DNA of 64,000 nt from Emcibacter sp. SYSU 3D8. GTDB taxonomy: Bacteria > Pseudomonadota > Alphaproteobacteria > SMXS01. Position numbers and translations under genes: made by a program. Under the pieces are notes generated by a model. That model ran no database searches and was not told the origin of the DNA. It worked only from the letters and a program-made list of their open reading frames with translations. The DNA lies in the NCBI RefSeq assembly GCF_039655875.1, contig NZ_JBBYXK010000001.1:186001-250000 (forward strand). The letters are read 5' to 3'. Shown one piece after another: positions 1 through 64,000 of this stretch. The number at the start of each line of letters is the position of its first letter. The stretch's first letter is position 1.

Positions 1-1
1 C

Positions 2-424
2 GCCTTTCTGCTGCAACAGGAAGTGCAAGAGGAACGCCGGCTGTCACGGGCGGCCCAGGAAACCCTGGCGATCATCGCCTACCATCAGCCCGTCACCCGC
101 GCCGAGATCGAGGATGTGCGCGGCGTGTCCGTCAGCAAGGGCACCATCGACCTGCTGATGGAAATCGGCTGGGTGCGGATCATGGGCAGGCGCCAGACAC
201 CGGGCAAGCCGGTGACCTATGGCGTGTCCAAGGCGTTTCTGGTCGAATTCGGACTGGAGTCGGCCAGGGATTTGCCGGGGATCGACGAACTCAAGGCCGC
301 CGGCCTGCTGGATGCCGAGCCGCCGGACGCCTTTCGCCTGCTGCCCGTCGACGGTGAGGAGGAAGACACCGAGGCCGACGTGCCGCTGCCGTTCGATGAT
401 CCGGTGGAAGCCGGCCGGCCCTGA
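2..424 (+). CDS. scpB: Segregation and condensation protein B (ScpB), C-terminal part
   Basis: The 5' end lies outside the window; frame 2 is open from the first base to the TGA. ScpB forms dimers that bind the kleisin ScpA in the SMC-ScpAB condensin, which organises and segregates the chromosome. The visible stretch has the second winged-helix signature (SRAAQETLAIIAYHQPVTRA, then EIEDVRGV and GWVRIMGRRQTPGKPVTYGVS). It ends in an acidic tail (EEEDTEADVPLPFDD), which is usual in alphaproteobacteria. Its place directly before tatA matches the common alphaproteobacterial order. Identification is firm; only the N-terminus is missing. Confidence 0.93.
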   Translation, partial: AFLLQQEVQEERRLSRAAQETLAIIAYHQPVTRAEIEDVRGVSVSKGTIDLLMEIGWVRIMGRRQTPGKPVTYGVSKAFLVEFGLESARDLPGIDELKAAGLLDAEPPDAFRLLPVDGEEEDTEADVPLPFDDPVEAGRP

Positions 425-514
425 AGGGTTCATCTTGTGCTGGCGTCCGTTCAGGCCTATTTGTCTGGCAATTGGCGCATGGACGCCGCCGTTTCTCAGC
501 AACCGGAGTAGAGC

Positions 515-757
515 GTGTTCAATCTGGGCTGGACAGAAATCCTCATCATCGTCGTGATCGTGGTCCTGCTTTTCGGGCGGGGCAAGATCTCGGGTGTCAT
601 GGGCGACGTGGCCAAGGGGATCAAGAGTTTCCGCAAGGGCATGGCCGAGGACGACGATCCGCCGCCGGCCGCCGATGCGCAGGGCACCCGTCAGCTTGAC
701 CAGGACGCCTCGCTGACCGACGTGACGCCGCGCAAGGACGACGCGGCCAAAACTTGA
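515..757 (+). CDS. tatA: Twin-arginine translocase subunit TatA
   Basis: An 80-residue protein starting at GTG 515, six bases after a GGAG Shine-Dalgarno at 505-508. It has one N-terminal membrane helix ([18 protein letters not shown]), the FGRGKI hinge, an amphipathic helix ([16 protein letters not shown]) and a charged tail, the TatA layout. TatA oligomerises in the inner membrane to form the conduit for folded proteins with twin-arginine signals. It is the first of three tat genes; tatB begins 20 bases later. The FGRGKI hinge and short length favour TatA over TatB. Confidence 0.95.
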
Positions 758-777
758 ACCAGCCGCAAGCGTAATCC

Positions 778-1245
778 ATGTTTGACGTCGGCCTTCCCGA
801 ACTTCTGGTGATTGTGATCGTCGCGCTGGTGATCGTGGGGCCGAAGGATTTGCCGCGCGTGGTGCGCGGCTTCGCCCGGACCATCGCCCGGATGCGGCGC
901 ATGGTCGACGAGTTCATGGGGACGGTGAACGATTACGTCCGTGAATCCGAGCTTCAGGAATTGCGCGACGCGGTCGAAAAGACGCGCCGCGCCATGAAGG
1001 GGCAGGGCAATTTCGACGATCTGCTTGATCCCGTGGGCACGAACAAGCCCGTGGTCGTCAATGATCCCAAGGTGGCACCCGAAACGCCGGAGCTGGCCGC
1101 GCCCGACACGGCGGCAGATGCCGCGCCCGCGCCGGTTCCTGCCAGTCCCGGGATTCCCGGCTCCGAGCGTCCAGGCGATGCCTCCGGCACGGAAACCGCG
1201 TCATCCGAACCTGCGCCCAAACCCGAAGGGCAGGGAACGCCGTGA
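778..1245 (+). CDS. tatB: Twin-arginine translocase subunit TatB
   Basis: A 155-residue protein starting at ATG 778. The N-terminus MFDVGLPELLVIVIVALVIV is a typical TatB membrane helix with the conserved Glu. GPKDLPRVVRG and an amphipathic helix follow. The C-terminal half is long, low in complexity and rich in Pro/Ala. TatB forms the substrate-receptor complex with TatC. Its stop overlaps the GTG start of tatC by four bases (GTGA), so the two are probably translationally coupled. Confidence 0.95.
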   Translation: MFDVGLPELLVIVIVALVIVGPKDLPRVVRGFARTIARMRRMVDEFMGTVNDYVRESELQELRDAVEKTRRAMKGQGNFDDLLDPVGTNKPVVVNDPKVAPETPELAAPDTAADAAPAPVPASPGIPGSERPGDASGTETASSEPAPKPEGQGTP

Positions 1246-2042
1246 CCGAGGAAACAGGCATCGGCGAAGAGGACGAGCTGGAGGGGTCGCGGGCGCCGCT
1301 CATCGAGCACCTGATCGAGCTACGCAAGCGCCTGATCTATTCGGTGATCGGATTCGTGGTGGTGTTCGGCATCTGCCTGTATTTCGCCATGGACATCTAT
1401 GAGTTCCTCGTGCGGCCGCTGTCGGACGCCTTGCATGACCAGCCGGGCCGGAGGCTGATCTATACCGGCCTGACGGAGGCGATGCTGGTTCAGATCAAGG
1501 TGGCGTTCTTCGCGGCCATCATGTTGTCGTTCCCGCTTGTCGCCATCCAGGTATGGGCGTTCGTCGCGCCCGGCCTCTACAAGAATGAACGCCGCGCCTT
1601 CCTGCCATTCCTGGCCGCCACGCCGGTCCTGTTCGCGGTGGGTGCGGCCATGGCCTATTACGTCGTGTTTCCCTTGGCCTGGAGCTTTTTCCTCAGCTTC
1701 CAGACGCCGGGCGCCGAAGCCGGCGGATTGCCGATCGAGTTCGAGGGCAAGGTCAACGAGTACCTGGACCTGTCGATGAAGCTGATCTTCTCGTTCGGCG
1801 TCATGTTCCTGATGCCGGTGGCGCTGACCCTGTTGGGCCATGTCGGCATCATCAATTCGGCCTGGCTGCGGGACAAACGCAAATATGCCATCATCCTGAT
1901 CTTTGTCGTTGCCTCCATTCTGACCCCGCCCGACATTTTCAGCCAATGCTCGCTGGCGCTGCCGGTCTGCCTTCTCTACGAGGCATCGATCTTCATGGTG
2001 CGTCTGGCGGAGAAGAAGCGGGCGGCAGCCGCCCAAATTTAG
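1242..2042 (+). CDS. tatC: Sec-independent translocase protein TatC
   Basis: A 266-residue polytopic inner-membrane protein starting at GTG 1242, inside the tatB stop. An acidic N-terminus leads to the family motif APLIEHLIELRKRLIYS, followed by about six hydrophobic helices and signature blocks such as ALTLLGHVGIINSAWLRDKRKYA and FVVASILTPPDIFSQ. TatC recognises the twin-arginine signal. Length and motifs are those of a complete TatC. A plausible client in this window is the TAXI binding protein at 50106-51143. Confidence 0.97.
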   Translation: MTEETGIGEEDELEGSRAPLIEHLIELRKRLIYSVIGFVVVFGICLYFAMDIYEFLVRPLSDALHDQPGRRLIYTGLTEAMLVQIKVAFFAAIMLSFPLVAIQVWAFVAPGLYKNERRAFLPFLAATPVLFAVGAAMAYYVVFPLAWSFFLSFQTPGAEAGGLPIEFEGKVNEYLDLSMKLIFSFGVMFLMPVALTLLGHVGIINSAWLRDKRKYAIILIFVVASILTPPDIFSQCSLALPVCLLYEASIFMVRLAEKKRAAAAQI

Positions 2043-2055
2043 CCCGGCCCGTGGC

Positions 2056-2084
2056 TGGACTGAGCGCAGCCTCCCGGCTATACA
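2056..2084 (+). promoter_or_regulatory. Candidate sigma-70 promoter upstream of serS
   Basis: TGGACT (2056-2061) and TATACA (2079-2084) are separated by 17 bases and lie about 30 bases before the serS start. The -10 element is good and the -35 is fair (4 of 6). It would give serS its own transcript within the tat-serS-surE series. Read by eye only. Confidence 0.4.
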
Positions 2085-2114
2085 GGCTGTCCACCGCCAA
2101 GCGGAATTGCCTTC

Positions 2115-3389
2115 ATGCTCGACATTAAATGGATCCGAGAGAACCCTGATATCCTCGACAAGGGCCTCGCACGGCGTGGCCGTCAGCCCATGTCGGCCCA
2201 GGTGGTCGCGCTCGACGCTTCGCTGCGTCAACTGAAGACCCGGTTGCAGGAGGCCCAGGCCGAACGCAATACCAAGTCGAAGGAAATCGGCATCGCCAAA
2301 TCGAAGGGCGAGGATGTCCAGGCGATCCTGGATGCGGTTGGCGCGCTGAAATCCGAGATTCAGGAAGGCGAGGAGCGCGAGCGCACCTTGCAGGCCGAAC
2401 TGGACGACGTGCTGGCGAGCATACCGAACCATCTCGACGACGACGTGCCGGACGGCCCCGATGAAGATGCCAACGTGGAACTGCGCCGCGTCGGCGAACC
2501 GCCCGCATTCGATTTCGAGCCCAGGGACCATGTGGCGCTGGGCGAAGGCATGGGATTGATGGATTTCGACGCTGCCGCGCGGATGTCCGGTTCACGCTTC
2601 GTGGTGCTGAAAGGGCAGCTTGCCAGGCTGGAGCGGGCGATCGGCGCCTTCATGCTGGATCTGCACACCACCGAATCCGGTTATACGGAGTGCGATACGC
2701 CGCTGATGGTCAGGACCGAAGCCGCCTATGGCACCGGCCAGTTGCCCAAGTCCGCCGAAGACATGTTCCATACGACCAACGATTTCTGGCTGATCTCGAC
2801 GTCGGAGATGACGCTGACCAATCTGGTCAGGGAGCAGATCATTGACGCTGCGGACCTGCCGATCCGCGTGACCGCGTTGTCGCCCTGCTTCCGGTCGGAG
2901 GCCGGGGCGGCCGGCAAGGATACCCGCGGCATGATCCGTCAGCACCAGTTCAAGAAAGTCGAGTTGGTCAGCATCACCAGGCCCGAGGAGTCCGAGGCCG
3001 AGCACCAGCGATTGACCGCCTGCGCCGAGGAAGTTCTGAAACGGCTGGGTCTGGCCTACCGCGTCATGATCCTGTGCTCGGGCGATACGGGCGCGGGTGC
3101 GCGCAAAACCTATGATCTGGAAGTGTGGTTGCCGGGGCAGGGCCGCTATCGGGAAATCTCGTCCTGCTCCAACACCGGCGAATACCAGGCCCGGCGCATG
3201 AAGACGCGCTTCCGCGAGGAAGGCGACAAGCATACCCGCTTCGTCCACACGCTCAATGGATCGGGGCTCGCGGTGGGCCGGACATTGATCGCCGTCCTGG
3301 AGAACTACCAGCGCGCCGACGGCAGCGTTGCAATACCGGAGGCGCTCAAGCCCTATATGGGCGGGCTCGAGGCGATCGGTGGACGCTGA
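2115..3389 (+). CDS. serS: Serine-tRNA ligase
   Basis: A 424-residue class II aminoacyl-tRNA synthetase that charges tRNA-Ser with serine. The N-terminal coiled-coil arm (about residues 25-105) contacts the long variable arm of the tRNA. The catalytic core has motif 2 ([20 protein letters not shown] then HQFKKVEL) and motif 3 ([16 protein letters not shown]). Length is normal. It is followed after one base by surE, so the two are probably cotranscribed. Confidence 0.98.
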
Positions 3390-3390
3390 G

Positions 3391-4212
3391 ATGACAATAT
3401 TCCCGTTGCCCGACGTCGACTTCGACCTCTCCCAGCACCGGATCCTTGTTACCAATGACGATGGTTACAGCGCGGACGGCATCGAGATCCTGGAGCGGAT
3501 CGCGCGCCGGCTGAGCGACGATGTCTGGGTCGTGGCCCCCGAATACGAGCAGAGCGGCACCGGCCATTCGCTGACCCTGACCCAGCCACTTCGGTTCAGG
3601 CAGATCGACGAGCGGCGCTTTGCCGTGCGCGGCACGCCGACGGACAGCGTGCTGCTTGGCGTGAACAGGATCATACCGGACAAAAGGCCGACGCTGGTGT
3701 TGTCCGGTGTAAACCGGGGCGCCAACATGGGCGAGGACGTGACCTATTCGGGTACCGTCGCCGCCGCCATGGAAGGCACCTTGCTGGGTATCCCGTCGAT
3801 CGCGCTCAGCCAGTCGGTCTATCCGGGCGCCACCGAAATGGACTGGCAAGGTACCGAGGACGCCATGGAGCGGGTCATCCGCTGGCTGGCCTCGGTCGGC
3901 TGGGCGCCGGAAATCCTGATGAACGTCAATTTCCCGGATGCACGCCGCGGCGCCGTGACCGAAATGGAGATTACCGTTCAGGGCCAGCGCGACCCAGCCG
4001 ACATCCAGTTCGACGAGCGGGTGGATACGAGGGGCGAGACCTATTACTGGATCGGCTATCGCCGTTCCCGGGAGCATCTGATCGACGGGACCGACATCAA
4101 GGCGGTTCGCAGCGGCAGGGTGGCGGTGACGCCGCTGCATCTCGATCTTACCCATGAGGCGGCACGCCAGCGCCTGACTCGGGCCGCGGAGGAGGCCGCA
4201 GGCGGTGTATGA
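3391..4212 (+). CDS. surE: 5'/3'-nucleotidase SurE
   Basis: A 273-residue protein from ATG 3391, one base after the serS stop. SurE is a metal-dependent nucleoside monophosphatase, linked to stationary-phase survival. The signature metal site ILVTNDDGYSADGIEIL is near residue 16, and GVNRGANMGEDVTYSGTVAAAMEG contains the conserved Asn and substrate loop (split here only by description; both halves are visible). An upstream in-frame ATG at 3328 lies inside serS and would add 21 unconserved residues, so I rejected it. It overlaps pcm by eight bases, the classical surE-pcm pair. Confidence 0.96.
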   Translation: MTIFPLPDVDFDLSQHRILVTNDDGYSADGIEILERIARRLSDDVWVVAPEYEQSGTGHSLTLTQPLRFRQIDERRFAVRGTPTDSVLLGVNRIIPDKRPTLVLSGVNRGANMGEDVTYSGTVAAAMEGTLLGIPSIALSQSVYPGATEMDWQGTEDAMERVIRWLASVGWAPEILMNVNFPDARRGAVTEMEITVQGQRDPADIQFDERVDTRGETYYWIGYRRSREHLIDGTDIKAVRSGRVAVTPLHLDLTHEAARQRLTRAAEEAAGGV

Positions 4213-4837
4213 TCCTTCGAAGAAGATCCGGCTGTTGATGGAACTCCGGCGCGCCGGCATCAACGATACGGCGGTCCTGTCGGCAGTGGAGAGCGTACCG
4301 CGCGACATGTTCGTGCCCGACGCCTTTCGCGACCGCGCCTATGAGGACACGGCGCTGCCGATCGCCTGCGGACAGACCATATCGCAGCCCTATGTGGTGG
4401 CGTTCATGACGGCGGCGCTTGAATTGCAGCGACGCATGCTGGTGCTGGAGATCGGTACGGGATCCGGGTACCAGACCGCCGTGCTCTCGCCCCTAGTGCG
4501 CCGGGTTTATACCATCGAGCGTCAGCGCGACCTGCTCAAGGAAGCCTCCGCGCGTTTCAAGGAACTGAAGCTCACCAATGTGGTGACCAGGTTCGGCGAC
4601 GGGTTCAAGGGATGGCCGGAAGTCGCGCCTTTCGACCGCATCATCGGCACCGCGGCAGCGCCGGTCGTGCCCATGAACCTGGTCAAGCAGCTCACCGAAG
4701 GCGGCATGATGATCATCCCGATCGGTCTGACCGGCAATCAGACCATCACCAGGGTGATCCGCCGCGGCGACTCCTTCGAGGCCTCGCCATTGATGCCGGT
4801 TCGCTTCGTGCCCATGCTGGACGGCACCGAAGGATAA
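4205..4837 (+). CDS. pcm: Protein-L-isoaspartate O-methyltransferase
   Basis: A 210-residue SAM-dependent methyltransferase starting at GTG 4205 inside the end of surE. It methylates isoaspartyl residues in aged proteins and so starts their repair. Diagnostic blocks are ETIS-type substrate loop CGQTISQPYVVAFMT, SAM-binding motif I VLEIGTGSGYQTAVLS, and FDRIIGTAAAPVVP. Its place after surE and before an NlpD-type lipoprotein matches the surE-pcm-nlpD order seen across proteobacteria. Confidence 0.96.
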   Translation: MYDPSKKIRLLMELRRAGINDTAVLSAVESVPRDMFVPDAFRDRAYEDTALPIACGQTISQPYVVAFMTAALELQRRMLVLEIGTGSGYQTAVLSPLVRRVYTIERQRDLLKEASARFKELKLTNVVTRFGDGFKGWPEVAPFDRIIGTAAAPVVPMNLVKQLTEGGMMIIPIGLTGNQTITRVIRRGDSFEASPLMPVRFVPMLDGTEG

Positions 4838-4902
4838 CGCGCGGGACGATTCCGGCATGGCGGCGATTGATGCCGGGCCTCTTAGTTTCTAAGATCAGTG
4901 CC

Positions 4903-6018
4903 ATGCGATTGAATTTCAGAAGGATTTGCGGAATCGTCGCGGCCATGTCCCTGGCCGCCCTCGCGGCGTGCGAAAGCCGCGACATCGAATACCGCTACGT
5001 ACCGCCCGAGGTGCAGGCGCGGGGGCCAAACGCGCCGTTCCCTGTGCCCGAGCCTGCGGACAAGCCTGACGCTGCCTACCCGATCGACGTGCCCCCGCCG
5101 GTCAAGGCGGCTGTCGGCGTCACCACGCTGGACGATGTACCGGGCGGCGGAACGGCAGCGCCGCCACCGAAGCGCCCGTCCTATGGCGGCAACTCCTACG
5201 CGCCGTCCAAAGCGGCAAAGCCGGTGTCACCGGCACCGTCGGCTCCCGGCGGCGTGCTGGTCGGCAGGACCGTGACCGTGCAGCAGGGTGACACGGTCTA
5301 TGCCATTGCGCGGCGCCACGGCGTCAATGCCCGTGAAATCATTGAACTCAATGGACTGCAGCCGCCGTTCACGCTGAAGATCGGGCAGAAACTGAAAATC
5401 CCGGGCGGTGACCACCATTCGGTGGTTCCCGGCGACACGCTCTACAACATTTCGCGGCGCTATTCCGTCGACATTCCAAGCCTGATGGCCGCCAACGGCA
5501 TCGATGAGTCCCGCGGCATCGTCATAGGCCAGATTTTGGTCATTCCGGCCCGTTCCGGCGACACTCTCGAACCTGCCACGTCGGTCGCCGATGTCCTGCC
5601 GGCCGCCGCCAGCGGCGCTGCCGGCGGCAGTGCATTGGCCGGAGGCTTTATCTGGCCCGTCCGGGGCAAGGTGATTTCCACCTTCGGCGACAAGAAAGGC
5701 GGCATGCGCAACGACGGCATCAACATTCTCGTCTCACGCGGCACCGAGGTGCTTGCCGCCGCACCGGGCACGGTCGCCTATGCGGGGAACGAATTGAGGG
5801 GTTTTGGCAACCTGATCCTGCTGCGCCACGACCGGGGCTGGGTGTCGGCCTATGCTCACAATGACGATATCCTGGTCAGGCAGGGACAGGCGGTCAACCG
5901 GGGCGCGGTGATCGCCCGGGCCGGCGCAAGCGGCCTGGTGAGCAAGCCGCAGCTGCATTTCGAGTTGCGCCAGGGCGCCAAAGCGGTCAATCCCGCGCAA
6001 TTTCTGCCGCCGGTCTGA
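4903..6018 (+). CDS. nlpD: NlpD-type lipoprotein with LysM repeats and degenerate M23 (LytM) domain
   Basis: A 371-residue lipoprotein. ATG 4903 is chosen because it places an Arg-rich n-region and a lipobox (LAALAAC, cleavage before Cys) at the N-terminus. Two LysM modules follow (VQQGDTVYAIARRHGVN and VVPGDTLYNISRRYSVD), then a C-terminal LytM domain ending in LHFELRQGAKAVNPAQFLP. At the first zinc site the usual H-x-G-x-D reads NDGIN, so two ligands are missing. This is expected for NlpD, which activates a cell-wall amidase during division rather than cutting peptidoglycan itself. Context (surE-pcm-nlpD) supports the name. Confidence 0.9.
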   Translation: MRLNFRRICGIVAAMSLAALAACESRDIEYRYVPPEVQARGPNAPFPVPEPADKPDAAYPIDVPPPVKAAVGVTTLDDVPGGGTAAPPPKRPSYGGNSYAPSKAAKPVSPAPSAPGGVLVGRTVTVQQGDTVYAIARRHGVNAREIIELNGLQPPFTLKIGQKLKIPGGDHHSVVPGDTLYNISRRYSVDIPSLMAANGIDESRGIVIGQILVIPARSGDTLEPATSVADVLPAAASGAAGGSALAGGFIWPVRGKVISTFGDKKGGMRNDGINILVSRGTEVLAAAPGTVAYAGNELRGFGNLILLRHDRGWVSAYAHNDDILVRQGQAVNRGAVIARAGASGLVSKPQLHFELRQGAKAVNPAQFLPPV

Positions 6019-6152
6019 CACGCGCCGCCTGTGTCCGGCCTTGTGAAGAGGCCGCAGGTTTCCATGGCGGCTAGCCGATCGTTCCGGATACAGTGGCGGC
6101 GGCTTCAAGCACGCGGCACCAAGCGTGCGCCATGACGAACCGGGGAGGTTCG

Positions 6153-6503
6153 ATGATCGACATGACTGCGCCGCAAGTGCACCCGGTTCGGCCGCCGCGA
6201 ATCTTCGCCTTCATACTCCTGCTGCTGGGCGCCTGCCTCTTGGTCGGCGGGGGACTGCTCGCGCTGCTTGACGGCTCGCCCTATTACGTGATTGCCGGGC
6301 TTGCCTTGCTTGTGTCGGCCATCCTGCTGTGGCGCGGGCGGCGCGCCGGCGCGTGGCTCTATCTGCTGATGCTGATTGGCACATGGGGCTGGGCGCTTTG
6401 GGAAGTCGGACTGGATGGCTGGCAACTGATGCCCCGTGTGTTGCTGTGGACGATACTCGGCCTGTGGCTGCTGACGCCATGGGTGCGGCACCGACTGACC
6501 TGA
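6153..6503 (+). CDS. Membrane-anchor domain of a split PQQ glucose dehydrogenase
   Basis: A 116-residue protein from ATG 6153, four bases after a strong GGGGAGG. Four hydrophobic helices are visible (roughly residues 15-37, 45-61, 66-86, 91-111). The sequence resembles the N-terminal membrane domain of GCD-type glucose dehydrogenase, for example GSPYYVIAGLALLVSAILLW, LYLLMLIGTWGWALWEVG and the closing LTPWVRHRL. Family enzymes have five helices fused to the periplasmic propeller. Here translation stops after helix four, and the TGA overlaps the ATG of the propeller gene (TGATG, 6501-6505). I infer that the two products work together. Confidence 0.75.
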   Translation: MIDMTAPQVHPVRPPRIFAFILLLLGACLLVGGGLLALLDGSPYYVIAGLALLVSAILLWRGRRAGAWLYLLMLIGTWGWALWEVGLDGWQLMPRVLLWTILGLWLLTPWVRHRLT

Positions 6504-8446
6504 TGGGAACCGGACCGATGCGCGTCATTTCCTTCCTGGCTCTCGCCGTCACCGTGCCGGTACTGGCCATCTCTGCCTGGGCGGCCGATGGCGAGTGGCC
6601 TCATTACGGCAACGATCTTGGCGGCAGCCGATACTCTCCGCTGGACCAGATCACGCCGGCCAACATATCCCAGTTGAAACAGGCCTGGGTCTACCGCACC
6701 AATCCGGGGGAGACCCTGAAGTCTCACCTTCAGGTCACGCCGCTGATGGTCGGCGACAGCCTCTATGTCTGCACCGCCACCAATCAGGTGATCGCGCTCG
6801 ATGCCGAAACCGGTGCCGAGCGCTGGCGCTGGGAGCCGGCCGCGCCAAACGACCGTCGCCGCACCTGCAGGGGCGTCACCTACTACAAGGTGCCAGCCGG
6901 CTCTGGCGCATGCGCCGAGCGCATCTTCACCGCCACGGCCACTGCCCAGTTGGTCGCGCTCGACGCGCGCACTGGCAAGCCCTGCGCTGACTTTGGCGAC
7001 GGTGGCATGGTCGACCTGAAGACCGGTATGGGGCAGGTGAAGCCGAATTACTATTACGTCACCTCGGCGCCGGTCATCATACGCGGTCGCGTCGTGATGG
7101 GCGGTTGGGTCGCCGACAACCAGCATGTGGACGAGCCGCCTGGCGTGATCCGGGCCTATGACGCCGTGTCCGGCGCCTTCTCCTGGGCGTTCGATCCGGG
7201 ACGGCCCGAATATCACGGCGAGCCGCCGTCCGGAGAAACCTACACGCTGGGCACACCCAATTCCTGGGCGCCGATGAGTGCCGACGAGGCACTGGGGCTG
7301 GTCTATGCGCCAATGGGGAATGCCACGCCTGACTATTGGGGGGCGCACCGCACCCCTGAATCCGAGAAATTCACCAGCGCGGTGCTGGCGCTCGAGGCCG
7401 AGACCGGCGCGCTGCGCTGGCTCTACCGTACGGTCCATCACGATATCTGGGACTATGACCTGGCCTCCCAGCCGACACTGGTCGACCTGCAGATCGGCGG
7501 CCAGCCTGTACCGGCGCTGATCCAGCCGACCAAGCGGGGGCAGATCTTCGTGCTCGACCGCCGGACAGGGCGTCCGTTGAAGCCAGTGGAAGAACGCGAG
7601 GTGCCGCAGGACCCGGCGCCGGGCGAGTGGCTGTCGCCGACCCAGCCGTTCTCTACCGGCATGCCGGATTTTGCGGGACCCGAGCTGACCGAAAAGAGCA
7701 TGTGGGGGCTGACGCCCTTCGACCAGCTGTGGTGCCGGATCAAATTCCGCCAGGCGCGCTACGATGGCACGATGACTCCGCCGGGCATAAAGCCGACGAT
7801 CACCAATCCGGGTTATCTGGGGGGTATCGACTGGGGCGGGGTATCGGTCGACCCGGTACGCCAGATCATGATCGTCAACTGGAGCCGGATGCCCAACTAC
7901 ACCCAGCTCATCCCGCGCGAGGAAGCCGACCGGATGGGACTGCAGCCCGGCGCCGAGGGTCTGGTCCCCGGCATGCCGCAGGCGCAGGCGGGGACGCCAT
8001 TCGCGGCCCAAACCGGCGCGTTCCTGTCGCCCGTCGGCGTGCCTTGCGTCAATCCGCCCTATGCATCGCTGACGGCGGTGGATCTGGGCACCGGCAAGGT
8101 GATCTGGTCGGAGCCGTTCGGCGAGGCGAGGGACAATGGCCCGTGGGGCATTCCCTCCATGCTGCCGCTGACCATGGGCGTGCCGGCCATCGGCGGGTCG
8201 GTCAGCACGCGGAGCGGTCTGGTGTTCATCGCCGCCAGCACCGAGCGGTCGTTGCGCGCCGTCGACCAGAAGACCGGCGACGTTCTGTGGAAGGCGAGGC
8301 TGCCGGTCGGCGGCCATGCTACGCCGATGACCTACATCTCGCCGTCCAGCGGACGCCAATTCGTGGTGATCGCCGCCGGCGGACATATCGCGCTGGCCAG
8401 CCCGTTCGGCGACTACATCATCGCCTACGCGCTGCCCGGGAAGTAG
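6503..8446 (+). CDS. gcd: PQQ-dependent membrane-type glucose dehydrogenase, periplasmic propeller
   Basis: A 647-residue quinoprotein that would oxidise aldose sugars (glucose to gluconolactone) in the periplasm and pass electrons to ubiquinone. ATG 6503 overlaps the upstream stop; ATG 6518 is an alternative. The N-terminus has a signal-like helix (VISFLALAVTVPVLAISAWA) at the position of transmembrane helix 5 in fused enzymes. Propeller hallmarks include DGEWPHYGNDLGGSRYSPL, TVHHDIWDYDLASQPTL (catalytic Asp region), QPTKRGQIFVLDRR (PQQ-contacting Lys) and GGHATPMTYISPSSGRQFVV. Together with the upstream gene it makes about 763 residues, close to the fused E. coli enzyme (796). No PQQ biosynthesis gene is in the window. 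Confidence 0.88.
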   Translation: MGTGPMRVISFLALAVTVPVLAISAWAADGEWPHYGNDLGGSRYSPLDQITPANISQLKQAWVYRTNPGETLKSHLQVTPLMVGDSLYVCTATNQVIALDAETGAERWRWEPAAPNDRRRTCRGVTYYKVPAGSGACAERIFTATATAQLVALDARTGKPCADFGDGGMVDLKTGMGQVKPNYYYVTSAPVIIRGRVVMGGWVADNQHVDEPPGVIRAYDAVSGAFSWAFDPGRPEYHGEPPSGETYTLGTPNSWAPMSADEALGLVYAPMGNATPDYWGAHRTPESEKFTSAVLALEAETGALRWLYRTVHHDIWDYDLASQPTLVDLQIGGQPVPALIQPTKRGQIFVLDRRTGRPLKPVEEREVPQDPAPGEWLSPTQPFSTGMPDFAGPELTEKSMWGLTPFDQLWCRIKFRQARYDGTMTPPGIKPTITNPGYLGGIDWGGVSVDPVRQIMIVNWSRMPNYTQLIPREEADRMGLQPGAEGLVPGMPQAQAGTPFAAQTGAFLSPVGVPCVNPPYASLTAVDLGTGKVIWSEPFGEARDNGPWGIPSMLPLTMGVPAIGGSVSTRSGLVFIAASTERSLRAVDQKTGDVLWKARLPVGGHATPMTYISPSSGRQFVVIAAGGHIALASPFGDYIIAYALPGK

Positions 8447-8449
8447 GCC

Positions 8450-9319
8450 TCAGCCCAGCGTCCGGCCCATCCGTCCCGCCAGATCCTGGATGAACTGCCA
8501 GGCGACCCGGCCCGAGCGGGCGCCGCGCGTGACCGACCATTCCAGCGCGTCGGCGCGAATCTGCTCCTCGTCGCCGGTCAGGCCATAGCGCTCGCAATAG
8601 CCGGCAATCATCGCCAGGTAATCGTCCTGTGTGCAGGTGTGGAAGCCCAGCCACAGGCCGAACCGGTCGGACAGCGAGATTTTCTCCTCGACCGCCTCGG
8701 CCGGATTGATGGCCGTCGAGCGCTCGTTCTCGATCATGTCGCGGGGCATGAGGTGGCGGCGGTTCGACGTGGCGTAGAAAATCACGTTCTCCGGCCGGCC
8801 TTCCAGGCCGCCTTCCAGAACCGCCTTCAGCGACTTGTAGGTGGTATCGTCGTGATCGAACGACAGGTCGTCGCAGTACAGCACCGCCCGCCGGGTCTGA
8901 TCACGCAGGCCGTGGAGAAGCCGGGGCAGGGTGGGAATGTCCTCGCGGTTGATTTCCACCAGGGCAAGGGCGCCTGGATTGTCGGCGTTGATCTGGGCGT
9001 GGACTGCCTTGACCAGCGAACTCTTGCCCATGCCGCGCGCGCCCCACAGCAAGGCGTTGTTGGCGGGAAAGCCGCTGGCGAATCGCCTGGTGTTGTCGAG
9101 CAGGATGTCGCGTACCCGGTCGATGCCGCGCAGCAGATCGAAGTCCACACGGTTCACCGCAGGCACGGGTGTCAGCCGGTCCGGATCGGGATGCCAGATG
9201 AACGCGTCCGCCGCACTTAGCGACAGCGCCTCGATTGGTGGCGGCGATTGCCGCTCCAGCGCGTCGGCGATGCGCTGAAGCGCGGCAAGGAGTTCGCTGG
9301 AATTGCTTGTTTCGTTCAC
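8450..9319 (-). CDS. DUF815-family AAA+ ATPase
   Basis: A 289-residue cytoplasmic P-loop ATPase. Walker A is GARGMGKSS (residues 93-101) and Walker B is VLYCDDLSF (about 145-153). The closing WSVTRGARSGRVAWQFIQDL is typical of DUF815 proteins. The function of the family is unproven; members are single-domain AAA+ proteins, often near yajC/sec genes in alphaproteobacteria, as here. It is convergent with the glucose dehydrogenase gene (three bases apart) and divergent from yajC. Confidence 0.85.
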   Translation of the reverse strand: MNETSNSSELLAALQRIADALERQSPPPIEALSLSAADAFIWHPDPDRLTPVPAVNRVDFDLLRGIDRVRDILLDNTRRFASGFPANNALLWGARGMGKSSLVKAVHAQINADNPGALALVEINREDIPTLPRLLHGLRDQTRRAVLYCDDLSFDHDDTTYKSLKAVLEGGLEGRPENVIFYATSNRRHLMPRDMIENERSTAINPAEAVEEKISLSDRFGLWLGFHTCTQDDYLAMIAGYCERYGLTGDEEQIRADALEWSVTRGARSGRVAWQFIQDLAGRMGRTLG

Positions 9320-9409
9320 GGTCGCATCCCAAAAGGGTCAAGGCGGCGGGACGTTACCACGCAGGCCGCCGCCGGGCCAACCGTCAGCCCGGCATATCCG
9401 ACGTGTGGT

Positions 9410-9437
9410 TTGCAATTGCGCCGCGCGTGGGTATAGT
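9410..9437 (+). promoter_or_regulatory. Candidate sigma-70 promoter of yajC
   Basis: TTGCAA (9410-9415) and TATAGT (9432-9437) with a 16-base spacer, ending 28 bases before the yajC ATG. The -10 matches 5 of 6 consensus bases and the -35 matches 4-5 of 6. It lies in the divergent gap between the DUF815 gene and yajC. Confidence 0.5.
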
Positions 9438-9465
9438 CCGGCCAAACCGCCAGCAGGAGCATGAA

Positions 9466-9783
9466 ATGCAGCAGCTCGAACCGTTCTTTTTCATAATCCT
9501 GATGTTCGCGGTGTTCTATTTCATCGTGTTCCGCCCGCAGCAGAAGCGGGCGAAGGAGCACAAGGCGCGTCTTGCCGCCATGCGCCGGGGCGACACGGTC
9601 GTCACCGCGGGCGGAATCATCGGCAAGGTCGTGAAGGTCGAGAGCGGCGAGGAAGTGGTCGTCGAGATCGCTCCCAATACCCAGGTCCGTCTTGTCACGG
9701 CGACCATCGGCGACGTTCGTTCCAAGGGCGAGCCGGTGAAAGAGCCCGTGGCCGCGAAGAAGCCGGCCAACGACGCCGACTGA
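9466..9783 (+). CDS. yajC: Preprotein translocase subunit YajC
   Basis: A 105-residue protein from ATG 9466, preceded by AGGAG at 9455-9459. One N-terminal membrane helix (FFFIILMFAVFYFIVF) is followed by the family signature RPQQKRAKEHKA and a small cytoplasmic domain (MRRGDTVVTAGGIIGKVVKV). YajC is an accessory of the SecDF part of the Sec translocon. secD and secF normally follow in alphaproteobacteria but are not here; the next gene, one base downstream, encodes a Mth938-domain protein. Confidence 0.96.
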   Translation: MQQLEPFFFIILMFAVFYFIVFRPQQKRAKEHKARLAAMRRGDTVVTAGGIIGKVVKVESGEEVVVEIAPNTQVRLVTATIGDVRSKGEPVKEPVAAKKPANDAD

Positions 9784-9784
9784 C

Positions 9785-10165
9785 ATGCGGATCGAGGAAC
9801 AGGCACAGGGCGGCCGGTTCCTGATCCAGGGGTATGGCGACGGCGGCTTTCGGGTCGCCGGCAAGCGCTATCAGGAATCGATCCTGGTGCTGCCGTCGGG
9901 CATCGTATCCTGGCAGGCAACCTGTGCGTCGGATATCACCTATGAAAGCTTCCGGCCGGCCATCGAGGCCGCCGGAGAAATCGATGTGCTGCTGCTGGGC
10001 ACCGGCAAGAGCATGGCGCCCGTGGACCGCGCGCTGATCAGGCGTATCCGCGAGGAACACGGCATCGCCATCGATCTCATGGATACCGGTGCCGCCTGCC
10101 GGACCTTCAACGTCCTGCTGCTCGACGGGCGGCTGATTGCGGCGGCGCTGCTCCCGGTGGCGTAG
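9785..10165 (+). CDS. Mth938-domain protein (NDUFAF3-like)
   Basis: A 126-residue single-domain protein, one base after yajC and probably in the same operon. Features are a Gly-rich N-terminus (YGDGGFRVAGKRYQESILVL), the LLLGTGKSM motif and MDTGAACRTFNVLLLDGRLIAAALLP, which define the Mth938/DUF498 fold. Mitochondrial NDUFAF3, a complex I assembly factor, has this domain, and bacterial relatives commonly sit next to secDF. Its biochemical activity is unknown. The complex I link in this organism is inference from homology and from the nearby NDUFAF6-like gene. Confidence 0.85.
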   Translation: MRIEEQAQGGRFLIQGYGDGGFRVAGKRYQESILVLPSGIVSWQATCASDITYESFRPAIEAAGEIDVLLLGTGKSMAPVDRALIRRIREEHGIAIDLMDTGAACRTFNVLLLDGRLIAAALLPVA

Positions 10166-10200
10166 TTCCCCGCCTTCGTCCTCACAACATCCCGCAGACA

Positions 10201-10227
10201 AAAAAAGGGCGCCCGAAGGCGCCCTTT
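10201..10227 (-). terminator. Intrinsic terminator of the PuuD-like gene
   Basis: A perfect 10-bp stem (10204-10213 with 10218-10227) around a four-base loop, GC-rich in its core. On the minus strand it is followed by a run of seven Ts. It lies 22 bases past the stop of the gene at 10250-10855, in the right orientation. On the plus strand the T-run is too short to be as effective. Confidence 0.85.
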
Positions 10228-10249
10228 GAACTGCCGTGAACGGGTTCGA

Positions 10250-10855
10250 TCAGAAGTCGAAACCGCCATGCATCTGCCCCAGCATGGCATAGAGCATGGG
10301 GATCGAGAGCAGGGTGTTGATACGCGAGAACATCTTCGCGCGCGCGGCGGCCTTCGGCTTGGCGGCGGGATCCGCGTCAACCATGCCCAGCGCGATCTTC
10401 TGGCTCGGCCAGATGATGAACCAGACGTTGAACCACATGATGATGCCGAACCAGATGCCGTAGCCGATGCCGTGGCGCAGTGCGAGGGCGTCGAACAGAT
10501 AGCCGCTGAACAGCGCCAGCAGCAGACCGGTGATGATGGTGGCCATGGCGCCCCAGCGGAACCAGAACAGGGCTTCGGGCGCGATGTGCTTGGAAATGCC
10601 CGGCTTCAGTTCGTCGGGAACCTTCGGCATGACCGGAATCTGGACGAAGTTGAAGTACCACAGAAGGCCGATCCACATCACGCCGCTGATGACGTGCAGC
10701 CAGCGATCGAGGAACGACACGTACATCGGCACGTCGACCGCCGGACCCATGGACAGGGAGCCGGTAATGGTATGCTGACCGACGAAAACCATGATGATCG
10801 TCAGGATGAATCCACTGACAATTGTAATTGGTAACGAGTCGGTGATCTTTGACAT
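10250..10855 (-). CDS. PuuD/urate-oxidase N-terminal-domain membrane protein
   Basis: A 201-residue polytopic membrane protein starting at 10855, five bases after GGGGAGA. The Urate_ox_N-type core is visible: WLHVISGVMWIGLLWYFNF, WFRWGAMATIITGLLLALFSGYL, then WFGIIMWFNVWFIIWPSQKIALG. PuuD itself has this domain fused to a C-terminal cytochrome c; here the protein ends after the membrane part. Urate oxidation is therefore not assured, and it could be a redox-linked membrane protein of unknown role. No uric-acid genes are nearby. It has its own promoter and terminator and interrupts the yajC-Mth938-NDUFAF6-like series on the opposite strand. Confidence 0.75.
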   Translation of the reverse strand: MSKITDSLPITIVSGFILTIIMVFVGQHTITGSLSMGPAVDVPMYVSFLDRWLHVISGVMWIGLLWYFNFVQIPVMPKVPDELKPGISKHIAPEALFWFRWGAMATIITGLLLALFSGYLFDALALRHGIGYGIWFGIIMWFNVWFIIWPSQKIALGMVDADPAAKPKAAARAKMFSRINTLLSIPMLYAMLGQMHGGFDF

Positions 10856-10920
10856 ATTGTTTCTCCCCTTTTTGGCTCTAGTTCAGAGGCCCCGAGCGTC
10901 CCTTGCCTCTTAGGGCCGGA

Positions 10921-10948
10921 ATAATACCACAAGATGATGGGGGAACAA
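10921..10948 (-). promoter_or_regulatory. Candidate sigma-70 promoter of the PuuD-like gene
   Basis: On the minus strand TTGTTC (10948-10943) and TATTAT (10926-10921) are 16 bases apart and point toward the gene starting at 10855. Both hexamers are close to consensus. The predicted leader is about 60 bases and contains the GGGGAGA ribosome-binding site. Confidence 0.6.
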
Positions 10949-11007
10949 GGCGCATGACCCCTAATGAGGCTCTGTGCGGCAGCAGGAATTCGGATTAAAA
11001 AGCACGC

Positions 11008-11856
11008 ATGCAGGCACTGGCCAACCATACCTATCAATGCGCGTCGATCGTGCGGCGCAGCGATCATGACCGATACCTCACCGTGCTCCATGCGCGGACG
11101 GATGACCGGCCCGGCCTGTTCGGTCTTTTCGCCTTCAACGTCGAGGTGGCCAAGACCCGCGAAGTGGTGACCGAGCCGGCGCTGGGCGAGATCCGGCTGC
11201 AATGGTGGCGCGAGACGGTCGAGGAGCTCTACCGTGGCCAGTGCCGCGAACACGAGGTGGTCAGGGCGCTTGCGGATCTGCTGAACCGGCGGGACCTGCC
11301 GCAAAAGGCGCTGCTCGATCTGATCGATGCCCGCGAGGGTGACCTCTATGATGAACAGCCCCAGACCATGCAGCAACTCGAGGCCTATGCGGAGCGCACC
11401 GGCGGCGGCATTCAGGCGCTTGCGGCACTGAGTGTGGGCGCATGCAACGGTGCGCTCGAGGCAGCGCGGCACGTGGGTATCGCCTGGGCTCTGACCGGGC
11501 TGGTGCGGGCGCTGCCCTGGCACCTGCACCATGGCCGCGTTTACGTACCTGCCGATCTGATGCGCGAGGAAGGGCTGGTAGACCCGCTGGTACCCGACCA
11601 GGAGCAGACCCGGGCGCTTTCACGCATCCTCCGCCGGATCGGCGACCGTGCCCGCGCCCATCTGATCTGCGCCCGTCAGAAGGGACAGTCCGCATCATCC
11701 GAGGTGAAACCGATCCTCCGGCTGGCCTGCCTTGCCGACGGCTACCTGGCATGCCTCGAGAGCAGCAGATACGTGCCGGATCATGTGAACTACGAACGCG
11801 GCGCGCTGGGCCGGCAATTGAGGCTTGTCTGGGCCGGCCTCACCAGGAAGTTCTAG
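11008..11856 (+). CDS. Squalene/phytoene synthase-family protein, NDUFAF6-like
   Basis: A 282-residue protein with the all-helical prenyl-synthase fold (LGEIRLQWWRETVEELYRG, then ALTGLVRALPWHLHHGRVYV and P). Both Asp-rich motifs that bind the diphosphate-Mg2+ in true synthases are missing. The first region reads AFNVEVAKTRE, and the second, normally NILRDxxED, reads GLVRALPWHLHH. The protein is thus unlikely to be a squalene or phytoene synthase. This resembles NDUFAF6 (C8orf38), a complex I assembly factor, and the nearby Mth938 gene resembles NDUFAF3. No carotenoid or hopanoid gene is adjacent. ATG 11008 has no strong ribosome-binding site, so the start is less certain. Confidence 0.8.
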   Translation: MQALANHTYQCASIVRRSDHDRYLTVLHARTDDRPGLFGLFAFNVEVAKTREVVTEPALGEIRLQWWRETVEELYRGQCREHEVVRALADLLNRRDLPQKALLDLIDAREGDLYDEQPQTMQQLEAYAERTGGGIQALAALSVGACNGALEAARHVGIAWALTGLVRALPWHLHHGRVYVPADLMREEGLVDPLVPDQEQTRALSRILRRIGDRARAHLICARQKGQSASSEVKPILRLACLADGYLACLESSRYVPDHVNYERGALGRQLRLVWAGLTRKF

Positions 11857-11862
11857 GCCCGC

Positions 11863-13221
11863 CTATTCGGCGGCGTCCCGCGCCGGCACACCCAGCCAGA
11901 CATCCAGATCCCGCAAGGCCCTGTGCGCCACGAACCGCTTGCGCTCGTTCTTGCGGACGCGTTCCTCCGGCGGCGGCAGCAGGCCGAAATTGATGTTCAT
12001 CGGCTGGAAGCTGTCGGGCACGTCGCGGCCGGTCGTATGGCCGCCGGTGATGTGGTTGAGCAGGGCGCCCAGCGCCGTGGTCTCGGGCGGCGGCGCGGTA
12101 TCGTTGCCCAACGCCTGCGCCGCGGCGAAGCGCCCGGCAAGCAGGCCGATGGCGGCGCTTTCCACATAGCCCTCGACCCCGGTCACCTGACCGGCAAAGC
12201 GGATATGCGGCTTCGCCTTGAGGCGAAGTTCCCGGTCTAGCAGCACGGGACTGTTGAGGAAGGTGTTGCGATGGATGCCGCCGAGCCGGGCGAACTGGGC
12301 GTTTTCGAGGCCGGGAATGGTGCGGAATACCTCGGTCTGGGCGGCGTGCTTCATCTTGGTCTGGAATCCGACCATGTTGTAGAGGCTGCCCTGCTTGTTG
12401 TCCTGGCGCAGCTGGACCACGGCGAAAGCCCGCTTCGTCGGGTCGTTGGGATTGGTCAGGCCGACCGGCTTCAGCGGACCGTAGGCCAGGGTAAGCGGCC
12501 CGCGCTCGGCCATTACCTCGACCGGCAGGCACGCTTCGAAATAGGGCGTGTCCTTCTCCCAGTCCTTGAATTCGGTCTTGGGCGCCTCGATCAGCGCGGC
12601 GACGAAGGCACGGTACTGCTCCTCGTTCATGGCGCAGTTGATATAGTCGGCGCCGTCGCCCTTGTCGTAGCGCGACTGGAACCACGCCTTCGAGAAATCG
12701 ATGCTGTCCTTGTAGACGATGGGCGCGATGGCATCGAAAAATGCGAGGGAATCGGTACCGGTCTCAGCCCGGATGGCGTCGGCCAGCGGCGCGGCGGTCA
12801 ACGGCCCGGTGGCGATGACAACGCTGCCCCAATCCTCGGGCGGCAGGGCTTCCACCACGCCGCGCTCGATGGTGATCAGCGGTTCCTCGCGGACGGCCAG
12901 TTCCACCGCGGCGCTGAACGCGTCCCGGTCCACAGCAAGGGCGCCGCCGGCGGGCACCCGGTTGGCGTCACCTTTTGCAAGGATCAGCGAGCCGCAGCGG
13001 CGCATTTCCTCGTGCAGCAGGCCGACGGCGTTGTTTTCCGTGTCGTCCGAGCGGAACGAATTGGAACATACCAACTCGGCCAGCCCGTCGGTCTGGTGGG
13101 CGTCGGTCATCCGGACGGGACGCATTTCGTGGAGGATCACAGGCACGCCGGCGCGCGTGATCTGCCACGCCGCCTCGCATCCGGCCAATCCGCCGCCGAT
13201 TACATGTATGGGTCTGGTCAT
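11863..13221 (-). CDS. trmFO: Methylenetetrahydrofolate-tRNA-(uracil-5-)-methyltransferase TrmFO
   Basis: A 452-residue FAD enzyme that makes ribothymidine at tRNA position 54 using methylene-THF as carbon donor. The N-terminus has the dinucleotide motif [15 protein letters not shown]. Further signatures are [20 protein letters not shown], and the C-terminal [20 protein letters not shown], followed by INFGLLPP. Length is normal. It is convergent with the NDUFAF6-like gene (six bases) and is followed by uvrA on the same strand, 34 bases away. Confidence 0.97.
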
Positions 13222-13255
13222 GGGGGTGATTTAGCCCATCGCCCCCGGCTTGTCA

Positions 13256-16114
13256 TCACGCGCGCTTGCGCCGGTCCTTCACTTTCAGGAGCGGCCCGAG
13301 AAATTGACCGGTGTAACTGGCCGGGCAGGCGGCCACGTCCTCGGGCGTGCCCTCGACGACGATCTGGCCACCGCCGTCGCCGCCTTCCGGACCCATGTCG
13401 ATGATCCAGTCGGCGGTCTTGATGACGTCGAGATTGTGCTCTATAACCAGAACCGTATTGCCTGTTTCCACAAGTGCATGAAGCACTTCCAGAAGTTTCT
13501 TCACGTCGTGAAAATGCAGGCCGGTGGTCGGCTCATCGAGAATATAGAGCGTGCGGCCCGTCGCCCGGCGCGCCAGTTCCTTGGCCAGCTTGACCCGCTG
13601 CGCCTCGCCGCCCGACAGGGTCGTCGCCTGCTGGCCCACCTTGATATAGCCCAGGCCGACCTTCTGCAGCATCACCAGCTTGTCGCGAATCGCCGGCACG
13701 GCCTTGAAGAAGTCGGCGCCGTCATCGACGGTCATGTCGAGGACGTCGGCGATGCTCTTGTCGCGGTAGTGCACCTCCAGCGTCTCGCGGTTGTAGCGCT
13801 TCCCGTGGCAGACATCGCACTCCACGTAGACGTCGGGCAGGAAGTGCATCTCGATCTTGATGACGCCGTCGCCCTGGCAGGCCTCGCAACGGCCGCCCTT
13901 GACGTTGAACGAGAAGCGGCCCGGCTTGTAGCCGCGCGCCTGCGCCTCGGGCAGCGCGGCGAACCAGTCGCGGATCGGCGAGAACGCCCCGGTATAGGTG
14001 GCCGGATTGGACCTGGGCGTACGGCCGATGGGCGACTGGTCGATGTCGACGATCTTGTCGATGTACTGCACGCCGTCGATGGAATCGTGCTCGCCCGGAT
14101 GGGTGCGTGATTTGTGCAGCGTGCGCGCCAGCGCCTCGTAGAGCGTGTTGATCACCAGCGTCGACTTGCCGCCACCGGACACGCCGGTGATGCAGGTGAA
14201 TGTGCCGAGCGGGAAGTGGGCGGTGACATTCTTGAGATTGTTGGCGCGGGCGCCTTTCAACACAAGCTGCCTGGATTTCGCAAAACCGCGGCGGTCGGCC
14301 GGCACGGGAATCTGTTCGAGGCCGACCAGGTACTTGCCGGTCAGGCTGTTGGGGCTGGCCATGATGTCCTCGGGCTTGCCCTCGGCGACAATGGTGCCGC
14401 CGAGCACGCCGGCGCCAGGCCCCATGTCGATGACGTGATCGGCCGTGCGGATCGCGTCCTCGTCATGCTCGACGACGATCACCGTGTTGCCCATGTCCCG
14501 CAAATTGCGCAGGGTCTCCAGCAGGCGGTGATTATCCCGCTGGTGCAGGCCGATGCTCGGCTCGTCGAGGACATAGAGCACGCCGGTCAGGCCGGAGCCG
14601 ATCTGCGAGGCAAGCCGGATGCGCTGGGACTCGCCGCCGGACAGCGTGCCCGACTGGCGCGAGAGGGTGAGGTAGTCCAGGCCCACATTGTTGAGGAAGC
14701 CCAGGCGCTCGACGATCTCGCGCAGGATGCGCGCGGCGATCTCCTGGTCCTTGGGGCGCAGCTTTTCGTTCAGGCCGTCGAACCAGGCATGGGCATGGTG
14801 GATCGACATCTCCGACACCTGTCCCACATGCAGGCCGTCGATTTTCACGGCAAGCGCCTCGGGCTTGAGCCTGTAGCCGGCGCAGGCCTCGCAGGGCGAG
14901 GCATTCTGGAACCGGCTCAGTTCGTCGCGAATCCAGGCGCTGTCGGTCTCGCGCCAGCGCCGTTCGAGATTCGGAATGACGCCCTCGAACGCCCGCGTGG
15001 TCTCGTAGCGGCGCTTGCCGTCTTCATAGACCATGGAGATCGCCTTGCCGTCCGAACCGTGAAGAATGACGTTGCGCGCCGCTTCCGGAAGATCCATCCA
15101 GCGCGCGGTCATGCGAAAGCCGAAGTGCTTCGACAGGCTTTCCAGGGTCTGGTTGTAGTAGGGCGAGGGCACAGCCGTCCGCGACCACGGCGCGATGGCG
15201 CCGCCCTTGATGGTGACTTCCTCATCCGGGATCACCAGGCTGGGGTCGAAGGTCAGCTTGCTGCCCAATCCGTCGCACACCGGGCAGGCGCCGAACGGGT
15301 TGTTGAACGAGAACAGCCGGGGCTCGATCTCCTCGATGGTGAAGCCGGACACCGGGCAGGCGAATTTCGACGAGAACACGGTACGCTCGGCCGATTCGTC
15401 GGCGAATTCGGCGATCGCCAGGCCATCGGCCAGGCCAAGCGCGGTCTCGAAGCTGTCGGCGAGGCGCTGCTGCAACCCCTCGCGCACCACGACGCGGTCC
15501 ACCACCACATCGATGTCGTGCTTGATGTTCTTCTCCAGCGCCGGCACGTCGTCGATCTCGTACATGACGCCATCGACCTTGACCCGCTGGAAGCCGCGTT
15601 TCTGGAAATCGGCCAGATCCTTGCGGTATTCGCCCTTGCGGCCGCGCACCACCGGCGCGATCAGGTAAAGACGGGTGCCTTCCGGCAGCGCCATCACCCG
15701 GTCGACCATCTGGCTGACGGTCTGGCTTTCGATCGGCAGGCCGGTCGCGGGCGAATAGGGAACGCCGATGCGCGCGAACAGCAGGCGCATGTAATCATAG
15801 ACCTCGGTCACCGTGCCCACGGTCGAGCGCGGATTGCGCGAGGTGGTCTTCTGTTCGATGGAAATGGCCGGAGACAGGCCCTCGATATGATCGACGTCGG
15901 GCTTTTGCATCAGTTCGAGAAACTGGCGCGCATAGGCCGACAGGCTTTCCACGTAGCGGCGCTGTCCCTCGGCGTAGATGGTGTCGAACGCCAGTGACGA
16001 CTTGCCCGATCCGGACAGACCGGTGATCACGATCAGTTCGTCACGCGGCAGCATGACGTCGATGCTCTTGAGGTTATGCTCGCGGGCACCGCGAATGGTA
16101 ATGTACTTGTTCAT
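13256..16114 (-). CDS. uvrA: Excinuclease ABC subunit UvrA
   Basis: A 952-residue damage-recognition ATPase of nucleotide excision repair. I start at 16114 ([15 protein letters not shown]), the conserved N-terminus; an ATG 17 codons upstream is less likely. Two ABC modules are visible: Walker [13 protein letters not shown] and [11 protein letters not shown], with [12 protein letters not shown] and [12 protein letters not shown] signatures. Zinc-finger Cys pairs occur (CPVCDG, CEACAG, CEACQG with CDVCHG). The second Walker A has GG where GS is commoner. It is divergent from ssb, with a candidate SOS box in between. Confidence 0.97.
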
Positions 16115-16322
16115 CGGGGATCGTTGCCGGCTCTGCTGTGTGCTAGGTTTTCCCGTGACGGCCATGGGCCGGCGGAGGCGAGGTTACATGGTGTCGTGCC
16201 GCCAATAAATCCCGCTCTTTTTTTGATCGGCGCCGGGCGGGCCGGCAAGCATGGGTGGCGATGAAGCGCCTCGATCTGGTATAGCAGCGTTACCCGATTC
16301 ATGGTGCCCGCGAATCCGAGAT

Positions 16323-16337
16323 GTTTACTTTTTGTTC
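16323..16337. promoter_or_regulatory. Candidate LexA (SOS) box between uvrA and ssb
   Basis: GTTT-N7-GTTC (16323-16326 and 16334-16337), with a T-rich spacer ACTTTTT, differs by one base from the alphaproteobacterial LexA box GTTC-N7-GTTC. It lies in the 278-base divergent gap between uvrA and ssb, both common SOS targets, and close to a TACACT element (16349-16354) that could be the ssb -10. A weaker third quarter-site (GGTT, 16345-16348) continues the 11-base periodicity. Nothing else was recognised in the gap. Confidence 0.5.
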
Positions 16338-16392
16338 TCATTCCGGTTTACACTAGCGTCCTCAGAGTTTCAATCATCGAAAGGCTCCTCCA

Positions 16393-16887
16393 ATGGCCGG
16401 AAGCGTCAACAAAGTCATCCTCGTGGGTAATCTTGGCCGCGATCCCGAAGTGCGCAGCCTGAACAATGGCGGCAAGGTGGTGAACCTCAATCTTGCCACC
16501 TCCGAAACCTGGCGCGACAAGCAGAGCGGCGATCGCCAGGAACGCACCGAATGGCACAAGGTCGTGATCTTCAACGAGAACCTGGCTGACGTGGCCGAGA
16601 GGTTCCTGCGCAAGGGCTCGAAGGTCTATGTGGAAGGCCAGCTCCAGACCCGCAAATACACCGACAAGGAAGGCGCCGAGCGCTACACCACCGAAGTGGT
16701 CCTGCAGCGCTACCGCGGCGAACTCACCATGCTCGATGGCAAAAACGATGGCGGCGGCGCCAACGCCGGCGGCGGCGGTGGCAGCGGCGGCTTCGGCAGC
16801 CGCGATGACAGCTATGGCGGCGGTTCCTCGTCGGGTGGCGCCAGCCGCGGCGGCGCCAGCGATCTGGACGACGAAATCCCGTTCTGA
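16393..16887 (+). CDS. ssb: Single-stranded DNA-binding protein
   Basis: A 164-residue protein that coats single-stranded DNA during replication and repair. An N-terminal OB fold ([20 protein letters not shown] to about residue 110) is followed by a disordered Gly/Ser-rich linker. The acidic C-terminal tip DLDDEIPF recruits partner proteins. Length is normal. It is divergent from uvrA, as in many proteobacteria. Confidence 0.97.
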
Positions 16888-16987
16888 TCGCCGGCACGGC
16901 AAAAAACCGGGCTGTAAAATGTTGCGGTACCGGCAAACCGCAATAGCTTCTAGACCATTGCACAGCCAATGGATGGGAGACGACTTC

Positions 16988-18421
16988 ATGCGCGCAACGG
17001 CTTTGACGGCAGCCATTCTGGTCTCTGCCGCCTGCGGCGGCGCCGCGTGGGCGGAAGATGCCAGCGTCACCCTGCAGGACCGCAAGGCTCTCAGCCTGAC
17101 AGTCTATAACGGCGGCACCGGCCTGGTGCGCGACACGCGCACGGTCGCCGTGCCCGCTGGCCGCAGCACCGTGTCTTTCATCGATGTTTCGGCGCAGATC
17201 CAGGCAGAAACGGCGCTGTTGAAGAACGCGCCGTTCGACGTGCTGGAGCAGAATTTCGACTTCGACCTGCTCAGCCCGGACAAGCTGCTCGAGAAGTCCG
17301 TCGGCCGGACAGTCCAGCTGCATCGCTTGGGGCCGGATGGCCGGGAGACGGTGGAGACGGCGACCTTGCTGGGCGCCAATGGCGGCATCGTCCTGAAAGT
17401 GGGAGACCACATCGAGACGATGAGCGGCGCGTCGGACGCCAGCCGGCGTCTCACCTTCGACAGCCTGCCGGGCAATCTTCGCTCCCGGCCCACCTTGTCC
17501 ATGGCGGTCAATTCGGGGGGCGCGGTCAGCCGGGACCTGATGCTGACCTATATGACCGGCGGCCTCGACTGGAAGGCCGATTATGTGGCCAATCTGGCAC
17601 CTGACGAGAAGTCGCTGTCGCTGCAAGGCTGGATCAGCATTACCAACACCAGCGGTACGCCCTACGAGCAGGCGCAGGTCCAGGTCGTGGCGGGGCAGGT
17701 TAACCAGGCGCCGCCACCCCGGGGATATGCGCGCGACAAGGGCATGGAAATGATGACGATGAGCGCATCGCGGATGCCCCAGGAAGAATCCTTCTTCGAG
17801 TATCACCTGTATACGCTGCCGGGTTCGATCACCCTGGCAGAGAACCAGACCAAACAGGTTGCGCTGCTCGAGGCCCCGAAAATCACGGCGACCCGGGTGC
17901 TCGAGAGCCGCGGCGGCAATTGGTCGCTGTCGCGAGTCGGGGACATGCAGCCGCAACCCGCCAGCATCACCCTGAAGTTCGGGAACGACGACAGGTCCGG
18001 CCTGGGCACGCCGCTCCCTGGCGGTACCGTGCGTGTGTACAAGGACGATTCGCGCGGCCAGGTCCAGTTCGTCGGCGCCGACAGCATCCGGCACACGCCG
18101 CGCAATGAGAAAGTCGAGCTCAGCCTGGGCCAGGCGTTCGACGTCACCGTCAAGCGCAAGCAGACCGATTTCCGTCAAACCAATGCCCAGAACGGCCAGT
18201 TGATCGAAGCCACATCGTCGTGGGAAGTCACCGTGAAGAACGGCAAGAAGGAAGCTGCCGAGGTCCGCGTGGTCGAGTTGCTGCAGGGCGACTGGAGGAT
18301 TACCGCCGAAAGCCGGCCACACCAGAAGGAGGCGGCCAACATGGCGGTCTGGAATGTGCGTGCGCCGGCCGAGGGGCAGACCACCTTCACCTATACGGTT
18401 GTGACCCGCAACGTGCCGTGA
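16988..18421 (+). CDS. Secreted DUF4139-domain protein
   Basis: A 477-residue exported protein from ATG 16988, eight bases after GGGAG (16975-16979); ATG 16973 is possible but overlaps that site. A signal peptide (RATALTAAILVSAACGGAAWA) is followed by repeated beta-rich segments: LTVYNGGTGLVRDTRTVAVP near the start and LDWKADYVANL in the middle. LEVTVKNxK-like blocks (SWEVTVKNGKKEAAEVRVVE) occur in the C-terminal half, as in DUF4139. The family has no assigned function. It sits between ssb and gyrA, which are often neighbours in alphaproteobacteria. Confidence 0.8.
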   Translation: MRATALTAAILVSAACGGAAWAEDASVTLQDRKALSLTVYNGGTGLVRDTRTVAVPAGRSTVSFIDVSAQIQAETALLKNAPFDVLEQNFDFDLLSPDKLLEKSVGRTVQLHRLGPDGRETVETATLLGANGGIVLKVGDHIETMSGASDASRRLTFDSLPGNLRSRPTLSMAVNSGGAVSRDLMLTYMTGGLDWKADYVANLAPDEKSLSLQGWISITNTSGTPYEQAQVQVVAGQVNQAPPPRGYARDKGMEMMTMSASRMPQEESFFEYHLYTLPGSITLAENQTKQVALLEAPKITATRVLESRGGNWSLSRVGDMQPQPASITLKFGNDDRSGLGTPLPGGTVRVYKDDSRGQVQFVGADSIRHTPRNEKVELSLGQAFDVTVKRKQTDFRQTNAQNGQLIEATSSWEVTVKNGKKEAAEVRVVELLQGDWRITAESRPHQKEAANMAVWNVRAPAEGQTTFTYTVVTRNVP

Positions 18422-18424
18422 CGC

Positions 18425-18440
18425 CGCGCTGAAAAGCGCG
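18425..18440 (+). terminator. Short hairpin after the DUF4139 gene
   Basis: A perfect 6-bp stem CGCGCT/AGCGCG with a GAAA tetraloop starts four bases after the stop codon. No T-run follows, so it is either a weak terminator or an mRNA 3'-end stabiliser. Its position between the DUF4139 stop and the gyrA promoter favours a transcript end. Confidence 0.4.
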
Positions 18441-18472
18441 CATTACCAGTGGCTTAGAGGGAGCGGGAATCC

Positions 18473-18501
18473 TTGTCCCCCATCCCTGCGGCTGGTATAG
18501 T
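18473..18501 (+). promoter_or_regulatory. Candidate sigma-70 promoter of gyrA
   Basis: TTGTCC (18473-18478) and TATAGT (18496-18501) with an ideal 17-base spacer. The predicted leader to the gyrA ATG is about 70 bases. It is among the clearest promoters in the window and would separate gyrA transcription from the upstream gene. Confidence 0.6.
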
Positions 18502-18578
18502 GGCAACCTCATCTCTACCACATCTTGCGCCGCGCATTCGCGGCGCACTGCATTTCTGGAAGGCAGTCCTTAGTCTTG

Positions 18579-21368
18579 ATGGACGATACCAACCTACCAC
18601 CCGACCCGCCTGACGAGGTGCCTGCCGCCAGCGGCCCCCTCTATCCCATGATCACCATCGAAGACGAGATGCGCCGCTCGTATCTCGATTACGCCATGAG
18701 CGTGATCGTGTCCCGTGCGCTGCCTGACGTACGCGACGGTCTCAAGCCGGTGCATCGCCGCATCCTGCACGCGATGAACGAGAACGGGTACAGTCACGAC
18801 AAGGCCTACAGGAAATCCGCTCGTATCGTCGGCGAGGTGCTGGGTAAGTACCATCCCCACGGCGACCAGTCGGTCTATGACGCCATGGTCCGCATGGCGC
18901 AGGATTTCTCCATGCGCCTGCCGCTGATCGACGGCCAGGGCAATTTCGGCTCCATGGACAACGATCCGCCCGCCGCCATGCGATACACCGAGGCGCGCAT
19001 GGCGCTCTCGGCCGAGGCGCTGCTCGACGATCTGGACAAGGACACCGTCGATTTCGTCGAGAATTACGACGGCTCCGAAAGCGAGCCAGTGGTGCTGCCC
19101 GCCCGGTTCCCGAATCTGCTGGTCAACGGCGCCGGCGGCATCGCCGTGGGCATGGCGACCAATATTCCGCCGCACAATCTGGGCGAAGTAATCGACGCCT
19201 GCTGCGAATATGTGGACGATCCCGGGGTGACCGACGACCGGCTGCTCGAGATTGTCCCCGGCCCCGATTTTCCGACCGGAGGCATCATTCTCGGCCGATC
19301 CGGTTCCAGTTCGGCGGCGCGCACCGGGCGCGGCTCGGTCGTGATGCGCGGCAAGGTCCATTTCGAGGACATCCGCAAGGATCGCCGGGCGATCATCATC
19401 ACCGAAATCCCGTATCAGGTGAACAAGGCGGGCATGGTCGAGAAGATCTCGGAAATGCACCGCAACAAACGGATCGAGGGTATTTCCGAACTACGCGACG
19501 AGTCGGACCGCCACGGCATCCGCGTCGTTGTCGAACTGAAGCGCGATGCCGTGCCCGAGGTGGTGCTGAACCAGCTGTACAAGTTCTCGCCGCTCCAAAC
19601 CTCGTTCGGCGTCAATGCGCTGGCCCTGAATGGCGGCCGGCCGATCCAGATGACGCTCAAGGAGATGATCGCCGCCTTCGTCGAGTTCCGCGCCGAGGTG
19701 ATTGCCAGGCGCACCCGGTTCCTGCTGGGCAAGGCCCGCGACCGGGCGCATGTGTTGGTCGGCCTTGCCATCGCCGTCGCCAATATCGACGCAGTGATCG
19801 CGCTGATCCGGGCCGCACCGGACACGGCCACCGCGCGCCAGGGGCTGATGGACCGTGACTGGCCCGCGCACGATGTGGCGCCGCTGATCGAACTGGTGGC
19901 CGATCCGTCCTACATGGTCGTGGACGGCAAATACCGGCTGTCCGAAATCCAGGCCCGCGCCATCCTGGACCTGCGTCTCGCCCGCCTGACAGCGCTTGGC
20001 CGCGACGAAATCGGCGACGAGCTGAAGGGTCTGGCCGCCGACATTCTCGACTACCTGGAGACCCTGCGCAGCCATCCCAAGCTGATGGGCATCCTGCGCG
20101 ACGAGCTGGTCGATATGAGGACCAAGTTCGCGACACCGCGCCGCACAGCGTTCGAGGAAAGCGAGTTCGACTTCGAGGACGAGGACCTGATCGCGCCCGA
20201 GGACATGGTGGTGACGGTCACCAATGCGGGGTACGTCAAGCGAGTGCCGCTGAACACCTACCGGGCCCAGAATCGGGGTGGCAAGGGCCGTTCCGGCATG
20301 TCGACCCGCGACGAGGATTTCGTCACCCAGCTGTTCGTCGCCAACACGCATACGCCGCTGCTGGTCTTCACCGACCGGGGCATCGTGTTCAAGATCAAGG
20401 TCTGGAAGCTTCCCGTCGGCACACCGCAGGCCCGCGGCCGGCCGCTGATCAATATGTTGCCGCTGCAGGACGGCGAGGGCATCGCCACCATCATGCCGCT
20501 TCCCGAGGACGAGACCAGCTGGGGCGACATGCATGTCATGTTCGTTACATCCCGCGGCTCGGTCCGGCGCAATACGCTGGGCGATTTCACCAATGTGATG
20601 TCGAACGGCAAGATCGCCATGAAGCTGGAGGAGGGTAATCGTCTGATCGCGGTCCAGCCCTGCACCGACGACGACGACATCCTATTGTCGGCGCGCTTCG
20701 GCAAGGCGATCCGCTTCCCCATCGACGAGGTGCGGGTATTCGTTGGCCGCTCTTCCGAGGGTGTGCGCGGCATGCGTCTTACGGAGGGCGACGAGGTCAT
20801 CTCCATGTCGATCCTGCGCCATAACGAGATATCGGTGGACGAACGCGACGCCTATCTGCGCGTCGCCAATGCCAAGCGCGCCGCGAAGCGCCGGGAAGAA
20901 GCGGGCGAGCCCGATGACACTGTCATCGAATTCGTAGGTATCACGGAAGACCGGGCGGCCGAACTGGAGGCGCAGGAGCAGTTCATCCTCAGCGTCACCG
21001 AGAACGGCTTCGGCAAGCGCACCAGCGCCTATGAATACCGGGTATCGGGCCGCGACGGGCAGGGCATCATCGATATCGAGACCTCGGGCCGGAACGGCCA
21101 CGTCGTCGCCAGCTTCCCGGTCGAGGACAGTGACGAGATCATGCTGACCAGCAATGGCGGCCAGTTGATCCGCATGGGCGTGCACGACATTCGGGTCGTC
21201 GGCCGCGCCACCCAGGGCGTCACGCTGTTCAAGGTTGCGGAGGACGAAAAGGTGGTGTCGGTGGCCCGCCTCGCCGACATGGGTGACGAGGACGGTGCCG
21301 AAGACGACGACGTCTCGTCCGAGGCTGCTTCCGAAGAGGGCGGCGACACGGAAGACAGCGCGGAATAG
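18579..21368 (+). CDS. gyrA: DNA gyrase subunit A
   Basis: A 929-residue type II topoisomerase subunit that cuts and religates DNA during supercoiling. ATG 18579 gives a short Pro-rich N-terminal extension before [20 protein letters not shown]. The catalytic Arg-Tyr pair is in [10 protein letters not shown]. The GyrA box [10 protein letters not shown], needed for DNA wrapping, is near residue 560, and beta-pinwheel repeats follow. The tail is very acidic ([20 protein letters not shown]). The residue equivalent to E. coli Ser83 is Gln97 (HGDQSVYD). coaD follows 13 bases later. Confidence 0.98.
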
Positions 21369-21381
21369 ACGGAGGATATTC

Positions 21382-21885
21382 ATGGCAAAGGAACGCGTCG
21401 GGCTTTATCCGGGCACCTTCGATCCAATCCACAACGGCCACATGGACATTATCGGCCGCTCATTGCGGTTGGTGGACCGGCTGGTGATCGGCGTGGCGAT
21501 CAATGCCGGAAAGGGGCCGGTCTTCTCGCTCGAGGAGCGGGTCGAAATGGTCCGCCTCGAGACCAGCCGGCTGCAGGTCGACGGCGCCATCGAGGTGCGG
21601 CCGTTCAGCGGTCTCGTGGTCCAGTTCGCCGACGATGTGGGGGCAACGGTGCTTGTCCGGGGACTTCGGAGCGTTACCGACTTCGACTACGAGTTCCAGA
21701 TGAACGGCATGAACGCCCAGCTCAATCCCGGGGTTGAAACCGTGTTCCTGGCGGCAAGCAGCGGACTCCAGTCCATCGCCGGCAAGCTGATCCGCGAGAT
21801 CGCCGTGATGGGCGGTGAGATCGGACACTTCGTCCCGCCGGACGTGAAGACTCGCACGCTGGCGCGCCTGAAGGAGCAGAAATAA
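21382..21885 (+). CDS. coaD: Phosphopantetheine adenylyltransferase
   Basis: A 167-residue nucleotidyltransferase making dephospho-CoA from 4'-phosphopantetheine and ATP. ATG 21382 is six bases after GGAGG. The (T/H)xGH active-site motif is in YPGTFDPIHNGHMDII. VRGLRSVTDFDYEFQMNGMN binds phosphopantetheine, and AGKLIREIAVMGG lies in the C-terminal region. It is in the conserved gyrA-coaD-ppi-ppi order. Confidence 0.97.
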   Translation: MAKERVGLYPGTFDPIHNGHMDIIGRSLRLVDRLVIGVAINAGKGPVFSLEERVEMVRLETSRLQVDGAIEVRPFSGLVVQFADDVGATVLVRGLRSVTDFDYEFQMNGMNAQLNPGVETVFLAASSGLQSIAGKLIREIAVMGGEIGHFVPPDVKTRTLARLKEQK

Positions 21886-21887
21886 CC

Positions 21888-22508
21888 ATGCGCATGTTTC
21901 GCACTCTGATGATGGCCGCGGCGATGATGGGCGCGAGCTTGCCGGCGTTCGCCGTGGATTGGGAAGCGCTTGACCTGGAGAACACCCTGGTCTTGGAATT
22001 GTCGCATGGCCGGGTGGTCATTGAGATGCGGCCCGACAAGGCGCCCAATCATGTCGCGCGGATCAAGGAACTGGTACGCCAGAACTTCTATGATGGCCTG
22101 AAGTTTCATCGGGTCATCCCCGATTTCATGGCCCAGACCGGCGATCCCAAGGGCGACGGCACGGGCGGGTCAGGCCGGGAAATGAAGAACGAGTTCAACA
22201 ACCTGCGGCATCTGCGCGGCACGGTTTCCATGGCCCGCGAGGGCGGCAACGTGGACAGCGCCGACAGCCAGTTCTTCATCATGCTCAATGCCAAGCGGTC
22301 GCTGGACCGCCAGTACACGGTCTGGGGACGCGTGGTCGACGGCATGGAAGCCGTGGACCAGATCCGTCAGGGCACCGAAGGCAACAATGGCAAGGTCGAT
22401 TTTCCGGACAGCATCACCTCGCTCAGGGTCGCCGCCGATCTGACGCCCGAGGAGCGAGGGCCGTCTGCGCCTCTCACACCCGCGCCGGCCGAAGCCGCGC
22501 CACAATAG
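21888..22508 (+). CDS. Periplasmic cyclophilin-type peptidyl-prolyl isomerase
   Basis: A 206-residue protein two bases after coaD. It has a signal peptide (MFRTLMMAAAMMGASLPAFA) and a cyclophilin domain with FYDGLKFHRVIPDFMAQTGD, GTGGSGREMKNEF, SMAREGGNVDSADSQFFIM and YTVWGRVVDGME. It would catalyse cis-trans isomerisation of prolyl bonds in exported proteins. The C-terminus is Pro/Ala-rich. The next gene encodes a cytoplasmic paralogue, a tandem pair common in alphaproteobacteria. Confidence 0.95.
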   Translation: MRMFRTLMMAAAMMGASLPAFAVDWEALDLENTLVLELSHGRVVIEMRPDKAPNHVARIKELVRQNFYDGLKFHRVIPDFMAQTGDPKGDGTGGSGREMKNEFNNLRHLRGTVSMAREGGNVDSADSQFFIMLNAKRSLDRQYTVWGRVVDGMEAVDQIRQGTEGNNGKVDFPDSITSLRVAADLTPEERGPSAPLTPAPAEAAPQ

Positions 22509-22547
22509 CACAGCGGCGCCCGCGCGCCGCCGAACAGGAGAGAAATC

Positions 22548-23024
22548 ATGGATGCCGAGAATACGCTGTACCTGGACCTCAAGGGTGGCCGCGTCACCAT
22601 CGAACTGCTGCCCGGCAAGGCGCCAGGTCATGTCACCCGTATCAAGGAACTGGTGCGCCAGGGTTTCTACGACGGACTCAAGTTCCACCGGGTGATCGAC
22701 GGCTTCATGGCCCAGACCGGTTGCCCGCATGGCACGGGCACCGGTGGCTCGGGCCGCAAGATGAAGGCCGAATTCAACGACATACAGCATGGCCGGGGCA
22801 CGGTCTCCATGGCCCGCGCGCAGGATCCGAACAGCGGCGACAGCCAGTTCTTCATCTGCCTTGCCAATGCGCCGCATCTCAACGGCCAGTACACGGCCTG
22901 GGGCCAGGTGACCGACGGCATGGAACATGTGGACGGCATCAAGAAGGGCGACAGCCGCGCCAATGGCTCGGTCAGCGACCCGGACACCATCCTCAAGGCG
23001 ACGATCGCCGCCGATACGATCTAG
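22548..23024 (+). CDS. Cytoplasmic cyclophilin-type peptidyl-prolyl isomerase
   Basis: A 158-residue cyclophilin without a signal peptide, preceded by AGGAGAG. It shares most motifs with the upstream paralogue (FYDGLKFHRVIDGFMAQTGC, GTGGSGRKMKAEFN, DSQFFICLANAPHLNGQYTA). The product should act on cytoplasmic proteins. Its stop codon overlaps the end of the convergent DUF2239 gene by four bases. Confidence 0.96.
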   Translation: MDAENTLYLDLKGGRVTIELLPGKAPGHVTRIKELVRQGFYDGLKFHRVIDGFMAQTGCPHGTGTGGSGRKMKAEFNDIQHGRGTVSMARAQDPNSGDSQFFICLANAPHLNGQYTAWGQVTDGMEHVDGIKKGDSRANGSVSDPDTILKATIAADTI

Positions 23025-23629
23025 GCGGCACGCTCGTCAAAGGCGTGCGCGGCCAGCATGTAGGCATGATCGCGCACGTCTACGGGCCATCCGCCCGACT
23101 GATGCCTGAACTGTTCCAGGTTGCCGGCGAACAGCGCACGGGTTGCTTCCTCGAAGCCGGGCAGGTCGCCAGCCATCACCATCATGAAGCGATAGGCGGC
23201 GTCCTGCGCCTGTCGAACCTTGTCCTTGGAATCGGATGAGCGCCGCGCCTCCTCGACAAGGCGGCGCAGTGTCACCGATGCGCCGCCCGGCTGGCTGCCC
23301 AGCCAGTCCCAGTGCCGCGGCAACAGCGTAATCTCGCGGGATACGACGCCCAGTTTCGGCCGTCCCGGCCGGCGCAGCGGCGCTTCGGGAGTCGACGCAG
23401 CTTCCCCGGCCAGGTCGCGGGCCGCGACGCTGCGCAGCACATCGTCCCGGTTGCCGCGAAAGTCGATCTCGATGATGCGGCTGGTGCTGTCGTCGAAAAT
23501 CAGCGCCTGTGCCTCATTGTCGGCCTCCAGCGCCTCCTTGACCGCCAGGGCAACCCAGGTCAAGTCGCCAGTGGCGATGCGAGCAGTGCCGATGAACGCG
23601 GTGCAGGTATGTCGTTCCGTGGTTCGCAA
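23021..23629 (-). CDS. DUF2239-family protein
   Basis: About 202 residues. The open frame extends to an ATG at 23689, but that start would translate through a good promoter. TTG 23629, seven bases after GGGAG (23641-23637), gives an N-terminus RTTERHTCTAFIGTARIATG that fits the family. Other blocks are RPGRPKLGVVSREITLLPRH, WDWL with GGASVTLRRLVEEARR, and AYRFMMVMAGDLPGFEEATR. The family function is unknown; members are small soluble proteins. It interrupts the usual ppi-queA junction. Confidence 0.75.
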   Translation of the reverse strand: MRTTERHTCTAFIGTARIATGDLTWVALAVKEALEADNEAQALIFDDSTSRIIEIDFRGNRDDVLRSVAARDLAGEAASTPEAPLRRPGRPKLGVVSREITLLPRHWDWLGSQPGGASVTLRRLVEEARRSSDSKDKVRQAQDAAYRFMMVMAGDLPGFEEATRALFAGNLEQFRHQSGGWPVDVRDHAYMLAAHAFDERAA

Positions 23630-23647
23630 AATCAAACTCCCGATGCC

Positions 23648-23696
23648 TCCGGGTGAATTACCCGGGTATAAAGATGCTGTCAATATCATCCGGGTA
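23648..23696 (-). promoter_or_regulatory. DUF2239 promoter with three CCGGGT operator-like repeats
   Basis: On the minus strand TTGACA (23683-23678) and TAATTC (23660-23655) are exactly 17 bases apart. A perfect 10-base palindrome, TACCCGGGTA (23659-23668), spans the spacer and the edge of the -10. A second copy of the half-motif (TCCGGGTA, 23689-23696) lies just upstream of the -35, and a third (TCCGGGT, 23648-23654) just downstream of the -10. This looks like a repressor-controlled promoter. The regulator is not in the window. Confidence 0.6.
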
Positions 23697-23753
23697 AAAT
23701 AGGGAAAGAATGTCCTTCACTTCCGGCAGCCATTCCGGCATTCACGGTGCGCC

Positions 23754-24809
23754 ATGAAAGTCTCCGACTTCGATTTCAATCTCCCTGAAGACCGTATCGC
23801 CCTGCGTCCGGCCAGGCCGCGTGATGCGGCGCGCATGCTGGTGATTAGCGAGGATGAGTTGCTGGACGCCGGCGTGGCCGACCTGCCCGGCCTGCTGTGC
23901 GCCGGGGACGTCATGGTGTTCAACGATACAAGAGTGATCCCCGCGCGCCTCTACGGCATTCGCCGGGCCGATGGCACGCGCGGCGAGGCGCGGATCGAAT
24001 TGCTGCTGCACAAGCGCGTCGATGAGCAGGAGTGGCAGGCTTTCGCGCGCCCCGGCAAGCGGTTGCGGCCGGGTGACGACATCCATATGGGCGATCTGGT
24101 CGGGACGGTCATGATGAAGGGTGACGGCGGCGAGTTGCTCGTGCGGTTCGACCGATCGGGCCGCGATCTCGATCTTGCCATCCTGGAGACCGGAGAAATG
24201 CCGCTGCCGCCCTATATTGCGGGCAAGCGCGCGACCGACGAAGGCGACCTCGCCGACTATCAGACCATGTTCGCGGCGCGTGACGGCGCCGTGGCCGCGC
24301 CCACCGCCAGCCTGCATTTCACTGAAGGGCTGATGGGCCGCCTGGCCGAAGCCGGCATCGGCCATGTGACCCTGACCCTGCATGTCGGCGCTGGCACGTT
24401 CCTGCCGGTAAAGGCCGAGGACACGCGTGACCATCGGATGCATGCGGAATGGGGCGAGATCACGCCGGAAACCGCCAGGCATCTGAACGATGTCCGGCGT
24501 AACGGCGGCAGGATCGTCGCCGTCGGCACCACGTCGCTGCGTCTGCTGGAAAGCGCCGCGGACGAAAGCGGGACCATCCAGCCATTCGCGGACGAGACCG
24601 ACATCTTCATCACGCCTGGCTACCGGTTCCGTGCGGTCGACGTACTGATGACCAATTTCCATCTGCCCAGGAGTACGCTGTTCATGCTGGTCAGCGCGTT
24701 CGCAGGACTGGAGGTGATGAAGGGCGCGTACAGGCACGCCATCGATGCCGGGTACCGGTTCTATTCCTATGGCGACGCCAGCCTGATCTTTCCCGCACAG
24801 GAACGCTGA
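23754..24809 (+). CDS. queA: S-adenosylmethionine:tRNA ribosyltransferase-isomerase QueA
   Basis: A 351-residue enzyme that moves the ribosyl group of SAM to preQ1 in tRNA to form epoxyqueuosine. It has the N-terminal [20 protein letters not shown], then [28 protein letters not shown] and [19 protein letters not shown]. Length is normal. Its partner tgt is not adjacent: two accessory genes lie between them. The upstream spacer is shared with the divergent DUF2239 promoter. Confidence 0.97.
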
Positions 24810-24831
24810 ATACAGCAAAGTTTGGCAATTA

Positions 24832-24850
24832 GTTAGGACAAGTTCCTAAC
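24832..24850. terminator. Hairpin between convergent queA and LLM genes
   Basis: A perfect 7-bp stem GTTAGGA/TCCTAAC around a five-base loop, placed 22 bases after the queA stop and 8 bases past the stop of the convergent LLM gene. No clean T-run follows on either strand, so it is a modest bidirectional terminator candidate. Confidence 0.4.
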
Positions 24851-24858
24851 GTAAAATA

Positions 24859-25797
24859 TCATTCACCATGCGCCACTCTGACCAGTGACGAAAACCCGTC
24901 GACCTGCCGGTCCCATTCATCTTCGGTGCCGTCGTCGAGGAAGCGATTACTGTCCATGATGACCTCGTCGACACCGGCGTCCCGCGCTGCGCGGACCTGT
25001 TCGGCCATTTCCTCGATCGATCCCATCCAGTAGGCGACAATCCGGTCGCCCAACTGCTTCGGCGCGGTGCGTTTCGAGAACGGTGGAATCGCCCATACCC
25101 GCCAGTAGCAGGGCAGGCGGCCACGGCCGAAATCTTCCTGGGAGGCGCGGTTGGCCTCGGCGTAGTCCGCCATGGCGGTCTCGAGATCCTTGCCGGCAGT
25201 CTGCCAGCCGTCGCACAGCTCGGCGGTGCGGCGCTGACCCGGCTTCGAACTGAAGCCGCCGATGATCGGGATGGCGGGCTCGCCCGCCGCATTACGCTGG
25301 ACCGGCTTGGGACTGGTGGCGGATGGCGGAATTTCGAAGAAGTCGCCGCGAAACTCGACGGGGTCGGTCTTCCAGCAGGCACGCAGTGCGTGGATGAACT
25401 CGGCGCTGCGCTTGCCGCGGGTATGGAAATCCACATCGCTCTGCCGGTACTCCTCCTTGCTCAGGCCAAGGCCGATGCCCAGGATGGCGCGGCCTTCCGA
25501 CAATACGTCCAGGGTGGCCGCCTGCTTGGCCAGCATGATCGGCCGGTGATAGCCCAACGTGATCACCGACGTGCCGAGGCGGATCTTGCTGGTCACCGCC
25601 GCCGCGAAAGACAGCAGTTCCATGGGTGCAAGGTCCTGCCCGGGTGCGTCGGGGCGCGGCTGATGTTGCGGATTGAAAAGACGTTCGTGAACCCAGAGAC
25701 TGTCGAAGCCGGCGGCCTCGGCGTCCATGGCGAAACGCTTGATGACCCTGGGCGTGGCGGCGAGGCCGAGTTGTGGCAGAGCGAGTCCGATACGCAT
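24859..25797 (-). CDS. LLM-class (luciferase-like) flavin/F420 oxidoreductase
   Basis: A 312-residue TIM-barrel oxidoreductase. Family blocks are MRIGLALPQLGLAATP, AEAAGFDSLWVHERLF, SKIRLGTSVITLGYHRP, then LAKQAATLDVLSEGRAILGI and GLGLSKEEYR, as in the F420-dependent LLM subgroup. Cofactor (F420 or FMN) and substrate cannot be read from sequence. It is divergent from an SDR gene with 84 bases between starts. Both form an insertion between queA and tgt. Confidence 0.85.
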   Translation of the reverse strand: MRIGLALPQLGLAATPRVIKRFAMDAEAAGFDSLWVHERLFNPQHQPRPDAPGQDLAPMELLSFAAAVTSKIRLGTSVITLGYHRPIMLAKQAATLDVLSEGRAILGIGLGLSKEEYRQSDVDFHTRGKRSAEFIHALRACWKTDPVEFRGDFFEIPPSATSPKPVQRNAAGEPAIPIIGGFSSKPGQRRTAELCDGWQTAGKDLETAMADYAEANRASQEDFGRGRLPCYWRVWAIPPFSKRTAPKQLGDRIVAYWMGSIEEMAEQVRAARDAGVDEVIMDSNRFLDDGTEDEWDRQVDGFSSLVRVAHGE

Positions 25798-25881
25798 GAG
25801 TGTTTTCGATTGTCCCCGGTTTTTGGTCGTCTACATTGCAGCGCAACTGTAACTCATACGACACGGAAAGCGGGAAGGATC

Positions 25882-27794
<1,913 letters not shown>

Positions 27795-28041
27795 GGCGGG
27801 CGGCCCCGGCAGAGCAGCAGGAGCCGATCCGGCAGCAGGTGTCCCGAACCCGGTTCGGCACGCCGGGCCTTTGCCATCTGCTACAACCTGGATGCTGGTT
27901 CCACGGTTCGGTTGCGCGGTGCCGTGCGGCTGAACTATGAATCAAGCAGCGACCCGGTGGAACGGCTACAGGTCTGAGGCGGCCTCCACGTGATCGTGCC
28001 TTTAACGCGGCGGCGCATAGCCATTACGAGGAACAACCGAC

Positions 28042-29577
28042 ATGGCGTCTGCCTGGACGAATATCACGGACGCGATCTTCGACCATGCCAGGGCGAAGCC
28101 CACGGCAGTCGCGCTTGTCGAGGGTCCTACGGCGCTGACATTCCTTGCCTTCGCCGACCTCATCGCGCGGACCAGCGTGTGGCTGACGCAGCAGAAGATC
28201 AAATCCGGTGACCATGTGGGTGTGCGCATGACCAACAGCGCCGACCACCTGATCCTGTCCCTGGCGCTGTTGCGCATCGGCGCCGTCAAGTTCGAATTAT
28301 CGCCCAACCACACGCCGAAGCAGCTTGAGGCGATTACCCGCAAGTTTTCGTTCTCGACGCTGTTCGTCGAGCCGCCCATGAAAACCTATCGGGGTGCGCG
28401 CGCCATTCCGATCGACATCAACTGGCGCGCTGAAATCCAGCAATGCGACGGCGACGTGCGCCATGACGACACGTCCGGAGATCCATGGTTCGCCAATCTC
28501 ACGTCGGGCAGCACCGGGGAAAGCAAGGGCGTCGTCATCCATCACAGCCAGATGATCGCCCGCTACCGTGAATATCTGGCGGGCTACGGCAACACCGGGA
28601 TACTGTCCGAGAAGGATCCGCCGACGGTCCTGATGGTCGGCAGCATGTCATTTGCCGGGTTTCACGCCTTCCTGCTCTACCAGATTCTGTCTGGAGCCAA
28701 GGTCGTGGTGTTGCCGGAATTCTCGCGCTTCTACGATATCGTGCGCAACTTCAGCTACTACGACGATGCGGTGGCCATGATCATGCCGGACCTGTGTTCG
28801 GTTTTTCTGTCCTGCGTGCAGAAGGGCGCCTTGTTGTTCCCCAGGATCCGGGCGCTTGTCAGTGGCGGACAGCCGCTGGCGCCGGAAAGCAAAAGGGCCA
28901 TGTTGACCGGTGTCACGGCGCACTATCACGAACTCTACGGGACCTCGTCGGCGGGTTGGGTTTCTGTCCTGCACCCCGAAGACATGGCACGGCGATCAGA
29001 GAGTGTCGGACGTCCGGTACCCGGCATGGAAGTCGAGATCGTCGATGGCGAAGGCAATCCACTGCCGGCCAATACCGTGGGCCGGCTTCGCCTGAGGAGC
29101 GCCACGACGTCCTATAATTATGTAGTTCCCGAGGAGACGGGCGAGGAAGGCTACCGGGACGGCTGGTTCTATCCGGGCGACCTGGCCATGTTCGACAGCA
29201 GCCGGTTTCTGCACCTGAAAGGCCGTGTCGGCGATATCATCACCCGCAACGGCGTCGAAATTTACCCGGCGGAAGTCGAAGCCTTGCTGCGTGTGCATGC
29301 CTCGGTCAGCGAGGTCGTCGTGGTCGGCCTGCCGACGCGTCAGGGCGGCCGCGAAGTGGTCGCCCTTGTCGTCGCCAAGGGCGAACCCCAGCACGAAGAT
29401 CTGGTGCAGCACTGCAAGACCAGTTTGCCGGCCGAAAAGCGGCCCGGCGCCCTGGCATATACGGATGCGCTGCCGCGAACGGCCAACGGCAAGATCGACA
29501 GGGGCAAGGTTGCCGAACAGGCGCTGCGGGCGATCAGGCGGACCCAATCGCGGGCCCGCACAGCCGGACGCGCCTGA
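28042..29577 (+). CDS. Class I adenylate-forming (AMP-binding) ligase
   Basis: A 511-residue ANL-superfamily enzyme that would activate a carboxylate as an acyl-AMP, then probably transfer it to CoA or a carrier. The P-loop LTSGSTGESKGV is near residue 153. HELYGTSSAG, DGWFYPGDLAMFD, GRVGDIITRNGVEIYPAEVE and the C-terminal catalytic Lys motif RTANGKIDRGK follow. The N-terminal domain diverges from well-known acyl-CoA synthetases, so the substrate is open. It starts a probable three-gene operon with an SDR (35 bases) and an MBL-fold protein. The 247-base gap upstream holds no gene I can recognise. Confidence 0.87.
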   Translation: MASAWTNITDAIFDHARAKPTAVALVEGPTALTFLAFADLIARTSVWLTQQKIKSGDHVGVRMTNSADHLILSLALLRIGAVKFELSPNHTPKQLEAITRKFSFSTLFVEPPMKTYRGARAIPIDINWRAEIQQCDGDVRHDDTSGDPWFANLTSGSTGESKGVVIHHSQMIARYREYLAGYGNTGILSEKDPPTVLMVGSMSFAGFHAFLLYQILSGAKVVVLPEFSRFYDIVRNFSYYDDAVAMIMPDLCSVFLSCVQKGALLFPRIRALVSGGQPLAPESKRAMLTGVTAHYHELYGTSSAGWVSVLHPEDMARRSESVGRPVPGMEVEIVDGEGNPLPANTVGRLRLRSATTSYNYVVPEETGEEGYRDGWFYPGDLAMFDSSRFLHLKGRVGDIITRNGVEIYPAEVEALLRVHASVSEVVVVGLPTRQGGREVVALVVAKGEPQHEDLVQHCKTSLPAEKRPGALAYTDALPRTANGKIDRGKVAEQALRAIRRTQSRARTAGRA

Positions 29578-29612
29578 GTAGGAAACGCTGCCGAGCACAG
29601 GAGACGAGCCTC

Positions 29613-30434
29613 ATGACCGCCAGGATAGTGATGACAGGCGGTGCCACCGGCATCGGCGCAGCCTGTGCGGCACGAATGGCCGCCAGAGAGGCCGATATCA
29701 CGATACTCGACGTTGCCGAACCTGTTCACGGCATCGGCCGGTTCATCCCGTGCGATCTGTCCGATCCGGCTGCACTGGACAAGGTTCCGGACAAGCTGCC
29801 GGGGCCTTGGGACGCGCTGGTCAATGTGGCGGGTATTCCCGGCCCCACGCCTGCAGACCAGGTTGTCGCGGTCAATTTTCTGGGTATGCGCCATCTCACC
29901 GAACGGATGCTGCCCCGCATCCGGGCAGGCGGCAGCGTGACAACAATTGCCTCGACGGCCGGACGTGACTGGATGAGGCGCGCGGCCGCGGTGAACGGCC
30001 TGCTCGACACGCCGGATTTCGCCGCCGGCATGGCGTGGTGCCGGGACAATACGGGTCTTTGGGACCGGGACCCTTACACCTTTTCCAAGCAATGCGCCGT
30101 GGCCTGGACCTATCGCGGCGCCGGGCTGGCTCTCCCGTACGGCGTGCGCGTGAACAGCGTCAGTCCGGGGTCGACCCTGACCCGGCTGACCGGGAATTTC
30201 ACCGAACAGATCGGCGCAGCGCAGGTCGCCTGGCTGGACGCGCAGGTCGGCCGGGCCGCGGCACCCGACGACATCGCCAGGATCATCGATTTCGTGGCAT
30301 TGGGCGATTGTGGCTGGCTCAACGGGGTCGATATCGTTGTCGACGGCGGCTTGACGGCGGGCATGATCGGTGGCTGGATCGACATGGCACAATCGCCCGC
30401 CGCCATTGCCCGCGCGGCCATGAAGCGGGACTGA
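29613..30434 (+). CDS. SDR of the coniferyl-alcohol / 3-alpha-hydroxysteroid dehydrogenase type
   Basis: A 273-residue SDR with TGGATGIG (residues 8-15), NVAG, VNFLGMRHLTERMLPRI, catalytic Ser in TTIAST, and YTFSKQCAV (Tyr near 155). An insertion between Ser and Tyr (GLLDTPDFAAGMAWCRDN) and a C-terminal DIVVDGGLTAGMIGGWIDM mark the subgroup that includes coniferyl-alcohol and 3-alpha-hydroxysteroid dehydrogenases. Substrate is not proven. With the upstream ligase it suggests catabolism of an aromatic or alicyclic alcohol or acid. Confidence 0.82.
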   Translation: MTARIVMTGGATGIGAACAARMAAREADITILDVAEPVHGIGRFIPCDLSDPAALDKVPDKLPGPWDALVNVAGIPGPTPADQVVAVNFLGMRHLTERMLPRIRAGGSVTTIASTAGRDWMRRAAAVNGLLDTPDFAAGMAWCRDNTGLWDRDPYTFSKQCAVAWTYRGAGLALPYGVRVNSVSPGSTLTRLTGNFTEQIGAAQVAWLDAQVGRAAAPDDIARIIDFVALGDCGWLNGVDIVVDGGLTAGMIGGWIDMAQSPAAIARAAMKRD

Positions 30435-30450
30435 TCCACGGGAGAGCGCC

Positions 30451-31182
30451 GTGCAGACCCATGTCACCGAAATCGCCGACCGCATCTACCGGTTTTCCAC
30501 GTTCGTCCCCGAAGTGGCGGCGCCCGCCGGCTTCACCTTCAACCAGTTTCTGATCGATGCCGACCAGCCGTTGCTGTTCCATTGCGGCCATCGCCGCATG
30601 TTTCCGCTGATCGCCGATGCGCTTGCCCGCGTGATGCCGGTGGAGAGGCTGCGCTGGGTTGGCTTTGGCCATATCGAGGCTGACGAATGCGGCGCCATGA
30701 ACGACTGGCTGGACGCCGCGCCGCAGGCCGAGGTGGCGCACGGCATGACCGCTTCCATGGTCTCGCTCGAGGACATGGCCGACAGGCCGCCGAAAGCGTT
30801 GGCGGACGGCACCGTTCTCGATCTGGGCGGCAGACGGGTCCGCTACATCGACACGCCGCACGTGCCGCATGGCTGGGAGGCAGGCGTGATGTACGAGGAA
30901 GTGACAGGCACGCTGCTGTGCGGCGACCTGTTCACCCATGTGGGTGATGTGGCGCCGCTGGTCTCCGCCGATATTGTCGGCCCGGCGGCCCAGGCCGAAG
31001 AAGTGTTCCTCGCCTCGGCGCTGACGCCGTCGACGGCCCCCACGATCCGGTCTCTGGCAGCACTCCGGCCAAAGACCCTGGCGCTCATGCATGGCTCGTC
31101 TTTCAACGGCGATTGCGCTGCGGCGCTTGAAGGCCTGGCCGACTTCTACCAGGACAGATTGCGCGCCACGCTCGGCGCCTGA
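30451..31182 (+). CDS. MBL-fold protein with di-iron (ODP) metal site
   Basis: A 243-residue metallo-beta-lactamase-fold protein. The flavodiiron-type ligand set is complete: GHIEADECG (His74, Glu76, Asp78), the TPHVPHGWEAG histidine, LLCGDLFTH aspartate and the LALMHGSSFNG histidine. Such a set binds Fe-Fe in flavodiiron O2/NO reductases, but the flavodoxin domain is absent. It may be a stand-alone O2-sensing or oxidising domain, or a hydrolase. It starts 16 bases after the SDR stop, so it is probably cotranscribed with the ligase and SDR. Confidence 0.8.
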   Translation: MQTHVTEIADRIYRFSTFVPEVAAPAGFTFNQFLIDADQPLLFHCGHRRMFPLIADALARVMPVERLRWVGFGHIEADECGAMNDWLDAAPQAEVAHGMTASMVSLEDMADRPPKALADGTVLDLGGRRVRYIDTPHVPHGWEAGVMYEEVTGTLLCGDLFTHVGDVAPLVSADIVGPAAQAEEVFLASALTPSTAPTIRSLAALRPKTLALMHGSSFNGDCAAALEGLADFYQDRLRATLGA

Positions 31183-31207
31183 GCACCAGGCGCCGGGCGC
31201 GCGAGTC

Positions 31208-33043
31208 CTATTGCCGCCAGAACGCGATGAACTTGTGGTTCTGCTGGGCGCCGTCATAGCCCGAGACGGCCCGCGTCGGCAGGTTTGCGCTGTTGAATTC
31301 AGCCTGATACTGGGCCGCACTCATGCCATGCCGGTCCTTCCGGGCGCCTGGAACCTGCGCGAACACCACCGTGTAGGTGGGCTTGCCATTGTCCATGTAG
31401 GCGTTGACGTAGGAGGGCTTGCGGTTCTCGCTGGACTGGGCGTTGTAGAGCGCCTGATAGCCGCCTTCCGGAATTTTCGACTTCACCACCCAGCTGCCGA
31501 TTTTCTCCGAGCGCCACAGCACCGTGTAGCGTTCCTGGCCGGCAGACGAAACGACCGAGATATTGACCGGATTGAGGCCTTTTCCCTTGGCCTCGTCCAT
31601 GACGGCCATGTGCTGATCATAGGTCAGGCCGTGCCGCGCCATATACTTTCCCGGCTTGTTCCTGACGAATATCACCGAATAGCGCGTCTGTCCGCCCACC
31701 AGGGAACTGTCGATCATGACCGGAAAGAACTTCTCGTTCTCGGCCTTGGTGAACTGGGCCTGATATGCGGCGGGCGCCAGCAGGAAGAAAGCGCGCCATT
31801 CCCCCTTGGCCGGCCGCCAGACATGGTTGAGGTATGCCTTGCCGCCGACACTGTAGGCGTCGAGCCACTCCAGCCAATAGCCAGAATCCGCCATATGATC
31901 GAACCAGCGCTGGAAATCGGCAGCAGCGTAGCCATGACGGGAATTCTCGGCCACGAGCTTCTCGGGCGGCCAGAACAGCACGGGCCCGTCGGGAATGCGG
32001 CTGCCGGCAAAACGCGTCCACTTGTCGATATCGGCTTTCTTGCCGTCCATGACCGGCGTCGACAGTCCGCGGCGGAACTTGAACTGGACCGGATTGCCGT
32101 CCGGGTCCTGCTGGTGCACGTGCAGATGCGGCGCGCTGGAATTACCGCTGTTGCCAGTCAGGTAAAGCTTGTCTCCGGCGCGGATCCGGGCCTGCTGGGC
32201 GGCGGGCACATCCGCTTCGTCGTCGGCTTCGGTCTTGGAATAGAGCGCCTGGCTGTGAGGACACAGACTGGAGGGAATCGTCCCGGTCTGGGCATGGGCG
32301 TAGAGCACCAAATTGCCGTTGTCCTGCAGCACCAGCAGATGATTGCCGGCGCCCGACATCATCTTGTCCCGCCATTTCTGGTGCAGCCAGTCGCGATCCT
32401 CGAATGGCTCGTCGAAGTCGTCGCCGAGAGATGAACTGTACGGACGCGGGTTCTGCGGCGCGTTCCGCCAGCAGCGGATCACGGTGCCGTCGGCCATGGC
32501 ATAGACCGGCTTGCCCCACACATAATAGTCGCTGTTCTTGATTTTCTTCCAGTCCGTGCCGTCCTTGACCTCGGACCACTGGTCGCTGCCAGGCTTCTTG
32601 CGCATGGCGCCGACGTCATAGCCCCACTTCTGGGTGCCGGATGAGGAATGGATTTTCTTGCCCACATAGTAGCGTTCGCCAGGCCCCAGATCGTCGCCGA
32701 AATAGGGCAGGTCGAACATCGGCTGCTGGACAGTCTTCATGGTGGCGATGCCCGGTTTGAGTTTCTGCAACGCACCCCGCGATATTTGATAGGGCGAGTC
32801 GTCCTCGGCCTTGATGGTCGCGGCTGGTCGCCCGGATTGCCGCATGGTCTCACCGCGGACGGGCTGTCCGATGATTTCGCCACGGCCGGGTTGCCGTACG
32901 GCGTCGCTGCGGTTGGGCTGGGCCTGCAACCGGTCGGCTGGAACGGCCTGGCGTCTGGCAGGGGCGTCCTCTTGCTGGGACGCGGCCTCGAAGGCGAACA
33001 AGGCGAATGCAGATGCGAGCAGGACGAGGGCTGCGCGATTCAT
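31208..33043 (-). CDS. Exported M23-like protein with C-terminal BTRD1-type repeats
   Basis: A 611-residue protein; start 33043 follows GGGAGA by six bases and opens with a signal peptide (NRAALVLLASAFALFAFEAA). A Gln/Arg-rich linker precedes an M23-like domain: KWGYDVGA, GKPVYAMADGTVI, LVLQDNGNLVLYAHAQTG and APHLHVHQ. The first zinc His of H-x-G-x-D is Lys here (K-W-G-Y-D), so peptidase activity is doubtful. The last 200 residues hold about four repeats of the pattern YSVIFVRN-KPGKYMARHGLT-YDQHMAVMDE, like bacterial tandem repeat domain 1. Probably periplasmic or secreted; function unknown. Confidence 0.72.
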   Translation of the reverse strand: MNRAALVLLASAFALFAFEAASQQEDAPARRQAVPADRLQAQPNRSDAVRQPGRGEIIGQPVRGETMRQSGRPAATIKAEDDSPYQISRGALQKLKPGIATMKTVQQPMFDLPYFGDDLGPGERYYVGKKIHSSSGTQKWGYDVGAMRKKPGSDQWSEVKDGTDWKKIKNSDYYVWGKPVYAMADGTVIRCWRNAPQNPRPYSSSLGDDFDEPFEDRDWLHQKWRDKMMSGAGNHLLVLQDNGNLVLYAHAQTGTIPSSLCPHSQALYSKTEADDEADVPAAQQARIRAGDKLYLTGNSGNSSAPHLHVHQQDPDGNPVQFKFRRGLSTPVMDGKKADIDKWTRFAGSRIPDGPVLFWPPEKLVAENSRHGYAAADFQRWFDHMADSGYWLEWLDAYSVGGKAYLNHVWRPAKGEWRAFFLLAPAAYQAQFTKAENEKFFPVMIDSSLVGGQTRYSVIFVRNKPGKYMARHGLTYDQHMAVMDEAKGKGLNPVNISVVSSAGQERYTVLWRSEKIGSWVVKSKIPEGGYQALYNAQSSENRKPSYVNAYMDNGKPTYTVVFAQVPGARKDRHGMSAAQYQAEFNSANLPTRAVSGYDGAQQNHKFIAFWRQ

Positions 33044-33197
33044 TGGCTGTCTCCCACCCATGGCGCAAATGGCGCCACGGAACATGCCGGATGAAGGAAG
33101 GCCGTCCGTCCCCCGACGGACAACCGTCAGCCTCGCTGCACGACATTACGCCTCCCGCATGGCTTGCGCAATCATGACGGAATGTGAATCGGAGCCG

Positions 33198-35105
33198 CTA
33201 GACGCGGGATTCCAGATCGGCCAGCGCAACATAGCCCAAATTGTCGGCCGCCTGCTTGGCGTCCTTTTTCAGCGACGTCATCAACTGGACAAGTTCTTCC
33301 GTCGTGCGGATACCGCGCTCGGCCGGAATGCGCACGACCGCCGCACTGACCCGCATCAGCGGGAACGAGCGTGCTTTGCCGCTGCGGTCCTCGCCCATGA
33401 TCGATCCGGCTGCCCGGTCTTCCGGGCCATACAGACTGCTGACCTCATGGGCGAATTCAGCCTGGGCCTGGGCGACGGAGACCAGAACGGCCTCCGGTGC
33501 GGTGGTGCGGAACCCGGCGAAGAAATCATCGCCACCGATATGGCCAAGAAACGAGGCGTCTCGGAGCGTCCGCCGCATGATTTCCGAGAACATCAGGATC
33601 GCCCGATCGCCATTGCGAAAGCCGAAACGGTCGTTGAAAGGCTTGAAATAGTCGAAATCGAAATACGCGAAGACGTATTGCTCGTCGATGTCCATCAACG
33701 CCTCGGAAATGAACTCCTCGATGAGCGTGTTGCCGGCCATGCGCGTCAACGGGTTCTGGTCTCGCGCCTGGGCGAGGTTCTTTTCGGTCAGGATACCCAG
33801 GAGCGACTGGGCATCGAGCGTCCCCACATAATGCATGTTCTCGGTGACGATGGCGCACTGGGCCGGATTGTCGACCGAGAACACCTCGAGGATCTTCTCG
33901 GCCCGGCTGTTGATGTCGACGACCGGGCAATTGCTGACGATCTGGCCCAGCGTCACCGCGAAACTCCGGTTCGACAGCAGGTCGCGGCCGAACCGGGAAT
34001 AGACGTAATATTTGACGTCAGTCTCGCGCACTACACCCAGCGGAACGCCCATGGCATCAACCACGGGAAAATAGGCGAATCGCGGCCGATCGGAAAACTT
34101 CTGCAGGACCGTCAGCATGGGCGTACCGATCGAGATCGCCTCGATCGTTTCCATGTTGTCCTTGATGAAATGATAATCCGAGGTGCGGCGCCGGCGTTCG
34201 CGCGCGCTGAGTGTCGTGATGTCCTCATAATGTATGCGTAGCGCGTCCACATCCGACGTGGGCCGTTGCACCAGGTAGCCCTGGACCAGATCGCAGCCCA
34301 GTTCCTTGCAGACGAGGAATTCCCGCTCGGTCTCGACCCCTTCCGCGATGACCGAGATGCCGAGCAGGCGAGCTATGTCGACAATGTGGGACAGCAGGAA
34401 GCGCTTGCGATTGTCTTTCTGGATACCTTCGATGAAATAGCGGTCCACCTTGATGTAGTCGGGCTCGACCCGGTACAGGAGCTGCAAGCCGGAATATCCC
34501 ACGCCGAAGTCATCGATGGCGATGTTCAGGCCCTCTCCCTTGATGCGCTCCAGCGATTGCAGCATCTCCTGGTCCTGTCGGACCGGCAGCCGCTCTGAAA
34601 TCTCGAAGACGATGCCGGAGCGGGACAGGCCGAGCGTTTCCAGAATCAGGTCCAGGGGTTTGCCGGGCAATGGCAGACGGTCGATCACCCGGTTGTCGAC
34701 ATTGAGGAACAGCTTCACCCGGTCGGCGTGTGGCAGCTGCGAGAACTTGATGATCGCCTTCTCGTGCAGCGCCGCTTCCATTTCGGACAGGATGCCGGCG
34801 GCGTAACAGGCGTCGAAGAAGTCCTGTACCGTCTCGAAACCATAGCGATCGGCGTTGCGTAACAGTGCCTCATATCCGAAACAGACGCCGGAATGGCTGT
34901 TCACGATGGGTTGGAACGCATGATCCAGCCCGACCAGCATGGCCTCGAAGCTGGCCGGGAAATTGTGGGCGCGACCGACAATCACGGTGGGCGATTCTCG
35001 CCCCGCCAACCGGGATGTCCGGGTGCGGCGGGCAACCCAGCCGGGATGTACGCGATCGAATCCCGGCTCCTCTGGCTCGGCGCCGTACAGGCTGATATCC
35101 GTCAC
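33198..35105 (-). CDS. Cyclic-di-GMP signalling protein, EAL-CBS-GGDEF
   Basis: A 635-residue cytoplasmic protein without membrane helices. The N-terminal EAL domain has GYEALLRN (residues 78-85), IDDFGVGYSG and AEGVETE, the metal and catalytic motifs of an active c-di-GMP phosphodiesterase. A CBS pair (about 300-430) may sense nucleotides. The C-terminal GGDEF domain has the variant GGDDF (524-528) and lacks the RxxD inhibitory site (RDAS instead). Cyclase activity is uncertain, and the domain could be regulatory. The N-terminal 50 residues are basic and unassigned. Confidence 0.88.
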   Translation of the reverse strand: MTDISLYGAEPEEPGFDRVHPGWVARRTRTSRLAGRESPTVIVGRAHNFPASFEAMLVGLDHAFQPIVNSHSGVCFGYEALLRNADRYGFETVQDFFDACYAAGILSEMEAALHEKAIIKFSQLPHADRVKLFLNVDNRVIDRLPLPGKPLDLILETLGLSRSGIVFEISERLPVRQDQEMLQSLERIKGEGLNIAIDDFGVGYSGLQLLYRVEPDYIKVDRYFIEGIQKDNRKRFLLSHIVDIARLLGISVIAEGVETEREFLVCKELGCDLVQGYLVQRPTSDVDALRIHYEDITTLSARERRRRTSDYHFIKDNMETIEAISIGTPMLTVLQKFSDRPRFAYFPVVDAMGVPLGVVRETDVKYYVYSRFGRDLLSNRSFAVTLGQIVSNCPVVDINSRAEKILEVFSVDNPAQCAIVTENMHYVGTLDAQSLLGILTEKNLAQARDQNPLTRMAGNTLIEEFISEALMDIDEQYVFAYFDFDYFKPFNDRFGFRNGDRAILMFSEIMRRTLRDASFLGHIGGDDFFAGFRTTAPEAVLVSVAQAQAEFAHEVSSLYGPEDRAAGSIMGEDRSGKARSFPLMRVSAAVVRIPAERGIRTTEELVQLMTSLKKDAKQAADNLGYVALADLESRV

Positions 35106-35284
35106 CGCGATTAACTCCCAAGCAGGCGGAGCGGGCCTGTGGCAGGCCTGGACGTTCTTAATGGCGGAACCGTCGGTGAGGGGTCAATGGAAATGAGGTC
35201 AGTTCATAAATTCTTAACAAACTGTTCCAGTGCCTGTTGCCGAATACCGGCGCCAGGGTGCGTTTTATTTCCAATTGTATTTAG

Positions 35285-36298
35285 TCAGGGCGCTTTTTCC
35301 TGAACCGGGGCGATCAACCCGGTGGCTTCTGCGGCAATCGCATAAGAGCGTTTGCGCAGGTCGTGGTCGTAGATCTGCGAGGCGATCATCACCTCGTCGG
35401 CGCCGGTCTTGCCGACGAAATCCTCCAGCGTGCTGCGCACCGTCTCGGGGGAGCCAATCGCCGAGCGGTCGAGGGTCTGCTCCAGCAGGTAGAGTTCGGA
35501 CGGGCCGAGCATATCCTGGAAATTCTCGATCGGCGGCTGCAGCCGGACCGAGCGGCCGGTGCGGATGGCGATGAACGCCTGCTGCATGGAACTGGCCAGC
35601 AGTCGCGCCTCGGCGTCGGTCGGCGCGGCGAACACGTTGTAGCCCAGCATCAGGTAGGATTTTTCCAGGAACTCGGACGGTTTGAACTTGCTCCGGTAGA
35701 TATCGATGGCCTGCATCATCTGCGCAGGCGCGAAGTGCGAGGCGAAGGCGAAGGGCAGGCCGAGCGCCGCCGCCAGCGACGCGCCGAACAGGCTGGAGCC
35801 CAGTATCCACACCGGCACATGGGTGCCTTCGCCGGGGATGGCGCGGACATATTGATTGGGTTCCGGCTCGCGGAAATAGTTGATCAGTTCCATCACGTCG
35901 CGCGGAAACTCGTCGGCATCCGAATCCAGATGCCGGCGCAGGGCGCGCGCGGTCATCTGGTCGGTACCCGGCGCGCGGCCCAGCCCCAGCTCGACCCGGC
36001 CCGGATAGAGTGAGGCAAGGGTGCCGAACTGCTCGGCGATCACCAGCGGTGCGTGGTTCGGCAGCATGATTCCGCCGGCGCCGACCCTGATCGTCGAGGT
36101 GCCGGCCGCGACGTGCGAGATGACGATCGACGTGGCCGCGCTCGCCACGCCGGGCATGCCGTGATGCTCGGCCAGCCAGAACCGCTCGTAGCCGAGCCGC
36201 TCCACATGCTGGGCAAGGTCGCGCGAGTTGCGGAACGCGTCGGCCGGCGTCGCGCCTTCGACGACGGGGCAGAGATCGAGAACGGAATATTTGGTCAT
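35285..36298 (-). CDS. LLM-class flavin-dependent monooxygenase (MsnO8/YhbW type)
   Basis: A 337-residue luciferase-like protein starting at 36298 ([12 protein letters not shown]); an ATG three codons upstream is also possible. The subgroup is recognised by [56 protein letters not shown] and [17 protein letters not shown]. It probably uses FMNH2 and O2. Related enzymes occur as tailoring monooxygenases, but most members are uncharacterised. The ATP-grasp gene lies 95 bases upstream on the same strand. Confidence 0.85.
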
Positions 36299-36393
36299 GG
36301 GTCCCATATAGGCGGTGGAGCGGTCGCGCCAAACCCTAAGGCAGGCGCGGCCGGTTGGATACCGCTTTGGACCCGCTGATTAAAATCAGCGGC

Positions 36394-37659
36394 TCAGCTA
36401 AATTCCAGGCTGATCGAATCCGCACGCATCAGCGCGCCGTCGCCCAGTTCGCTGCGACGCGCGTCCTTGAACGCGTCGAAATCGCCCGCCACGACCTGCC
36501 AGGTCAGGAAATGGTCGACGCCGTTGATGACCTGCGGGATCGGGCTGAAACCCAGCGGGATCATGGCGAAGGGACCCTTGGTCTCCTTCCACAGGTGGCG
36601 GTCGATGAAGTCCAGCCAGTCGTTGAACTTGTCCTCGCGCACCAGGTCGACGAAGGCGACGCAGCTTTCGTTCTGGGCGCCGACCTTGCGGATCATCTCG
36701 GTGGGGAACAGGCCGCCGGTCCAACGGCAGTTGATCTCGGTGACCATCACCTCGTCGCCGGCGATGAAATAGTCGATGCCGCAATTGATGCCTTCCGGGC
36801 ACACGAAGCCCTGGGCGCGGGCATAGGCGCCCACGTTCAGCAGGACCTCCCTGTGGGCGTCAGTCAGGATCACGTCGGGGCCGATCAGGTTGCCGACCCA
36901 GACGCCGTCGGCGAACATGATCTTGCGCACGTTGGCGATGACGATCTCGTCCGGCGTCACCCGCAAATCGACGGTCATCTCGGTGAAGCGGGTCAGATCC
37001 AGCCGCTGCTGCAGGATCAGCTCCATGCTGTCCTCGTATTCGGCGACGTAGTCCTTCGCCTCCTGGATGCTGGTCACGGTCGTGACGTTGCGCGCGCCGG
37101 CCAGGCCCAGGATCTTCATCATCACCTTGTTGCCGTGCCTGGCGATGAAGTCGCGCGCCTCGGCTGCATCCAGCGTGCCCTTGGTCAGCACGATGGTCTC
37201 GGGCACCGGGATGCCGAAGCCGGGTGCGTTGCGGGCGAAATGGATCTTGGAGTTGACGTTCTGGCTGACCCGGTAGGCTTCGGGATCGTTGTGCAACACG
37301 CTGTTGGTGCCGCTGGTCATGTAGAGCGTGATGCTGTCGGTCGGCGGCAGGTTGCGCGCGATCGACGGGTAGAAATCGGTCTTCGGGTGCAACGGCCGGT
37401 GCTCGGGCGGCACGGGATCGATGCCCATGCGCTTGAACAATTCGGTGATGGCCGCCAGCCGTTCGGGCCAGGGGGCGACGCCGAACTCCTCGTACATCAT
37501 GACGTAGTCGGCGGGCTTGCCCAGGCCGATATAGACCACCTGCAGGAAGCCCATGAGGTCGGCGCTCTCGGCCTCGTCCTTGCGCTGTTTCGGGGTCAGC
37601 TTGGCCGGGTCGAAATGCAGCGACATATCATCCACCGTGACGGCGTATGCGGTGCTCAT
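36394..37659 (-). CDS. ATP-grasp ligase family protein
   Basis: A 421-residue protein from ATG 37659; an upstream GTG would add 16 unsupported residues. ATP-grasp features are HGNKVMMKILGLAGARNVTT (ATP-binding Lys region), MELILQQRL and the metal site VTEINCRWTGG with Glu-x-Asn. Such enzymes join a carboxylate, via acyl-phosphate, to an amine or thiol. Substrates are unknown. The N-terminal half (MSLHFDPAKLTPKQRKDEAE, ADYVMMYEEFGVAPWPERL) matches no family I know. It is downstream of a glutamine amidotransferase (140-base gap), suggesting a shared nitrogen-dependent ligation pathway. Confidence 0.7.
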   Translation of the reverse strand: MSTAYAVTVDDMSLHFDPAKLTPKQRKDEAESADLMGFLQVVYIGLGKPADYVMMYEEFGVAPWPERLAAITELFKRMGIDPVPPEHRPLHPKTDFYPSIARNLPPTDSITLYMTSGTNSVLHNDPEAYRVSQNVNSKIHFARNAPGFGIPVPETIVLTKGTLDAAEARDFIARHGNKVMMKILGLAGARNVTTVTSIQEAKDYVAEYEDSMELILQQRLDLTRFTEMTVDLRVTPDEIVIANVRKIMFADGVWVGNLIGPDVILTDAHREVLLNVGAYARAQGFVCPEGINCGIDYFIAGDEVMVTEINCRWTGGLFPTEMIRKVGAQNESCVAFVDLVREDKFNDWLDFIDRHLWKETKGPFAMIPLGFSPIPQVINGVDHFLTWQVVAGDFDAFKDARRSELGDGALMRADSISLEFS

Positions 37660-37799
37660 GGTCTGGCCAGGAAAGAAAGGGGCTGCGCGCAAGGTTTCGT
37701 CTCCCACGTTGTCTTTGGCGGTTCAGCGGAAGCGACTGTATCCCGACAAGATGGTCAGACGTAAGCCCGGTTTTCGACAGCAATGCCGGTTTCAGGATG

Positions 37800-38633
37800 T
37801 CAGCGGCCGCCCAGTGCGTCGACCCGGTCCAGCCAGTTGCCCAGTTCGGCGGTGCGGGTCAGCGGATCGACGACGGGCTTGAGCGCGTCCGGCGCGGCGG
37901 ATGGGTCTGCGGCGAGCGCGGACAGCGCCTGCATGTCGGCGACAATGGCCGCCGCGCCTTCCTCGCTCAGGGTCCCGGCCTGGACAAGGGCTGGTGCGTT
38001 GCCGCCCACCAGCCTGGCCACCTCGTCGCTGTCGAACTCCAGGTGATACTGGACCGCCCAGAACTCACCGCGACCGCGCCGCAGGATCGCGGCCTGGACA
38101 TCGGAATGGGCGTTGCCGGCCAGCAGGTCGGCGTTTTCCGGCAATTCCCAGACTGTATCGTTGTGCCAGCACAATGCGTCGAACCGGTCGACCTTGCCGC
38201 GATACATGGGATGGTTCCGCCCCGCGTCGGTCAGCGTCACGCCGCGCGCCCAGCCGATTTCCGGGCCGTTGGGGTTGGCGACGACCTTGCCGCCGGCGGC
38301 GACCGTGGCGAGCTGGATGCCGTAGCAGACGCCGAATTGCGGTACGCCGCGGTCGAAAGCCGTGCGCGCCATCTCGATCTGCGCGTCGATCAGCGGATTG
38401 GGCCGGTGAATGGTCAGGTTCGACCCGCTCCAGATGACGCCGTCATACGCCTCGATGGGGCCGGGCATGTCGGGCGACGCCGTATCGAAGGTCAACACCG
38501 AGATCTCGGCGTCCGGGCGGTGCAGCCGGACCGCCCGGTCGAACATGTCCCCGGCCTTTGTTCCCCCGGACGCGACGATGCCTGTACGGCCATTGGCGGA
38601 ATAGATATCGGCGATCAGCAATTTCAAGGGCAT
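37800..38633 (-). CDS. Type 1 (class I) glutamine amidotransferase-like protein
   Basis: A 277-residue single-domain GATase from ATG 38633. The nucleophile elbow GVCYGIQLATVAAGG contains Cys and FWAVQYHLEFD supplies the His-x-Glu pair, so the triad is complete. The N-terminus has ADIYSANGRTGIVASGG. It would release ammonia from glutamine or hydrolyse a gamma-glutamyl bond. With no fused synthase domain its acceptor must be another protein, and the neighbouring ATP-grasp protein is the obvious candidate. The C-terminal 70 residues are helical. It is divergent from an ABC exporter gene, 63 bases between starts. Confidence 0.82.
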   Translation of the reverse strand: MPLKLLIADIYSANGRTGIVASGGTKAGDMFDRAVRLHRPDAEISVLTFDTASPDMPGPIEAYDGVIWSGSNLTIHRPNPLIDAQIEMARTAFDRGVPQFGVCYGIQLATVAAGGKVVANPNGPEIGWARGVTLTDAGRNHPMYRGKVDRFDALCWHNDTVWELPENADLLAGNAHSDVQAAILRRGRGEFWAVQYHLEFDSDEVARLVGGNAPALVQAGTLSEEGAAAIVADMQALSALAADPSAAPDALKPVVDPLTRTAELGNWLDRVDALGGR

Positions 38634-38696
38634 GCGCCACCATAACCGTGGCGGCGCCGCTTGGTCCATCCATACCGGCCATGGCATCATCGCGCC

Positions 38697-40571
38697 ATGG
38701 CTGAAGCGAAACGATCCGGGCCGGGCGAGGGGACGCCGTCGCAGACCTGGCGGGAGCGGGTCGGCGCGCTGCGCAACCTGCCGCCATTTCTTGCGCTTGT
38801 CTGGCGCACCAGCCCGGGGCTGACAACCGCAACCCTGTCCCTGCGGCTGGTCCGCGCGCTGCTGCCGGTGATCGCGCTCTATGTCGCCAAGCTGATCATC
38901 GACGAGGTGGTGTTCCTCACGCGGCTTCCCGAGGCAGCGCCCGGCCTGCAGGAATGGCTGGATAGCGGCTTGCTCAGCAGGCTGGGTTGGCTGGTTGCCC
39001 TCGAATTCGGCCTGGCGGTCGTGGCTGACCTGCTTGGCCGGCTGGTGGCGTTGCTCGATGGATTGCTATCCGAACGCTTCAGCAACGAGACCAGCATCCG
39101 TCTGATGCAGCATGCCGCCACGCTCGATCTGAAGGATTTCGAGGACAGCGAGTTGCAGGACCAGCTGGACCGGGCCCGGCGGCAGGCGGCCGGCCGCATG
39201 TCGCTGATGAGCATGATGTTCGCGCAGGCGCAGGATGTGGTGACGGTCGTCAGCTTCGCCGCCGGGTTGATGGTCTATGCGCCCTGGCTGATCCTGTTGC
39301 TCCTGGCGGCCCTGGTACCCGCGTTCATCGGCGAGGCCCATTTCAACGCCCAGAGCTATGCGCTGGCCTTCACCCGCACGCCCGAGCGCCGCGAACTCGA
39401 TTACGTACGCCAGACCGGGGCCAGCGTGGACACCGCCAAGGAAGTGAAGATCTTCGGCCTGAATGCGTTCCTGATCGAGCGCTACCGCAAATTGTCAGGC
39501 GACATCTACCAGGCCAACAAGCTGCTCGCGGTCCGGCGGGCAGGCTGGGGCGGTGCGCTTACCGCCGTCGGCACGCTGGGCTATTACGCCGCCTACGCCT
39601 ACCTGGTCTGGCAAACGCTGGCCGGCCAGTTCAGCATCGGAGATCTGGTGTTTCTTGCCGGATCGTTCCAGCGATTGCGCGGGCTGCTGGAAGGCCTGCT
39701 GCTGGGCGTGTCCCAGGTGGCGGGACAGGCGCTGTACCTGGACGACCTGTTCGGCTTCTTCCGGATCGAGCCTGAGATTGCGTCTGCGCCCGGCGCATTG
39801 TCATTTCCGAGGCCGATCCTGCAGGGATTCAGTTTCGAGAATGCGGGATTCAGGTATCCGGGAGCGCGCCACTGGGCCGTTCGGCACCTGAGCTTCACCC
39901 TGCGACCGGGCGAAGTGCTGGCGCTGGTCGGCGAGAACGGCGCCGGCAAGACCACGCTCGTGAAGCTGCTCGCCCGGCTCTACGATCCGTCCGAAGGGCG
40001 GATCCTGCTCGATGGACGCGACCTGCGCGACTACGACCTGGACGACCTGCGCGGCAATATCGGCGTTATCTTTCAGGATTTCATGCGCTATCACCTGAGC
40101 GCGGCCGACAACATCGCCATTGGCCGCATCGAGGCGCGCGAGGACCGGGACCGCATCGAGAGGGCCGCGCGCCGCAGCATGGCCGACGACGTGATCCGCC
40201 ATTTACCCGCCGGTTATGACCAGATTCTTGGCAAGCGGTTCCGCACCGGCATCGATCTGTCGGGTGGGGAATGGCAGAAAATCGCGATCGCCCGGGCCTA
40301 TATGCGCGACGCCCAGGTGCTGATCCTGGATGAACCGACGGCGGCGCTCGACGCGCGAGCCGAATTCGAGGTGTTCCAGCGCTTCCGCGACCTGAGCGAG
40401 CAGCGCACCGCGGTGCTGATCAGCCACCGCTTCTCCAGCGTCCGCATGGCCGACCGGATCCTGGTGATGGCAGACGGCCAGATCGAGGCGGCGGGAACCC
40501 ATGAGGAATTGCTCACCGCATCAAGCCGCTATGCGGAGCTGTTCGAACTGCAGGCAGCGGGCTATCGCTAG
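38697..40571 (+). CDS. ABC exporter, fused permease and ATPase
   Basis: A 624-residue half-transporter from ATG 38697; an upstream ATG at 38661 reaches into the divergent promoter gap and is less likely. The membrane domain (to about residue 330) has five to six helices. The ATPase domain has Walker A GENGAGKTT (near 411-419), signature LSGGEWQKIAIA, Walker B VLILDEPTAALD and the H-loop ISHRF. It would act as a dimer exporting a lipid, peptide or small molecule. Its divergence from the amidotransferase/ATP-grasp/LLM genes suggests export of their product, but this is inference. Confidence 0.87.
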   Translation: MAEAKRSGPGEGTPSQTWRERVGALRNLPPFLALVWRTSPGLTTATLSLRLVRALLPVIALYVAKLIIDEVVFLTRLPEAAPGLQEWLDSGLLSRLGWLVALEFGLAVVADLLGRLVALLDGLLSERFSNETSIRLMQHAATLDLKDFEDSELQDQLDRARRQAAGRMSLMSMMFAQAQDVVTVVSFAAGLMVYAPWLILLLLAALVPAFIGEAHFNAQSYALAFTRTPERRELDYVRQTGASVDTAKEVKIFGLNAFLIERYRKLSGDIYQANKLLAVRRAGWGGALTAVGTLGYYAAYAYLVWQTLAGQFSIGDLVFLAGSFQRLRGLLEGLLLGVSQVAGQALYLDDLFGFFRIEPEIASAPGALSFPRPILQGFSFENAGFRYPGARHWAVRHLSFTLRPGEVLALVGENGAGKTTLVKLLARLYDPSEGRILLDGRDLRDYDLDDLRGNIGVIFQDFMRYHLSAADNIAIGRIEAREDRDRIERAARRSMADDVIRHLPAGYDQILGKRFRTGIDLSGGEWQKIAIARAYMRDAQVLILDEPTAALDARAEFEVFQRFRDLSEQRTAVLISHRFSSVRMADRILVMADGQIEAAGTHEELLTASSRYAELFELQAAGYR

Positions 40572-40639
40572 CTATTGGCGGAGGCGCTCGCGGATTGCGC
40601 GTACCCTAGGCGCAATATGGACAGGGACGTGAGCCGCTG

Positions 40640-40669
40640 CCTCCGCGCGCGATCTCGAGCGCGCGGAGG
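40640..40669. terminator. Strong hairpin between convergent ABC and hemerythrin genes
   Basis: A perfect 11-bp GC-rich stem (40640-40650 with 40659-40669) and an eight-base loop, in the 160-base gap between two convergent genes. There is no T-run on either side, so it would be a factor-dependent bidirectional terminator or transcript-end stabiliser. I saw no other feature in the gap. Confidence 0.55.
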
Positions 40670-40731
40670 ACCACGACAAATGCCGCATCCAGGTTAGGGC
40701 CCACGTGTCGGCCCAAGACTGGCATGTGGCG

Positions 40732-41271
40732 TCACGCGGCAACGCTGACCGGCGCGCCCTGTTTCAGCTCATGGCCGGTAAAGCTGCGGGTTTCAGGCGA
40801 GGGCAGGCCGCTGGCCTTGAACTGGCTGGTCAACTCTTCCTTGCGGGCCTGCATCCGCGCGCCCAGGTCGTCAACATCCAGGCCGGCGTCGCGGGCCTGG
40901 GCGAACAACCCTTCCGAGCGCTTTTCTTCTTCCTTCACGTGATGCTTGATCATTTCCGAAAGCACGGTGACCTTGGCGTCATAAAAGTCGTCGTCGGGGT
41001 TGCCGGCCTCGATCTCGGCGATCAGTACCTTGGCGCCGTCATGCTCCACGTAGGATTCGCCGAGCAGGTCCTCTTCGACCTGACCCTTGCAGGCGGGATA
41101 GAATATCTCTTCCTCGATCATGGCGTGAATTGTCAGCTCCATGCAGATCTGCTCGGCGAGCTGACGCTTGCGATCTGTTCCCTTCGCCGCGTCAAACTTG
41201 GCGAACAGGTCCTCGACCTTGCGGTGGTCGGCTTTCAGCAGGGCGATGGCGTCAGGCTGGGTCTTCGGCAC
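40732..41271 (-). CDS. Hemerythrin HHE-domain protein
   Basis: A 179-residue four-helix di-iron protein. I start at GTG 41271, five bases after GGAGAG, rather than at the distal ATG 41388. This gives PKTQPDAIALLKADHRKVED, the usual HHE N-terminus. Candidate ligands are in DHRKVE, IHAMIEEEIFYP, VEHDGAK and IKHHVKEEEK. Single-domain bacterial hemerythrins bind O2 or NO or help repair and store iron. It is convergent with the ABC gene; the upstream spacer to the esterase gene is short. Confidence 0.88.
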   Translation of the reverse strand: MPKTQPDAIALLKADHRKVEDLFAKFDAAKGTDRKRQLAEQICMELTIHAMIEEEIFYPACKGQVEEDLLGESYVEHDGAKVLIAEIEAGNPDDDFYDAKVTVLSEMIKHHVKEEEKRSEGLFAQARDAGLDVDDLGARMQARKEELTSQFKASGLPSPETRSFTGHELKQGAPVSVAA

Positions 41272-41416
41272 GTGGTCTCTCCATGTTGGGGTGCGCTCTG
41301 CATCCACAACGTCGGCCCCCCGGAAACCGTTCCCCCCAAAATCGATGCGCCGCCACGGCAGATCCAGCCATCTCCTTAACGCTGCCAAGGCCCTCGTCGA
41401 GGGGTGTGGAATCCGT

Positions 41417-42361
41417 TCAGCGCGACAGCACCTGGCGCAGGCAGTCCAGCTGGTGGGCGATGGCGCGGCGGCTCACCGGTGCCTCGGGTGCGACCAGGTC
41501 GAAACCATGCGGCGCACCTGGGAAAACGGCAAGGTCGACGCGGATGCCGGCGCCTATCAGACGGTTTGCGTAGGCGACGTCCTCGTCGCGGAACAGGTCC
41601 AGGTCGCCGGCCATGATGTAGGCGGATGGCAGCCCGGTGACGTCCTCGGCCCGGGCCGCGGCAGCATAGCATGACGGCTCGCCTTCCGCTTCCACATACA
41701 TGGACCAGGCGCGCAGCGACACCTCGCGGGTCCAGCAATAGGCGGGCAGGTCCAGGTGGCCGGACGGCGTGTGATGCCGGTCGTCGATCATGGGATAGAT
41801 CAACATCTGATAGAGCAGGGCGGGTCCGCCCCGGTCGCGGTTCATCAGCGCCGCGCCTGCGGCCACGCCGCCGCCGCCGCTTGGACCGCCGAGAATGATC
41901 TTCGCCGGATCGATGCCCATCGGGCCGGCATTGGCCGCGACCCATTCGATCACCGCGCAGGTGTCCAGAACGGCGGCGGGGGAGCGGTGCTCGGGCGCCA
42001 TCCGGTAATCGACCGAGATCACCTTCATCAGCGGCGTGTAACGGAAAACGAAGGGATCGTCGGCCGTGCCCATCACATAGCCGCCGCCATGCACCCAGAT
42101 CATCACCGCGTCTGGAAACTCCGCTCTGTCCGGCGTGTAAATGTGAACCGGAACGTCCGGGTTGCCGGCAAGGCCCGGCACGGTCGAGGCTTCCTCGCGG
42201 CCATCGAAGCCCGGCAGGATCAGCCGCCACGCCACGAGAAGCTCGGCCCAGCGGGCGCGTGCTGCGGTCATATCCGGCCCGATCATGGCCAGTTGCTCGC
42301 CGCGCTCGGGCGTGAAGTTCACGCGAACGTCCGGATCGATCAGGTCCTCGATGGAGGCCAT
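41417..42361 (-). CDS. Alpha/beta hydrolase, HSL-type esterase
   Basis: A 314-residue esterase-lipase from ATG 42361, five bases after GGGGAGA; ATGs ten and seven codons upstream are less likely. The oxyanion-hole motif VHGGGY is present. The nucleophile motif reads GGPSGGGG, where HSL enzymes usually have GDSAGG. The Asp (AGDLDLFRDED) and His (GAPHGFDL) complete the triad. It is predicted to hydrolyse short acyl esters in the cytoplasm. It is on the minus strand after the hemerythrin gene and divergent from the PQQ-cytochrome gene. Confidence 0.87.
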   Translation of the reverse strand: MASIEDLIDPDVRVNFTPERGEQLAMIGPDMTAARARWAELLVAWRLILPGFDGREEASTVPGLAGNPDVPVHIYTPDRAEFPDAVMIWVHGGGYVMGTADDPFVFRYTPLMKVISVDYRMAPEHRSPAAVLDTCAVIEWVAANAGPMGIDPAKIILGGPSGGGGVAAGAALMNRDRGGPALLYQMLIYPMIDDRHHTPSGHLDLPAYCWTREVSLRAWSMYVEAEGEPSCYAAAARAEDVTGLPSAYIMAGDLDLFRDEDVAYANRLIGAGIRVDLAVFPGAPHGFDLVAPEAPVSRRAIAHQLDCLRQVLSR

Positions 42362-42481
42362 GCCGTTCTCCCCATGTAGCATATTCGCCAAGTGTAGCAG
42401 AACCGCCCGCCTTGGCCATGTCCGGGCGTTGCCCTATTATCCCCAGGCGGGCCGACGCCCGCGTGAACGGGGGAGATTCGA

Positions 42482-44389
42482 GTGTCAGTCATCGCTGCCG
42501 GTCGCCTGATGGCGATGCCGCTTCTTTGCCTCATGTTGCTGGCCGGCCCTGGCGCCCAGGCGGCGCCCGAGGCGCCGCGTGCGTTCAGCGATGCCTACCA
42601 GGGCGTGAAATACGAGCTGGATGCGGAAACGGCAAAGCGGGGCGGCGACATCTATGCGGCGACCTGCGGCGCCTGTCATGACAAGGGCCTGAACCGCGCG
42701 CCGCAAAAAGGCATGTTATCGCTGATGACGCCGGAATCCATCCACCGCGCACTCACCGAGGGCGTCATGCGCGCCCAGGCCACGGGCCTGACCGGGCCGG
42801 ACAAGGTGGCGGTTGCCGAATTCATCGCCGGCCGGAAGTTCGGCGACACCGATACCGCTGGCCCGCTGATGTGCGCCGCCGGCACGTCGGTATTCGATTT
42901 CGGCGAGCCGCCGCCTTACGCGGGCTGGGGTCTGACACCTGCCAGCAGCCACGCGATCAGCACCGAGGACGCCGGCATCGACCGTGTAAACCTGGGAAAG
43001 CTGACCCTCAAATGGTCGCTTGCCTTTCCCAACGCCATTCGCGCCCGATCGCAACCGACGCTTGCGGGCGGCGCCATTTTCGTCGGCAGCCATGACGGGA
43101 CGGTGTTTGCGCTCGACCGCGAGACCGGCTGCACTCGCTGGCAGTTCCACGCCTCTGCCGAAGTGCGCACCGGCATCGTGGTGTCGCCGTGGGAGGCCGG
43201 CGACACGACGGCCAGGCCGCTGGTCTATTTTGGTGACCTCATCGGCAATGTTTATGCCGTCGACGCGGTGACCGGCATGCGGATCTGGAAGACCCGCGCC
43301 GATCCGCACGCCAGCGCCACCATCACCGCTGCGCCGGTATTGCATGGCGAGGCGCTGTATGTGGCCGTGTCGTCGCTGGAAGAGGGGAGAAGCAGCAATC
43401 CGACTTACGAGTGCTGCACCTTCAGGGGATCGCTCATTGCCTACGACGCCCGCACCGGCAAGCGGCAATGGCAGACATTCATGACCGAACAACCCGTCCA
43501 GCAGGGCGTCAACGCGGTCGGGGCCAGGCGCTTCGGGCCGTCCGGTGTGGCGCTCTGGAACTCGCCATCGGTCGACGAGAAGCGCGGCCGTCTCTACATC
43601 GCCAGCGGCGACAATTATTCGTCGCCGACCACCGATCTGAGCGATGCGATCGTTGCCTTCGACATGAAGAGCGGCCGGATCGTCTGGTCATTTCAGGCGC
43701 TGGAGGGCGATGCCTGGAACGGCGCCTGCGACAACATCGACAAGACCAATTGTCCCGAAGAGAACGGGCCGGATTACGACTTCGGCGCGGGCACAGTGCT
43801 GGCCACGGCCAGCGACGGCCGCGACTATGTGCTGGCTGGACAGAAGTCAGGCATCCTGTACGCCATCAATCCCGAAACGGGAAAGCTGGTCTGGGAGACC
43901 AAGGTCGGACGGGGCGGCGTGGTCGCGGGTATCCATTTCGGTCTCGCGGCCTGGGGCGACACGGTGTTCGTGCCGGTCAGCGACGCGCCAGACGGCCGCA
44001 CCTATGGCGAAGCGGCCCGTCCGGGCGTCTACGCCCTGGACATCAAGACCGGCAATTACCTGTGGAAGGCGCCGGCGGTGGACATCTGCAACGGCAAGCC
44101 GTTCTGCCATCCCGGCTATGGCGGTACCATCACCGCGACGCCCGAGTTGCTGTTCGCCGGTTCCAATGACGGCCACCTGCGCGCCTTCGATACGAAAAGC
44201 GGCAAGATCCTTTGGGATTACGACACGGTACGCGACTTCGAGTCGGTCAACGGCGCGCCGGCGCGGGGCGGATCCATGGGGGGCGGCGCCGGGCCGATCA
44301 TCTGGCGCGGCTCGCTGATCATGAATTCGGGCTATGGATTCGTGGGCGCCATGGGCGGGAATGTGCTCATGGTGTTTACGGTCGACTAG
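42482..44389 (+). CDS. Quinohemoprotein dehydrogenase: cytochrome c fused to PQQ propeller
   Basis: A 635-residue exported protein from GTG 42482, six bases after GGGGGAG. A signal peptide (MPLLCLMLLAGPGAQA) is followed by a cytochrome c domain with CGACH (about residues 60-64), then a PQQ beta-propeller (from about 155) with repeats such as GTVFALDRETGCTRWQF and GNVYAVDAVTGMRIWKT. A vicinal Cys pair (ECCTFRG) resembles the PQQ-contacting disulfide. N-terminal cytochrome with a C-terminal propeller is the layout of polyvinyl-alcohol-dehydrogenase-like enzymes; alcohol dehydrogenases of the QH-ADH type have the reverse order. Substrate unknown. Confidence 0.85.
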   Translation: MSVIAAGRLMAMPLLCLMLLAGPGAQAAPEAPRAFSDAYQGVKYELDAETAKRGGDIYAATCGACHDKGLNRAPQKGMLSLMTPESIHRALTEGVMRAQATGLTGPDKVAVAEFIAGRKFGDTDTAGPLMCAAGTSVFDFGEPPPYAGWGLTPASSHAISTEDAGIDRVNLGKLTLKWSLAFPNAIRARSQPTLAGGAIFVGSHDGTVFALDRETGCTRWQFHASAEVRTGIVVSPWEAGDTTARPLVYFGDLIGNVYAVDAVTGMRIWKTRADPHASATITAAPVLHGEALYVAVSSLEEGRSSNPTYECCTFRGSLIAYDARTGKRQWQTFMTEQPVQQGVNAVGARRFGPSGVALWNSPSVDEKRGRLYIASGDNYSSPTTDLSDAIVAFDMKSGRIVWSFQALEGDAWNGACDNIDKTNCPEENGPDYDFGAGTVLATASDGRDYVLAGQKSGILYAINPETGKLVWETKVGRGGVVAGIHFGLAAWGDTVFVPVSDAPDGRTYGEAARPGVYALDIKTGNYLWKAPAVDICNGKPFCHPGYGGTITATPELLFAGSNDGHLRAFDTKSGKILWDYDTVRDFESVNGAPARGGSMGGGAGPIIWRGSLIMNSGYGFVGAMGGNVLMVFTVD

Positions 44390-44398
44390 CGGACAGCC

Positions 44399-44647
44399 TC
44401 AGCCCGTTACGCGCAGACCGGCCAGTTTGCGGTCGAGGGCGCTGGCGTCGCGCCTTAGCGGTCCGGACTGGTCGCGCAGCTTGTCACGCATCTGCCGGCG
44501 CATGGCCAGTTTGTCCGTGGCCTGCTTCGGCAGCATATCCATGGTGATGACGCCCCGTGCGACCAGGACGTCGATGAGATCCTCGAGAACGCGGATAAAA
44601 TCCTTGTCCTGCTCATCCATGATCCTGTCGATAATCGGTGTTGACAT
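44399..44647 (-). CDS. Small hypothetical protein, 82 residues
   Basis: From ATG 44647 (STPIIDRIMDEQDKDFIRVL); a longer frame to 44749 lacks a better start. The protein is acidic then strongly basic (KLAMRRQMRDKLRDQSGPLR), all-helical by eye, with no membrane segment. I recognise no family. The regular heptad-like pattern in the second half suggests a coiled coil. It is convergent with the PQQ-cytochrome gene (9 bases), and its upstream gap is AT-rich. Confidence 0.55.
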   Translation of the reverse strand: MSTPIIDRIMDEQDKDFIRVLEDLIDVLVARGVITMDMLPKQATDKLAMRRQMRDKLRDQSGPLRRDASALDRKLAGLRVTG

Positions 44648-44989
44648 ATTCAGCCCCGCGCTTTGCTGCGTGGATCCGCTCGCCCCCATGAACGTGGAGA
44701 CCCGCGCAGCGACAATAATGTTGGCATCTTTCGAATATCCATTTCGCACCGCTCAGGCAAGTTAACTGATGTTAAGTTTTGTAACAATCGATTGATAAAA
44801 ATAGAAATAGTAGGCCGCATCTTCGGCTGGAGATACTCTTCACGACAAATCAGGTCACGATAAACACAGAATTTAAGTAATTATTTTGTTAAAATTTTCG
44901 ACATATTTAAATTACTGCCGCTGTCCAGGCCCGGAACTGTCGGGGGCGCAGGGGCGTTGGCAAGGCACACCCCAGATTGGAGAGGCGCT
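44648..44989. other. AT-rich intergenic region between two small genes
   Basis: About 340 bases without a gene I can support, and noticeably AT-rich from about 44750 to 44925 in an otherwise GC-rich window. A promoter-like pair, TTGTTA (44886-44891) and TAAATT (44908-44913) with a 16-base spacer, points toward the small gene at 44990. The other side could drive the 82-residue gene on the minus strand. No open frame of note, repeat or tRNA is visible here. Confidence 0.6.
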
Positions 44990-45172
44990 ATGTTGTATAC
45001 CGTGGGCTACCGGATCGATGAGACGTCGGAGCATGTGACCATCGAGGCCGAAGATGCGCTTGAAGCCGCCAAATTCGTGAAGTCCGAAAACCCCAAAGCG
45101 TCGATCACGTATTCACGCCCCGCAAACTACGACGAGCGCGGCGCGGAAGATGCCGCGGCGTCAGGCCCGTGA
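44990..45172 (+). CDS. Small hypothetical protein, 60 residues
   Basis: From ATG 44990, four bases after GGAGAGG (44979-44985). The sequence LYTVGYRIDETSEHVTIEAE followed by DALEAAKFVKSENPKASITY looks like a compact beta-alpha-beta unit, without signal or membrane helix. I do not recognise a family. The good ribosome-binding site and candidate promoter upstream favour a real gene. It ends 50 bases before tRNA-Lys, which is on the other strand. Confidence 0.55.
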   Translation: MLYTVGYRIDETSEHVTIEAEDALEAAKFVKSENPKASITYSRPANYDERGAEDAAASGP

Positions 45173-45222
45173 CCGACACGGCCGCTTGAGACATCTGCCG
45201 TCTGGCAGTACCGGGGATTGTT

Positions 45223-45298
45223 TGGTGAGCCCGTCGGGGTTCGAACCCGAGACCCTCTGATTAAAAGTCAGATGCTCTACCAGCTGAGCTACAGGCTC
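45223..45298 (-). tRNA. tRNA-Lys (UUU anticodon)
   Basis: A 76-base gene with encoded CCA (45225-45223). The acceptor stem GAGCCTG pairs with CGGGCTC (one G-U). The D arm begins GCTCAGC, the anticodon loop reads CTTTTAA (anticodon TTT), and the T arm contains GGTTCGAACCC. It decodes AAA and AAG lysine codons. Found by eye from arm pairing. Confidence 0.96.
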
Positions 45299-45486
45299 CC
45301 AAAAACGCGCGGACCATACGGTTGGCGCGGGGGGCGGTCAATCCCCGTCTGAACCCCGCATTTCAAATGAGACGGTTCTCAGCGTCCCGGTTGTCTCTGG
45401 ATGCCGGCTGAACTAGGGTTTTCCTGTGTTCCTGGGGAGCGCGCGTCCGATGGGCGGTCGCGGCGTCACATGCGGAGAACCGGATC

Positions 45487-46275
45487 ATGAAGCAGCTGCA
45501 GGACAAGGTCGCCATCGTTACCGGTGCGGGCCGGGGCATCGGCCGGGCCATCGCCATGGCCTATGCGAAGGAAGGCGCCAAGGTCGCCGTGGCGTCGCGC
45601 ACACCGTCGACGGTCGAGGCTGTCGCCAGGGAGATCAAGGATGCGGGCGGCGAGGCGATCGGCATCGCCTGCGACGTCGGCCAGCGCGACCAGGTATTCG
45701 CGGCCGTCGACCAGACCGTGAAGGCATTCGGCACCGTCCACATCCTGGTCAACAACGCCCAGGGCTTCGGCACCGAGAGCGATCCCCAGCCGTCGACCGT
45801 GTTCATTGCCATGGAAGACACCAACGAGGACGAGTGGGAATACACCTTCCGCACCGGCGCCACGGCCTCGCTGTGGTTCATGAAGGCGGTGTTCCCGCAC
45901 ATGAAGGCGCAGCAATACGGCAAGATCATCAACTTCGCCTCCAGCTCGGGCCAGATGGGGTTCCCGGGCAACACCTGCTACAACGCCACCAAAGAGGCCA
46001 TCCGCGCGCTGACGCGGACAGCGGCCAACGAGTGGGGCCAGTACGGCATCACCGTCAACACCATCAACCCCGCGCTCGAGACCCGCGCATTCGACGCCTG
46101 GAAGTCCGCCCGGCCTGAATTCGTCGAGGCACTGAAGGAGCGCATCCCCATGCGCCGTCTGGGCGATCCCGATGTGGACGCCGGACCGATCGCCGTGTTC
46201 CTTGCGAGTCCGGGCTCGGATTACATGACCGGCTCGACCTTCATGCTGGAAGGCGGCATGCACACGTTACCGTGA
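45487..46275 (+). CDS. Short-chain dehydrogenase/reductase
   Basis: A 262-residue classical SDR: TGAGRGIG (residues 12-19), NNAQG in place of the usual NNAG, catalytic Ser in NFASSSGQ, YNATK with Tyr and Lys, and C-terminal GSTFMLEGGM. ASRTPSTVEAVAREIKDAGG after beta-2 hints at NADP(H) preference (Ser-Arg). The loop GTESDPQPSTVFIAMEDTNE is longer than in most fatty-acid-type SDRs. Substrate unknown. It is a stand-alone gene after tRNA-Lys. Confidence 0.85.
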   Translation: MKQLQDKVAIVTGAGRGIGRAIAMAYAKEGAKVAVASRTPSTVEAVAREIKDAGGEAIGIACDVGQRDQVFAAVDQTVKAFGTVHILVNNAQGFGTESDPQPSTVFIAMEDTNEDEWEYTFRTGATASLWFMKAVFPHMKAQQYGKIINFASSSGQMGFPGNTCYNATKEAIRALTRTAANEWGQYGITVNTINPALETRAFDAWKSARPEFVEALKERIPMRRLGDPDVDAGPIAVFLASPGSDYMTGSTFMLEGGMHTLP

Positions 46276-46380
46276 GCCGCAGCCGAACCCGATAAATTAC
46301 CGTCAGCCCTGCTTGCGAAACATCGCGGGCGCGCAATATCCCATCTATCGCCGATTCCGGCGAGTTGGGAGAGATGAACC

Positions 46381-46875
46381 ATGACCATTCGCACTCTGGC
46401 GGCGGCCTCGCTGGCTGTGATGCTGCTGTCGACGGGCGCCCATGCGGCCGGATATCTCAAGATTGGAGACATCAAGGGCGAGGCGACCGACAAGGGACAG
46501 ATCGAAATCCAGTCGTTCTCGTGGGGCGCGAGCAATGCCGCGGCGTCCGGCGCCAGCGGCATGAACGCTGGACGCGTGGCGGCGTCGCCTCCCGCCGGCC
46601 CTGGCCGCGTCACGGTCACCACGGCCGGCGCCGCGGCCTGTGCCAAGGGAAAGCATTTCCCGACGGCGGTCCTGACGGCCCGCACCGGCAGCTACACCCT
46701 GGAAGACGTCACTGTGTCGGCCTGCGATGTCCACGGTGACCCGCATGTGATGGAAATGAGCTACGGCAAGGCCTCCTACAGCGATCTCTCGATCACTTCC
46801 GCGCCGTCCAGCAAGCGGACAATGGCGCCCGCATCGTCGTCGGAGATGTCGACCGGACCTGCCGCGCCGCGCTGA
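46381..46875 (+). CDS. Secreted Hcp-like protein
   Basis: A 164-residue protein preceded by GGGAGAG, with a signal peptide (TIRTLAAASLAVMLLSTGAH then AA). The mature start YLKIGDIKGEATDKGQIEIQ followed by SFSWG matches the N-terminal hallmark of Hcp, the tube protein of type VI secretion. Cytoplasmic Hcp does not carry a signal peptide, and no other type VI gene is in the window. The C-terminal half (AACAKGKHFPTAVLTA, YTLEDVTVSACD) keeps part of the barrel. Probably a stand-alone exported Hcp-family protein of unknown role. Confidence 0.65.
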   Translation: MTIRTLAAASLAVMLLSTGAHAAGYLKIGDIKGEATDKGQIEIQSFSWGASNAAASGASGMNAGRVAASPPAGPGRVTVTTAGAAACAKGKHFPTAVLTARTGSYTLEDVTVSACDVHGDPHVMEMSYGKASYSDLSITSAPSSKRTMAPASSSEMSTGPAAPR

Positions 46876-46996
46876 CGGCTGTGGTTTCCAACAGGCTCCG
46901 GTGCGGACCGGGGCCTGTTCCCCTTACGGCGATGCACAAAGATTGCGGTCATCCTCACTTGCTGGTCTGATCAGCCGGCAAACGGGGAGGGGAACC

Positions 46997-47632
46997 ATGA
47001 CTGTCATTCCATGGCCGACATTCGCCGTGATTCTGGGCATGGCCCTGATCATGGTCGGCACCGGCATCGTCTACGGATACGCCAAAGGCGCGTGGGACTA
47101 TGCGCCCGGCGCCAGCATCCTGAAGAACTTCATGCGCGCGGCCTACGCTCTTCTGATCGCCGGGACGGGCCTGATCGTCGCCGGATTGCTGACCGGCGGC
47201 ATGCCGGTGGCGGTGGCGGGGCGGGCGGTACCGGTCAGTCTGTATTATGGCGCCGCACTTGGCCTTCTGCTGGTGATGCTGACCTACAACGTCATGCACC
47301 ACCGGGTGCGGATCATGACTGCGCCCGGCTCGCAGGGCGAGGACGAGAAGTCCCTGCGCGTGACCCGGGTGCACGCCAACTTCACTGAATATGTGCCGAC
47401 CGGTCTGGCGCTGCTGGTGATGGTCGAACTGTCCGGGGCGCCGGCGATCATGGTGCATGCCGGCGGCGGCCTGCTGGTGCTGGCCCGTTACCTGCACGCC
47501 TACGGCTATACCCGGCATCCGATGGCCAGTTTCGGCCGCATCGTCGGCATCCAGTCGACTATCCTGGCCATCAGCTTCATGGTGGCGACGGCGTTCTACT
47601 ACCTGGTGCTGTGCCGTCTGGTTCAGGCCTGA
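46997..47632 (+). CDS. MAPEG-family membrane protein
   Basis: A 211-residue protein with four to five membrane helices, from ATG 46997 just after GGGGAGGGG. The MAPEG signature is VTRVHANFTEYVPTGLALLV, with LVLARYLHAYGYTRHPMASF further on. Members include glutathione S-transferases and eicosanoid enzymes, but bacterial ones are mostly uncharacterised. The C-terminal 56 bases overlap the convergent phytochelatin-synthase-like gene. Confidence 0.85.
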   Translation: MTVIPWPTFAVILGMALIMVGTGIVYGYAKGAWDYAPGASILKNFMRAAYALLIAGTGLIVAGLLTGGMPVAVAGRAVPVSLYYGAALGLLLVMLTYNVMHHRVRIMTAPGSQGEDEKSLRVTRVHANFTEYVPTGLALLVMVELSGAPAIMVHAGGGLLVLARYLHAYGYTRHPMASFGRIVGIQSTILAISFMVATAFYYLVLCRLVQA

Positions 47633-48314
47633 TATCGACCACGATAAGGCCCCTGGACTTGCCACTCGTGGAGTCCACGGTGTCAGTGGCCCGCCAAAGC
47701 CGCTCGGTCCGAACCAGATAGGCGCCATAGTCCCGGTTGACGTCGCCCACAAACACCAGGTCGGGGCCTGACAAATAGCCCAGAACCGGCGAAAAATGGC
47801 CGTGGCCGCGTCCGAACAGGGCACCACGGTCGAAATTGACGATATAGCGGCGCGCCGGGTCGTTCGCGCCCGAAAGGTGGGCGCGAAAGTCGGCCAGGGT
47901 GGAATCGCGCACCACGGTCACCGGCCAGGGCGCCGCCTTCCGCAGCATGTCGGCTTCCTCGTCAAGCGTTAGACCCATTGGCAGGGACCCCAGGATGGAC
48001 TGCGCGGACGACAACGCGGCAAGCGCGTCCTGCGATGCTTCGATCCCGGCCGACCGCAACAGGTTGGACGCGCTGGCCGGTCCGCAGAAGGAGGCATTGT
48101 CCTGATGGGTGAAGCCGGCACGGCGATAGGCGACCGCAACGGGAAAACGCCACGCCTGCGCCAATAGATATTGTTGCCGGTAAACAGGGTCCAGTTCGAT
48201 CGAGACGACCGACGGATCCTGCCGCTCCGGAAGCAGAGCGAAGGGTTTCGCCCACAACCCGAACACCGCCAGCCCGATCAGGGCGGCGGCCGCCAGCCAG
48301 CGATTTCGTGTCAT
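47577..48314 (-). CDS. Phytochelatin-synthase-family protein
   Basis: About 245 residues from ATG 48314; upstream ATGs at 48335 and 48359 are possible, and none has a clear ribosome-binding site. An N-terminal hydrophobic segment (NRWLAAAALIGLAVFGLWA) suggests export or anchoring. The papain-like triad is visible: Cys in SFCGPASASNLLRS (about 77), His in GHGHFSPVLGY (about 173) and Asp in VFVGDVNRDYGAYLV (about 191). Bacterial members usually hydrolyse glutathione or gamma-Glu-Cys peptides rather than polymerise them. It overlaps the convergent MAPEG gene. Confidence 0.85.
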   Translation of the reverse strand: MTRNRWLAAAALIGLAVFGLWAKPFALLPERQDPSVVSIELDPVYRQQYLLAQAWRFPVAVAYRRAGFTHQDNASFCGPASASNLLRSAGIEASQDALAALSSAQSILGSLPMGLTLDEEADMLRKAAPWPVTVVRDSTLADFRAHLSGANDPARRYIVNFDRGALFGRGHGHFSPVLGYLSGPDLVFVGDVNRDYGAYLVRTERLWRATDTVDSTSGKSRGLIVVDIRPEPDGTAPGSRTPSPP

Positions 48315-48382
48315 TGATGGCCGCAGCATCCGCATCCCGGGATCATAGGCCAGCGGCATGCGGCCCGGCTATCCCGGGCGGA

Positions 48383-50002
<1,620 letters not shown>

Positions 50003-50105
50003 GGTTCTCGCAACGCCGTTGGGGTTGGGCGCACATATAGGCCCGCCACGACGTCAATGCCACGCTAATGTTGACCTGACGCAGCACAACTGGTGTGTTC
50101 TTATC

Positions 50106-51143
50106 GTGACCAACCTTGCCGACTACACGGAAAATCTCTTGCCGCATCTCCTCCGCTCCAGCAGTCCGCGCATCTCCCGCAGGCGCGTCCTCAGCCTGGG
50201 CGCGGGTCTCGGCATGGCCTGCATGTTACTGCCCCACGCGGCCCATGCGCGCCGCCTTCGCATGGCCATCGTGACCGGTGGCACAGGCGGCGTGTTCTAT
50301 CCCTATGGCGGTGGCCTCGCCAAACTGCTCAGCGAGCATGGCAACGACATCCAGGCGACCGCGCAGGTCACCGGCGGCTCGGTCGACAACATCATGCTGC
50401 TGGATGCCGGCCAGGCCGAAATGGGCTTCTCGACCGTCGATTCCGCCTACGAAGCGATCAAGGGACGGCCGCCCTACGATACGGTCGGTCCCCAGAAAAT
50501 TCGAACCATGGCCGTGCTCTATGACAGCTTTCTGCATCTGGTGGTCAATGCGTCATTGCCCATCCGGCGTGTGGCCGATCTCAGGGGCAGGCGGATTTCC
50601 ATCGGCTCGGCCGGCTCCTCGACGGAGGCATTCGCGGATCGGGTGCTTCGCGCCGCCGGCCTCGATCCGCTCAAGGACGTGACCCGCGACAATCTCAGCG
50701 TGTCCGAATCCGTCGGCGCCATGAAGGACGGCAAGATTGCCGGATTGTTCTGGGTGGGCGGCATTCCCACCTCGGCAATCAACGACCTGGCGCTTTCCGG
50801 ACAACCGGCATTGCGCTTTGTGCCGACCGGCGGGGAACTGGCGGCGCTCGAGGCGGCCTGGCCCGGGATCTATTCGGCATTCGAATTGCCGGCCGGGGTC
50901 TACAGAACGCAGGACGAGCCTGTATCCGGGCTGGGTGTGGCAAACCTGCTGCTTGTGCCCGAGGCCGTCGATGGCGAGTTCGTCACGCGCGTGCTCAACA
51001 CCGTGTTCAAGAACCTGGATGAGGTACACGCCATTCACCCGGAAGCGCGCAAGCTCACTCTGGCCGGCGCCGCCCGGCGCACGGCCGTGCCGTTCCATCC
51101 GGCCGCCGAGACCTTCTATCGTGCCCACGGCGTGCTCGCCTGA
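50106..51143 (+). CDS. TAXI-family TRAP transporter substrate-binding protein with Tat-type signal
   Basis: About 345 residues from GTG 50106; the frame extends upstream to 49953 over unlikely sequence. The N-terminus has SRRRVL (residues 24-29), a hydrophobic stretch (LSLGAGLGMACMLLP) and AHA, a twin-arginine signal. The mature protein starts LRMAIVTGGTGGVFYPYGGG, the TAXI signature, and has RGRRISIGSAGSSTEAFADR. It captures an organic acid, possibly a dicarboxylate or glutamate-like ligand, for the TRAP permease. Its TGA overlaps the permease ATG (TGATG). Confidence 0.88.
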   Translation: MTNLADYTENLLPHLLRSSSPRISRRRVLSLGAGLGMACMLLPHAAHARRLRMAIVTGGTGGVFYPYGGGLAKLLSEHGNDIQATAQVTGGSVDNIMLLDAGQAEMGFSTVDSAYEAIKGRPPYDTVGPQKIRTMAVLYDSFLHLVVNASLPIRRVADLRGRRISIGSAGSSTEAFADRVLRAAGLDPLKDVTRDNLSVSESVGAMKDGKIAGLFWVGGIPTSAINDLALSGQPALRFVPTGGELAALEAAWPGIYSAFELPAGVYRTQDEPVSGLGVANLLLVPEAVDGEFVTRVLNTVFKNLDEVHAIHPEARKLTLAGAARRTAVPFHPAAETFYRAHGVLA

Positions 51144-53497
51144 TGCAGGACGACGAACAGGACGTCATCGACGAACAACTCGCCCTGGCCGCAACGCTGT
51201 CCGACGATGGCGAACCGGAATATGTGCAGGGCTGGCTGAAATACGCCACCGGTGCAGTGGCTTTCGCCCTGGCCTGCTATGCGCTCTACTGGACCCAGTT
51301 TGCGATCAACACGACCTGGTACCGGGCGAGTTTCCTGGCGATCGCCCTCGCGTTGGTGTTCCTGCGGCGCCCGCTCGTGCCGCCGTCCACATTCCGGCGC
51401 GCCACGCTCGAAGAATGGCTTACGGCGGGAGTGGCGCTCGGGCTCATCGGCCTCGTGCTGCATGACACGAACCTGATGCAGGGGGATACGAAGGGCTGCC
51501 TGATCCTGGCTGCGCTGGCGGTACCGTTCCTGCTGTACCCGATTGCCACCTCGGTTCCGATTGTTGCCCGATTGCGTCTTTCCGACTGGATTCTGGCGGC
51601 GCTGGCAATCTGGAGCGCCGTGTACCTCGCGACCCAGATCGACCTGTACAAGAACCGCGCAACCCGGCCCACGCCGGAAGAAATCGCACTGGGACTGGCG
51701 CTGATCGTGCTGATTCTCGAGGCGACCCGGCGGGCCATCGGCTGGATTCTGCCCGCGATCACGCTGGTCTTCCTCGCCTATTGCTACCTGGGTCCCTACG
51801 TGCCGCTGCCGTTCGACCACCGGGGATTTTCGGTAACCCGGATGATCGCTCAGAACTATCTGACCTTCGAGGGCGTCTTCTCGACCCCGCTCGACGTGGC
51901 GGCCACCTTCATCATCGTCTTCACGCTGTTCGGCAGCGTGCTGGCGCGGGGAGGGGCAGGACGCTTCTTCATCGACTGGGCGTTCGCCCTGTTCGGCAAG
52001 AAGCCGTCGCCGGCCGCGCCCGGCCGGGCAGTGGTGGCATCCGGTTTCCTGCTCGGCACCGTATCGGGCTCCGGCGTGGCGACGACGGTGACACTGGCCT
52101 CGCTGGCGTGGCCGATGCTGAAGGGCAGCGGCTATCCGCCAAATGTTGCCGGCGGCATGCTGTCGGCGGCAGGCATAGGCGCGCTGATCGCGCCGCCGAC
52201 GCTCGGCGCAGTGGCGTTCATCATCGCCGAATACCTTCAGGTTCCCTACCTTCAGGTCATCATCTATGCGGCGATTCCCGCATTGCTGTATTACTTCTCG
52301 TGCTGGCTCACCACCGAGGCCGACGCGCGCAAACTTGGCGTGGCCGCAGTGCGTACCTCGCAGTCGTCGCTCTGGGCGCTGACGCGCGGGCACGGCTATC
52401 ATTTTCTTTCGCTGCTGACGATTGCGCTCCTCCTGGCGCTGGGCTTCTCGGCATTCATGGCCGTTTTCTGGTCGATCGCCCTGGCCCTCGCTCTCTCCAT
52501 GCTGCGGCGCGAGGATCGCCTCGTCACACCGGCAGCCCTTGCCGTCGGGGTGTGCGTCGCAGGCGCGACCTATCTGTTCGGTGTGACCGGGCTGGCCAAG
52601 GCAAGTGGTGTCGGCAACCTGTTCGACGGGCGTATTTCGGTGTCCCTGTTCTGGATGATCCTGGCAGCCACCCTGTTCTCGGCATTTCAGGGGTACCGGG
52701 CATGGCGCCGGAACGTTGCGGCAACAGATGGCGCGCTTGGCATGGCATCGGCGCTGCACGACGGCGCCGTGTCGACACTGGGCATCGTTGCCACATGCGC
52801 ATGCGCCGGCCTCATCGTCTCGGTGGTCAATCTGACCGGACTTGGCCTGACGATCTCGTCGATCATCGTCAGCGCGGGCGGCGGCGATCGATTGGTCGTG
52901 ATCCTGCTCGCAGCCATCGCCATGTGGGTGATCGGGGCCGCGCTCCCTGTCACCGCCAGCTACATCATCGCCGCCGTGATGCTGGTTCCCGCGCTGACCC
53001 GTGTGGGGATTCCGGAACCCGCCGCGCACATGTTCATGTTTTACTACGCCGTGCTGGGCGAAGTCTCGCCGCCGACGGCGCTTGCGCCTTTCGCCGCGTC
53101 GGCGATCACCGGCGGGCAACCGTTCCGCACCATGATGCAGACATGGAAATACACGCTGCCGGCCTTCGTCATTCCCGTGATGTTCTGCCTGACGCCGTAC
53201 GGGCTCCAGTTGCTGACCCTGACGCCCGAGGGCGCCGATCCGGTCAGCTGGGCGGATTGGACCGGTATTCTGGTAGCCGTGCTGAAGTCGGCGCTGGCGC
53301 TGCTTGGGCTGGCCGTCGGCATTACGGGTTACGCGGCCGCGCCGGCCCGCCTGATCGAGCGGGTTCTTTGCGGCCTGGGCGGAATATTGCTGCTGACCGC
53401 AGGCTTCTACAGCGACCTTTTCGGCGCACTTTTGCTGATTTCCGGCCTTGCATTCCATTGGCTGCGGGTGCGGTCAATCACGCGGTCCGCGCGATAG
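51143..53497 (+). CDS. TRAP transporter fused permease (4TM+12TM)
   Basis: A 784-residue inner-membrane protein with about 18-20 hydrophobic helices, joining the small (DctQ-like) and large (DctM-like) subunits, as is usual for TAXI systems. Marks of the large subunit include GTVSGSGVATTVTLASLAWP, GAVAFIIAEYLQVPYLQVII and FYYAVLGEVSPPTALAPFAA. It would use the Na+ or H+ gradient to import the ligand delivered by the preceding TAXI protein. A long antisense frame (51116-53458) is a GC artefact. Confidence 0.92.
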   Translation: MQDDEQDVIDEQLALAATLSDDGEPEYVQGWLKYATGAVAFALACYALYWTQFAINTTWYRASFLAIALALVFLRRPLVPPSTFRRATLEEWLTAGVALGLIGLVLHDTNLMQGDTKGCLILAALAVPFLLYPIATSVPIVARLRLSDWILAALAIWSAVYLATQIDLYKNRATRPTPEEIALGLALIVLILEATRRAIGWILPAITLVFLAYCYLGPYVPLPFDHRGFSVTRMIAQNYLTFEGVFSTPLDVAATFIIVFTLFGSVLARGGAGRFFIDWAFALFGKKPSPAAPGRAVVASGFLLGTVSGSGVATTVTLASLAWPMLKGSGYPPNVAGGMLSAAGIGALIAPPTLGAVAFIIAEYLQVPYLQVIIYAAIPALLYYFSCWLTTEADARKLGVAAVRTSQSSLWALTRGHGYHFLSLLTIALLLALGFSAFMAVFWSIALALALSMLRREDRLVTPAALAVGVCVAGATYLFGVTGLAKASGVGNLFDGRISVSLFWMILAATLFSAFQGYRAWRRNVAATDGALGMASALHDGAVSTLGIVATCACAGLIVSVVNLTGLGLTISSIIVSAGGGDRLVVILLAAIAMWVIGAALPVTASYIIAAVMLVPALTRVGIPEPAAHMFMFYYAVLGEVSPPTALAPFAASAITGGQPFRTMMQTWKYTLPAFVIPVMFCLTPYGLQLLTLTPEGADPVSWADWTGILVAVLKSALALLGLAVGITGYAAAPARLIERVLCGLGGILLLTAGFYSDLFGALLLISGLAFHWLRVRSITRSAR

Positions 53498-53501
53498 GGC
53501 T

Positions 53502-53541
53502 TTGATCCGGGCCCGTTAGTTTCTATATAGAGGGCCGGATC
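53502..53541 (+). promoter_or_regulatory. Desaturase promoter inside an inverted repeat
   Basis: TTGATC (53502-53507) and TATATA (53524-53529), spacer 16, lie about 100 bases before the desaturase start. An inverted repeat, GATCCGGGCCC (53504-53514) and GGGCCGGATC (53532-53541), flanks the -10; pairing needs one bulge. It may be an operator for a dimeric repressor, or the hairpin may end TRAP transcription. I cannot tell which from sequence. Confidence 0.45.
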
Positions 53542-53627
53542 TTCGATCCTCCACGAGATACCTGCCAGCGAGAGGGCGCGTTCTCACGGACCAGGCCACA
53601 TTCTCCGCTGAAAGACCCTGTCGCCGG

Positions 53628-54827
53628 ATGCACCGCGCCCCCAGAAACGAACGCTACCTGTTAGGCACGTCCCTACCATTCATCGCCGCGCATCTCGCGT
53701 GTTTCGCCGCCATCTGGACCGGTGTGTCGGTCGCCGACCTGGCGCTATGCGCCGGACTCTATGCAGCGCGCATGTTCGGCGTGACCGGCGGCTATCATCG
53801 ATATTTCTCGCACAAGACCTACAAGACCAGCCGCGTCATGGCGTTCATCCTTGGCTTCCTGGCGCAGAGTTCCGCCCAGCGGGGCATCCTGTGGTGGGCG
53901 GGCACGCACCGGCACCATCACCGCTTTTCCGACGGTCCCGAGGATGTGCATTCCCCGGTCCGGCGCAGCTTCGTCTATTCCCATGTGGGATGGATATTCA
54001 GCGACCGCTACGACACGACCGATTTGAGCCTGGTGCCCGATCTCGCCAAGTATCCCGAGTTGTTGTGGCTTGAGCGCCATCCGTATCTGCCGGCACTGAT
54101 CTCCGGCTTCGTCGTCTGGCTGCTGGCCGGCTGGTCCGGCCTGGTGGTCGGCTTCATGTGGTCGACGGTGCTGTGCTGGCACGCCACCTTCGCCATCAAT
54201 TCGCTGGCCCATGTCCACGGCAAGCGCCGCTACGTGACCGGCGACCAGTCCCGCAACAATTGGTGGCTGGCGCTGCTGACCTTTGGCGAAGGATGGCACA
54301 ACAACCATCATCACTACCAGGGGTCGGCCCGTCAGGGCTTCCGGTGGTACGAAATCGATATCAGCTATTATGTGCTGCGGGCCATGTCGGCGGTCGGTCT
54401 CGTCTGGGATCTTCGGCTGCCGTCCGAGCGGGCAATCCAGTACGAGCAAAAGCTGACTCCGGCCGTGGTCGAGAAGGCCGCCGGGCAACTTGCTGCCAGC
54501 TTCAAGGTGGAAAGTATTGCTGCCGACCTGCGTACCCGGCTGACCGAGAAGCGTGGCCACGTCCAGCACGAGATGTCCGAACTGATCGATCGCTGGCATC
54601 GCCAGCTCGACGAGAAGGTGGATCACCTGCGCCACGACCTGGACGAGCTGTTCCACGCGATTCATGTGCCGACCATGCCAAGCGCGACCGAGCTTCGCGA
54701 GAAGGCGGCCTCCATGTTTGCCCATACGCCCAGCATCAATGACATCGTCGAACGGACGCGCCAGATGCTGATGGACGGGGTTCGTGATGAGTTGCTGGGC
54801 CGGCAGGCAGCCGGCTCGCACGCCTGA
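53628..54827 (+). CDS. Acyl-CoA/acyl-lipid fatty-acid desaturase with C-terminal extension
   Basis: A 399-residue membrane di-iron enzyme. The three His boxes are HRYFSH (residues 57-62), HRHHH (94-98) and HNNHHH (224-229), the pattern of delta-9-type desaturases. Four hydrophobic helices surround them. About 120 C-terminal residues (from about 280) form a charged, heptad-like helical extension (LTEKRGHVQHEMSELIDRWH), absent from typical bacterial desaturases of about 280 residues. It introduces a cis double bond into an acyl chain; substrate and partner ferredoxin or cytochrome are not shown here. Confidence 0.9.
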   Translation: MHRAPRNERYLLGTSLPFIAAHLACFAAIWTGVSVADLALCAGLYAARMFGVTGGYHRYFSHKTYKTSRVMAFILGFLAQSSAQRGILWWAGTHRHHHRFSDGPEDVHSPVRRSFVYSHVGWIFSDRYDTTDLSLVPDLAKYPELLWLERHPYLPALISGFVVWLLAGWSGLVVGFMWSTVLCWHATFAINSLAHVHGKRRYVTGDQSRNNWWLALLTFGEGWHNNHHHYQGSARQGFRWYEIDISYYVLRAMSAVGLVWDLRLPSERAIQYEQKLTPAVVEKAAGQLAASFKVESIAADLRTRLTEKRGHVQHEMSELIDRWHRQLDEKVDHLRHDLDELFHAIHVPTMPSATELREKAASMFAHTPSINDIVERTRQMLMDGVRDELLGRQAAGSHA

Positions 54828-54883
54828 GGCGTGCCTCCCGCCGGTTCGACTGTCAGGCATAGCGCCAAACGGGGTTTAATCTC

Positions 54884-55669
54884 ATGACCATATCACTTGA
54901 GGGAACCGTCGCGCTGGTGACCGGTGCGGGCGGCGGAATCGGGGGCGCCACATGCGCCGCATTGCGCGAGGGCGGCGCGCACGTCATCGCCACGGACTTG
55001 CCGACGACGCCCCAGGCCAGTCGTCCCGAAGGCGTCGAATGGCTCGATCTCGACGTCACCGACGAGGATAACTGGACCGCCGCCGTGGCCGCCGTCCGGC
55101 AAAATCACGGAAGCCTGGACATCCTGGTCAACAATGCCGGTATCTCGGTGGTCGAGCCCATCGAGGGCAGCACGCTGGCATCCTGGCGCCGGGTCATGGC
55201 GATCAACGTCGACGGCGTCTATCTCGGCGTGCGGAGCTGCCTGCCGCTGCTGCGCGACGCGGGCGGACGCCGCAAGGGCGGCGCGTCGATCGTCAACCTG
55301 TCGTCCAATGCCGGCCTGATCGGCGCCGAATTCAACGTCGCCTACTGCACCAGCAAAGGCGCCGTGCGCCTGATGACCAAGGCGCTCGCCATGGAATTCA
55401 GCGCGCTGAACTACAAGATCCGGGTCAATTCGGTTCATCCGGGCGGCATCGAGACCAACATGCTGGGCTCGATTTTCCAGCGGTTTTACGAACTTGGTTT
55501 CGCGCCATCCGCTCAGGCGGCCTACGACGCCTCGGTCGCGGCCCACCCCATCGGCCGTATGGGCAAGCCCGAGGAGATCGCTGCGGGCATCCGATTCCTT
55601 GCCAGCGACGAATCCAGCAACATGCACGGCGCCGAACTGGTCATGGACGGCGGCTACACGGCACGGTGA
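54884..55669 (+). CDS. Short-chain dehydrogenase/reductase (BaiA/glucose-dehydrogenase type)
   Basis: A 261-residue classical SDR: TGAGGGIG (residues 14-21), an Asp at the end of beta-2 (ATDLP), which favours NAD+, NNAGIS, catalytic Ser in NLSSNAG, YCTSK and C-terminal GAELVMDGGYTA. The extra loop LGSIFQRFYELGFAPSAQA is seen in cyclopentanol/hydroxysteroid-type SDRs. Substrate unknown. It follows the desaturase by 56 bases on the same strand, possibly cotranscribed. Confidence 0.85.
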   Translation: MTISLEGTVALVTGAGGGIGGATCAALREGGAHVIATDLPTTPQASRPEGVEWLDLDVTDEDNWTAAVAAVRQNHGSLDILVNNAGISVVEPIEGSTLASWRRVMAINVDGVYLGVRSCLPLLRDAGGRRKGGASIVNLSSNAGLIGAEFNVAYCTSKGAVRLMTKALAMEFSALNYKIRVNSVHPGGIETNMLGSIFQRFYELGFAPSAQAAYDASVAAHPIGRMGKPEEIAAGIRFLASDESSNMHGAELVMDGGYTAR

Positions 55670-55700
55670 TCGCGGCCGGGAAGGGAACGCCCGAGCACCG

Positions 55701-56273
55701 CTATTCCAGGATCAGCCGCTGCAGGACGAAAGCGGCGCGGGCGCCCACGTCGGTCTTCGGCAGTTCCACCACGTCATATCCCAACGCTTCATAAGCGATG
55801 CGCAGTGGCCCATAGGCTGCCACGGCATCCTCGAAGCCATGCCGACGTTCCGCATCACATTGATAGATATCCCGCCAGGGCGGCGCGAAAAACACCCGCC
55901 TGTAGCATCGAAAGCGGTGTGCGGCCGTCATGAGATGGTTGGGAACCTGCCCGCTGCCCGCGATCTGGTCGACGATGCCCCGGTCGAAGAACGTCAGCTT
56001 GCCTGTCTGGGACGCTGAAATCATGTTGTGCATCGTGCGTGACACGGTCAGCTCGATAAACTTGTCGATGTCGGCCCATGGCAGCCCAGTACCGCCGATG
56101 AAGAGCTGCTCCTTGACGACCTGTCGCCCTGCCTCCTGTCGGACCGCATGGCCCCGCCGGGCCAGTTCGGCGAGCAAAGTCGATTTGCCACCGCCGGAGC
56201 AGCCGGAAATGATCACCAGCCGGTCGGTCGCAGTCTCGACCAGTTCCGGCCGGTAGGTTGCTTCGCTGGTCAT
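55701..56273 (-). CDS. AAA_28-type ATP-binding protein (possible kinase)
   Basis: A 190-residue P-loop protein from ATG 56273; an upstream ATG adds 13 residues. Walker A is ISGCSGGGKST (about residues 22-32). FFDRGIVDQIAGSGQVPNHL resembles the DRG/lid region of nucleoside-kinase-like NTPases, and RRVFFAPPWRDIYQCDAERR holds conserved Arg residues. It could phosphorylate a small molecule. No partner gene is evident: it is convergent with the SDR and divergent from the small membrane protein gene. Confidence 0.75.
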   Translation of the reverse strand: MTSEATYRPELVETATDRLVIISGCSGGGKSTLLAELARRGHAVRQEAGRQVVKEQLFIGGTGLPWADIDKFIELTVSRTMHNMISASQTGKLTFFDRGIVDQIAGSGQVPNHLMTAAHRFRCYRRVFFAPPWRDIYQCDAERRHGFEDAVAAYGPLRIAYEALGYDVVELPKTDVGARAAFVLQRLILE

Positions 56274-56392
56274 GGGTTTACCGTCTCCAATCTCCAATAT
56301 TCGGGGCAGCACGCTCGGTTATGTGGCGGCTTGGCAATTACCGGAAAAAGCCTGACACTCGTTCCATATAATGAGCCACCGGGGGATGGGTT

Positions 56393-56890
56393 ATGATATT
56401 GGGTTTGTCCGTTTCCGCCTTCACCACACTTCATGTGGCCATCAGCCTGATCGCAATTGCTGCGGGCCTGGTGGTGCTCTACGGCATGATCAGGGGAATG
56501 CCCATGCCGATGCTCAATCATCTGTTCCTGGCGACCACCGTGGCCACGACCTTGAGCGGGTTTCTGTTCCCGATCAGCGGGTTGACCCCGGCCTTGATGA
56601 CCGGGCTCGTCTCCTCGATCCTGCTGGGCGCCGCGCTGTTCGCCTATTATAGAGCGCATCTCAAAGGGCGCTGGCGCGGCGTCTACGTGGTGACGGCCGT
56701 CGCCGCGCTCTATCTCAATTGCTTTGTGCTGGTGGTGCAGTCGTTTCAGAAACTGGGCGTTCTCCAGCCTCTGGCCCCGACCCAGTCGGAACCGCCGTTC
56801 CTGGCGGCACAGGGAACTGTGCTGCTCACCTTCGTCCTGCTGGGATATCTGGCGTTCAAACGCGGCCGCGCCGCGGTCGCCGCCAACTGA
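56393..56890 (+). CDS. Conserved small membrane protein, 165 residues
   Basis: Four to five hydrophobic helices: FTTLHVAISLIAIAAGLVVL, HLFLATTVATTLSGFLFPI, LMTGLVSSILLGAALFAYY, VYVVTAVAALYLNCFVLVVQ and TVLLTFVLLGYLAFK. No signature lets me assign a function. A TATAAT at 56367-56372 may be its -10, though no good -35 is in place. The purine permease starts 11 bases after its stop, so the two are probably cotranscribed. Confidence 0.7.
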   Translation: MILGLSVSAFTTLHVAISLIAIAAGLVVLYGMIRGMPMPMLNHLFLATTVATTLSGFLFPISGLTPALMTGLVSSILLGAALFAYYRAHLKGRWRGVYVVTAVAALYLNCFVLVVQSFQKLGVLQPLAPTQSEPPFLAAQGTVLLTFVLLGYLAFKRGRAAVAAN

Positions 56891-56901
56891 TCGGGTCCGT
56901 C

Positions 56902-58218
56902 TTGCTCAACAGGTTCTTCCGCCTCGCCGAACACGGCACCTGCGTCCGCACCGAGGTGTTGGCCGGCCTGACCAGCTTCCTGACCATGGCCTATATTATC
57001 GTCGTCAATCCGGCGATTCTGGCCGATGCGGGTATGCCGTTTGCGGGCGCGGCCGCCGCGACCTGTCTGGGTGCGGCGATGGGATCGATTCTCATCGGCC
57101 TCGCCGCCAACACGCCTATCGCCCTGGCGCCCGGCATGGGTCTCAACGCCTATTTCACCTATACGGTGGTGAACGGCATGGGCCTGCCCTGGGAGACGGC
57201 GCTGGGATGCGTGTTCCTGTCGGGCCTTGCCATGCTGCTGATGACCATGGGGGGACTGAGACAGCTGATTATCGCCGCCATTCCCCCGTCGCTGTATGCC
57301 GCCATTGCCGCGGGCATCGGCCTGTTCATCGCCTTTATCGGCCTGCACGGTGCGGGCATCGTCGTCGCCAATCCGGCAACCACCGTGGCGCTGGGCGATC
57401 TTGCCACGCCGTCGGCGGGACTGGCCATTTTCGGCTTGGCGCTGACCGGCGCGCTGATGGTGTGGCGGGTGCGGGCGGCCATCCTGATCGGTATCCTTGC
57501 GACCACGATGCTGGCGTGGGTGCTCGGCGAAGTGGTGGTCAAGCCGGTCGAGTACAGCGTCGCCGCCCTGACCTCGACAGCTTTCCGCCTGGATATACCT
57601 GCGGCGCTGGGCCTGGGCGGGCAGGGAACCGGCTTTGCGCTCATCGAGATCATCTTCATCTTCCTGTTCGTCGACCTGTTCGACAATGTGGGCACCCTCG
57701 TCGCGGTAACCCAGCGCGCCGGGCTGATGACGCCCGAAGGCCGTATCCCGCGTCTCAAACGCATGCTGTTTGCTGATTCCGCGGCCAGCATGGCCGGGGC
57801 GGTCGCCGGCACCAGTCCAGTGGTGAACTATATCGAAAGTGCCTCGGGCGTGTCGGCGGGCGGGCGAACCGGTCTCACGGCGGTTGTGGTCGGCCTGCTG
57901 TTCCTCGTCGCGCTTTTTGCGGCGCCCTACGCCCAGGCGATTCCAGCCGCGGCGACCGCGCCGGCCCTGATCCTGGTCGGCGCCATGATGATGGCGCCAC
58001 TGGCGAAAGTGGACTGGCACGATCCGATGACGTCGATCCCGGCATTTCTTATTCTTGTCGGCATACCGCTCACCTTCTCGATTTCCAACGGAATCGCCTT
58101 TGGCGTCATCGCGTATGTAGCGCTGAAGCTGGCGAGGGGAAAACTGAGACGCGCCGACTGGCTCATGCTGCTGCTCGCGATCCTGTTCGCCGCTCGTTTC
58201 CTGTGGCTCGCCGAATAG
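56902..58218 (+). CDS. NCS2/AzgA-type purine permease
   Basis: A 438-residue transporter with about 12-14 helices. TTG 56902 gives LLNRFFRLAEHGTCVRTEVL, the normal family N-terminus, 11 bases after the preceding stop; the longer frame lies over the upstream gene. Family motifs are GLTSFLTMAYIIVVNPAILA, ALAPGMGLNAYFTY, LFVDLFDNVGTLVAVTQRAG, then ADSAASMAGAVAGTSPVVNY and IESASGVSAGGRTGL. AzgA members import adenine, guanine or hypoxanthine with H+. Purine specificity is inferred from the family. Confidence 0.9.
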   Translation: MLNRFFRLAEHGTCVRTEVLAGLTSFLTMAYIIVVNPAILADAGMPFAGAAAATCLGAAMGSILIGLAANTPIALAPGMGLNAYFTYTVVNGMGLPWETALGCVFLSGLAMLLMTMGGLRQLIIAAIPPSLYAAIAAGIGLFIAFIGLHGAGIVVANPATTVALGDLATPSAGLAIFGLALTGALMVWRVRAAILIGILATTMLAWVLGEVVVKPVEYSVAALTSTAFRLDIPAALGLGGQGTGFALIEIIFIFLFVDLFDNVGTLVAVTQRAGLMTPEGRIPRLKRMLFADSAASMAGAVAGTSPVVNYIESASGVSAGGRTGLTAVVVGLLFLVALFAAPYAQAIPAAATAPALILVGAMMMAPLAKVDWHDPMTSIPAFLILVGIPLTFSISNGIAFGVIAYVALKLARGKLRRADWLMLLLAILFAARFLWLAE

Positions 58219-58281
58219 CCGATCTTTTCCGATCGTTCGTGGCCAGGTATGCTTTGGGATATATTCAGTCGGCGGCAGCGC

Positions 58282-58749
58282 ATGCGGCAGGTTTTGGCAG
58301 GTATTTTGGCACTCGGGTTGCTGCTCGATTCAGCAACCGGTGAAACCTTGGCGCCGACGGTCACGCCTGAGGATTTTCCGCCACTCGACGAGATGTATTA
58401 CGAGGAGGCGAATGCATGGAGCTGGCCGATCATCCATAGGCGATGCGCAGGGGTATATCTGCTGACCCAGTGGATGTCGGAAGATGATCCAACTGTAACC
58501 AATCGCTTTATCGACCGTGGCGAGTTCCACGTTTATGCCGCCGCCAGACACTTGAGCAGGGATGTTCAACTCGATTTCGAACGGGCCCTGGACGATACGA
58601 TGAGCAGCGCCAACCAGATGGGCATGAGATATATGGAGCTTGCAGAGCCGATAATCGAGGCGGGCGGCGACCCGCTCAGGGATTCGATGATCGCCGCCGA
58701 CCTGACGTTTTGTGATCAGATCCGCAGACCCGATACATTCGAGCAATAA
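58282..58749 (+). CDS. Hypothetical secreted protein, about 155 residues
   Basis: The frame starts at ATG 58249, but ATG 58282 gives a normal signal peptide (RQVLAGILALGLLLDSATG). The mature part is acidic, with EDFPPLDEMYYEEANAWSWP, two Cys (IHRRCAGVYLLTQW and DLTFCDQIR) that may pair, and long helices. No recognisable domain. It is after the purine permease on the same strand and convergent with the next gene. Confidence 0.6.
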   Translation: MRQVLAGILALGLLLDSATGETLAPTVTPEDFPPLDEMYYEEANAWSWPIIHRRCAGVYLLTQWMSEDDPTVTNRFIDRGEFHVYAAARHLSRDVQLDFERALDDTMSSANQMGMRYMELAEPIIEAGGDPLRDSMIAADLTFCDQIRRPDTFEQ

Positions 58750-58783
58750 TGTACCGCTCGCCCATCCGGGCCGGGTTTTGCGC

Positions 58784-60013
58784 CTAAAGCGCGCCCCGCA
58801 GCTTGTTGCGAACCATCAGCGGCAACAGGCGGGCGCTTTCTCGAAAACCAAATCGCCGTAGCGACCGCACCCCCAGCAACAGACCGTCCAGAACGGCTCC
58901 CAGAGATATGAGCGCGATGGCCGCCTGCCGGCTGACCAACGCCTCAAGCTGGAGATTCGCAGCGGTCCGCCGCAGGATCCGGCGCGCCTGCTCCCGGTTA
59001 CCCAGTTCCCTCAGGCCAAGTCCAAGCGCCAGCTGGCTGTTGGGATCGTCCACACCGTGCAGCAACGCCTGATCGAACGACAGCGCGGCCCCGGGACGAT
59101 CGCCATGCCGGAGTTGCAGGCAACCCAGATGTGTCCAGTTCGGGCCGCTGGCCGGGCTTGCAGCCAGCCGCCATTTCAGCGCGCAGAGCGCCGCGGCATC
59201 CCGGGGTGAGAGCCCGCTGACCTCGACCAGAGCCTCGTCGGGGACGACATAGCCGTTGGTCGCGCCGGTCTCGCTCAGAACGAACTCCAGCAACTCGACG
59301 TGGCTGGTGAAGAAAGGACGCTCGAAATATGGGTGCGCGACGGCGGCATGCGGCGCGGTAAAGGGCGAGTCCCGCGTCACCAATTCGTAGGGCAGGGCGA
59401 GAACCGACAGCGGCTGACCGTCGATCTCGACCCGGCAGCGCTTGCCGGTCAGACCGCCCAGGGCGACGTCCTCCCAGAACGGCTGCAAACTGTCCAGAAG
59501 CTGGTTGAAGGCGATCTGCTCTCGGGTGTGGTATTCCAGCCGCTCCTGCCAGCGTGCGAAGAAAGCCGTTGTGCCCGGCGTCGACCGCGCGAGGTAGAAG
59601 CCGGCACAAAGAACAAATCCCCATTTGGCCGCCAGATTTCGGGGAATGCCGAATTCGGTCGAACAGATGATGTCATCGTCGAAGCCTGCGAAATCCGGCA
59701 ACGGCGCACGATGCCAGAAGGCGTCGATGTCGGTGTGCAGAATGTCGTGGCCCTGCTCGAGGAAACTCCGGAAGAACGCCATATGCCGGACCAGCAACGA
59801 ATGCCGGCTGTCCCTGGAGATGTCCAATTGGGGCAGTGCAGTGGCGGTCACCCGCTCGAGGCCGGCGCATTGCGCATAGGAGTCCATGTCCATGCAGCCC
59901 ACATGCAGGTCGCCGGGCATGTGCGCCGCCGACTGCGCCAGCCACAATTTCAGCAGCCGCATGTAAGGCGCGTTCACCGAAGCGACGATCCTCGGTATTT
60001 TTGCAGATGTCAT
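58784..60013 (-). CDS. Nucleotide-diphospho-sugar transferase-like protein with TPR-like tail
   Basis: A 409-residue protein. The N-terminal 250 residues resemble the GT77-type nucleotide-sugar transferase domain: SLLVRHMAFFRSFLEQGHDI leads to HTDIDAFWHRAPLP with a DxD metal motif (95-97), then FVLCAGFYLARSTPGT and YHTREQIAFNQLLDSLQPFW. The C-terminal part (WTHLGCLQLRHGDRPGAALS, LALGLGLRELGNREQARRIL) has TPR-like helix pairs. No signal peptide. Donor and acceptor unknown; no glycan genes are nearby. It ends close to the convergent secreted-protein gene and lies 103 bases from tRNA-Gln. Confidence 0.68.
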   Translation of the reverse strand: MTSAKIPRIVASVNAPYMRLLKLWLAQSAAHMPGDLHVGCMDMDSYAQCAGLERVTATALPQLDISRDSRHSLLVRHMAFFRSFLEQGHDILHTDIDAFWHRAPLPDFAGFDDDIICSTEFGIPRNLAAKWGFVLCAGFYLARSTPGTTAFFARWQERLEYHTREQIAFNQLLDSLQPFWEDVALGGLTGKRCRVEIDGQPLSVLALPYELVTRDSPFTAPHAAVAHPYFERPFFTSHVELLEFVLSETGATNGYVVPDEALVEVSGLSPRDAAALCALKWRLAASPASGPNWTHLGCLQLRHGDRPGAALSFDQALLHGVDDPNSQLALGLGLRELGNREQARRILRRTAANLQLEALVSRQAAIALISLGAVLDGLLLGVRSLRRFGFRESARLLPLMVRNKLRGAL

Positions 60014-60116
60014 GATGAGGGAGCTGCGCTGAAGTTGTTGCCCGCGTGCAACAATCGCATAAACACCGCGCGAATTGAACCCTGCGGCACGCTATCCGGG
60101 AATTGTCAGGAGTGGT

Positions 60117-60190
60117 TGGCTGGGGGACTAGGATTCGAACCTAGACTGGCGGAGTCAGAGTCCGCTGTCCTACCGTTAGACGATCCCCCA
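60117..60190 (-). tRNA. tRNA-Gln (CUG anticodon)
   Basis: A 74-base gene with encoded CCA (60119-60117). The acceptor stem TGGGGGA pairs perfectly with TCCCCCA, the anticodon loop is CTCTGAC (anticodon CTG), and the T arm contains GGTTCGAATCC. The U1-A72 pair typical of tRNA-Gln is present. It reads CAG codons. Confidence 0.95.
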
Positions 60191-60359
60191 ACGAAGGCGG
60201 GCGGAACATAGGGAGAGCGGCGCGGCCTGTCAACGACTTGAGAGGCATTTGGGCGATGGAAAATCGTCGCCGCCGCCAGCCGCCGGAAATGGCGATTCAG
60301 GCGCGGCCTTGCGCCTTCGCCAAACCGCGTTACATTGGTGTGAAGTCTCAAGTCCTTGA

Positions 60360-61413
60360 ATGGAGCCCCAAAGCAACGTGCGTCACGCGGCCGACCATAT
60401 CGAAGCGCGGCCTGGCAACGGGCAGAGCGCCGGGCGCTGGGGACATACCTACGCCGCTGTCGACCTGGGCACCAACAATTGCCGGCTGCTGATCGCAAGG
60501 CCGACGGGCGCGGGCTTTCGCGTTATCGACTCGTTCTCGCGCATTGTCCGGCTTGGCGAGGGTGTCGCCAACAAGGGCGCGCTGTCACGCGAGGCCATGG
60601 CACGCACCATCGACGCGCTGAAAGTCTGCGCCGACAAGATCGACCGGCGCGGCGTCACCCGCCAGCGCCACGTGGCGACGGCCGCCTGCCGCGCCGCCAG
60701 CAACCATCTGGAATTCCTCGAGGAAGTGCGCGAGAAAACCGGTCTGGACCTGCACGTCATCACCCCGGAGGAAGAGGCGCGGCTTGCCGTCTCGGGCTGC
60801 ATTTCGCTGTTCGACGATGGTTCCGAATTCGCGTTCGTGTTCGATATCGGCGGCGGCAGCACCGAATTGATCTGGGTCGCGGCCACGCCGGACAAGGCCT
60901 GTGACATCCGTGCCTGGACCTCGCTGCCCTGCGGTGTGGTGACGCTGGCAGAAGCCTTCGGCGGCCGTGAGGTAACGGACGAGATGTACCGGGCCATGGT
61001 CCGCCACGTGGAGGACCTGCTGCAGCCGTTCGAGCAACAGCACCGGCTCCGCGACAGGGTCAAGACGCACCAGGTCCAGATGATCGGCACGTCGGGCACG
61101 GTCACCACCATCGCCGGCATCCATCTGGGGCTGAGGCGCTATGATCGCAGCCGGGTCGACGGCATGTGGATCGAACGCGAGCATATCCATGACATTTCCC
61201 GCCGGCTGACCGGCATGAGCTATGAAGAGCGCATGGCAGAACCCTGCGTCGGCCGCGACCGCGCCGACCTGGTGATCGCCGGCTGCGCCATCTACGAGGC
61301 GATCGCCCGTATGTGGCCCTGCGCCAAGCTGCGCGTTGCCGACCGCGGCCTGCGCGAGGGCTTGCTGCTCGACCTGATGATCGATGCCGATACCGAACAA
61401 CGCCGGAGCGGGT

Positions 61414-61433
<20 letters not shown>
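60360..61433 (+). CDS. Ppx/GppA-family exopolyphosphatase
   Basis: A 357-residue actin-fold phosphatase that removes phosphate from polyphosphate or from pppGpp. Motifs are [15 protein letters not shown] (phosphate 1), [29 protein letters not shown] (phosphate 2) and [20 protein letters not shown]. The shorter alphaproteobacterial form lacks the C-terminal HD-like domain of E. coli Ppx. The first 30 residues are basic and poorly conserved, so the start could lie further in. It overlaps rlmE by 20 bases. Confidence 0.9.
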
Positions 61434-63671
<2,238 letters not shown>

Positions 63672-63677
63672 GCCGCC

Positions 63678-64000
63678 ATGAGGGAAGGCGCCCGCATCCA
63701 GGCCGCGATCGACCTGGTTGCGGCGGTCGACAACTCCACCCGTGAGGGCGGCGCGGCCGCCGATTCCATCCTGCGCGACTATTTCCGCCAGCGCCGCTAT
63801 GCCGGCTCCAAGGACCGCCGCGCGGTCGGCGACCTGCTCTATGCCGTGCTGCGCCGGCGCGGCGAACTGAACTGGCGGCTGCCCGGAGAAGCCACCCCGG
63901 CCCGCATGGCCGTCCTGCTGCAGGTCATTCTGGATGGCGCGGACCTGGACGGACTCAATGCCCGCTTCGAGGGCGACAGTCACGCGCCAGCGCCTATCAC
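63678..64000 (+). CDS. RsmB/NOP-family rRNA cytosine methyltransferase, N-terminal part
   Basis: The frame from ATG 63678, six bases after the guaB stop, stays open to the window end (107 codons). It begins REGARIQAAIDLVAAVDNST and includes ADSILRDYFRQRRYAGSKDR with RAVGDLLYAVLRRRGELNWR. This NusB-like N-terminal helical domain precedes the methyltransferase domain in alphaproteobacterial RsmB-type proteins, which often follow guaB. The catalytic part lies outside the window, so the assignment rests on the N-terminus and context. Confidence 0.75.
   Translation, partial: MREGARIQAAIDLVAAVDNSTREGGAAADSILRDYFRQRRYAGSKDRRAVGDLLYAVLRRRGELNWRLPGEATPARMAVLLQVILDGADLDGLNARFEGDSHAPAPI

Follow-up and report, generated by a model that had tools for sequence, protein, structure and literature searches.

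The membrane-bound PQQ-dependent dehydrogenases closest to the locus described here come in two forms. E. coli Gcd (NP_414666.1, membrane-bound quinoprotein glucose dehydrogenase) is one chain, whereas SldBA (SldAB), the PQQ-dependent polyol/glycerol dehydrogenase of Gluconobacter and relatives, has a small hydrophobic anchor gene, homologous to helices 1-4, immediately ahead of the gene for an exported PQQ propeller. Enzyme activity reportedly requires SldB, going by the titles of Miyazaki 2002 and Shinjoh 2002. Membrane quinoproteins are described as two-subunit enzymes in the review literature (PMC9171043, PMC8102297). The two-gene form is thus already known in the TIGR03074-type family, and the linker-free, genus-wide split reported below is a variant of it; among open-licence PMC papers we found none on a linker-free split or on the lineage studied here.

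We analyzed 64,000 nucleotides of the genome of Emcibacter sp. SYSU 3D8 (the window, meaning this whole stretch of DNA), in which a short hydrophobic gene directly precedes a PQQ propeller gene. The layout is that of SldBA, and the two domains and the catalytic core are those of E. coli Gcd. Between signal peptide and propeller, however, SldA-type proteins carry a long linker and the window protein has four residues. We are confident that the pair is a natural two-gene member of the TIGR03074 family of membrane-bound PQQ-dependent dehydrogenases, in which a membrane anchor and a sugar- or alcohol-oxidizing propeller normally make up one chain.

Results and Discussion

An anchor gene and a propeller gene share one profile

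The features of the locus are as follows.

6142 to 6148, + strand: SD sequence GGGGAGG of the anchor gene, read from the sequence, with a duplex energy of -11.6 kcal/mol before the ATG at 6153
6153 to 6503, + strand: anchor gene, 116 aa, corresponding to transmembrane helices 1-4 of membrane-bound PQQ dehydrogenases (TIGR03074, genus comparison and dN/dS)
6501 to 6520, + strand: junction, with the stop TGA, the TGATG overlap, a weak SD-like GGGAA (6505-6509) and the probable conserved start ATG at 6518-6520 (junctions of 7 genomes; SD energies)
6503 to 8446, + strand: propeller gene frame, 647 aa, PQQ-dependent dehydrogenase catalytic domain (TIGR03074, PF01011, structural model, catalytic residues)
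6518 to 6583, + strand: signal-peptide-like segment MRVISFLALAVTVPVLAISAWA, positional homologue of helix 5, predicted cleavage after AWA (signal-peptidase-like motif scan; low-confidence model segment 1-28)

In NCBIfam searches the two genes matched complementary stretches of a single profile: the anchor covered TIGR03074 positions 2-98 (E 1.3e-27) and the propeller positions 152-783 (840.8 bits against a cut-off of 832.65), while positions 99-151, comprising helix 5 and the linker, were matched by neither. The propeller also matched PF01011 (797 bits), and the anchor had no match in Pfam. Outside residues 1-28 the AlphaFold model of the propeller was well defined (mean pLDDT 89.4), and Foldseek placed it near PQQ alcohol and methanol dehydrogenases (best E 7e-37, TM-score 0.66). 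In alignment, the window protein keeps D354, N355, W404, D466, K493, N607, and H775 (E. coli numbering), positions which we take to be those of metal, base, and PQQ contacts; the catalytic core is intact. Both open reading frames claimed by a previous sequence-only reading of this DNA are therefore present, and its description of the propeller N terminus as resembling a signal peptide or fifth helix agrees with a signal-peptide-like segment at the helix-5 position. A scan of window positions 5900-8600 for promoters and terminators found none.

A second PQQ-type propeller gene lies elsewhere in the window (42482-44389, + strand); its 635-aa product has a haem c motif, CxxCH, in the N-terminal part, and the best NCBIfam match, far under the cut-off, is a methanol/ethanol-type PQQ dehydrogenase.

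The split is conserved across the genus

TIGR03074 describes a single chain, yet in a search of 60 genomes with junctions read individually, all seven genomes of the window's genus (G000-G006, each assembly a separate species in our collection) carried anchor and propeller as separate genes. The anchor ends in TGA in six of them and in TAG in G006, and every one has a ribosome site between the anchor stop and the propeller ATG. The distance from stop to ATG is 10 nt in G003 and G006, 13 nt in G001, G002, G004, and G005, and 14 nt in the window; since gaps of 10 and 13 fall in one phase and 14 in another, no single frameshift accounts for these junctions. Pairwise dN/dS (Nei-Gojobori, 15 pairs from six genus genomes, without G005, whose propeller is broken up over several contigs) ranged from 0.15 to 0.31 for the anchor and from 0.12 to 0.28 for the propeller, which shows purifying selection on both genes. 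These data establish the coding split, where it falls, and its conservation. G006 additionally carries a conventional fused Gcd-clade enzyme (L010, G006:C82) in the same genome as its split enzyme (L035).

The sequence-only reading had favored a natural split, with a single-base frameshift as the alternative, and alignment of close relatives decides in favor of the former. A one-base frameshift in a conventional fused enzyme, arising either by mutation or as an error of sequencing, would fit the single base shared by the two window frames and the prevalence of fused relatives outside the genus, but it would have to be reconciled with seven split assemblies whose gaps place the propeller in two phases relative to the anchor, with an individual stop, ribosome site, start, and signal peptide in each genus genome, and with purifying selection on both genes. 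We therefore reject it as exceedingly improbable: the split is natural and genus-wide. Just as hard to credit is programmed frameshifting that additionally yields one joined chain. The open frames do overlap upstream of the window junction, but the shift required would differ between species (gap 14 versus gaps 10 and 13), no slippery run was evident by eye at the junction, and helix 5 has its own start codon.

Translation of the propeller

In the window, the anchor stop (TGA, 6501-6503) and an in-frame ATG share one base, A6503. This TGATG, on which the sequence-only reading had centered, does exist but occurs in the window alone among the seven genomes; G002, G004, and G005 have an upstream in-frame ATG one base past the stop. 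The start at window 6518 (MR[VM]I), by comparison, is common to G001, G002, G004, and G005, with a start at a comparable place in G003 and G006. The conserved propeller start is thus probably ATG 6518, 14 nt past the stop, rather than ATG 6503, and because the homologous start in relatives corresponds to 6518, the overlap appears species-specific and maybe is not a used start. The strong start signals previously attributed to both genes hold for the anchor, whose ATG 6153 pairs with the anti-SD at -11.6 kcal/mol (equaled by 0.03% of 3000 random window positions), but not for the propeller: ATG 6503 reaches -1.7 kcal/mol and ATG 6518 -4.4 kcal/mol, values as good being found at 70% and 20% of 3000 random window positions, respectively. 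Matching propeller starts in the six genus relatives pair at -5.6 to -8.1 kcal/mol and have no overlap with the stop, leaving the window species with the weakest propeller ribosome site of the seven. A site this weak would favor restart by ribosomes that have just finished the anchor, and its position 14 nt past the anchor stop makes coupled translation of anchor and propeller likely.

Helix 5 and the sister genus

By the positive-inside rule, we take the loop between helices 4 and 5 to be cytoplasmic and helix 5 to cross the membrane from the inside outward, as a signal peptide does. The cut is thus predicted to lie in the cytoplasmic loop preceding helix 5, and its placement there suggests that this helix has taken on the role of a signal peptide; introducing a stop followed by a new start into this loop would produce both an anchor and an exported propeller in one step. 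Comparison with fused enzymes shows how the intervening region differs. From the helix-4 Pro to the first propeller Trp there are 48-79 residues in 88 of 91 fused rows, including 61 in the single chain of E. coli Gcd, and 29 and 30 residues in two rows from a sister genus (counts in which L070 is an alignment artefact and from which L017, L019, and L146 were left out). We also scanned for signal-peptidase-like sites with a home-made rule (threshold 1.8, site at most 8 residues from the first propeller Trp; L070, L017, L019, and L146 excluded). Ten of 110 rows passed: six split enzymes, the two sister-genus enzymes, and two propellers that lack an anchor. All conventional fused rows stayed below the threshold, L114 and L092 narrowly, at 1.79; SldA-type rows fail because their signal peptide precedes the linker.

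The sister-genus enzyme (L015/L038, L016) therefore resembles the window protein in lacking a linker and in having a signal-peptidase-like site at the same position, and it is the nearest relative outside the genus (97/90). It differs in being one open frame, 757 aa from the ATG in L038, with no stop between helices 4 and 5. Its single AlphaFold model has four confident helices and no confident fifth, with residues 112-133 below pLDDT 50, a low value that may reflect poor alignment there. We tentatively propose, as one possible history, a stepwise split in which the periplasmic linker was lost first, helix 5 became a cleavable signal, the sister genus retained one chain cut by signal peptidase, and the gene was then divided. 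If the sister-genus chain is indeed cut by signal peptidase and the gene was divided later in the window's genus, division of the protein would have preceded division of the gene. The data agree about equally well with the reverse history, a re-fusion in the sister genus of a pair that was already split.

Phylogeny and distribution of split enzymes

Trees were built from 80 of 114 propellers and from 46 of 116, near duplicates being dropped by hand. In the 46-row tree the split genus forms one clade (bootstrap/SH-aLRT 100/99) surrounded by fused enzymes; its closest neighbors are the one-chain enzymes of the sister genus (97/90), and the two together group with fused Novosphingobium enzymes (97/93). 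A different clade (100/100) contains the SldA-type proteins, L150, L151, and the fused L033/L034, and the window propeller is separate from it in the best trees. E. coli Gcd is placed elsewhere, in a distant clade with L010 of G006, so that G006 carries both enzyme types. A distant clade of anchor-free propellers with signal peptides accounts for 5 of 80 rows in one tree and 2 of 46 in the other. In this distant clade, L017, L018, L019, L020, and L036 are propellers that carry a signal peptide, with no anchor gene observed ahead of them.

Constraining all 13 split rows into one clade was rejected (p 6.7e-67), whereas a constraint joining the genus to the whole polyol clade, fused L033/L034 included, was not (AU p 0.194). 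Independent splits are the better, unproven reading of these two outcomes, and the SldBA split was probably independent of that in the genus.

Separate anchors proved rare. With the anchor profile, in a collection of 84,980 species genomes, the best 80 named loci among those scored, rather than among all existing, had the anchor fused in 79 cases and separate in one; at L039 an extra anchor belongs to a second, adjoining fused gene. The sole separate case, L037, is the same contig as genus genome G004. The record of L037 is titled Candidatus Kuenenia stuttgartiensis, a title that looks wrong because the contig belongs to G004. Within the class (385 genomes), 18 genomes yielded 24 anchor matches, and 17 of these lay in frames of at least 750 aa; the remaining seven comprised four from the window's genus and three copies that are broken or incomplete (G415, G042, G329). 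Across the phylum (398 genomes), 81 genomes yielded 112 matches, 106 in long frames, with the other six being the window, the true splits L150 and L151, a disrupted copy (G487), the frame in G651, and a weak unrelated match in G800. That G651 frame (L152, G651:C28) is 493 aa long and has kept the anchor and lost most of the propeller. Among 60 genomes of Acetobacteraceae we saw 11 pairs with a separate anchor, 10 of the SldBA type (exported propeller, long linker), a label that rests on gene layout and family, and one different (L145). L145 (G071:C35), a split enzyme that falls outside the SldBA clade, has both a signal peptide and a linker of its own.

Proposed working of the pair

We propose that the first gene yields a four-helix membrane anchor, at whose stop ribosomes would terminate; translation of the propeller would then begin anew at the start 14 nt further on or at the ATG that overlaps the stop. 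The former helix 5 would serve as the Sec signal peptide of the propeller, which would be exported, probably cleaved after AWA, and would bind PQQ in the periplasm. It would then dock on the anchor and pass electrons to ubiquinone, with cleavage, docking, and quinone use all being predicted steps. The weak propeller ribosome site of the window species counts against this explanation, as do the failure to find pqqC in the family and the distant clade of anchor-free propellers. For the ubiquinone site of the N-terminal domain, we found no relevant paper among open-licence PMC papers.

Two other accounts deserve weighing, one of function and one of ancestry, and we regard both as unlikely to a similar degree. 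The propeller might be a soluble periplasmic enzyme that passes electrons to cytochrome c or another carrier, leaving the anchor as a leftover or with another job. Anchor-free relatives with signal peptides in the same bacterial family (L019, L036, and others) speak for such an arrangement, but they form a distant clade, anchor and propeller adjoin in all seven genus genomes, the anchor is under purifying selection, and the SldBA titles give SldB as needed for activity. As for ancestry, a single split common to SldBA and the other split enzymes, followed by repeated re-fusion, would accord with the AU test, which does not reject a clade made up of the genus and the whole polyol clade (p 0.194). 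Against it, in the best tree the genus sits among fused enzymes, those of Novosphingobium (97/93) and of the sister genus (97/90), and SldA has kept a long linker where the window enzyme has none. A single origin in the form of a clade of split rows only is rejected (p 6.7e-67); the version that includes the fused L033/L034 is not rejected (p 0.194). We thus continue to favor a membrane-docked pair that arose by a split of its own.

Substrate and cofactor

The name glucose dehydrogenase, given to the enzyme by the sequence-only reading, is unsupported. In both the 80-row and 46-row trees the window enzyme falls outside the E. coli Gcd clade, and at the position of His262 of E. coli Gcd, which we take to be a glucose-affinity residue, the alignment has Arg in the window, Arg or Val in split rows, and Pro in the sister genus. 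D-glucose is thus an unlikely substrate, judging from placement and alignment.

The supply of PQQ is a further question. The ten genomes of the window's family (G000-G009) carry several PQQ propeller genes, and pqqC was found in none of the ten; four of five control genomes have it. A pqqE search of the window genome gave background-level matches only, the same as in all 14 controls. With E. coli PqqU as query, we obtained only TonB-receptor-like frames of 24-34% identity, in seven of nine genomes searched. The failure to find pqqC across the family implies that PQQ must come from outside or that the enzyme may be unloaded, and the cofactor probably comes from outside the cell. PQQ synthesis is reported to be common in Alphaproteobacteria and the importer PqqU largely absent (PMC12124388); against that background, the window's family looks unusual.

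Conclusion

Because SldBA already shows that a two-gene form works, the practical weight of this finding is modest. It serves as a warning that such pairs should not be read as frameshifted glucose dehydrogenases, nor glucose assigned as their substrate. The gene content of its members suggests that a whole alphaproteobacterial family may be dependent on imported PQQ. The locus also points to where membrane enzymes of this kind may be divided, namely the cytoplasmic loop before the last helix, since that helix would already have the topology of a signal peptide, and it identifies the sister genus as a candidate intermediate.
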